Shown here: in pieces, positions 1 to 33,581 of the stretch | How positions within the stretch are numbered: the first letter of the stretch is position 1 | Layout: each line of letters starts with the position of its first letter | Assembly (NCBI GenBank): GCA_012837285.1 | Contig: DURJ01000114.1 | Span: 1-33,581 of the forward strand | DNA length: 33,581 nt | Reading direction: 5' to 3' | From: Bacillota bacterium | Lineage (GTDB): Bacteria > Bacillota > DTU030 > DUMP01 | Notes under the pieces: model-generated | What the model saw: the letters and a program-made list of their open reading frames with translations, nothing else | Databases searched by the model: none | What the model was told of the DNA's origin: nothing | Translations under genes and position numbers: made by a program

Positions 1-1
1 A

Positions 2-1852
2 GAAGAATTCCTCACCAGACTGCAGACCATGTTCAATAGACATGATGCTGTTATGCTCCTGATTGAACCGGTAAGCGGGAAGATAGTGGACGCCAATCCG
101 GCAGCTGTATCATTTTACGGTTACAGCCGAGAGGAACTCCTTAACATGTGCATCCAGGACATCAACCAGATGCCGACAGAAGAAGTGAAGGAGTTTAGGA
201 TGAGGGCGGCAAAAGAGAAGCAGCGGTACTTTCTTTTTCCTCACCGCTTAAAGACCGGAGATGTTAGACTGGTGGACGTTTATTCCTGTCCCATAGTTAA
301 CGCCGGCCAGCGGCTGCTGTTCTCGATTATTTTTGACGCCACTGAACGGGAGCAGTACCGGGAAAAGCTATACCTGGAAAAAGAGATCTTGAAAACCACT
401 TTGTTGTCCATCGGTGACGGGATGGTTACCACTGATAAAGAAGGTAGAATTACTGCTATGAACATGGTGGCGGAGACGATTACAGGCTGGAAGCAGGAAG
501 AAGCCAGGGGTAGATTCTTTCACGAGGTTTTTAGGTTGGTCAATGAAGAAACCGGGCAAGAGGTTGAGAATCCGGTGGCAAGAGTGTTGCAGACAGGAAA
601 GATAATCGGCCTGGCTAACCACACCTTATTGATTACTGAGCAGGGCGGGATAATTCCTATTGCTGACAGTGCGGCACCGATCAAGGACGAGAAGGACGAC
701 ATCTATGGTGTTGTGATGGTTTTTCGTGATGTCACTAAGGAAAGGGAATATCAGCAGGAGATTCTACGCTTAAGTTATCACGATCCATTAACCGGGCTTT
801 ATAACCGTAGATTTGCTCAAGAAGAAATCAAACGGCTAGAGGGTTTGGGACATCTGCCCTTAGCGGTTATCATGGGAGATGTCAATGGGTTAAAACTCGT
901 AAATGACATCTTTGGGCACCAAGAAGGAGACCGACTGCTGGAGCGGATGGCCAAAATACTAAAGCAAAATTGCCGTAAGACAGACATAATCGCCCGTTGG
1001 GGAGGCGATGAGTTTCTCATTCTCCTTCCCCAAACCGAAACAGAAGCGGCGGAGAAGATTGTTCGCCGGATCGAGGCGGCAACTGAAAGCAGTAACGATC
1101 CCATTATGAACGTGAATATCGCTCTTGGTTTCGCCATCAGAGAAGGGGAGACTCAGGATTTTGAAGAAGTGTTAAAAGAAGCCGAGGATCGCATGTACAG
1201 ACAAAAGCTCCTTATGATCAAGAGCTACCGCAACACCCTCATAAACACCATGCTGGCCACCCTATATGAAAAGAGTACGGAAACAGAGCAGCATGCCATG
1301 AGGCTCAAGGAGTACTCCCTTGCTCTGGGCCAGGAACTTAACCTTTCCGCTCGGGATTTGGACGATCTGGCTCTCTTGTCCATGCTGCATGACATCGGTA
1401 AGATAGGGGTGGACAAGAATATCCTCAACAAACCGGAGCCCCTTACCCCGGCCGAATGGGCAGAAATCAAGAAACACCCGGAAATTGGCTATCGAATTGC
1501 TAGCAATACACCGGAGCTGTCAACTGTGGCGGAATATATACTGTATCATCACGAGCGTTGGGATGGCCGCGGGTATCCCCAGGGGTTGAAAGGGGAGGAA
1601 ATTCCTCTGCATTGCCGCATCCTGGCTCTGGCCGATTCCTTTGACGCCATGACCAACGACCGGCCTTACCGTAAAGCCCTGAGCAAGCATAAAGCCGTGG
1701 AAGAACTGCGTAAGAATGCGGGAACACAGTTTGATCCACACTTAACCGAAATTTTTGTCCGACTGGTGGCTGGATTTCCTGAGCTGGCAGCATGTGCATT
1801 TGAACGTACTTCCCCTGCCGTGGGCACCGTGCGGAACAAAGACAACAGTTGA
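2..1852 (+). CDS. PAS-PAS-GGDEF-HD-GYP cyclic-di-GMP signalling protein (5' partial)
   Basis: A multidomain signalling protein predicted to both make and degrade cyclic-di-GMP. Numbered from the ATG at 29, it has a PAS domain at about residues 1-110 and a second at about 125-230. A GGDEF domain covers about 240-395, with an intact GGDEF motif at 325-329 and an inhibitory I-site RKTD at 316-319, five residues before it. An HD-GYP domain covers about 400-590, with HDIGK at 454-458, the HHERWDGRGYP block ending near 517, and downstream D/N residues present. The frame stays open to the left edge through residues EEFLTRLQT, which read like the helix preceding a PAS domain, so the true start is probably upstream and the ATG at 29 is internal. 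No membrane segment is seen in the visible part. Both catalytic motifs look intact. The substrate is inferred from the family. Confidence 0.9.
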   Translation, partial: EEFLTRLQTMFNRHDAVMLLIEPVSGKIVDANPAAVSFYGYSREELLNMCIQDINQMPTEEVKEFRMRAAKEKQRYFLFPHRLKTGDVRLVDVYSCPIVNAGQRLLFSIIFDATEREQYREKLYLEKEILKTTLLSIGDGMVTTDKEGRITAMNMVAETITGWKQEEARGRFFHEVFRLVNEETGQEVENPVARVLQTGKIIGLANHTLLITEQGGIIPIADSAAPIKDEKDDIYGVVMVFRDVTKEREYQQEILRLSYHDPLTGLYNRRFAQEEIKRLEGLGHLPLAVIMGDVNGLKLVNDIFGHQEGDRLLERMAKILKQNCRKTDIIARWGGDEFLILLPQTETEAAEKIVRRIEAATESSNDPIMNVNIALGFAIREGETQDFEEVLKEAEDRMYRQKLLMIKSYRNTLINTMLATLYEKSTETEQHAMRLKEYSLALGQELNLSARDLDDLALLSMLHDIGKIGVDKNILNKPEPLTPAEWAEIKKHPEIGYRIASNTPELSTVAEYILYHHERWDGRGYPQGLKGEEIPLHCRILALADSFDAMTNDRPYRKALSKHKAVEELRKNAGTQFDPHLTEIFVRLVAGFPELAACAFERTSPAVGTVRNKDNS

Positions 1853-1874
1853 CGAACGGGAGTTGGCGTTGTTT

Positions 1875-2129
1875 ATGTCCCATTACGTCTACATTCTCCG
1901 GTGCCAAGACGGAAGCCTCTACACCGGATACACAACCGCCCCCGAGCGCCGGCTGAGAGAACACCAACAGGGAGAGGGTGGTCGCTATACCAAAGGGCGA
2001 CGGCCGGTGGAGCTACTGGGTTAGCTGGAATTTGGTTCCCGGTCGGAAGCCATGAAGGCCGAAGCGGCCATTAAGCGATATAGCCCGCAAAAGAAACTGG
2101 CGATATTAGCGAGGGTGCATGAGAAATAA
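1875..2129 (+). pseudogene. GIY-YIG domain protein (UPF0213/YhbQ type) broken by an in-frame amber codon
   Basis: The reading frame from ATG 1875 begins MSHYVYILRCQDGSLYTGYT, the classic N-terminus of small single-domain GIY-YIG nuclease-like proteins (about 80-100 residues). It continues to RRPVELLG and meets TAG at 2022-2024. The same frame then continues without any shift through LEFGSRSEAMKAEAAIKRYS to a TAA at 2127-2129, which is the expected C-terminal half of the family. Family members usually carry W in an aromatic stretch here (VYWEEF-like), so a single TGG to TAG change explains the break. The product is either a 49-residue truncation or needs readthrough. The gene starts 22 nt after the preceding signalling gene, behind a weak GGGAG at 1858-1862. 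Confidence 0.75.
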
Positions 2130-2181
2130 TACCACCCCATCTATACAGTGACGGGGTTTATGGGCGCAGAGAGGTGAGGTA

Positions 2182-3840
2182 ATGAGCATTACTCTAGCGG
2201 AAGCCTTAGAACTCGGCCTGTTTCCAGAAGCGCAGGTTATCGCTGGCCATAAAGGATTGAACCGTCCGATTCGCTTTGTGGATGTGATGGAGGTTCCCGA
2301 TCCGGACAAGTACTTCAGGAGCGGCTTACTGCTTGTTAGCAGCTGGTACGCTATTCACGATGATGTGGAGGCTCAGTGCCGACTAGTTCAATCAGCTGCA
2401 GATGTAGGCGCAGCCGGTTTTGCCCTCAAAGTTCGCCGCTATTTGGGCTGCGTTCCCGAGCGGGTGATTAAATTGGCCAACGAATTACAACTACCTATTG
2501 TTGATGTTGTCAAGGATGTTCCCTATGTGGAGATTACCCATCCGTTGTTAACTAGAATCCTTCATGCCCAAGCTTTCAGGTTGGAATACCATCTTAATAT
2601 CCATAGACTATTTAGACGAGTTGCTCTGGAGGGCGGTAGTTTCGATTCCATTGTCCGAACGCTTCATTCCCTCCTGCACAAACCCGTTGCTGTTTGTGAC
2701 GCCGAAGGCCGACTGCTGGCTTGGTTTCCAACCGAAACTGATAACTGGTCTGCCTTTCGTGTAGGCATGCCGTTTTTAGATCAAATGGACATTCAAAAAC
2801 TGGCTCACATAGATCATCATGACTATCGGAATTTGCGTCTAGGAATTGGAGAACTGCTGGTCTTTCCAATTCGCATTGAATCTGATACGTACGGATATTT
2901 TTTAGTCAACGAAATCGATACGCCTTGCACTGAACTGGATCTGATAGCGTTAGAAAATGCCAGTACGGTAGCTGCTCTGGAGGCTACTAAGCGGGCCGCC
3001 ATTGCTGAGGTAGAACATCATTTTCGCCATGATTTTGTTTATGATCTTATTAGTGGCAATCTGCCTTCCGAAGAAGTGGCTCAAATGCGGGCTGCAGCTT
3101 TAGGCTGGAACTTTGTTCAGCCGGTTGTGGTACTGGTGGCAAATATAGACGGGTTTGCCGCCCTGGTGGAAAGAAAGCAAGACGAAGCGTACGCTATGAA
3201 CATAAAATCTAAAATGTTAGCAGTGACAAGGAAAACTGTCGCCGCCCATAGCCATTCCTATATTGTGGCCAGCATAAGTGACAGCTGTATTGCGGTGGTA
3301 CACTTGCCGGGTTCCAATCGTCAGAAGAAAGAGCATAAAGGGTTACACAATCTATTAATAGAACTTCAAAGGAATTTAGCCCAAGAGCTTAAAGATATTA
3401 GTGTCTCACTTGCTGTGAGTGATCATTGTACGAGTCTATTGGACGTGGGTTCAGGTTACCGAGAAGCATGTGAGCTTATGGAAATTAGTCGCAAGACCCA
3501 GGGAGAAGGCCAATTGGCTATTAAAGAAGAACTAGATGTTTATCGTCTGTTGTACCGCTGTGGGCATCAAGAAGAAATGGCTGCGTTTTGTCAGGAAATG
3601 CTGGGTTCTCTAATGGAGCATGATGCTGACAGTGGTGTCGACCTGCTGTTTACACTTCGCCGCTTCCTGGAAAAGGGGGCCGCCATGAGACAAACCGCCC
3701 GATCTCTGTTTATACACGAAAACACCCTGCGTTATCGGCTAGGAAAAATAGAGGAGATAACCGGTATGGATTTGAGAAAACCAAACCACCGTTTCCGGCT
3801 AGCAATGGCTCTGCACATGACCCCATTCCTTGATCAATGA
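2182..3840 (+). CDS. PucR-family transcriptional regulator
   Basis: A 552-residue regulator. Residues about 8-130 form the PucR N-terminal (purine catabolism PurC-like) domain, with the motif RFVDVMEVPDPDKYF. A middle section resembles the degenerate GGDEF-like sensor module of this family (about 300-420). The C-terminus (about 485-545) is a PucR-type helix-turn-helix with RSLFIHENTLRYRLGKIEEI. PucR proteins act as ligand-responsive activators or repressors of nitrogen-compound catabolism. The ATG is preceded by GAGGTGAGG. The gene lies directly upstream of, and in the same direction as, the OPT transporter operon but is separated from it by a strong terminator. It is therefore the likely regulator of that operon but is not cotranscribed with it. 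The effector cannot be read from the sequence. Confidence 0.88.
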   Translation: MSITLAEALELGLFPEAQVIAGHKGLNRPIRFVDVMEVPDPDKYFRSGLLLVSSWYAIHDDVEAQCRLVQSAADVGAAGFALKVRRYLGCVPERVIKLANELQLPIVDVVKDVPYVEITHPLLTRILHAQAFRLEYHLNIHRLFRRVALEGGSFDSIVRTLHSLLHKPVAVCDAEGRLLAWFPTETDNWSAFRVGMPFLDQMDIQKLAHIDHHDYRNLRLGIGELLVFPIRIESDTYGYFLVNEIDTPCTELDLIALENASTVAALEATKRAAIAEVEHHFRHDFVYDLISGNLPSEEVAQMRAAALGWNFVQPVVVLVANIDGFAALVERKQDEAYAMNIKSKMLAVTRKTVAAHSHSYIVASISDSCIAVVHLPGSNRQKKEHKGLHNLLIELQRNLAQELKDISVSLAVSDHCTSLLDVGSGYREACELMEISRKTQGEGQLAIKEELDVYRLLYRCGHQEEMAAFCQEMLGSLMEHDADSGVDLLFTLRRFLEKGAAMRQTARSLFIHENTLRYRLGKIEEITGMDLRKPNHRFRLAMALHMTPFLDQ

Positions 3841-3860
3841 TAAGCTGGCCTAGTTTTAGT

Positions 3861-3897
3861 GCGCGCTCTACGAAGAAAGGGGCGCGTTTTTGTTTTT
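3861..3897 (+). terminator. Intrinsic terminator after the pucR-type gene
   Basis: A GC-rich stem pairs 3862-3868 (CGCGCTC) with 3880-3886 (GGGCGCG, one G-T pair). It is followed by TTTTTGTTTTT. This separates the regulator from the downstream operon. Confidence 0.85.
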
Positions 3898-4048
3898 ACC
3901 GCACAAAGGTATGGGACGAGCACTGGGCTAAGTAGATTATAGTAAGGCCAGTAGCAATTAAGCATTTTACCTATTGAAGGAGGTGATACTAAAATCCGGG
4001 GACACAGTGTGTTGGAGGCCAAAACAGCAAAGTTAAGGAGGGATGAAG

Positions 4049-5623
4049 ATGGACGAAAAGAAAGCTAGGCATGAAAAGGCGTTGGCACCGGAAACGTTCA
4101 TACTGAGTGTCATTATGGCGGCAGCAGCAGCGGCCATTTGCATGCAGATTATTTCCCGGATCGGAATCACTCCCAATACATCGATCATTGGAGCCATTGT
4201 GGCTATGACTTTGGCTCGGGTTCCTTTTGCCTCTATGGCTAAGTTCCGTTCGCTGGAGAGACAGAACTTGGTACAGACCATGACTTCGGCCGGTGGATTT
4301 GGTGCTGCTAACTGCGGTTTGTTGGCCGTCGGCATCATTTACCTTTATGGAGAGCCTGGATTGGTTATACCCATGTTAATTGGCTCTACCATATCTACCC
4401 TGGTAGGTATGAGCTTTGTCTACAGTGTATTCGACTCTGACTTGTATCCCGGAGATGGGGCTTGGCCGCCGGGTGTGGCTACTGCTCAGGCCATTATTGC
4501 TGGTGATGAAGGTGGGCGGAAAGCTAGAAGACTAGTGGAAGGCGTTATTGCCGGAGTGGTCGGTACCCACTTTAAACTACCCATGGCCGGAGTGGGGATC
4601 GTTTTTATAGCTAATATCTTTGCCATGGCTGCGCTAGGAATAGGACTTGTCATACGCGGGTATTCTCAACAGTTATTCGGCATTGACCTGGGCACGACTT
4701 ATGTTCCCCATGGCGTTATGATTGGGGCCGGGATAGTTAGCTTGATCCAAGCAATAATAATCATTCAGCGCGGAGGTCAGGCTAATAAGGCCGACGAAGA
4801 AAGTAAGGCTGTGACGGAAAAAACAGTTGGGCCTACCCAAGCAAAGCGCGCTGCCTTAGTGCACCTAGGACTATACTTGGTGGGAGCAGTTGCTCTGGCG
4901 GTTGTCGGTGGTATTATCGCGGAAATGAGTTTCGGTACCATGATGATATGGACTCTCTGGGCCGGGATCTCAGCTCTGTTGGCAGCTATTTTAGTCGGCT
5001 TAGCAGCCATGCACTCAGGCTGGTTCCCCGGCTTTGCCATTACTGTTATTTTCTTAACCTTAGGGCTGTTCATGGGGTTCCCAGGTGTACCGCTAGCTCT
5101 CTTGAGCGGTTACGTTGCCAGTTCCGGTCCCTGTTTTGCTGACATGGGTTACGACTTGAAGACAGGCTGGATTTTGCGCGGCGATGGTAAAGATGTTGAG
5201 TATGAACTGGAGGGACGCAAGGAACAACTTATTGCCGAGTTAGTTGGAGGTATTGTGGCCATGGTTATGGTGGCCCTCTTTATGAACATGCATTTCCAAC
5301 TGGATATGCTGCCTCCCGTCAGCCGGGTATTCGCTACCACCGTCAAGGCTGGGGCCGGTGAGCCAGGAATTGTACGCCAGTTGGCGATCTGGGCCATACC
5401 AGGAGCAATTCTGCAGGCCATTGGCGGATCCGGTCGGGCAATGGGGATTCTATTTGCCACGGGACTGTTGATCAACAATCCTATCTACGGCATTGGTGTT
5501 CTGATTGCCGTAATCGTACGGCTCATTATCGGGACAGAGCCCATGGAAATCCGTGAAGCCGGACTAATTGCCGGCGATGGACTATATGGATTCTTTTCCG
5601 CTATAGCACGAGCATTCTTTTAG
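4049..5623 (+). CDS. OPT-family oligopeptide/metal-complex transporter
   Basis: A 524-residue polytopic membrane protein with many hydrophobic segments. The WPPGVATAQAI stretch near residue 145 matches the conserved P-x-G-x-A-T-A region of the OPT superfamily. OPT proteins import oligopeptides or small metal-chelating compounds by cation symport. The ATG at 4043 lies almost on top of the AAGGAGGG ribosome site (4035-4042), whereas the ATG at 4049 has normal spacing, so 4049 is preferred. It is the first gene of a seven-gene operon of racemase-like, DUF917, DUF1177, AroM and peptidase genes, which makes it the probable importer of their substrate. Family assignment is fairly firm; the substrate is unknown. 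Confidence 0.85.
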   Translation: MDEKKARHEKALAPETFILSVIMAAAAAAICMQIISRIGITPNTSIIGAIVAMTLARVPFASMAKFRSLERQNLVQTMTSAGGFGAANCGLLAVGIIYLYGEPGLVIPMLIGSTISTLVGMSFVYSVFDSDLYPGDGAWPPGVATAQAIIAGDEGGRKARRLVEGVIAGVVGTHFKLPMAGVGIVFIANIFAMAALGIGLVIRGYSQQLFGIDLGTTYVPHGVMIGAGIVSLIQAIIIIQRGGQANKADEESKAVTEKTVGPTQAKRAALVHLGLYLVGAVALAVVGGIIAEMSFGTMMIWTLWAGISALLAAILVGLAAMHSGWFPGFAITVIFLTLGLFMGFPGVPLALLSGYVASSGPCFADMGYDLKTGWILRGDGKDVEYELEGRKEQLIAELVGGIVAMVMVALFMNMHFQLDMLPPVSRVFATTVKAGAGEPGIVRQLAIWAIPGAILQAIGGSGRAMGILFATGLLINNPIYGIGVLIAVIVRLIIGTEPMEIREAGLIAGDGLYGFFSAIARAFF

Positions 5624-5630
5624 TTAAAAT

Positions 5631-5660
5631 AGGGACTGCCGGCAGTGGCCGGCAGTCCCT
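5631..5660 (+). repeat. Perfect 12-bp inverted repeat between transporter and racemase-like gene
   Basis: AGGGACTGCCGG (5631-5642) pairs exactly with CCGGCAGTCCCT (5649-5660) around a 6-nt loop. No T-tract follows (AAGAACC), so it is unlikely to be an efficient terminator. It is more likely an mRNA-stabilising or processing hairpin that lowers expression of downstream genes relative to the transporter, or protects the transporter message. Confidence 0.7.
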
Positions 5661-5703
5661 AAGAACCTTGGCCCGAACAATTTACGTCTTAGAGGGTGTG
5701 AAG

Positions 5704-6357
5704 ATGGAAAAAGCAAGGATTGGCCTGATTCGGGTGCTGACCACCGATGATCCGCAAGTTCTGGGTTTACACGGCCATCTCATCATGAACTATTTCCCTG
5801 GACTAGAAGTGATTACGAGCTGCATTGCCGGACAACCACGCGGTGTATTCGACCAAGCTACCGAAGAGCAAGCATGGCCCAAAGTAGTGGCTTTAGCGCA
5901 AGAGATGGCCCAGGACGGTTTACAGGCAATTATTGTCAGCTGCGCCGCTGATCCCGGGGTCCAGCAGGCCAGAGAAGTACTGGACATCCCTATTATCGGT
6001 GCCGGCAGTGCAGCTGCCCATGTGGCCCTCAGCTTGAGTGCCAGTGTTGCTGCTCTGGGCATAACCGAGGATGTTCCGGCAGCAATGGCTAATGTTCTGG
6101 GGTCAGCCCTGTTAGCTTCGGCCAAACCCGTGGGCGTAGAGACTACTGTAGATCTCATGAAACCACCTGGTAAGCAGGCTGTTTTGACAGCAGCGGAAAA
6201 GCTGAGGGAGAAAGGAGCCCAGGTGTTAGTCTTGGCTTGTACCGGGATGTCAACCATCGGGGTGGCGGAGGATATTCGTCGGGAGCTTGGTATTAGGGTG
6301 GTAGATCCGGTTATTGCAACTGGCCTTATTGCTTGGTATGTCTCCAGGGAAGCTTAA
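5704..6357 (+). CDS. Asp/Glu/hydantoin racemase-family protein
   Basis: A 217-residue cytoplasmic protein of the Asp/Glu racemase superfamily. Two cysteines, in IIVSCAADPG (C80) and LVLACTGMS (C179), are about 100 residues apart, as expected for the two-base cysteine pair of cofactor-independent racemases. The second is followed by TGMS, as in many family members. A TTG lies further upstream at 5668, but ATG 5704 has the ribosome site AGAGGG at 5691-5696 with good spacing and is chosen. It lies between the OPT transporter and the DUF917 gene. It could racemise an amino acid, hydantoin or other chiral acid. A lyase or isomerase such as maleate isomerase, from the same fold, cannot be excluded. 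Confidence 0.8.
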   Translation: MEKARIGLIRVLTTDDPQVLGLHGHLIMNYFPGLEVITSCIAGQPRGVFDQATEEQAWPKVVALAQEMAQDGLQAIIVSCAADPGVQQAREVLDIPIIGAGSAAAHVALSLSASVAALGITEDVPAAMANVLGSALLASAKPVGVETTVDLMKPPGKQAVLTAAEKLREKGAQVLVLACTGMSTIGVAEDIRRELGIRVVDPVIATGLIAWYVSREA

Positions 6358-6373
6358 AGGAGGGGGTTGTATA

Positions 6374-7450
6374 GTGGCAGAACTGATCATGGATCAAGAG
6401 TTAGTTGAGGCAGCGGTAATCGGTGGGGCTGTACTGGGCGGTGGCGGCGGTGGATCTATGGCATGGGGGCGTGAACTGGCCCAGCTGGCTGTGCGCATGG
6501 GTACAGTCCGGCTGGTGGATATCGACGCGATGGATGACGAAGCTATCTTGTTTACGGTGTCGGCTGTAGGAGCCCCGGCGGCCAAGGAGGCCATGGTCAA
6601 ACCGGTGGGCTATGTCCGAGCAGTGGAACTGCTGACCGAAAAGGCCCAAATAAAGGCGGACGGGCTCATAACCAACGAATGTGGCGGAACAGCCACTATC
6701 AACGGCTGGTTACAGTCGGCAATCTTAGGTATCCCAGTGGTAGATGCGCCCTGCAATGGTCGCGCTCATCCCACGGGAGCCATGGGGTCCATGGGACTTC
6801 ATGCTAAAGAAGGTTATATATCTTATCAGACGGCGGCCGGGGGAGATCCTGCCGAGGGAAGATACCTGGAACTGTTTGTGCAAGGCAATATTGAACGGGC
6901 GGCTGCTTTAGTGCGGCAGGCGGCTGTACAGGCCGGCGGCCTGGTGGCTGTAGCCCGAAATCCCATCGATGCCGGTTATGTAAAGAAGAACGGAGCTCCA
7001 GGAGCTGTCCGTCAGTCAATAACTTTGGGTCAAGCTATGCTGGCAGCCCGGCCCAAAGGTGGAACTGCTGTGGTTGAAGCGGCGGCGGAGGTGTTAGGCG
7101 GCCAGATTGTGGAGACGGGAGCAGTAGAAAAAGTTGAACTCGTCACCGCCGGCGGCTTCGACTCTGGGCGAGTAACACTCGGTTCTTTTGAACTTACGTT
7201 TTGGAACGAGTATATGACCCTTGAAAAAGACGGTACCAGGTTGGGGACATTCCCGGATCTTATTATGACCTTGGATAAGTCCACCGGCACCCCGGTCTCC
7301 TCCGCCGATATTCATGAACAACAAGAGGTAGCCATACTTTATGTACCGCGAGCCAATTTGCTGCTGGGAGCAGGTATGTTTAGCCCGGAACTGTTGGTGG
7401 CGGCGGAAAAAGTGACGGGTAAGAAAGTAATTGACTATCTTGAGCAATAA
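6374..7450 (+). CDS. DUF917 (S-methyl-thiohydantoin desulfurase-like) protein
   Basis: A 358-residue protein with the glycine-rich N-terminal block GGAVLGGGGGGSMAWG (about residues 16-31) and NECGGTATINGW further on, both typical of the DUF917 family. The family has been linked to hydantoin-type metabolism and includes S-methyl thiohydantoin desulfurase from a thiohydantoin/ergothioneine breakdown route. A GTG start at 6374 is chosen because the strong AAAGGAGGGGG site overlaps the end of the preceding gene, at 6356-6366. The frame extends upstream to 6314, but that would overlap the racemase-like gene. Context suggests it acts on a cyclic or amide-bonded intermediate in the same pathway. The actual substrate is unknown. 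Confidence 0.82.
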   Translation: MAELIMDQELVEAAVIGGAVLGGGGGGSMAWGRELAQLAVRMGTVRLVDIDAMDDEAILFTVSAVGAPAAKEAMVKPVGYVRAVELLTEKAQIKADGLITNECGGTATINGWLQSAILGIPVVDAPCNGRAHPTGAMGSMGLHAKEGYISYQTAAGGDPAEGRYLELFVQGNIERAAALVRQAAVQAGGLVAVARNPIDAGYVKKNGAPGAVRQSITLGQAMLAARPKGGTAVVEAAAEVLGGQIVETGAVEKVELVTAGGFDSGRVTLGSFELTFWNEYMTLEKDGTRLGTFPDLIMTLDKSTGTPVSSADIHEQQEVAILYVPRANLLLGAGMFSPELLVAAEKVTGKKVIDYLEQ

Positions 7451-7467
7451 GGGGGTTCAAATCAACA

Positions 7468-8406
7468 ATGCTGCTAAAACAGGTTCTCGAGGTGTTCGAG
7501 ATACTGGACAGTCCGCAGGCCGACGGTGAACAAGTTACTAAACTGCTGCTGGATGCCGGCGTTCACCAAGTAGAGTCCCAACGTATCCAAGGTCCTAAAG
7601 GCTACACTGACTTTGTTAAGGCTGTAATTCCTGGCCGGTCCGGCAAGATAAGCGGCGGTAAGGCACCTACGTTGGGAATAGTCGGTCGTTTGGGCGGGCT
7701 GGGAGCACGGCCGGAACGAATCGGCTTTGTATCCGACGGTGACGGAGCAGCGGTAGCTGTTGCGGCCGCGTTAAAGCTGGGGTGCATGCATGCTTTGGGA
7801 GATATATTAGCAGGTGATGTAATAGTGACTACCCACATTTGCCCTCATGCACCCACTAGACCTCATGAACCGGTACCGTTTATGGATTCACCAGTGGACA
7901 TTGCCACCATGAACGAGTATGAAATTGATCCTGCCATGGATGCCATTCTCTCCGTTGATACCACCAAAGGCAACCGGATTATCAACCATCGCGGCTTTGC
8001 CATTTCACCCACTGTAAAAGAAGGCTATATTCTTCGGGTTAGTGAAGACTTGTTGGATATCATGTCCATCACCACCGGTCAGCTCCCGGTTGTGTTTGCC
8101 ATTACGACTCAAGATATCACACCCTACGGCAATGGTGTCTACCATGTCAACAGCATTCTTCAGCCGGCAACAGCCACCACGGCTCCCTGCGTGGGTGTGG
8201 CTATTACGGCAGAAACACCTGTTCCCGGCTGTGCCACCGGGGCTAGTCATGCCGGCGATGTTGAACTGGCAGCCCGGTTTGTTATCGAAGTGGCCAAAGT
8301 TTTCGGTGAGGGCAAATGCAAATTCTATGATGAAGAAGAATACAAGCATCTGGTTCATCTCTACGGGTCCTTAAGTCATCTGCAGACCTTAGGCCGGGCC
8401 GACTAG
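7468..8406 (+). CDS. DUF1177 family protein
   Basis: A 312-residue soluble protein recognised as DUF1177 from its overall pattern. This includes the C/H-rich segment TTHICPHAPTRPHEP near residues 117-131 and a conserved GASHAGDVELAARFVIEVAK C-terminal stretch. The histidines and cysteine could bind a metal, but this is inference. The ATG at 7468 follows AAGGGGGT with somewhat long spacing (about 11 nt), and the gene lies 17 nt after the DUF917 gene. DUF1177 has no established function that I can name. Its position between DUF917 and AroM-type genes suggests an enzyme in the same pathway. Confidence 0.8.
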   Translation: MLLKQVLEVFEILDSPQADGEQVTKLLLDAGVHQVESQRIQGPKGYTDFVKAVIPGRSGKISGGKAPTLGIVGRLGGLGARPERIGFVSDGDGAAVAVAAALKLGCMHALGDILAGDVIVTTHICPHAPTRPHEPVPFMDSPVDIATMNEYEIDPAMDAILSVDTTKGNRIINHRGFAISPTVKEGYILRVSEDLLDIMSITTGQLPVVFAITTQDITPYGNGVYHVNSILQPATATTAPCVGVAITAETPVPGCATGASHAGDVELAARFVIEVAKVFGEGKCKFYDEEEYKHLVHLYGSLSHLQTLGRAD

Positions 8407-8421
8407 AGAGAATAGATCGAT

Positions 8422-9282
8422 ATGAGAGCTCAACTAACTCTAACAGTGAGCGAGGGTAAGCAGCTTATCGCCCTTGCCGTGACCCGAATGCCCGAGGTAC
8501 AGGCCGCTCTTAAACACGGAAGGATACTTCTCAAGGGGGGCACCACTGTATCGGCACTAGCCGAAATACTGGTCGGAGCGCCGCTTAGGCTGTCGGGCCG
8601 TATTACTCCTCTGGGTACCAAGTCGGCTCGTACCACTGTGGCCGAGCCGCATTCCATCTTAGTGGAAAAAGGAGTACCCAGGGGAGTCGATGACGATCTT
8701 CAAGAGGCCGTCCTCACCATGGGACCAGGTGACATAGCCGTCTGCGGGGCCAATCTAATTGACCGCCGCGGCCATGCTGCCTTAATGGCCGGCAGCCCCT
8801 TGGGAGGAAATCCGGGCCGAGTTATCTCGGCCTTGGCGGCGGAGGGGATCACCGTCATTATACCGGCCGGCCTGGAGAAACTAACCCCGGGTTCAATTGC
8901 AGAGGCAACTTTGGCCGCCAGTCGCAAAGGCACCCACTGGTCCATGGGTATGGCAGTAGGGCTAATACCGGTTCCGGGTCGGATAATTACCGAACTTACG
9001 GCTCTCAGTCTCCTGGCCGAAGTAACGGCCACGGTCATTGGCCGCGGCGGTATTATGGGGGCTGAAGGAGCGACCACATTTGTTGTCCAGGGGGACCAAG
9101 CGGAAGTTCAAAAACTTTGCCGCCTGGTACTCAAACTAAAAAGGGCCCGTACCAGCGCTGTTGACGGCAGCAAAGAAGAATGTCGTCGTAGTTGTCCTAG
9201 CTGCGATAACCACTTGGGGTGCATCTACGCTGGAAAAGAGAAAACTAAGTTACCTCCGGAGGTGACAGACGATGAAAGGTAA
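8422..9282 (+). CDS. Unrecognised operon protein with C-terminal Cys cluster
   Basis: A 286-residue protein I cannot place in a named family. It is rich in Gly and Ala, with alternating hydrophobic strands such as GDIAVCGANLI and GITVIIPAGLE that suggest an alpha/beta nucleotide- or substrate-binding fold. No membrane segment or signal peptide is evident. The C-terminus carries C254-x3-C258-x2-C261-x5-C267 (CRRSCPSCDNHLGC), a possible zinc or iron-sulfur site. The ribosome site is weak (AGAGAG). The 3' end overlaps the AroM gene start by 11 nt, implying translational coupling. It is clearly a real gene by context, codon use and tight packing; its function is unknown. Confidence 0.75.
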   Translation: MRAQLTLTVSEGKQLIALAVTRMPEVQAALKHGRILLKGGTTVSALAEILVGAPLRLSGRITPLGTKSARTTVAEPHSILVEKGVPRGVDDDLQEAVLTMGPGDIAVCGANLIDRRGHAALMAGSPLGGNPGRVISALAAEGITVIIPAGLEKLTPGSIAEATLAASRKGTHWSMGMAVGLIPVPGRIITELTALSLLAEVTATVIGRGGIMGAEGATTFVVQGDQAEVQKLCRLVLKLKRARTSAVDGSKEECRRSCPSCDNHLGCIYAGKEKTKLPPEVTDDER

Positions 9283-9943
9283 AGTTATTGGGGCTGTGAC
9301 TATTGGTCAGGCTCCTAGGGTTGACATCATGCCAGAGCTGACTGCTATCTTAGGTCCTGAGGTGCAGGTCAAAGAAGCGGGAGCGCTGGATGGGCTGAGC
9401 AAAGAGGAAATAGCCGCTTTCGCTCCAAAGGCTGGAGACTATGTACTGGTCACGCGGTTGGCAGACGGCTCATCGGTGAAAGTGGCCGAACAGTATATCA
9501 CACCGCGAATTAAGGAGAGGATCCAAAATTTCTTCGATCAGGGGATCGAAGTGGTAGCTCTCCTTTGCACCGGCGAATTTGAATTAGTGGGGAAGGGATT
9601 GTTAGTTCGCCCTCAACCAATACTGTACAACGTAACTAAGGCCGTGGCCGATGGACTAAAAGTTGGGGTAGTGTCCCCGGCTGCTGATCAAATTCCTCAG
9701 TCTAAGAAACGTTGGCAGCAAGTGGGGACCGAACAAGTTATGGTGGCGGCTTCTCCGTATGGTGATGTGGCCGAACTTGAAAAGGCGGCAGATGCGCTTA
9801 AGCGCCAACAAGTGCAGTTGGTGGTCCTAGATTGTATGGGCTATACTCTAGCCATGCAAGAGAAAGTACGGCAGATTACCGGTGCTCCGGTTATTTTGGC
9901 CCGGGGAATTTTTGCCCGAGTTCTTAAGGAGCTCATTGGGTGA
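9272..9943 (+). CDS. aroM: AroM family protein
   Basis: A 223-residue protein with the family signature TIGQAPRVDIMPEL at the N-terminus. Two cysteines, in LLCTGEFEL (C99) and VLDCMGYT (C188), resemble the cysteine pair of Asp/Glu racemase-like enzymes. AroM was named in Escherichia coli for its cotranscription with aroL; its enzymatic role is not settled. Here no shikimate gene is nearby. It is embedded with a transporter, racemase-like, DUF917, DUF1177 and peptidase genes, so a role in that catabolic set is more plausible. It starts inside the end of the preceding gene behind CCGGAGGTGA. Confidence 0.85.
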   Translation: MKGKVIGAVTIGQAPRVDIMPELTAILGPEVQVKEAGALDGLSKEEIAAFAPKAGDYVLVTRLADGSSVKVAEQYITPRIKERIQNFFDQGIEVVALLCTGEFELVGKGLLVRPQPILYNVTKAVADGLKVGVVSPAADQIPQSKKRWQQVGTEQVMVAASPYGDVAELEKAADALKRQQVQLVVLDCMGYTLAMQEKVRQITGAPVILARGIFARVLKELIG

Positions 9944-9957
9944 AAGGAAGTAGGCTT

Positions 9958-10908
9958 ATGACTACAAGTATGGTGAAGATTGCCGAGCATCTTTTGCGGC
10001 AGAATTTAGCCTTAAAGGACGGGGAACAACTGCTGATAATCGTCGATGAGACTACTTTATCCATTGGCGAGGCTTTGTTTGCGGCTGGGAGAGACTTAGG
10101 GGCCAAAGTAGTACAGATGCAGATGCAGCCTTTAGGTAAAAGCGGCGTGGAGCCAATCCCAATCGTATCGCAAGGCATGTCGGCGGCCGACGTGGTAGTG
10201 GCGGCAACGGCCCACTCTCTTACTCATACCCAAGCCCGCAAAAAAGCTTGTGCTGCCGGTACTCGAATAGCTACCATGCCGGGGATAACAGTGGAGATGT
10301 TTGCCGGCGGCGCCCTGGCTGCCGACTATGAACAAATAGCAGCCCGCACTAACAAGCTGGCAGACCTTTTAACTGAGGCCAAAGAAGCGGTGCTGATAAA
10401 TGGCGGGGCGCGGCTCAGCATGTCTTTAGAAAGCCGAAAGGCGGTGGCCAGTACCGGTATCTATCGTAGCAAGGGCCAGGGGGGCAACCTCCCTTCCGGA
10501 GAGGCTTTCATTGCTCCGGTGGAAGGCACTGCCGAAGGTGAGATCGTAATCGACGGGTCTTTTGCCGGCCTCGGGACCCTGCAAGCTCCGCTGAAACTGA
10601 CATTTTGTCAAGGAGCTATGGTAGATGCAGTCGGCCCCGACAGCCATAAGCTTCTCTCTCTACTGGGGGACAATCTATTAGCCCGCAACTTAGCCGAACT
10701 GGGGATCGGAACCAACGACAAGGCCAGCGTAATCGGAGTGGTGCTGGAGGACGAAAAAGTCTACGGGACAGCCCATATTGCCCTTGGCAGCAACGATACT
10801 TTCGGCGGCCAAGTAGCTGCCGGCATTCACGTCGATGGGGTGATTATGGCTCCTGAACTTTACCTGGACGGCGAGCCCATCCTTCGCGACGGACAGTTGG
10901 TGATATAG
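9958..10908 (+). CDS. M29-like zinc aminopeptidase
   Basis: A 316-residue protein resembling the thermophilic aminopeptidase family M29. Visible motifs are NLPSGEAFIAP (E182), VEGTAEGEIVIDG, VYGTAHIALGSN (H273) and IHVDGVIM (H291, D293). These fit the Glu/His/Asp metal ligands of the family and its characteristic N-L-P-x-G-E signature. It is shorter than classical M29 enzymes (about 400 residues). The ATG at 9958 is preferred over GTG 9940 because AAAGGAAG at 9943-9950 gives correct spacing. It is the last gene of the operon and would release N-terminal residues from an imported peptide, or hydrolyse a related amide. Confidence 0.83.
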   Translation: MTTSMVKIAEHLLRQNLALKDGEQLLIIVDETTLSIGEALFAAGRDLGAKVVQMQMQPLGKSGVEPIPIVSQGMSAADVVVAATAHSLTHTQARKKACAAGTRIATMPGITVEMFAGGALAADYEQIAARTNKLADLLTEAKEAVLINGGARLSMSLESRKAVASTGIYRSKGQGGNLPSGEAFIAPVEGTAEGEIVIDGSFAGLGTLQAPLKLTFCQGAMVDAVGPDSHKLLSLLGDNLLARNLAELGIGTNDKASVIGVVLEDEKVYGTAHIALGSNDTFGGQVAAGIHVDGVIMAPELYLDGEPILRDGQLVI

Positions 10909-10922
10909 AAGAATAAGAGGAC

Positions 10923-10953
10923 GGGGGCTGCTTAAGATGGGCAGCCCCTTTTA
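10923..10953 (+). terminator. Intrinsic terminator of the OPT-peptidase operon
   Basis: GGGGCTGC (10924-10931) pairs with GCAGCCCC (10941-10948) around a 9-nt loop and is followed by TTTT. Confidence 0.8.
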
Positions 10954-11080
10954 GTCAAAGCCAGATTTCCTCCCTACATTTTTTCATGATAAGAAAATGA
11001 AGCTGAAGAAAACAGGTGCGAGTTGAACATACGAGAAAGCAACAAGCGAATAGTCCTTGCCGAGTTAACTGACTAAACTT

Positions 11081-11108
11081 AGCTGTCCCTGACCATGGTG
11101 GGGCAGCT
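11081..11108 (+). repeat. Intergenic hairpin
   Basis: AGCTGTCCC (11081-11089) pairs with GGGGCAGCT (11100-11108) with one G-T pair. No T-tract follows. It lies in the 544-nt gap between the peptidase and acetamidase genes, upstream of the promoter, so it may be a backup terminator. Confidence 0.5.
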
Positions 11109-11183
11109 CTAATTATGCTCTATCAACTTGAGCTTGAATGGAAATCCAAGCTGGGATTACTTATAATTGCGACAATCCATACG

Positions 11184-11212
11184 TTTACAACTATTGACAA
11201 TATATGTATAAT
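11184..11212 (+). promoter_or_regulatory. Strong sigma-A type promoter upstream of the acetamidase gene
   Basis: TTTACA (11184-11189), a 17-nt spacer, and a perfect TATAAT (11207-11212). Transcription would begin near 11219 and give a leader of roughly 230 nt before the coding start at 11453. Confidence 0.7.
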
Positions 11213-11218
11213 GAGGGT

Positions 11219-11452
11219 GCAGTTGCAGGCGTGAATGTATTAGTAAAAGTAACCACTGTGGGGTTTTTGATGTATGGATAATCCAGATTATTAGTAATGT
11301 AACAGTTGGGAGATGGACTCGCACCAGTGAAAAGAAGGAGGTGTGCTATGTTGCCAGGCTAACAAGCTTTTAGTACTGAAGTCTTTAGCTAGTTGTACAC
11401 CCGGGTTAAGTGTTAGACTGCAAGCTTAAATAATCCGAGGGAGGTATGGCTT
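11219..11452 (+). other. Long 5' leader of the acetamidase gene with candidate mini-ORFs
   Basis: About 230 nt of predicted untranslated leader. It holds the palindrome ATAATCCAGATTAT near 11277-11290 and a strong ribosome site AAGGAGGTG followed closely by a tiny reading frame, ATG TTG CCA GGC TAA, at 11348-11362. I do not recognise a known riboswitch class. The size and the mini-ORF suggest post-initiation regulation, but no terminator hairpin with a T-tract is evident. Confidence 0.4.
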
Positions 11453-12751
11453 ATGAAAGCGGCGACAACTGTATGTGTGCAGGAATACACAAATGGCTTG
11501 CTGGATCCTAAACAGCCTATGTTGGGTCCTGTAAAAGACGGCGGCTACATTATTGCCAATACAGCGCCAGGATGCTGGGGACCGATGATAACGCCGGCTT
11601 TGCGCGGTGGACATGAGGTGACTAAGCCAGTGTTTGTTGAAGGTGCTGAAGTGGGCGATGCCATTGCTATTCGTATAAAATCGATCGAAATTACCAGTAG
11701 GGCCACATCCTCCGGCGTGGATTTTGCATACCCAGACAGATTCGAAGGGGATCCTTTTGTGGCAAGCAAGTGTGCGGCTTGTGGAGAGATATGGCCGGAA
11801 AGCGTGGTAGAAGGTATCGGCCCCGATGCTGTTCGCTGCAAGAAATGCGGCTCATCGGTGTCAACGTTCGGTTTTACCAACGGTTATACAATTGTATTCG
11901 ATGAAGGGAAAAGAGTAGGAGTCACGGTTCCTCTGACAGTGGCAGAGAAAATTGCGGCTGATGGCAGGAATTACATGCATATTCCAGATAAATCCGTTCA
12001 GCATCCTGTTGTGACACTGGCGCCTGCACACCTGTCCGGAATTGCAACCCGGCTAAAGCCGTTTCTAGGGCAACTGGGAACTGTGCCGTCAGTCATATTC
12101 CCCGATTCTCACAATGCAGGAGACTTTGGCACTTTCTTGATCGGCGCGCCCCATCCATATGCACTGACAACGGATCAGCTTTTACTGAGAACAGACGGAC
12201 ATATGGATATCAACTGGGTTCGGGCCGGTTGTATCGTCATTTGCCCTGTCAAAGTACCGGGAGGAGGCATTTACGTGGGCGATGCCCATGCACTACAGGG
12301 GAGCGGTGAAATTGCCGGGCACACATGTGATGTTGCTGCCACTGTTACATTACAGGTCGATGTTATTAAACAACTTAGAAATGAAGGGCCGATTCTTCTA
12401 CCGCTGGAAGAAGACCTACCTGATTTGGCACGGCCGCTGAAAGCTAAAGAGCGTGAGATTGCGTACCGGCAAGCAAAGAAATGGGGTATGGAGGAGCTGG
12501 AAACATCCCTACCGCTTTCTTTTGTCGGAACGGGTGAGAATCTTAACATAGCAATCGACAATTCGCTTACCCGTGCAGCCTCTCTGCTCGAAATGAGCGT
12601 TGCAGAAGTCAAGAACCGTGCAACCATAACCGGATCTATTGATTTGGGGAGAGCACCTGGTGTGGTAATGGCGACTTTCTTAGTTCCGATAGACGTTTTA
12701 GACAGACTGGGACTTTTAGAAATCGTCCAGGAACAGTACGAATACCGTTAA
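11453..12751 (+). CDS. Acetamidase/formamidase family protein with zinc-ribbon-like insertion
   Basis: A 432-residue amidase of the FmdA/AmdA family, which hydrolyses short amides to carboxylate and ammonia. The family hallmark GGGIYVGDAHALQGSGEIAG is near residues 270-290, with HTCDVAATVTLQ after it. An unusual segment carries C107-x2-C110 and C129-x2-C132 around EIWPESVVEGIGPDAVR, which looks like a small metal-binding ribbon inserted in the N-terminal half. The ATG is preceded by GAGGGAGG with 8-nt spacing. It is a single-gene unit with its own promoter, separated by terminators from both neighbours. It could act on an amide released by the upstream pathway, but this is only proximity. Confidence 0.88.
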   Translation: MKAATTVCVQEYTNGLLDPKQPMLGPVKDGGYIIANTAPGCWGPMITPALRGGHEVTKPVFVEGAEVGDAIAIRIKSIEITSRATSSGVDFAYPDRFEGDPFVASKCAACGEIWPESVVEGIGPDAVRCKKCGSSVSTFGFTNGYTIVFDEGKRVGVTVPLTVAEKIAADGRNYMHIPDKSVQHPVVTLAPAHLSGIATRLKPFLGQLGTVPSVIFPDSHNAGDFGTFLIGAPHPYALTTDQLLLRTDGHMDINWVRAGCIVICPVKVPGGGIYVGDAHALQGSGEIAGHTCDVAATVTLQVDVIKQLRNEGPILLPLEEDLPDLARPLKAKEREIAYRQAKKWGMEELETSLPLSFVGTGENLNIAIDNSLTRAASLLEMSVAEVKNRATITGSIDLGRAPGVVMATFLVPIDVLDRLGLLEIVQEQYEYR

Positions 12752-12792
12752 GGCCCATATTTCTCTAAAAGAAATAATCGCGATTCTGGAGC

Positions 12793-12827
12793 TAGAAATA
12801 GCAGGGACTGAGTCCCTGCTATTTCTA
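12793..12827 (+). terminator. Long perfect hairpin after the acetamidase gene
   Basis: Two arms centred on 12810 are fully complementary (AGAAATAGCAGGGA against TCCCTGCTATTTCT, loop CTGAG). A T-rich tail is absent, so termination strength is uncertain, but the position 40 nt after the stop codon fits a terminator. Confidence 0.6.
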
Positions 12828-12885
12828 ATCCTGCGCTGGTACCCTGGCGGGACTTGGGACAAGTTCGCCCTATTGCACACACCAC

Positions 12886-12915
12886 TTGACATAGTGCCTT
12901 TGGTGTAATTACAAT
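12886..12915 (+). promoter_or_regulatory. Promoter of the M-box/mgtE unit
   Basis: TTGACA (12886-12891), an 18-nt spacer, and TACAAT (12910-12915), located about 25-30 nt before the riboswitch aptamer. Confidence 0.7.
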
Positions 12916-12939
12916 CAATAGACAGGATAAAATTGTTTC

Positions 12940-13072
12940 CTTCAGTTGGGTGAGGCTCCTGTATGGAAATATGCCACTGCCCCGAAATGTCGAGAGACAA
13001 GAACGGGTGAACAGATATTGTCGGATTAAGGCTTTATCTAATGTGGCTGGGACGTATGCCCTAAGCTATACA
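12940..13072 (+). promoter_or_regulatory. M-box (ykoK-type) magnesium riboswitch aptamer
   Basis: The conserved M-box blocks occur in order: TTGGGTGAGGCTCCTGTATG, ACTGCCCCGAAATGTCGAGAGA, GGGTGAACAGATATTGTCGG, ATTAAGGCTTTATCTAA, and GGCTGGGACGTATGCCCTAAGC. This class senses Mg2+ and shuts off Mg2+ transporter expression when magnesium is plentiful. It is followed by an expression platform at 13091-13150 and two mgtE genes, which agrees with the class. Confidence 0.93.
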
Positions 13073-13090
13073 GTGCCAAAGCTAAACAAG

Positions 13091-13150
13091 TGAGGGGTTA
13101 TCTTTGTGCTTTTGCACGCATAACCTTTTTACTTGTTGAAAAGGTTTTTT
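13091..13150 (+). terminator. M-box expression platform with intrinsic terminator
   Basis: The terminator stem pairs AACCTTTT (13122-13129) with AAAAGGTT (13139-13146) and is followed by TTTTCATTTT. The 5' arm overlaps an alternative pairing, GGTTAT (13096-13101) with ATAACC (13120-13125), with GTGC/GCAC inside. The two structures are mutually exclusive, as expected for a transcriptional riboswitch. Confidence 0.8.
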
Positions 13151-13176
13151 CATTTTGTATGCAGGAGGTGAGTAGG

Positions 13177-13269
13177 GTGGATCCCGATCCTTGGAGTAGC
13201 ATTAGGACATTTGTTTTTGAAAAGAATAAGGAGGGGGGATCTATTCCTACACATTCTCTATTTGTTTAG
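13177..13269 (+). CDS. Candidate 30-residue small protein between M-box and mgtE
   Basis: A GTG start at 13177 preceded by GGAGGTG opens a frame of 30 residues (beginning VDPDPWSSIRTFVFEKNKEG), ending in TAG at 13267-13269, 46 nt before the first mgtE gene. It has no recognised family and is not hydrophobic, so it is unlike known Mg2+-transport micropeptides. It may be a leader peptide or chance; only the ribosome site and position support it. Confidence 0.3.
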   Translation: MDPDPWSSIRTFVFEKNKEGGSIPTHSLFV

Positions 13270-13315
13270 ATGATGCTTGTAAGGTTCTCCCTCCAGAGAG
13301 GAGGAAGACAACGGC

Positions 13316-14677
13316 ATGGCAACCAATGAAATTGACTTAATCAAGAGTATTAAAGTGATGCTTAAAAGAGGGGATACAGCACAGATAAAAGAACTTTTTC
13401 TAAAGCTTCATCCTGCCGACATAGCTGAACTTCTAGCAGAAATACAAAACAGTAGCCAGAAACATCTTTTCAAACTAATTGACTATCAAAAGGCTGCTGA
13501 AGTACTGGATGAACTCGAACCTGAAATACAGATTGATATTATTAATTGCCTTCCGGAAGGGAAAAAAGAAAAAGTTATTAGAGAGATGTCTATAGATGAG
13601 ATAGTGGACTTGCTGCAGGTACTTCCTGAAAACAAGGTGGAAAAAATATTAGAGAAGTTGTCAATAGATGAACTGGAAAATGTAAAAGGGCTGCTTCTTC
13701 TTTCCCATGATAGTGCCGGGGGTATAATGACGACAGAATATGTATACATACCCCAGGATACTACAGTAGAGGAAGCCATAGAGATGGTAAGAAAGTTTGG
13801 ACGCCATGCAGAAACAATATACTATCTCTATATAGTTGATGAAAACCACAAGCTTGTAGGGGTCCTTTCATTAAGAGAATTGATTAGTGCACAGAGGGAT
13901 CTATTAGTAAGAACGATAATGCATAAGAAGGTTGTAACAGTCAATGTAGATGATGACCAAGAGATTGCTGTAAAAACGATTGATAAGTATTCCCTCCTTG
14001 CCGTTCCTGTTATAGATACAAATGAGAGGCTAATGGGGATTATTACGGTAGACGATGCACTAGAGGTACTCAAAGAAGAGACTACTGAAGATATACACAG
14101 GATGGCAGGTATAACAGCTGAAGAAGACACTGTGTTAACAAGTTCTCCTATTCAAGCCTTTCGAAAAAGAATTCCATGGTTGCTGGTTTGTCTTGCGGGA
14201 GATATGTTAGCCGGGAATGTCATAGAAGGGTATTCATCTACCCTGGAAGCCGTTATTTCACTAGCCTTTTTTATTCCGGTATTGATGGCATCAGGTGGAA
14301 ATGTTGGGACACAGTCTCTTGCACTGGCAGTGAGGGGTCTGGCAACTGAACAATTGACACGGGACAATATTATTAGGAACTTAATCCATGAAACATTTGC
14401 AGGGCTTATTGCAGGAATAGTTTGCGGGGGTTTATTGGCAGCTTTAGCCTTTTATTGGCAGGGGAATCCTTATATAGGAGTAACCGTAGGTGTTGCAATG
14501 GTTGTCAGTTTGGCCCTGTCGGCATTAATAGGCATGTTAATTCCAATTATATTAAACTTATTTCATATAGATCCTGCCATAGCATCAGGTCCGCTTATTA
14601 CTACAGTAGTTGACATAATAACATTGGCTGTCTACTTTGGAACAGCCACTCTTTTTCTCAAAGAATTGGTGATATGA
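13316..14677 (+). CDS. mgtE: Magnesium transporter MgtE (first copy)
   Basis: A 453-residue MgtE-family Mg2+ channel. The N-terminal helical-bundle domain covers about 1-130, a pair of CBS domains about 135-255 (GGIMTTEYVYIPQDTTVEEA, then MGIITVDDALEVL), and five transmembrane helices about 285-450. The pore segment PVLMASGGNVGTQS is near residue 327 and a conserved Asp lies in the last helices (TTVVDIITL). The cytoplasmic domains sense Mg2+ and gate the pore. The ATG follows GAGGAGGA. It lies behind an M-box riboswitch and immediately before a second mgtE. The DNA is visibly more AT-rich than the flanks. Confidence 0.95.
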   Translation: MATNEIDLIKSIKVMLKRGDTAQIKELFLKLHPADIAELLAEIQNSSQKHLFKLIDYQKAAEVLDELEPEIQIDIINCLPEGKKEKVIREMSIDEIVDLLQVLPENKVEKILEKLSIDELENVKGLLLLSHDSAGGIMTTEYVYIPQDTTVEEAIEMVRKFGRHAETIYYLYIVDENHKLVGVLSLRELISAQRDLLVRTIMHKKVVTVNVDDDQEIAVKTIDKYSLLAVPVIDTNERLMGIITVDDALEVLKEETTEDIHRMAGITAEEDTVLTSSPIQAFRKRIPWLLVCLAGDMLAGNVIEGYSSTLEAVISLAFFIPVLMASGGNVGTQSLALAVRGLATEQLTRDNIIRNLIHETFAGLIAGIVCGGLLAALAFYWQGNPYIGVTVGVAMVVSLALSALIGMLIPIILNLFHIDPAIASGPLITTVVDIITLAVYFGTATLFLKELVI

Positions 14678-14693
14678 AAGGAGGACATGGAAT

Positions 14694-16049
14694 ATGACAC
14701 AAGATGATTTGATCCTCCGGGAAGTAATGCGATTAATAGAAGACGATAATACAGATATACTGGTGGATTATCTGGAAGAATTGCATCCGACTGATATTGC
14801 TAATCTTTTTAAGGATTTACCCGAAGGCAATAGAGAATTTATTTTTAACTGCCTCGTTTCCGAAAAAGCAGTCCAGGTGCTTGAAGAATTAGAACATGAT
14901 CTACGCCTCTATTTTTTGAACAATGTGCCTCGTAATTATATGACCAGACTCTTAAAGGAAATGTCAAGTGATGAAATAGCAGATTTTTCGAGAGAACTAC
15001 CTGATGAGTTAGCTGAAAGATTACTTGGAATGTTAGCAGTTGGGGAAAGATCGGAAATCGAGAATCTGCTGGAATATGATAAAAGCACGGCAGGGGGGCT
15101 AATGACCACTGAGTATGTAGCCTTTCATCTGGACACTTCCATAAAGAAGGTTTTAGATAAGCTTCCTGATGTGGCCCCTGATGCAGAAACTATTTACTAT
15201 ATATATGTAGTTGATAATGAGAACAAAATTAAAGGGGTGATATCGCTACGAGACCTTATACTTGCAGAACCTAACTTACCCCTAAAAGAAGTAATGCTTA
15301 CTGATGTAATAAGAATAGATGCAGGGATGGATCAGGAAGAAGTTGCCAAAGTATTTGAGAAATATGGTTTATTAGGTATGCCGGTAGTTGATCATGATAA
15401 CACCCTGCTTGGAATAATAACGGTGGACGATGTATTTGACATAATAGAAGAGGAAGCTACTGAAGATATTTTGAAGCTGGCAGGTGCTGATGTTCAGTTA
15501 GATGTAGAAGATAAGTCAGCTTGGTACAGAGCTTATAGGAGGCTTCCATGGCTTCTAATCGCCCTTGTGGGACAGATCTTTTCAGGAAAGGTAGTAAGTG
15601 GCTTTTCTGAAACTTTAGAGGCGGTAATTGCATTATCGTTCTTTATCCCTGTCTTAATGGATATGGGTGGGAATGTGGGTACTCAGTCCTCTGCAATAAT
15701 AGTAAGGGGGCTGGCAACCGACAATATAGACACCCAAAAGAGTATACGGGATGATATAGCTAGGGAAAGTGCTGTTGGCCTTCTACTAGGGGCAGTAAGT
15801 GGAATTGCGACTGCATTGATTGCTTATGTATGGCAGGGAATACCTATGTTGGGTCTTGTTGTGGGGCTGTCAATGACCCTTACCCTTACAGTAGCGGCTG
15901 CGTTAGGGGCTTTTGTTCCACTTGCTCTTAATAAGATTGGTAAAGATCCCGCTGTTTCATCAGGACCTTTTGTAACTACAGTGCTAGATGTAGTTGGATT
16001 GTTAATATATTTTGGCTCAGCGAGTCTTTTTGTAGGACACTTGTTATGA
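14694..16049 (+). CDS. mgtE: Magnesium transporter MgtE (second copy)
   Basis: A 451-residue paralogue of the preceding gene with the same layout: an N domain, CBS pair (GGLMTTEYVAFHLDTSIKKV, LGIITVDDVFDIIEEE) and C-terminal membrane domain with PVLMDMGGNVGTQS near residue 325 and TTVLDVVGLLIYFG. It starts 16 nt after the first copy, behind AAAGGAGG, so both are cotranscribed under the M-box. The two proteins are similar throughout but clearly diverged, so this is an old tandem duplication or a joint acquisition. MgtE works as a homodimer; a tandem pair could also form heterodimers, which is inference. Confidence 0.95.
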   Translation: MTQDDLILREVMRLIEDDNTDILVDYLEELHPTDIANLFKDLPEGNREFIFNCLVSEKAVQVLEELEHDLRLYFLNNVPRNYMTRLLKEMSSDEIADFSRELPDELAERLLGMLAVGERSEIENLLEYDKSTAGGLMTTEYVAFHLDTSIKKVLDKLPDVAPDAETIYYIYVVDNENKIKGVISLRDLILAEPNLPLKEVMLTDVIRIDAGMDQEEVAKVFEKYGLLGMPVVDHDNTLLGIITVDDVFDIIEEEATEDILKLAGADVQLDVEDKSAWYRAYRRLPWLLIALVGQIFSGKVVSGFSETLEAVIALSFFIPVLMDMGGNVGTQSSAIIVRGLATDNIDTQKSIRDDIARESAVGLLLGAVSGIATALIAYVWQGIPMLGLVVGLSMTLTLTVAAALGAFVPLALNKIGKDPAVSSGPFVTTVLDVVGLLIYFGSASLFVGHLL

Positions 16050-16119
16050 AAATCTGCATTTTTGGCCACGAAAAGTGGGCAACTAAGTAAGGGTAACAAT
16101 GGCTAAGCTACGAAAAGCA

Positions 16120-16153
16120 AAAAGTCTTGACAGCAAAAACTGTCAAGACTTTT
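16120..16153. terminator. Bidirectional terminator between mgtE and tRNA-Lys
   Basis: AAAAGTCTTGACAG (16120-16133) pairs with CTGTCAAGACTTTT (16140-16153), loop CAAAAA. T-rich on the plus strand and also on the minus strand because of the A-rich 5' flank, it can serve both converging units. Confidence 0.8.
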
Positions 16154-16240
16154 GTTGCTAAGACATAAAAAAAACAGTCCGCTGCTGAATGTAAAAGCCA
16201 AGAAGAGAAGAGACTAAAATCCTGAAACCCTTGGTACAAG

Positions 16241-16316
16241 TGGTGGGCCATGCAGGGATCGAACCTGCGACACCCTGATTAAGAGTCAGGTGCTCTGCCA
16301 TCTGAGCTAATGGCCC
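16241..16316 (-). tRNA. tRNA-Lys (anticodon CTT)
   Basis: The minus strand folds as a 76-nt tRNA. Acceptor GGGCCAT pairs with ATGGCCC, followed by discriminator A and an encoded CCA. The D arm is GCTC/GAGC. The anticodon stem CCTGA/TCAGG encloses CTCTTAA, so the anticodon is CTT, reading AAG. The T arm is GCAGG/CCTGC with TTCGATC. It is a single tRNA gene with its own promoter. Confidence 0.96.
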
Positions 16317-16335
16317 ATTTGCTTTTGACATAAAA

Positions 16336-16364
16336 ATATTATCATAGAGCCTTGTGGCTGTCAA
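16336..16364 (-). promoter_or_regulatory. Promoter of tRNA-Lys
   Basis: On the minus strand TTGACA (plus 16359-16364), a 17-nt spacer and TAATAT (plus 16336-16341) lie about 20 nt before the tRNA 5' end at 16316. Confidence 0.75.
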
Positions 16365-16585
16365 CCATTTTTGGGTTTTAGGTGTGCGTCATGGGACAAG
16401 TGATGCAGGGGAAGATTACAGTACTAAGGCTGGCAAGAGAGTGAAACAAGAGAACAACCTAAAGCAGGGATTTACCCTTTAATGATGAATTACTAAGGCA
16501 GGTGAGCAGAAAAAGGCCTGCAGCAGCTCGTATAAGGAGTCGAGGTGACATAAACGAGTTGAACTAGCTAATGGAGGTTGATATC

Positions 16586-17062
16586 ATGGATGAACTTGAA
16601 GTCTTACAACTAGCAGGAATGATGGAAGACAGCGGTTATCGATTCTATTTGGAAGCGGCTAAACATGTAAAAAATGATAAGGTGCGGGAATTGGTTACTC
16701 ATTTGGCCAAAACAGAACTAGAACACAAGGAAGTATTTGACGGCCTATATGAAGAACTTCTGGCTGACAAGGGAAACTACGATGACAGCTACTTGTTTAA
16801 TGAAGAGGTGGAGAAGTTTTTCCGCCAGCTAGTTTCGGACGCGGTGTTTCCTGAGCCCGACGCTGTACCTATGATGGTGCAAAAGTTGAAAACAACGGAT
16901 GAGGTGCTGGATTTGGCCATTAAGGCTGAAAAGGCTTCGATTAGGTATTATGAAAAGCTAGCTCAAGAATCTCGTTTAGCCAAGACACGTAAGGTAGCCG
17001 AGAGGCTGATCAAGGAAGAAAAGACCCATATTGAAGACCTGCAAAATATGCGCGGCGCCTGA
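16586..17062 (+). CDS. Rubrerythrin-like ferritin-fold protein (no rubredoxin domain)
   Basis: A 158-residue four-helix ferritin-like protein. Metal-ligand patterns are TELEHKEVF (Glu-x-x-His) in the first half and KEEKTHIEDL (Glu-x-x-x-His/Glu-x-x-His type) in the second, with additional Glu in AGMMEDSGYRFY and AIKAEKASIRYY. No CxxC rubredoxin-type iron site is present. Such proteins usually carry a di-iron centre used in peroxide or oxygen defence in anaerobes, or store iron. ATG 16571 overlaps the ribosome site GGAGG, so ATG 16586 is chosen. It is single-gene, ending at a terminator. Confidence 0.85.
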   Translation: MDELEVLQLAGMMEDSGYRFYLEAAKHVKNDKVRELVTHLAKTELEHKEVFDGLYEELLADKGNYDDSYLFNEEVEKFFRQLVSDAVFPEPDAVPMMVQKLKTTDEVLDLAIKAEKASIRYYEKLAQESRLAKTRKVAERLIKEEKTHIEDLQNMRGA

Positions 17063-17107
17063 TTGAAGTCGGAGCTGACGCAGTTCATAACTCCCTACAG
17101 TAACGGA

Positions 17108-17140
17108 AGGCTGTCCCAATGAGTTAACTTGGGACAGCCT
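17108..17140. terminator. Convergent terminator hairpin
   Basis: AGGCTGTCCCAA (17108-17119) pairs with TTGGGACAGCCT (17129-17140), loop of 9 nt. It lies between the rubrerythrin-like gene and the converging stalk-domain gene. The T-tract is poor, but placement supports termination from both sides. Confidence 0.7.
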
Positions 17141-17158
17141 CCTTGTTGGCAGATCAAG

Positions 17159-18088
17159 TTACTTCAGGATGCGGACTGACGCTGCGGCAGCTTGGGCTGG
17201 GTAGGACTCCAGCATAGGGCCTGAAAGCTCGACGTTTACCTTTTGGCCGACTTTAAGGTCAGAGACTACGCCAGCATGGTCTTTGCCGGATTGTTCTATT
17301 GCTATCTGGGTGTTCTCACCTAGGGTAATCCAAACGAGAAGCGGCTCACCGTTTGACATGGGGGCACCTTGCAGAAGAAAGCGAGTCTTTTCGCCGGGTT
17401 CCATTTCTTTGACGGTGCCGGTGAGGCTAGGAAGTGGAATATCAGGTTTGGAAGCTGGTGGGAGATGTACTTCCGAAATTTGGGCAATGAACCAGTTCTC
17501 TTCATACTGTTTTACCAAAAGCGTGGCCATGGTGGAGCCGGCATCTCCGGTAGAAGTCATGAGTGCCAACTGTACTTGGTATTCCCAGTTGCCATCGGGA
17601 GTCTGAGTCTGCTTTGCAATGTTATAGCTTTCGACCCACGGGCTGGACACGCCTGTTACCCAACCCATGGACTCATATTCGTCCTGCTTTTGCTTCCGAA
17701 GTTCCGGTGACAGCACGGCGAACTGAAGAGCTCCGTTGCGCATCTTTACGCCTTTGGCCCATGCTTCGGCGGCTTGCTCCGGGGTTTTCGGTGCCAGTGC
17801 TTGTTGTAGCAGGTTAATCTGGCGTTCTAGGGATGTTTGTGGCGAGGTAGATTGCGGGGCATCAATTTTTACGCTCCGGGTTTTCTCATCCCAGTCAACG
17901 TTGGCTCCCAGCGCCTGCGCCACCCAGCGAATGGGAACAAGCACCCGGCCGTTGTTAACCTGAGGCGAGACATCGGTATCTACTGCTGTACCATTGACAA
18001 GAAGCTTGATCGGCGAGGCGGCCCAAACTTGAGCTCCAAGACAAGTAAATAGCAACAATGCTACTATTACTAAGGACCATTTTTTCAT
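17159..18088 (-). CDS. Secreted copper-amine-oxidase-N (stalk) domain protein
   Basis: A 309-residue exported protein. A signal peptide covers residues about 1-23 (KKWSLVIVALLLFTCLGAQV, then WA|A). A copper amine oxidase N-terminal-like domain follows at about 28-75 (LLVNGTAVDTDVSPQVNNGR, then PIRWVAQALGANVDWDEKTR). This domain is common in extracytoplasmic proteins of Clostridia and does not imply oxidase activity. The remainder (about 90-225) has a WAKGVKMRNGALQFAVLSPE segment seen in stalk-domain proteins, then an OB-like C-terminal region (TGTVKEMEPGEKTRFLL). A ribosome site GGAGGG precedes the ATG on the minus strand. It probably acts at the cell surface; its specific function is unknown. 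Confidence 0.8.
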   Translation of the reverse strand: MKKWSLVIVALLLFTCLGAQVWAASPIKLLVNGTAVDTDVSPQVNNGRVLVPIRWVAQALGANVDWDEKTRSVKIDAPQSTSPQTSLERQINLLQQALAPKTPEQAAEAWAKGVKMRNGALQFAVLSPELRKQKQDEYESMGWVTGVSSPWVESYNIAKQTQTPDGNWEYQVQLALMTSTGDAGSTMATLLVKQYEENWFIAQISEVHLPPASKPDIPLPSLTGTVKEMEPGEKTRFLLQGAPMSNGEPLLVWITLGENTQIAIEQSGKDHAGVVSDLKVGQKVNVELSGPMLESYPAQAAAASVRILK

Positions 18089-18416
18089 GTTAACCCTCCT
18101 GGCTTATGTAAGTTTTAACAAGCATTGGGTGATTAGTTACTAACCGATCCGATTGTTAAAAACCAGCCCCCTTTTATACCGCGGTTACTGGTATAGATGT
18201 TATACTCTATATTTTGTTCCTAAAAACTTGCATATGACGTTACGTCACCCTTTACCATAGGAAATGAAAGGGGGGACCAGCAGCCCTAGTGAGTTGTTGT
18301 TCATTGGGGCACGGGCCGGGACAGAGCCCGGCCCCGACGTGCGGGCCTGTGTGATTTAGGCCTTTGCGTAGGAGTGGGCCACTGTGCCCACCCGTAATGC
18401 AGAACAGGGTAGGAAT
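18089..18416. other. 328-nt intergenic region with palindromes
   Basis: The region lies upstream of the minus-strand stalk-domain gene and downstream of the minus-strand ABC-F gene. It contains an odd 13-nt palindrome TGACGTTACGTCA (18235-18247), an inverted repeat GTATA-GATGT-TATAC near 18191-18205, and a GC-rich hairpin GGGCCGGG/CCCGGCCC (18313-18334). A second hairpin GTGGGC/GCCCAC lies at 18374-18391. The last two are candidates for ABC-F termination but lack T-tracts. No gene is seen. Confidence 0.5.
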
Positions 18417-20096
18417 TTATCCGCGCAAAGTCTGTAATTGGCGGCTTACTTGAATAAACTCTTGTGTTAACTGTTCTTTTTCATCCGGGGGAGGATCGGC
18501 CAGGGCAGCCGAGAGTTGGGCCAGGCGAGTTTCTAGAAGTAAGCGCTGAGAAGCGATATCAGCTTTCTCCCGGCTAGTGCGTGACTGCTGAAACTGTTCA
18601 TACCCTCCGGAAAAGACTTCGAGATGGCCGTTGTGTAATGAAAATACTCTGTTGGCGAGGCGCCTTAGAAGATAACGATCGTGGGAAACCACAAGTAAGG
18701 TACCGGTATAAGACTCCAGAGCGTCTTCAACTCGCTCGCGCGAGGGGATATCCAGCCCGTTGGTAGGTTCGTCTAACACCAGTAGATCGGGAGCGCTAAG
18801 GAGAATCTTGGCGATGGCCAGACGCACCTTTTCGCCTCCTGAAAGAACGGCCACTTTTTTGTATACAGTGTCGCCAGAGAAAAGCAGGCAGCCTAAAAGT
18901 GTGCGGGCGTAGGCTTGATCCGGAGCCCGGTTACCGCCGGTAGCTTCTTCCAGGACTGTATTGGAGGGATCCAAATGTTCCAGTTCTTGGGTCATGTAGG
19001 AGACGTTTACCGGAGCCCGGTAGACAGTTCCCTCGGTAGGTTCTAATTGTCCGAGAAGAAGCTGAAGAAGGGTTGTTTTGCCGGAACCATTGGGACCGAT
19101 CAGGGCTACCCGGTCACCCCGCTGAATAAAAAAGTCGATATGGCGAAACAGCCAATGCTTTTGGTCAAAAGTAAAGCCAAGGTTTTGAGCCAGGATCAGA
19201 TTGCGTCCTACCTTGCCTGTGTTATCGAGACTTAGGTTAATAGTAGCTGGTTCTCGCGGTTTTTCTTTTTCTATTTTCTTCAGTCGGCGCTCCATGACTT
19301 TGGCCGTACGCATATGGGCTTTGGCTTTACTTCGATACTCGTATTTTTTCATCTTTAGTTCCCGGGGCAGCTTCTTGTGCATGTTATGGGCCGCCATTGC
19401 CCACTGGGTCTGGCGTCTAATGGACTCTTCTAACCGTTTCTTTTCTTTTACATATTGCCGGTACTCTAAGTGGGCCCGTTCTTGTTCGGCCCGTTTTTGC
19501 TTAGCATAAGCAGTGTAGTTACCGGAATAGCTTTGCACCTGGCCGTGCTCCATTTCCAGGATGCGGTCCGCGACTTTGTCCAGAAAATAGCGGTCATGGC
19601 TAACCATAAGCCCTGTTCCTCGATATTGAGACAATACATTTTCCAGCCACTCAAGGCCTTCTCGGTCCAGGTGGTTAGTGGGTTCGTCCAGGAGCAGGAC
19701 CTGTGGCCTTTTGGCTAAGGCATGGGCTAAAGCGGCCCGGGTTTTCTCGCCTCCGGAAAGGGTACCTGCGGGCCGTCCGAGTAGGTGATGGTTGATCTTA
19801 CACTCAGCTAAAAGTGCAGGAGGAATAGGACCTAGTTGTTCACCTAGGGGCGAGCTGGGATCAAACCGATCTTCTTGGCTGAGATATCCCAGAGAAAGCC
19901 CGTTATGGGCCCAATCGATGTTGCCTTCATCAGGTGCCAGCTCTCCGGCTATAATTTCCATTAAAGTGCTTTTGCCGCAACCGTTAGCCCCTACTAATGC
20001 AACTTTTTCCCCGTCTTTTAGCTCAAATGTTACGTTAGATAAAACGGAAACAGCACCAAAATCTTTAACTACTTTGTTTACATGAAGAATAACCAT
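18417..20096 (-). CDS. ABC-F family ATPase
   Basis: A 559-residue soluble protein with two ABC ATPase domains in one chain and no membrane segments, the ABC-F layout. The first domain has Walker A GANGCGKST (36-44), signature LSGGEK and LLLDEPTNHLD; the second has GPNGSGKTT, LSGGEK and LVLDEPTNGLD. A charged linker rich in Lys/Arg/Glu separates them. A short coiled-coil-like tail ends the protein. Family members act on the ribosome, rescuing stalled complexes or protecting against antibiotics. The ATG at 20096 follows AAGGAGG with correct spacing, and an upstream in-frame ATG at 20123 is less likely. A leader hairpin suggests regulated expression. Whether it confers resistance cannot be told. 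Confidence 0.9.
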   Translation of the reverse strand: MVILHVNKVVKDFGAVSVLSNVTFELKDGEKVALVGANGCGKSTLMEIIAGELAPDEGNIDWAHNGLSLGYLSQEDRFDPSSPLGEQLGPIPPALLAECKINHHLLGRPAGTLSGGEKTRAALAHALAKRPQVLLLDEPTNHLDREGLEWLENVLSQYRGTGLMVSHDRYFLDKVADRILEMEHGQVQSYSGNYTAYAKQKRAEQERAHLEYRQYVKEKKRLEESIRRQTQWAMAAHNMHKKLPRELKMKKYEYRSKAKAHMRTAKVMERRLKKIEKEKPREPATINLSLDNTGKVGRNLILAQNLGFTFDQKHWLFRHIDFFIQRGDRVALIGPNGSGKTTLLQLLLGQLEPTEGTVYRAPVNVSYMTQELEHLDPSNTVLEEATGGNRAPDQAYARTLLGCLLFSGDTVYKKVAVLSGGEKVRLAIAKILLSAPDLLVLDEPTNGLDIPSRERVEDALESYTGTLLVVSHDRYLLRRLANRVFSLHNGHLEVFSGGYEQFQQSRTSREKADIASQRLLLETRLAQLSAALADPPPDEKEQLTQEFIQVSRQLQTLRG

Positions 20097-20139
20097 GGAA
20101 TGCCTCCTTCTTGCCGGATGCATTCTCGCCAGGGTGCAT

Positions 20140-20164
20140 AAAAGCCACGGATTTAGCCCGTGGC
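20140..20164 (-). terminator. Leader attenuator-like terminator upstream of the ABC-F gene
   Basis: On the minus strand GCCACGG (plus 20158-20164) and CCGTGGC (plus 20144-20150) form a 7-bp stem with loop GCTAAAT, followed at once by TTTT (plus 20140-20143). It lies about 45-70 nt before the ABC-F start codon, so if transcribed from further upstream it would act as an attenuator. Confidence 0.6.
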
Positions 20165-20531
20165 CTAGTGCTCTAATCCAGACACATTATAAACATGAGG
20201 GTAGTAATTGCACCTCGTACCCTCAACGTAACAAAACCGAACTCATTTTAGGAAATAGAGAACACTAAAGCAACGCCCGTCGGCGGGACCGGCTTAACTG
20301 TTGTGGCTCCTTTTGGAACCACTTTATGAAATTACAGTCAGTTACCAGTCACCATGCGCATGCTTTAGTACCTCCGCCTTCTCGGCCCTGTAATGGGTTC
20401 CAATATGAGTCTACCATAAATAGGGTAGCTTCACAATAGAAGTGGAAGTTGAAAAGCCCCAGGGAACTTTTTGGCCTGTATTCTCGTCTAACTACATTAA
20501 AGTCGGAGCACTTTGTTGGGAGGCAGGAAAA
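20165..20531. other. Divergent intergenic region
   Basis: It lies between the ABC-F gene (minus) and the lipoprotein gene (plus). It contains a minus-strand TATAAT (plus 20186-20191) without a good -35. A 7-bp inverted repeat GAGGGTA...TACCCTC spans about 20197-20223. A hairpin GTGG...CCAC near 20303-20322 exposes AAAAGGAG in its minus-strand loop. No gene is seen. The plus-strand promoter of the lipoprotein gene is not obvious. Confidence 0.4.
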
Positions 20532-21638
20532 GTGAGCAAGAAACTGGTGTGGGCGGGTGTAATTATTCTCGGGTTGTGTCTTCTGGTTAGCGGGTGTGTC
20601 GCTCAAGCAACTGAAGATGACAAACCAGTACCGAAGGCCGAAGTTGGTTCTATTGTTTCCGCTCACATGGTAGATGATCAGACAGGCTGGCTGCTTACAG
20701 AAACGTCCGCCTTCAAGACTCACGATGGCGGTCTTAAGTGGACAGACGTTACGCCAGCATCTTTTGTGGGTGTCAGTGATATTAAAGCTGGCTTTATTGA
20801 TGACATAACAGGTTGCATTGCTTTGTTTAAGGAGAATGCTTCAAACTTGGAAATGCTAAAAACCGGTGACGGGGGTCAAACGTGGACTACCTTTAGTATT
20901 GAATCCCGGGAGGGGCAGATGGTGCCTTGGCCGGCGGCGCTTACTTTTACCGATAGCGACCATGGTTGGCTGGTGACCAGCTACGGCGTGGCTATGGGGT
21001 CAAACTGGGTAGATGTTTATGTTACCAAAGACGGAGGCCAATCGTGGCAGCTGGCCGCCAGCGGCAACCCCACCAGCAGCCGGTTTAGCGGGCTACCCCT
21101 AGGTGGCCTCAAGACGGGACTAGGCGTTGCTAACAGCCAAAAAGCTTGGCTAACGGGGTTTTCTTATGCTGATGGGGTTTGGCTGTATAATACGGGCGAT
21201 GGCGGCCAAAATTGGCGCCCGGTAAAATTACCTGTAGATCCTACCTACAGTACAGAGGGTGGGTCAGCACCATCATGGCCACCGCTGTTCGTAGACGACC
21301 ATAATGGCTTTCTTCCGGTTACATTTGGTGGCAACGGCTTTGCTGTTTTCTATCGTACTCGTGACGGGGGCAACACCTGGGAGCCAACAGTTCCTGTGCC
21401 AGTAGTAGAGCACCAACCGGTATGGAGTTTTGCAGACAGTGAACATGGCTTTGTGGCTGATGGCAATAAGCTGTACGCAACCGGCAATGGTGGTCAATCT
21501 TGGCCGTCCATGGATCTTGAATTGACCGATGTTACCCAGTTGAACTTTATTACTGCTGAGAAGGGTTGGGCCGTGGCAGAGGGGAAACTATTTAAGACTG
21601 CCAACGGTGGTCGGACTTGGGTACAAGTTACCAAGTAG
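20532..21638 (+). CDS. Lipoprotein with Asp-box (BNR/YCF48-like) repeats
   Basis: A 368-residue predicted lipoprotein. A hydrophobic signal ends in lipobox LVSGC, placing the lipidated Cys at residue 22. Repeated Asp-box motifs follow: GDGGQTW, KDGGQSW, GDGGQNW, RDGGNTW, GNGGQSW and ANGGRTW. These mark a beta-propeller of the BNR/YCF48/sortilin-like type. The GTG start at 20532 is chosen because GGGAGG lies 8 nt upstream and the signal peptide begins there; a longer frame from 20442 would place residues before the signal. Such propellers often bind proteins or sugars at the surface. A catalytic role is not shown. Confidence 0.82.
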   Translation: MSKKLVWAGVIILGLCLLVSGCVAQATEDDKPVPKAEVGSIVSAHMVDDQTGWLLTETSAFKTHDGGLKWTDVTPASFVGVSDIKAGFIDDITGCIALFKENASNLEMLKTGDGGQTWTTFSIESREGQMVPWPAALTFTDSDHGWLVTSYGVAMGSNWVDVYVTKDGGQSWQLAASGNPTSSRFSGLPLGGLKTGLGVANSQKAWLTGFSYADGVWLYNTGDGGQNWRPVKLPVDPTYSTEGGSAPSWPPLFVDDHNGFLPVTFGGNGFAVFYRTRDGGNTWEPTVPVPVVEHQPVWSFADSEHGFVADGNKLYATGNGGQSWPSMDLELTDVTQLNFITAEKGWAVAEGKLFKTANGGRTWVQVTK

Positions 21639-21687
21639 TTGTGGATGTAGGAGAATTTATAGCAAAACTAAAGCTTCTGTAGCTAAG

Positions 21688-21710
21688 AGCCGCCTGCCCA
21701 GGCGGCTTTT
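21688..21710 (+). terminator. Terminator after the lipoprotein gene
   Basis: AGCCGCC (21688-21694) pairs with GGCGGCT (21701-21707), followed by TTT. It lies before the converging YbaK-type gene. Confidence 0.75.
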
Positions 21711-21742
21711 GGCTGGGGCGGGCCTAATGGAGCCCCATGCGT

Positions 21743-22207
21743 TTATTTACGAACTCTTACTATAGTACCGTTGTTGGCGGCAATTAGCTTGTCCGGGGCG
21801 ATGCGGACCAAAGAATTGTCTGACCCGCCGCCGGTATAGACCACGTCCTTTTCCAGCACTTTTGGGTCGATTAAGAACCGAGCCTTGTAGCCGAACGAAG
21901 GTACGCCACCACAGGGATAGCCTGACTTAGCCAGGATCTGCTCGGGGGTAGCTACCTTTGGGGGAGCGATACCCAGGGCTTTTCCCACCCGCTTGGTGCT
22001 GACCCGGTCTTCACCTTTAACAATGGCTACAATTAGATTGCCGTCGGCATCGATCAAACAGATGTTTTTCACAAAGTCTTCCGGTTTAACCTGAGCTGCT
22101 TGAGCGGCTTCTTCCACCGAGTGACAGGACTGTTGGAAAACCAAATGATCGGCCTCGATGCTACCACTGATAATGTAATTTTTTAATTCTTGAGCATACC
22201 GGTCCAA
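21743..22207 (-). CDS. YbaK/EbsC-type aminoacyl-tRNA deacylase
   Basis: A 154-residue protein covering the whole YbaK/ProX domain. Motifs include VKNICLIDADGNLIVAIVKG, STKRVGKALG, a glycine-rich SGYPCGGVPSFGY near residues 113-125, and DNSLVRIAPDKL. The family hydrolyses mischarged aminoacyl-tRNAs, such as Cys- or Ala-tRNA(Pro), in trans. The start is preceded on the minus strand by GGAGGACGG. It is divergent from the glycine cleavage operon, so the two share an upstream region. The exact tRNA substrate is not predictable. Confidence 0.86.
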   Translation of the reverse strand: MDRYAQELKNYIISGSIEADHLVFQQSCHSVEEAAQAAQVKPEDFVKNICLIDADGNLIVAIVKGEDRVSTKRVGKALGIAPPKVATPEQILAKSGYPCGGVPSFGYKARFLIDPKVLEKDVVYTGGGSDNSLVRIAPDKLIAANNGTIVRVRK

Positions 22208-22288
22208 AATACCCGTCCTCCTTTACTTCGTTTATTTTGGAACCTAATTGACAACAGGAGCTTTAATGCTCAGAGTGCGTAAGTGGTA

Positions 22289-22319
22289 TTGACCAAGTTA
22301 ATTAGTCAACTTTGGTCAA
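22289..22319. promoter_or_regulatory. Operator-like inverted repeat in the divergent ybaK-gcvT region
   Basis: TTGACCAA (22289-22296) and TTGGTCAA (22312-22319) form a perfect inverted repeat. GTT and AAC extend it inward, with one unpaired T on the 3' side. It lies in an AT-rich 259-nt gap. It could be a repressor site or an mRNA hairpin. No glycine riboswitch motif was found here. Confidence 0.5.
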
Positions 22320-22413
22320 ACATAAAATTATTTTAATTCCAATATCAGACTCGTTAACGAAATAACATATTATTTTATTGCTTATTACCCCCAATTATGA
22401 TAAGCTCAATTCA

Positions 22414-22419
22414 TATAAT
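22414..22419 (+). promoter_or_regulatory. Candidate -10 element of the gcv operon
   Basis: A perfect TATAAT lies 48 nt before the gcvT start. The -35 region (CCAATT at 17-nt spacing) is poor, so an activator or another sigma contact may be needed. Confidence 0.35.
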
Positions 22420-22466
22420 ACTCACATTTATGTGCGTCACCTTATTATAACGAAAGGGGGGCACCC

Positions 22467-23567
22467 ATGGCTAACCTAAAGCGCACGCCTTTGTTCGAAA
22501 TCCATCGGCAGTTGGGCGGTAAAATGGTACCGTTTGCCGGTTGGGAAATGCCGGTTCAGTACTCTGGCATTATCGACGAAACCAAGGCGACGCGTACCAA
22601 AGCAACTTTGTTCGATATTTCCCATATGGGACAGATTCTGGTTACCGGTTCCGATGCTGGGCAGTTTCTCCAGCACATGGTTACCAATGATGTAGCCAGG
22701 CTAAGAGACAACCAGGCCCAGTATGCATTCTTATGTAGGGAACACGGCGGTACTGTGGACGACATTTTAGTTTATCGGCTTACAGACAGCAGGTACCTGT
22801 TGGTAGTCAACGCCGCTAATGCCGATAAAGATTTCGATTGGCTAACCGAACAGAGACAGGGCAACGTACAGGTAGACAACTTGTGTGCAGTTGAAGGACA
22901 GCTGGCTCTGCAAGGACCGGCAGCGATTGAAGTATTGAGCAAACTAACTGAAGCAGACCTGGGTAGCATCAAATATTTTCGGTTTCTACCGGAGGTGGAG
23001 GTTGCAGGGGTAAAGTGCCTGGTCTCCCGGACAGGCTATACCGGCGAAGACGGTTTTGAAATCTATTCCGGCCGCAAGCACCTGGCCCTGCTTTGGGAAG
23101 CACTTCTGGATGCGGGTAAGACTGTCGGACTTATTCCGGCGGGATTAGGTGCCCGCGATGTGCTTCGCTTAGAAGCTGGACTGCCTTTATACGGTCACGA
23201 ACTGGATGAAGACATTACTCCGCTGGAAGCGGGACAGGATTTCTTCATTAAGTTGGGTAAAGAGGAGGACTTTATCGGTAAAGCTGCCCTGCAGGAACAG
23301 GTAAGCGCCGGGTTGACACGGCAACTGGTAGGGTTTGAAACCCTAGAGCGGGTTATTCCTCGTAGCGGCTATGATATTTACCATCAGGGTGATAAGATGG
23401 GACAAGTAACTTCCGGATCTTTTTCGCCCACACTGGGTAAGGTTATAGGGTTTGGTTTCGTCAAGCCTAAGTGGAGTACCACCGGCACTCAAATAGAAAT
23501 CCAAGTTCGGGGCCGCATGGCCAAGGCTCAGGTTGTTCCACTACCATTTTACCGGAGGGAGAAATAA
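22467..23567 (+). CDS. gcvT: Glycine cleavage system T protein (aminomethyltransferase)
   Basis: A 366-residue aminomethyltransferase. It transfers the methylene group from aminomethyl-lipoyl-H protein to tetrahydrofolate and releases ammonia. Family landmarks are the N-terminal LKRTPLFEIHRQLGGKMVPF, GWEMPVQY, DISHMGQILV, SRTGYTGEDGFEIY, and the C-terminal barrel with GQVTSGSFSPTLGK. Length matches the family. The ATG follows AAAGGGGGG. It is first in a four-gene operon, and its stop overlaps the gcvH start (TAATG). Confidence 0.97.
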   Translation: MANLKRTPLFEIHRQLGGKMVPFAGWEMPVQYSGIIDETKATRTKATLFDISHMGQILVTGSDAGQFLQHMVTNDVARLRDNQAQYAFLCREHGGTVDDILVYRLTDSRYLLVVNAANADKDFDWLTEQRQGNVQVDNLCAVEGQLALQGPAAIEVLSKLTEADLGSIKYFRFLPEVEVAGVKCLVSRTGYTGEDGFEIYSGRKHLALLWEALLDAGKTVGLIPAGLGARDVLRLEAGLPLYGHELDEDITPLEAGQDFFIKLGKEEDFIGKAALQEQVSAGLTRQLVGFETLERVIPRSGYDIYHQGDKMGQVTSGSFSPTLGKVIGFGFVKPKWSTTGTQIEIQVRGRMAKAQVVPLPFYRREK

Positions 23568-23956
23568 TGTCAAAAATACCGGAAAAACTACTCTATTTAG
23601 AAACCCACGAATGGGTGCGGTTCGAAAACGAGAAGGCCTATGTAGGCATCACTGATTATGCCCAGGATCAGTTGGGTGACGTGGTTTTCGTTGAGCTTCC
23701 GGCGGTGGGAGAGGAGTTTCAAGCGAAAAGCGGCATTGCCGTGGTAGAGTCAGTTAAGGCTGCATCAGATATTTATGCTCCGATTTCAGGGACTGTAGTT
23801 GAAGTAAACGAAGCCTTGGAGGATAATCCGCAGCTTGTTAACGAGGACCCCTACGGCGAAGGGTGGATGGTGGTTCTTACCGTTGACAATGAGGAAGAAA
23901 TAAAGGCGCTCTTGTCGGCTGAGGACTATGGCAAGATTTTGGAAGAGGAGGCCTAA
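23567..23956 (+). CDS. gcvH: Glycine cleavage system H protein
   Basis: A 129-residue lipoyl carrier protein. The lipoylated lysine is K64 in VVESVKAASDIYAP. The fold-defining HEWV near the N-terminus and NEDPYGEGWM near the C-terminus are present. It carries the aminomethyl arm between the P, T and L proteins. The ATG at 23567 overlaps the gcvT stop by one base and is preceded by GGAGGGA. A longer frame from 23471 lies within gcvT and is rejected. Confidence 0.97.
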   Translation: MSKIPEKLLYLETHEWVRFENEKAYVGITDYAQDQLGDVVFVELPAVGEEFQAKSGIAVVESVKAASDIYAPISGTVVEVNEALEDNPQLVNEDPYGEGWMVVLTVDNEEEIKALLSAEDYGKILEEEA

Positions 23957-23958
23957 GG

Positions 23959-25299
23959 ATGGGTTGGCATTACCTGCCCCATACTGACGATGAGCGGGCA
24001 GCTATGCTTGAGACTTTAGGGTTAAATACAGTAGAAGACCTATTTATCGATATCCCAGACCAGGTACGATTTGACCGCGAACTGGAATTGCCTGCTCCTT
24101 TAGCAGAACCAGAACTGTATGACCACATGTACGCCTTGGCGGCCAAGAATGCTAACTTGAACGATTATGCCACTTTTCTTGGGGCCGGGGTGTACGATCA
24201 TTATGTCCCCAGTGCCGTCCGACAAATTTTAGCCCGTAACGAGTTTTATACTGCTTATACCCCGTACCAACCAGAAACCAGTCAAGGTATCTTACAGGCT
24301 ATGTTTGAATATCAAGATATGATCTGTGAATTGACCGGCATGGATGTGGCCAACGCTTCGTTATATGACGGGGCTACAGCAGTGGCGGAAGCCGCTTTGG
24401 TAGCTGTGAATTCGACTCGAAACACAGAGATAGTGGTAGCCGATACGGTAAACCCGGCTTATCGCACGGTGCTGTCCACTTACGTAACGCCCCAAGGATT
24501 CACTGTTAAGGAGTTGCCGAATGCAGACGGGGTGTTAGATCCGGGTACAGTAGTCGATAATCTCGGTCCGGAAACGGCCTGCTTGATTGTTCAGACTCCC
24601 AACTTCTTTGGGATCTTGGAAGATATCACGGCGCTCGCCAAGAAACTGGCGGATCACAAAGCCGTGCTAATTGTGGTGGCCGATCCGATCGGCTTGGGTT
24701 TATTAGAACCGCCTGTGCAAGCAGATATTGTGGTGGGAGACGGCCAAAGCTTAGGTAATGCGCCCAGTTTCGGCGGACCGTTGCTGGGATTTTTGGCGGC
24801 AAAACAGAAGCTGGTTCGGCGGCTGCCAGGGCGAATTGTTGGGCAAACAACTGACAAAGAAGGGAACCGGGGTTTTGTTCTAACTTTACAGACCCGTGAG
24901 CAGCATATTCGCCGGGAGAAGGCCACATCAAATATTTGCTCCAACCAGGCCTTGAATGCTTTGGCTGCTGCCGTGTACATGACTTTGATGGGTCCTCAGG
25001 GTTTGCGCCAAGTGGCGGAACTGTCACTTAAAAAAGCGCACTATGCAGCCGACAGAATTGCCGCTGTACCGGGTTTCTCGCTGGCGTTTGACCGTCCGTT
25101 CTTTAAAGAGTTTGTGATCAAGGCTAACCGACCCATCAGCGAAATAAACCAAGCACTGCTGGGCCGGAATATTATCGGTGGGCTAGATCTTAGTTGTTAC
25201 TATCCCGAACTAAAAGATCACATGCTGCTATGTGTCACTGAACGGCGGACGCGAGCGGAGATCGACACGTTGGTGTCAGTATTGGAGGGGATGTCATGA
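23959..25299 (+). CDS. gcvPA: Glycine dehydrogenase (decarboxylating) subunit 1
   Basis: A 446-residue N-terminal half of split P protein, the PLP-dependent glycine decarboxylase. Landmarks are [50 protein letters not shown] and [20 protein letters not shown]. The split alpha/beta form is usual in Firmicutes. It starts 2 nt after gcvH behind GAGGAGG. It forms a complex with the product of the next gene, which carries the PLP lysine. Confidence 0.97.
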
Positions 25300-26753
25300 G
25301 AAAAGAGAAAGCCTTGATTTTCGAACTGGGAAGCTCCGGACGCGAAGGCTTTTCCTTGCCGGCCAGCGACGTTCCCGAACAAGACCTTGCCGACCTAATT
25401 CCGCCATCATTCCTACGGGAAACTGCACCTGATTTACCCGAAGTGTCCGAAGGGGAAGCTGTCCGCCATTATGTGGAGCTGTCGCGCCGCAATTTTGGCG
25501 TGGACAACGGCTTCTATCCCCTCGGGTCTTGTACTATGAAGTATAACCCGAAGATAAACGAAGACGTAGCCGCCCTGCCGGGCTTTGCTCAGGTGCATCC
25601 CTATCTGCCGAAGGAGCTAAGCCAAGGAGCGCTCCAGGTGTTATACGAATTGGACCAGTATCTGTCTGAGATCACCGGTATGGATAGAGTTACTGTGCAG
25701 CCGGCTGCCGGTGCTCATGGTGAGCTCACCGGCCTGATGTTGATCCGAGCCTACCATAATAATCGCGGGGACAATCGCACCACTGTTATCTGCCCTGACT
25801 CCGCTCACGGCACTAACCCGGCCAGTGCAGCCATGGCAGGTTTTAAGGTGCTTACTATACCGTCCAATGACAAGGGTCTGGTAGATCTGGAAGCCTTAAA
25901 AGCAGCTCTGGACGAAGATGTAGCAGCTCTGATGCTTACCAACCCCAACACCTTGGGCTTGTTCGAGGTGGATATTCATGAGATCGCCAACCTGGTGCAC
26001 CAAGTGGGCGGTCTACTGTATTATGACGGGGCCAATCTAAACGCTGTCATGGGTCATGCGCGCCCGGGAGACATGGGTTTTGATGTGGTCCATCTAAACC
26101 TGCATAAGACGTTTTCCACTCCTCACGGCGGTGGGGGGCCAGGCAGCGGTGCAGTGGGCGTAAAGAAGGAACTGATTCCCTTCTTGCCGGTGCCGGTAGT
26201 GGAGAAGGAGCAAGACCGTTATACATTAAGCTACGATGTACCGCTTAGCATAGGCAAAGTTCAAGGATTCTACGGCAACTTCGGTACAGCGCTCAAAGCG
26301 TACACCTACATTCGGCAGATGGGTGGCCGCGGTCTGAGACAAGCCAGCAGCGATGCGGTCTTAAACGCCAATTATGTACGACACCTGCTTAAAGACGCAT
26401 ATTTACTCCCGCACGGAGACGGTCCCTGTAAACACGAGTTTGTGCTCAGTGCGAAAAACTTTAAGGATAAATACGGTGTCCGAACGCTGGATATTGCCAA
26501 ACGGCTGATCGATTACGGGGTGCATCCGCCTACCGTTTACTTCCCCCTTATTGTCGACGAAGCTCTTATGATTGAACCCACGGAAACAGAATCGAAGCAG
26601 ACACTGGATGAGTTTGTCCAGGTGATGAAAGCGATTGCCAAGGAGGCGGCCACTGACCCCGAATCGGTGCTCAGCGCACCCCACACTACGGTAGTGGGAC
26701 GGCTGGATGAAGTAAAAGCGGCCCGACATCTGGTACTGCGTCGGGAAAAGTAG
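25296..26753 (+). CDS. gcvPB: Glycine dehydrogenase (decarboxylating) subunit 2
   Basis: A 485-residue C-terminal half of the P protein. It has [13 protein letters not shown], the [14 protein letters not shown] stretch, and the PLP-binding lysine K271 in [18 protein letters not shown]. The start overlaps gcvPA by 4 nt (ATGA) behind GGAGGGG, so translation is coupled. No L protein or lipoate ligase gene follows; lpd must lie elsewhere. Confidence 0.97.
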
Positions 26754-26758
26754 AAGAA

Positions 26759-26792
26759 CTGCCGGTTGCCTGGGATCCCAGGCAACCGGCAG
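26759..26792. terminator. Bidirectional terminator between gcvPB and the thi operon
   Basis: A fully self-complementary 34-nt block (CTGCCGGTTGCC pairs with GGCAACCGGCAG around TGGGATCCCA) lies 5 nt after the gcvPB stop and 16 nt from the end of the converging HAD gene. Confidence 0.75.
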
Positions 26793-26807
26793 CTTACTGT
26801 TATACGG

Positions 26808-27656
26808 CTATACCACTACTTTTTCATCGCTGTCGTTATCGAAGTTAAATGTATCGTCTGCTAGCAGCCAATCCAAAAACAGTACCAGACCATCCTGGCT
26901 GTTGGGGGCGGTTACATGGTCGGCTTGACGCTGGACTTCTTCCGGAGCGTTTCCCATGGCCACACCTAACCCGGCAGCCAAGATCATCTCAAGATCATTG
27001 TAACCATCGCCTACAGCCACGGTAGCAGAAAGGGGAATCTGTAAGTAGGCGGCCAAATATTCCACGGCCGTTCCTTTAGATACGCCCGGCGGTAATATCT
27101 CTAGTAAGTGCCGATAGGAAGAAGTGGGCTGAACGGCTGCGCCTAATTCTTGTTCTATTATTCTCTTTACCCGTCCCAGTTCTTCCGGTTCACCTAAGAA
27201 GTCAATTTGTTCCGGCCCCTGAGCGGCTGTGGCAGCCAGGTCAGGGACTATTACAGGTGAGGTAAAGGAATATTTTAGATATTCTTGGTTCCAATAAGCC
27301 AGCTTTTCTAGGTAGAGCTGGCCTTTTGAATACAGTTGGCAGGGGCAGCCGGTTCTGCGGGCAATGGAGATCAAAGTTTGAGCACTATTACTGCCTATCT
27401 GCCAGCTGGCCAGGACTTCCCCGGCCAGGGTTTGAATAAGTGCGCCGTGGTTAAGGATCAGCGGCAGGGTTAAACCTAAGTGCTGAGCATAAGGGATGGC
27501 ATCGCCAAATAGCCTGCCAGTGGCAAAAGTGACTTTTAGTCCTTGAGCCCTGGCCTTTTTCACGGCTGCCTCTGTATTCGGTGACAGCTCGCTTTTGTGA
27601 TCCAGCAGAGTACCGTCCAGATCCAGGACCAACAGGCGGTAACGGGAAATTGTCAT
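26808..27656 (-). CDS. Cof-type HAD hydrolase
   Basis: A 282-residue HAD-superfamily phosphatase of the Cof subfamily. It has DLDGTLL with catalytic D12 and D14, a type IIB cap, the lysine in GVSKG (about 194) and GDGYNDLEM (about 216-224). Such enzymes hydrolyse small phosphate esters such as sugar phosphates, flavin or pyridoxal phosphate. Its ribosome site lies in the end of thiE, and the gap is 4 nt, so it is the last gene of the thiamine operon. This raises the possibility that it acts on a thiamine-pathway phosphate, which is inference. The very C-terminus is unusually acidic. Confidence 0.88.
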   Translation of the reverse strand: MTISRYRLLVLDLDGTLLDHKSELSPNTEAAVKKARAQGLKVTFATGRLFGDAIPYAQHLGLTLPLILNHGALIQTLAGEVLASWQIGSNSAQTLISIARRTGCPCQLYSKGQLYLEKLAYWNQEYLKYSFTSPVIVPDLAATAAQGPEQIDFLGEPEELGRVKRIIEQELGAAVQPTSSYRHLLEILPPGVSKGTAVEYLAAYLQIPLSATVAVGDGYNDLEMILAAGLGVAMGNAPEEVQRQADHVTAPNSQDGLVLFLDWLLADDTFNFDNDSDEKVVV

Positions 27657-27660
27657 CTCT

Positions 27661-28311
27661 TCACCTCGAGGAGTCTAGTTGTGCTTGTCCTTGAAGAAAA
27701 GCTTGCTTTAGGGCCCAAGCGACTTGCTTGGGGTCAGGTGACGACACAATGGCCGAGACCACTGATAGGCCGTCTACGCCAGTGGCGGCAACGACCGCGG
27801 CGTTGTCAATGTTGATACCGCCGATAGCTACAATGGGAATAGTTACAGCTTCGCGGACAGCGCTCAACCCTTCCAGACCGATGGCGTCACCGGCGTCAGC
27901 TTTGGTTCCGGTGGGAAAGACTGCTCCCACCCCTAAGTAATCGGCGCCATCTTGTTCGGCTCGCCGCGCTTCATCCACTGTTGAAGCAGAAATGCCGAGG
28001 ATCTTATCTGGGCCGATAAGTTTCCGAGCCAGTTTGCAAGGGATGTCTTCCTGTCCCAGGTGTACGCCGTCGGCGTCAACAGCCAGAGCCACATCTACTC
28101 GATCGTTAACAATGAGTGGAACTCTGTAGCAGCGGGTAACTTCCAGCAATGCTAATGCCTCCTGCACCATATCACGCCCGCAAGCATTCTTGGCCCGATA
28201 TTGGACCAAGGTGGCTCCCCCTTGGATAGCTTGTTCCACTATCTCTACCATTGGACGCCCTTTAGACAAGGCTTTGTCGGTGAGCACGTACAAGTCATAT
28301 TGTATTTCCAC
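27661..28311 (-). CDS. thiE: Thiamine phosphate synthase
   Basis: A 216-residue TIM-barrel enzyme that joins HMP-pyrophosphate to thiazole phosphate, giving thiamine phosphate. Landmarks are LVQYRAKN, VPLIVNDRVDVALAV, DGVHLGQEDIP, GISAST, YLGVGAVFPTGTKADA and PIVAIGGI. The ATG is preceded by GGAGGTG. It is cotranscribed with thiM and controlled by the upstream TPP riboswitch. Confidence 0.96.
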   Translation of the reverse strand: MEIQYDLYVLTDKALSKGRPMVEIVEQAIQGGATLVQYRAKNACGRDMVQEALALLEVTRCYRVPLIVNDRVDVALAVDADGVHLGQEDIPCKLARKLIGPDKILGISASTVDEARRAEQDGADYLGVGAVFPTGTKADAGDAIGLEGLSAVREAVTIPIVAIGGINIDNAAVVAATGVDGLSVVSAIVSSPDPKQVAWALKQAFLQGQAQLDSSR

Positions 28312-28314
28312 TGG

Positions 28315-29151
28315 TTACACCTCCATATTCACTGAGATTTTCAAGCGGTCCCTCAAGTGCTCTGCGTTCAGGTTGTACACGGCATCGAACAGGTTAGCCT
28401 GAAAGGTTCCGGGACCATCTGCTTTTTCGGCTGCTATTTCTGCCGCTACGCCGTAAGCGGCTAAGGCACCGGCAGCGGCCAGAAACGGGTCTTGGGCCAC
28501 TGCGGTCCAGGCGGCAATAACCGAGGTGGCCATACACCCGGTACCGGTGACAACAGTGAGAAGCGGATGGCCGTTATCGATGCGGACGAGCCTGTTACCG
28601 TCCGACACATAGTCATACCGCCCTGTAACCGCGGCCGTGGCCGAGTATTTCCCGGCTAACTTTGCCGCCAGCTCTGAGCGGTCTTTATCCAATGCTGTAC
28701 TGTCAAGATGATCATCCGGTCTGGCGTCTACTCCGCGGGGACGCACTCCTTTTCCGGCCAGAAAACCCATTTCGGAACTGTTGCCACGAATAACCGTGCA
28801 TTTGACCTGCTGCAATATCTTCAGTATCATTTCTGTCCGAAAGGGCGTAGTCCCTACCGCCACCGGATCTAAAACTACCGGAATGTTGTTTTCGTTAGCT
28901 GCCTGTCCGGCTGCTAACATGGCTTCCACTGAGTCCGGGGACAAAGTGCCGCAATTTAGCACCAAGGCCTGGGCATGCTGAGTCATGGCAGCGGCATCTT
29001 CCACTGCTCCTAGCATCACCGGAGCCGCGCCGACAGCTAAAGTGACGTTAGCGGTGACGTTTGTAACCACTAGGTTAGTAATGTGATGAATAAGAGGGTG
29101 ATCTTGCCTTACTTTTTCATTTAGGTTACAGATAGACTCAATCCAGTTCAT
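28315..29151 (-). CDS. thiM: Hydroxyethylthiazole kinase
   Basis: A 278-residue ribokinase-like kinase that phosphorylates the thiazole alcohol in the salvage route. Landmarks are the N-terminal PLIHHITNLVVTNVTAN, VLDPVAVGTTPFR and VVTGTGCMATSVIAAW with the catalytic Cys. The start is preceded by TTTTTTGGAGG. It lies between the thiD remnant and thiE. Confidence 0.96.
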   Translation of the reverse strand: MNWIESICNLNEKVRQDHPLIHHITNLVVTNVTANVTLAVGAAPVMLGAVEDAAAMTQHAQALVLNCGTLSPDSVEAMLAAGQAANENNIPVVLDPVAVGTTPFRTEMILKILQQVKCTVIRGNSSEMGFLAGKGVRPRGVDARPDDHLDSTALDKDRSELAAKLAGKYSATAAVTGRYDYVSDGNRLVRIDNGHPLLTVVTGTGCMATSVIAAWTAVAQDPFLAAAGALAAYGVAAEIAAEKADGPGTFQANLFDAVYNLNAEHLRDRLKISVNMEV

Positions 29152-29185
29152 AGTTTTACCTCCAAAAAAGGTTTATCAAAGATGT

Positions 29186-29359
29186 TCAATTGGAGCGTGA
29201 TTGGCCCAACCATGCCAGGTGGTTAGTAGGACCGTGGCCGTGTCCTATCGGGACGGACTTAGCAATAGCCGGACTGACAAGATCTTTTAGATCTGCTTGT
29301 ATGCCGGCACCGCCGCCGGAGTCAGAACCGGCAATTGTGAGTACCCGAGCTAGCTTCAT
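29186..29359 (-). pseudogene. thiD: thiD remnant: in-frame internal deletion
   Basis: A minus-strand frame of 57 codons starts at ATG 29359 with a good AAAGGAG site and ends at TGA 29186. It begins RVLTIAGSDSGGGAGIQADL, the N-terminus of HMP-phosphate kinase ThiD. After about 27 residues it passes directly to SPAIAKSVPIGHGHGPTNHL, the C-terminal end of ThiD. A normal ThiD has about 260 residues, so roughly 200 internal codons are missing with frame kept. The catalytic core is absent and the product cannot be an active kinase. It keeps its place right after the TPP riboswitch and before thiM. Confidence 0.8.
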
Positions 29360-29411
29360 AGTGGGCAGCTCCTTTCGTAAAATAAGATAGTGTAAAAACT
29401 AAAGAGGAAGC

Positions 29412-29452
29412 CGAAAAACACCGCCTTTCCGTCAGGAAGAGGCGGTGTTTGT
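29412..29452 (-). terminator. TPP riboswitch terminator
   Basis: On the minus strand AACACCGCCT (plus 29440-29449) pairs with AGGCGGTGTT (plus 29417-29426), followed by TTTTT. It lies between the TPP aptamer and the thiD remnant, as in transcription-controlled TPP riboswitches. Confidence 0.85.
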
Positions 29453-29464
29453 TTGCTCCGTCCA

Positions 29465-29554
29465 CTTCCCTCCGCTGGCATTACCCAGATCAGGTTCCAG
29501 GGTCAAGGGATTTTATCCCTTATCTCAGCCCAACCACATGAGCTCCCCTAGGGT
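29465..29554 (-). promoter_or_regulatory. TPP (THI-box) riboswitch
   Basis: The minus strand carries the conserved elements in order: GGGGAGC, GGCTGAGATAAGGGA, TGACCCTGGAACCTGATCTG and GGTAATGCCAGCGGAGGGAA. This class binds thiamine pyrophosphate and represses thiamine genes. It controls the thiD-remnant/thiM/thiE/HAD unit. Confidence 0.95.
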
Positions 29555-29702
29555 AAATATTTGCTTAAGTACAGTATTCTTCATTTAGAAGCAAACTCCT
29601 GCCCGGGATGGTAAAGGTTCAAGGCCAAGCCACATAGAATCAGTATGCTATGGTTAAACTAATTTTGACCAATACTAGGAATTAGTGGGGAGAAGTCAAG
29701 AT

Positions 29703-31325
29703 ATGGGCTTGTGGCAACGTCTATTTGGCCGCAAAACAAGAGCGAGCTCGAAAAGGCTTCATTTGAGTAACGATTTGGTTATTAGCCAACGGGAAAAAGG
29801 ACGAAAGGGAAAGCTGTCGGCTAATCTGGAGGTTAATCTTCATACCATCTGTGACCTCTATGGTAACAGTGCCGATCTTACCATACACCGCTTTAAGGCA
29901 GGACCCAATCAAGTGCCTGGCGCTGTGATGGCCATCGAGGGCTTGGTGGAGGAAAGGTCAATTAAGGACATCCAGCGCGTGGTTCTCGTAGATAGCCTAA
30001 AAATAGGAATTGAAACTCCCAAGCCGTCAGAGTTTTACCGGCTGATCAAGGACCGGTTATTGACCAACTACAAGCTTATGGAACTATTTGATTTCGATAA
30101 ACTATGTGAGAATCTAGCCTCTGGTCACAAGGTACTGTTTATCCATGGTGTTGCCATGGCACTTGATTGTGGCGTTGAGGGCTACCAGACACGGGCTATC
30201 GAAGAGCCGACGTCAGAAGCCGCTCTTCGTGGCCCCCGCGAAGGCTTCATAGAAAGCATTCGGGTCAATACAGCCATGATCCGGCGGCGGCTCAAGACGC
30301 CTAACCTCTGGATTGAGAGTTTTAGTATAGGCAAATTAACCCGGACCCAAGTGAATTTCGCTTATGTAAAAGGCCTGACCAATGATAAGTTGGTGGCGGA
30401 AGTGCGCTCTCGGTTGGAGCGAATAGATATTGACGGTGTACTAGAGAGCGGGTATATAGAGGAATTTATTGAGGATACTCCTTTTACCCTCTTTCCGTTA
30501 ATGGCGCGGACAGAGCGGCCCGACTGGGTGACAGCCAGCTTACTGGAAGGTAAAGTAGCTATTTTCACCGACGGCACCCCGTTTGTCCTGCTAGGACCCA
30601 TTACCTTTTTTGAGCTGCTACAGGCGCCGGACGACTATTATGAGCGGCTTCCTATTGGAGTGCTGATCCGTAATCTGCGGATTATCGCCTACTGGGTATC
30701 TATTCTCTTACCGGGGGCATATGTGGCAGTGACTAATTTTCATCACGAACTGTTACCCAGCGGATTGGCCTTAAGGATTTCTTCTACCCGGCAGGGGGTA
30801 CCGTTTCCAGTGGTGGTGGAGGTACTGATCATGCAGTTGGCGTTCGAGATGCTGCGGGAAGCCGGAATTCGCCTGCCCCGAGCCATTGGCTCGGCTATTA
30901 GTATTGTGGGGGCGTTAATTTTGGGCGAGGCTGCCATCAGAGCCGGCCTAGTCTCACCGGCGGTGATTATTATCGTTGCTTTAACCGCCATTGCTTCTTT
31001 TACGGTGCCTACTTTTAACCTGGGGATTACTGGCCGGTTATTGCTCTTTGTGTTCATTGGTTTGGGCGGCACCACCGGACTGTTCGGTATACAGTTAGGG
31101 TTGCTGCTGGTATTAGTACATCTTTGTGCCTTACGTTCTTTTGGGACCCCGTACTTTGTACCCCTGGGACCCATGATGTTCACCGATTGGCGCGACGTTT
31201 TTGTCCGCACGTGGTGGTGGGACATGCTTCGGCGGCCTCATTTAGTTGGAATCCGTGAATTGGATCGCCAACAGCCGGGCCAGATGCCACGACCTGAGCC
31301 CCGGCGTAAGGATGATGATTGGTGA
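29703..31325 (+). CDS. gerAA: Spore germination receptor subunit, GerA type
   Basis: A 540-residue GerA-family protein. A soluble N-terminal part (about 1-280) carries TGYQ-like family motifs such as VEGYQTRAIEEPTSEAALRG and GPREGFIESIRVNTAMIRRR. Hydrophobic membrane segments follow (about 280-500), and then a charged tail. It forms the receptor that senses nutrient germinants in the spore inner membrane. ATG 29703 is chosen with GGGGAGA upstream; a GTG at 29685 is less well spaced. It is first in a gerAA-gerAB-gerAC operon. Confidence 0.95.
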   Translation: MGLWQRLFGRKTRASSKRLHLSNDLVISQREKGRKGKLSANLEVNLHTICDLYGNSADLTIHRFKAGPNQVPGAVMAIEGLVEERSIKDIQRVVLVDSLKIGIETPKPSEFYRLIKDRLLTNYKLMELFDFDKLCENLASGHKVLFIHGVAMALDCGVEGYQTRAIEEPTSEAALRGPREGFIESIRVNTAMIRRRLKTPNLWIESFSIGKLTRTQVNFAYVKGLTNDKLVAEVRSRLERIDIDGVLESGYIEEFIEDTPFTLFPLMARTERPDWVTASLLEGKVAIFTDGTPFVLLGPITFFELLQAPDDYYERLPIGVLIRNLRIIAYWVSILLPGAYVAVTNFHHELLPSGLALRISSTRQGVPFPVVVEVLIMQLAFEMLREAGIRLPRAIGSAISIVGALILGEAAIRAGLVSPAVIIIVALTAIASFTVPTFNLGITGRLLLFVFIGLGGTTGLFGIQLGLLLVLVHLCALRSFGTPYFVPLGPMMFTDWRDVFVRTWWWDMLRRPHLVGIRELDRQQPGQMPRPEPRRKDDDW

Positions 31326-32431
31326 AACTAGCAAAAATATCTAATCGCCAATTGTTGTTCATCTTGTTTATGATGCGTACCACGGTGGTAATTGCGTTAC
31401 TACCGGTTCTTACCTCCGCTGATGCTGCTCAGGATGCCTGGTTAGCCGCTATCCTAACCTTCTTTACCTCTGCGCTAGTAGTGATATTGATTGCTTCTTT
31501 GGGAACCAGGTATCCGGAAGAAACCATAATAGAATACGGAGCCAGATTGGTGGGCATGTGGCCAGCCAAGCTCGTAGCGTTAGTAGTCTTATGGGCGCTG
31601 CTGGTAATTGCCTCTACCGATGTGCGCATCTACGGCGAAATGTTGGTTACTGGCTTTCTTGGCGGAACACCGCTGACTTTTATTATCGGTGGCATGGTGT
31701 TGGTGGCCACAGTGGCTGCTTGGAATGGAATCGAGGTTATTGCCCGCATGGCCGATGTTTTGTTTCCGTTGTTTGCCCTGATGCTGGTGTTGAGCCTGGT
31801 TATGATACTGCCTTTAGTTCGGTTGCAGAATCTGCAGCCAGTGCTGGCCCGGGGGATTGGTCCGATACTGCAAAGCAGCATAACACCCACTGCCATCGCA
31901 GCTCAGTCACTGGTGCTGACTGTGCTTATCCCTTCCTTAACTGCACCGAAGCTGGCTACGCGGACGGCGCTATGGGCTCTGGCCGGGGCGTCGTTGGTAT
32001 TAGTCTTGGTATCGGTAGCAACTGTCGGGATACTGGGTCCTTCACAAGCAGCCCGATCAGTCTTTCCGTTCTATGCTTTGGTAAGGTCGATCGAAGTAAC
32101 TGAGTTCTTACAGCGGATAGAAGCGTTGGCCATGTTCACTTGGGGATTCGGTCTGTTTATTGGTGTCTCCACTGTTTTGTATTGTGGGGCCTACGGCCTG
32201 GCCCAAGTGCTGGGAATTGCCGATTACCGGCCGCTGGTGTTTCCCATGGCTGTAATCCAAACCACTTTGTCCGTGCAGGCGTACAAAGATGTGTTCCAAG
32301 TCCTAACCTTTTTTAAACCACGAATAGTTGGCCCCTACGTCTTGTCCTGGTTCGTTTTGTCCCTGCTTCCCCTATGGATAGCTCATCTGGTACGTACGGC
32401 CTTAGGCCACCGGAACAAGGGCAGCGGGTAG
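31322..32431 (+). CDS. gerAB: Spore germination permease-like subunit, GerAB type
   Basis: A 369-residue integral membrane protein with about ten hydrophobic segments, of the endospore germination permease family (amino-acid permease fold). The N-terminus has ISNRQLLFILFMMRTTVV and the middle has GIEVIARMADVLFPLF, both typical. It binds germinant and works with GerAA and GerAC. The GTG at 31322 overlaps the gerAA stop (GTGA) and is preceded by AAGGA. A TTG at 31319 is possible. Confidence 0.95.
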   Translation: MKLAKISNRQLLFILFMMRTTVVIALLPVLTSADAAQDAWLAAILTFFTSALVVILIASLGTRYPEETIIEYGARLVGMWPAKLVALVVLWALLVIASTDVRIYGEMLVTGFLGGTPLTFIIGGMVLVATVAAWNGIEVIARMADVLFPLFALMLVLSLVMILPLVRLQNLQPVLARGIGPILQSSITPTAIAAQSLVLTVLIPSLTAPKLATRTALWALAGASLVLVLVSVATVGILGPSQAARSVFPFYALVRSIEVTEFLQRIEALAMFTWGFGLFIGVSTVLYCGAYGLAQVLGIADYRPLVFPMAVIQTTLSVQAYKDVFQVLTFFKPRIVGPYVLSWFVLSLLPLWIAHLVRTALGHRNKGSG

Positions 32432-32456
32432 CAGGTCCATATGGAGGTGGCCGGTA

Positions 32457-33581
32457 ATGGCATGTTGGAACCGACGTTGGCTTACGGGGTTACTTCTTCT
32501 AACCCTACTTGTTACCGGCTGCTGGGATCGGCGTGAGCCGGAATTATTGGCATTTGTTTTAGCCGTAGGCCTGGATAAAGACCCTACCACCGAAGAATAC
32601 AAAATAGTGGCCCAAATTTATAATCCCCTAGCCATGGCGCAGGAAATGGGCGGTGGCGGCAGCCAAAAGAAACCTGCTTGGGTAATAGAGGCCAGAGGAA
32701 AAACTCCTTATGAAGCTCGGCAAAATCTAGCTCCTAAAAGCAGCCGGGAGCTGTTTTGGGCTCATACCGGTATTGTGCTGTTAGGGGAGAATCTAGCCCG
32801 AACGGGGATCAGGCCCGTTCTCGACTTGTTTGAGCGGGAGCGGCAGTTAAGACTGATTGCCCGGCCGTTAGTCGTTACAGGAGATATGAAAAAGATTTTA
32901 GCCAGTGAATTTCCCTTAGAAGAAACTAGTGGCAATGCTTTGCTGCGCCAAGTTCAGACCGGTCAGCTTACAAGTTCTATCTCACCGGTATTAGAAACAC
33001 GGGAACTGATAAATACTCTTAGTCAACCGGGATACGAATTATTAATAGCACAGTTAAAAGGTTCCAGCGAAGATGGAGATGGAGATAGTGAAGAGGGGAG
33101 TGCAATTGATGCTCCGCCCCCTATTTACTTGGGCGGAGGAGCTGCTTTTCGCGGTGATCGTATGGTCGGCTGGCTGGATAATAGGGAAAGCAGAGGCTGG
33201 CATTGGGTAGCCGGCAAGGTACGGCGGGCCACCTTGATAGTATCGTCGCCGGTGGATGAACAGCCGGTATCGGTGGAAATTATCTGGGCCCGGCCGAGCG
33301 TGGAACCCGAAGTCAACGGTGACAAAGTTCTAGTTAAAGTTAAGGTTCAAGTACAGGGCCGGGTACAAGATATGGTTTCAGGGGCCGACGTGGTGTTGAA
33401 AGAAGAAGAATTGACTTCTCTGGAACGGCGTACGGCCACAGTGATTAAGAATGAAATAATGCTTGCGGTGCGCCGGGCTCAGGAACTAAACAGCGATATC
33501 TTTGGCTTTGGCAACGGTATTTATCGTCTGAAGCCCAAGGAGTGGGAGCGGTTGGAACCCAGATGGCCAGAAATGTTCTCC
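32457..33581 (+). CDS. gerAC: Germination lipoprotein, GerAC type (3' partial)
   Basis: An open frame of 375 codons runs to the right edge. A signal peptide ends in lipobox LVTGC with the lipidated Cys at residue 22, followed by WDRREPELLAFVLAVGLDKD, the classic start of GerAC. The three-domain family pattern continues to GFGNGIYRLKPKEWERLEPR, leaving only the last few tens of residues outside. An acidic low-complexity insert (SSEDGDGDSEEGSAID) near residue 205 interrupts the usual order. The ATG follows GGAGGTGG. It completes the germinant receptor operon. Confidence 0.95.
   Translation, partial: MACWNRRWLTGLLLLTLLVTGCWDRREPELLAFVLAVGLDKDPTTEEYKIVAQIYNPLAMAQEMGGGGSQKKPAWVIEARGKTPYEARQNLAPKSSRELFWAHTGIVLLGENLARTGIRPVLDLFERERQLRLIARPLVVTGDMKKILASEFPLEETSGNALLRQVQTGQLTSSISPVLETRELINTLSQPGYELLIAQLKGSSEDGDGDSEEGSAIDAPPPIYLGGGAAFRGDRMVGWLDNRESRGWHWVAGKVRRATLIVSSPVDEQPVSVEIIWARPSVEPEVNGDKVLVKVKVQVQGRVQDMVSGADVVLKEEELTSLERRTATVIKNEIMLAVRRAQELNSDIFGFGNGIYRLKPKEWERLEPRWPEMFS

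Follow-up and report, generated by a model that had tools for sequence, protein, structure and literature searches.

Organisation of the locus

Within the window, i.e., the whole stretch of 33,581 nucleotides that was analysed, seven genes lie on the same (+) strand between positions 4049 and 10908 and encode, in order, an OPT-family transporter, a two-cysteine racemase (RacA), a DUF917 protein, a DUF1177 protein, an unnamed protein (the 8422 protein), AroM and a short M29-type enzyme (Table 1). The set is flanked by a terminator after pucR on one side and a terminator after the last gene on the other. The common strand, the family matches and the flanking terminators bear out the initial annotation, which had described a seven-gene operon beside a PucR regulator; the single shared terminator that it had also proposed is found as well. 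The stem behind pucR has a loop of 11, beyond the limit of 8 of the hairpin scanner, and was read directly from the sequence. Because pucR possesses its own terminator-like stem and T-run, the regulator constitutes a transcription unit separate from the operon, and the possibility that it belongs to the operon transcript was ruled out.

Table 1. Features of the operon and its flanks, in window coordinates
Feature	Position	Strand	Match or property
PucR-type regulator	2182..3840	+	PF07905, PF13556, PF17853
Terminator-like stem and T-run after pucR	3862..3897	+	CGCGCTC ... GGGCGCG TTTTTGTTTTT, read from sequence
OPT-family transporter, predicted importer	4049..5623	+	PF03169, E 2.7e-23
14-bp hairpin between OPT and racemase genes	5630..5661	+	-30.7 kcal/mol
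PF01177 racemase (RacA; hydantoin/Asp-Glu racemase superfamily)	5704..6357	+	PF01177, E 5.5e-24
DUF917 / S-Me-THD-like hydrolase	6389..7450	+	PF06032 + PF20906
DUF1177, predicted amide/peptide hydrolase with exopeptidase-like fold	7468..8406	+	PF06675, 454.9 bits
Unnamed protein	8422..9282	+	no Pfam/NCBIfam match
AroM, second two-Cys racemase-like protein	9272..9943	+	PF07302, 264.7 bits
Short M29-like metallo-peptidase, predicted dipeptide/cyclic-amide hydrolase	9940 or 9958..10908	+	PF02073, E 5.4e-11
Operon terminator	10924..10952	+	GGGGCTGC ... GCAGCCCC TTTT; -20.8 kcal/mol

The OPT gene starts at an ATG preceded by a properly spaced Shine-Dalgarno sequence. The tight packing claimed for the operon holds downstream of the racemase gene, where the intergenic gaps do not exceed ~31 bp and the genes overlap, or almost do, at two junctions, but not between the OPT and racemase genes, which are separated by ~80 bp containing a strong hairpin. 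Because this hairpin has no U-tract on the + strand, it may serve to process or stabilise the mRNA; stems fold in the corresponding gap of loci L071 and L073 too. A gene of the FmdA family at 11453 was rejected as an operon member: it lies 545 bp past the last gene, beyond the terminator, and the conservation of the operon does not extend to it, a single weak, truncated relative (~32-35 bits) being found among near relatives.

Conservation of the gene set

DUF1177 and AroM show a strong tendency to occur together in the 399 genomes of the phylum (35/45 versus 5/354, P = 8e-36). At the 52 DUF1177 loci having enough flank, AroM is found in 43 cases, OPT in 28, the racemase in 26, DUF917 in 21, and M29 and PucR in 20 each, the PucR count referring to a distance of 6 kb from DUF1177. 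The module extends to loci of Bacillota, Synergistota, Enterobacterales, Actinomycetota, Thermococcus and Bathyarchaeota. A Klebsiella plasmid carries the order IclR-OPT-DUF1177-AroM-PepE-racemase, and the archaeon Salinigranum shows ABC importer-DUF917-DUF1177-AroM-aminopeptidase-racemase; a PepE homologous to that of the plasmid passes its NCBIfam cut-off (331 bits against 156). Given the DUF1177-AroM co-occurrence and these recurring gene sets, the association is beyond chance and the module is a conserved functional unit, with DUF1177 as its core and AroM as core partner. The initial annotation had singled out the co-occurrence of DUF1177, AroM, DUF917 and OPT genes as the point to check, and adjacency among them proves to be more than occasional.

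Importers of the peptide type dominate. OPT is the importer at 25 of the 52 loci, a dipeptide (Dpp) ABC importer replaces it at 10, both occur at 4 (OPT thus lying within 8 kb of DUF1177 at 29) and NCS1 permeases serve 2; the remaining 11, about one fifth, have no recognised importer. In the window's own genome, the operon's OPT gene is the only one found.

The encoded proteins

The two racemase-like proteins match their families well above cut-off (PF01177, 85.6 bits against 31 for RacA; PF07302, cut-off 23.8, for AroM), and each carries the cysteine pair expected of a two-Cys racemase. The pair is C92/C191 in RacA, invariant in 60/60 sequences (residues counted from a TTG at 5668), and C99/C188 in AroM, invariant in 91/91. 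A precedent for the action of this fold on cyclic dipeptides is NozR, a homologue of Asp/Glu racemases with a Cys dyad that isomerises diketopiperazines (PMC10156859) and that belongs to the same cofactor-independent two-Cys superfamily. NozR is, however, a single, biosynthetic enzyme, and is compared with RacA and AroM as a homologue. By analogy with this one homologue, RacA and AroM may act as diketopiperazine epimerases.

The DUF1177 protein matches PF06675 over the whole domain (profile positions 2-271 of 272; cut-off 25 bits). Its predicted structure (pLDDT 82.4) gave 225 Foldseek matches in the PDB at E <= 0.001, the best with E 6.7e-9 and probability 1.00 at a TM-score of only ~0.5, and it models as a divergent zinc-exopeptidase fold resembling M17, M28 and M20 enzymes. 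The HxD / EE / D / H metal-ligand motifs of the zinc exopeptidase clan were not recovered: DUF1177 has no conserved HxD, and R74 sits past the strand equivalent to the HxD-bearing one. Profile comparison by hhalign detected no homology to M20 (probability 9%) or M42 (0.2%), and on this ground a classic M20/M42 enzyme was rejected. D90, D164, H123, H133 and H226 are near-invariant and could form an alternative site. A search of 5.39 million papers returned nothing on DUF1177, the sole mention concerning, by its title, another family.

In the case of DUF917, the family assignment stands, but the family is now described as S-methyl thiohydantoin desulfurase-like (S-Me-THD, formerly DUF917), and the operon copy, which contains both S-Me-THD-family domains, remains below both specific models. 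It scores 300.5 bits against the NCBIfam thiohydantoin desulfurase (cut-off 440, E 1e-89) and 290.7 bits against the S-methyl thiohydantoin desulfurase (cut-off 450, E 1e-86), and was rejected as a true thiohydantoin desulfurase. As to the M29 peptidase label, PF02073 is matched at 42.4 bits (cut-off 27), but over profile positions 183-348 of 406 only, and the best solved-structure sequences for this short protein are a dioxygenase (7cn3) and then PepS. E188, E253, H279, H297 and D299 are conserved among 48 sequences and are, by motif, presumably the M29 metal ligands.

The 8422 protein, for which the initial annotation could name no function, has no match in Pfam, NCBIfam, PHROGs or PDB sequences, and its predicted fold none in the PDB at E <= 0.001; partial, weak fold matches to eIF2B/CoA-transferase-like proteins were discarded as non-significant. 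Its C-terminus contains an invariant E253-C254, H264 and C267. Profile relatives occur in 106/399 genomes. Such a gene is present at 5/52 DUF1177 loci; it is an accessory member, outside the core of the module.

Relation to known systems

Part of the gene set has already been noted around cyclodipeptide-oxidase (CDO) genes. CDO clusters devoid of CDPS are enriched in PF01177, DUF917, AroM, OPT or ABC peptide importers and peptidases, and their hosts include anaerobes (for example Blautia, Clostridium and Thermococcus); that CDO-centred study proposed roles in purine metabolism or secondary metabolites and did not name DUF1177 (PMC11055893). The pathway itself nevertheless appears undescribed, as initially annotated, DUF1177 being practically absent from the literature. 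At some loci (L049, L122 and L144), CDO genes adjoin DUF1177-AroM, as gene pairs in L049 and L122, and a fused CDO at a Blautia locus matches AlbA (8uc3, E 1e-22) and AlbB (9exv, E 5e-5). AlbB-family loci in Bacillota lie mostly inside Dpp/NCS1-DUF917-M29-M20-PucR clusters. The operon of the window differs in having no CDO.

Hydantoinase systems (hydantoin racemase, hydantoinase, carbamoylase) share with the operon the logic of a racemase, a stereoselective ring hydrolase and an importer. The operon differs by its peptide importers and peptidases, and its genome has no D-hydantoinase above cut-off.

A proposed pathway and its alternatives

The initial annotation had proposed a single catabolic route for a D-amino-acid peptide, cyclic peptide or hydantoin-like compound, and the importer, the peptidase and the hydantoin-type racemases do point that way. 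The analysis establishes the gene content, its conservation, the exchange of importers, the folds and the active-site residues; the substrate, the order of the steps and each reaction are what we infer. Our preferred reading, to which we give a probability of about 0.45, is that the PucR-flanked operon serves the catabolism of small cyclic amides derived from peptides, with cyclic dipeptides (2,5-diketopiperazines) as the likeliest substrates. The substrate would be taken up via OPT, or the Dpp importer in other genomes, after which RacA and AroM, through their cysteine acid/base pairs, would invert the alpha-carbons of the ring, converting any stereoisomer into a form accepted by the hydrolases. 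DUF1177, with its exopeptidase-like fold, would then open an amide bond, while DUF917 would have the ring, or an amidine or hydantoin-like derivative, as its substrate, and the linear dipeptide would be split by the M29-type enzyme (PepE, M20 or M42 enzymes elsewhere). This scheme leaves the 8422 protein without a role.

Several observations count against cyclic dipeptides: CDO is missing at most DUF1177 loci, PF19585, the family of the CDO B subunit, is unmatched in the window's own genome, DUF1177 has neither HxD nor profile homology to M20/M42, and some loci have no recognised importer or no partner. Hydantoins and damaged Asp-peptides are live rivals. The racemases might have 5-substituted hydantoins, or ureido rings of another kind, as substrates; DUF917 would open or modify the ring, and DUF1177 and the M29-type enzyme would remove the carbamoyl group or a peptide bond. 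The superfamily PF01177 is that of the hydantoin racemases, DUF917 falls within the thiohydantoin family, and some loci carry CN-hydrolases related to N-carbamoylputrescine amidase; with NCS1 permeases at a few loci and HyuA/HyuB hydantoinase/oxoprolinase genes adjoining DUF1177 in Planococcus, hydantoins fit too. The predominance of peptide importers and peptidases, the lack of a D-hydantoinase above cut-off in this genome and the sub-cut-off scores of DUF917 nevertheless make hydantoins a rather unlikely substrate.

Lower still is the chance that imported D-Asp, isoAsp or succinimide dipeptides are salvaged by epimerisation of the Asp centre and subsequent hydrolysis. Both racemases belong to the Asp/Glu superfamily, the importers are of the peptide type, several hosts are thermophilic, judged by name, and PepE, an Asp-X dipeptidase, is part of the minimal Enterobacterales module; however, PepE occurs at only 5/52 loci, and the association with CDO and DUF917 would be left unexplained. 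Degradation of an ergothioneine-like thio-heterocycle, with DUF917 as desulfurase, is suggested by its nearest NCBIfam models and is improbable, since DUF917 falls ~140-160 bits under their cut-offs and is missing from many DUF1177 modules, and the importers are for peptides. That the genes are mere neighbours with no common pathway would suit the 6/52 loci where DUF1177 stands without any other module family, but hardly deserves belief in view of the co-occurrence statistics and of gene sets kept across bacterial phyla and archaea.

Significance

Cyclic dipeptides are abundant, bioactive and withstand ordinary peptidases. Strains that degrade them exist (PMC3852281), but the genes responsible are mostly unidentified in the literature found, and searches for cyclic dipeptide hydrolases and thiohydantoin desulfurases yielded almost nothing relevant. 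Our finding joins the unstudied family DUF1177 with AroM, DUF917 and the short M29-type enzyme in a single conserved unit that carries a definite prediction about its biochemistry, and the module is a ready assay target even should a hydantoin or a damaged peptide turn out to be the substrate. More tentatively than the reading of the operon itself, DUF1177-AroM may be the core of a widespread, unnamed bacterial and archaeal pathway that breaks down cyclic dipeptides whatever their stereochemistry. Two racemases that need no cofactor would supply a hydrolase of a new class, which has the exopeptidase fold and opens the ring, and the CDO clusters would be a sister branch of this pathway with the same importers and M29-type enzyme. 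If true, four poorly annotated families would gain a function together, along with new ring-opening and epimerising enzymes. The operon has counterparts across many bacteria and in some archaea, and its probable task is to take up and degrade small peptides that are cyclic or epimerised, such as cyclic dipeptides. It thus gives a concrete starting point for tracing how such compounds are broken down, with DUF1177, a family without known function, at its centre.

Organization and conservation of the operon

The initial annotation correctly placed seven closely packed genes on the plus strand (see table). The adjoining pucR is followed by its own terminator and therefore forms a unit separate from the operon. 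The gap between the OPT and racemase genes carries a perfect 14-bp hairpin (5630-5661; -30.7 kcal/mol), which has no U-tract on the plus strand. Two related loci (L071 and L073) likewise form stems in the corresponding gap, and the hairpin may set transporter and enzyme mRNA levels differently. Beyond the operon terminator lies an acetamidase/formamidase-family gene (PF03069; 11453-12751), which has its own promoter-like site (11184-11212) and shows no conservation with the operon. Further on, a tandem pair of homologous genes (13316-16049) appears, by sequence, MgtE-type magnesium transporter-like.

Features of the operon and of the adjoining pucR
Feature	Position	Strand
OPT transporter	4049-5623	+
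PF01177 racemase	5704-6357	+
DUF917	6389-7450	+
DUF1177	7468-8406	+
Unnamed protein	8422-9282	+
AroM	9272-9943	+
Short M29-like protein	9940/9958-10908	+
Stem-loop with four T, 3′ of last operon gene	10924-10952	
Terminator with longer loop, 3′ of pucR	3862-3897	

Among 399 genomes drawn evenly from the phylum, DUF1177 occurs in 45, AroM (E < 1e-10) in 40 and both together in 35, against about 4.5 expected (Fisher P = 8e-36). By hand count, about 25 of the 40 stretches fetched from this draw carry AroM on the same stretch (up to 20 kb long) as DUF1177, and the others mostly hold divergent, isolated DUF1177 genes. At least 587 DUF1177 loci were found in a scan of GTDB genomes; the best 80 by similarity, a set biased to near relatives, come from Bacillota, Synergistota, Enterobacterales, Burkholderia, Actinomycetota, Chloroflexi-type MAGs, Thermococcus and Bathyarchaeota. 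At the 52 of these 80 with at least 6 kb on either side, the neighbours of DUF1177 are AroM (43), OPT (28), racemase (26), DUF917 (21), PucR (20), M29-like (20) and the unnamed protein (5). Co-occurrence and locus counts thus bear out the operon as a real set whose genes are more than occasionally adjacent, and DUF1177-AroM is the core of the module. The unnamed protein is an accessory member, also found in loci devoid of DUF1177 alongside DUF917, racemase and M29-like genes; its wider unannotated family, for which there is no Pfam model, has profile matches in 106 of the 399 genomes, often as a single copy (members include loci L162, L163 and L166, and one copy beside DUF401).

Predicted enzymes

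The cysteine pairs of the racemase (C92/C191; 60 sequences) and AroM (C99/C188; 91 sequences) are invariant, as expected for two-base cofactor-free racemases. Among solved structures, the closest matches to the predicted DUF1177 structure (pLDDT 82) are zinc exopeptidases of families M17, M28 and M20 (E 7e-9, TM ~0.5). DUF1177 is not assigned to these families, since the HxD motif is absent and comparing its profile with those of M20 and M42 gave a negative result. Its invariant polar residues (R74, S89, D90, D92, T122, D164, D216, Y220, H226, N228, S229 and Q232), with nearly invariant H123 and H133, suggest that DUF1177 is an enzyme whose site has been rewired, and from this we infer a putative hydrolase of exopeptidase fold. 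The N-terminal portion of the M29 profile is missing from the M29-like protein, but E188, E253, H279, H297 and D299 are kept; the protein is roughly as similar to 2,5-dihydroxypyridine dioxygenase as to PepS.

Importers and cyclodipeptide oxidases

Within 8 kb of DUF1177 at the 52 loci, importers are OPT (25), Dpp-type dipeptide ABC (10), both (4), NCS1 permease (2) or none recognised (11), and peptide importers therefore predominate. Recurring peptidases at these loci are M20 (11), PepE (5) and M42 (2). A haloarchaeon, Salinigranum, has the order ABC importer, DUF917, DUF1177, AroM, aminopeptidase, racemase and desuccinylase-family protein, and a Paenibacillus plasmid carries an ABC importer, ArgE/DapE deacylase, DUF1177 and AroM. 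The minimal module, on a conjugative Klebsiella plasmid (compact island, L171:5616-14473), reads IclR, OPT, DUF1177, AroM, PepE and Asp/Glu racemase; its position between flanking insertion sequences suggests that the module is mobile.

Cyclodipeptide oxidase (CDO) genes without a cyclodipeptide synthase have surroundings enriched in PF01177, DUF917, AroM, OPT/ABC importers and peptidases (PMC11055893). In Blautia (L144), the DUF1177-AroM-M29-racemase genes are followed by a fused CDO, with matches to AlbA (E 1e-22) and to AlbB (E 5e-5), and two other loci (L049 and L122) have CDO pairs as separate genes. The AlbB family (PF19585) occurs in 10 of the 399 genomes, mostly in clusters with Dpp or NCS1 importers, DUF917, racemase, M29-like, M20 and PucR genes; several of these M29-like genes score 373-390 bits, near the range of DUF1177 operons. 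Among PF19585 loci, L049 directly adjoins DUF1177-AroM, and the contig of L194 also holds a partial DUF1177.

Proposed pathway and substrate

Taking gene content, conservation, fold and residues as established, we infer the substrate and reactions. The substrate would enter via OPT or Dpp, the racemase and AroM would epimerise ring alpha-carbons, DUF1177 would open the ring, DUF917 would act on the ring or a derivative, and M29-like, PepE and M20 enzymes would cleave the dipeptide. Cyclic dipeptides are the tentatively preferred substrate (probability about 0.45). Diketopiperazine stereoisomers are interconverted by NozR, which is homologous to Asp/Glu racemases and has a cysteine dyad (PMC10156859). 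PF19585 has no match in the window's genome, where OPT occurs at a single locus and DUF917 genes number two.

NCS1 permeases belong to a nucleobase/hydantoin family and point to a ring compound as substrate in a minority of loci, and on a Planococcus plasmid DUF917, a cytosine permease and HyuA/HyuB adjoin DUF1177; the window's genome has no D-hydantoinase above the cut-off, and hydantoins appear a less likely substrate than cyclic dipeptides, if still a serious alternative. D- or isoaspartyl peptides, for which PepE and the racemases might be invoked, are less probable again. The operon DUF917 scores under both curated desulfurase cut-offs, and thio-heterocycles seem very improbable. That genes co-occurring so strongly should have no common pathway is hardly credible. 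The remaining probability falls to substrates outside those considered.

Operons for catabolism of this general type are already known, as is part of the gene set around CDO; the literature searched held no account of the DUF1177-AroM core, its breadth, importer exchange or fold assignment. Cyclic dipeptide degraders are known physiologically, including Paenibacillus and Bacillus strains (PMC3852281). In four Bacillota loci (L186 and L190-L192), CDO genes lie within Dpp-importer/peptidase clusters, which suggests that these Bacillota CDOs are catabolic, not biosynthetic.
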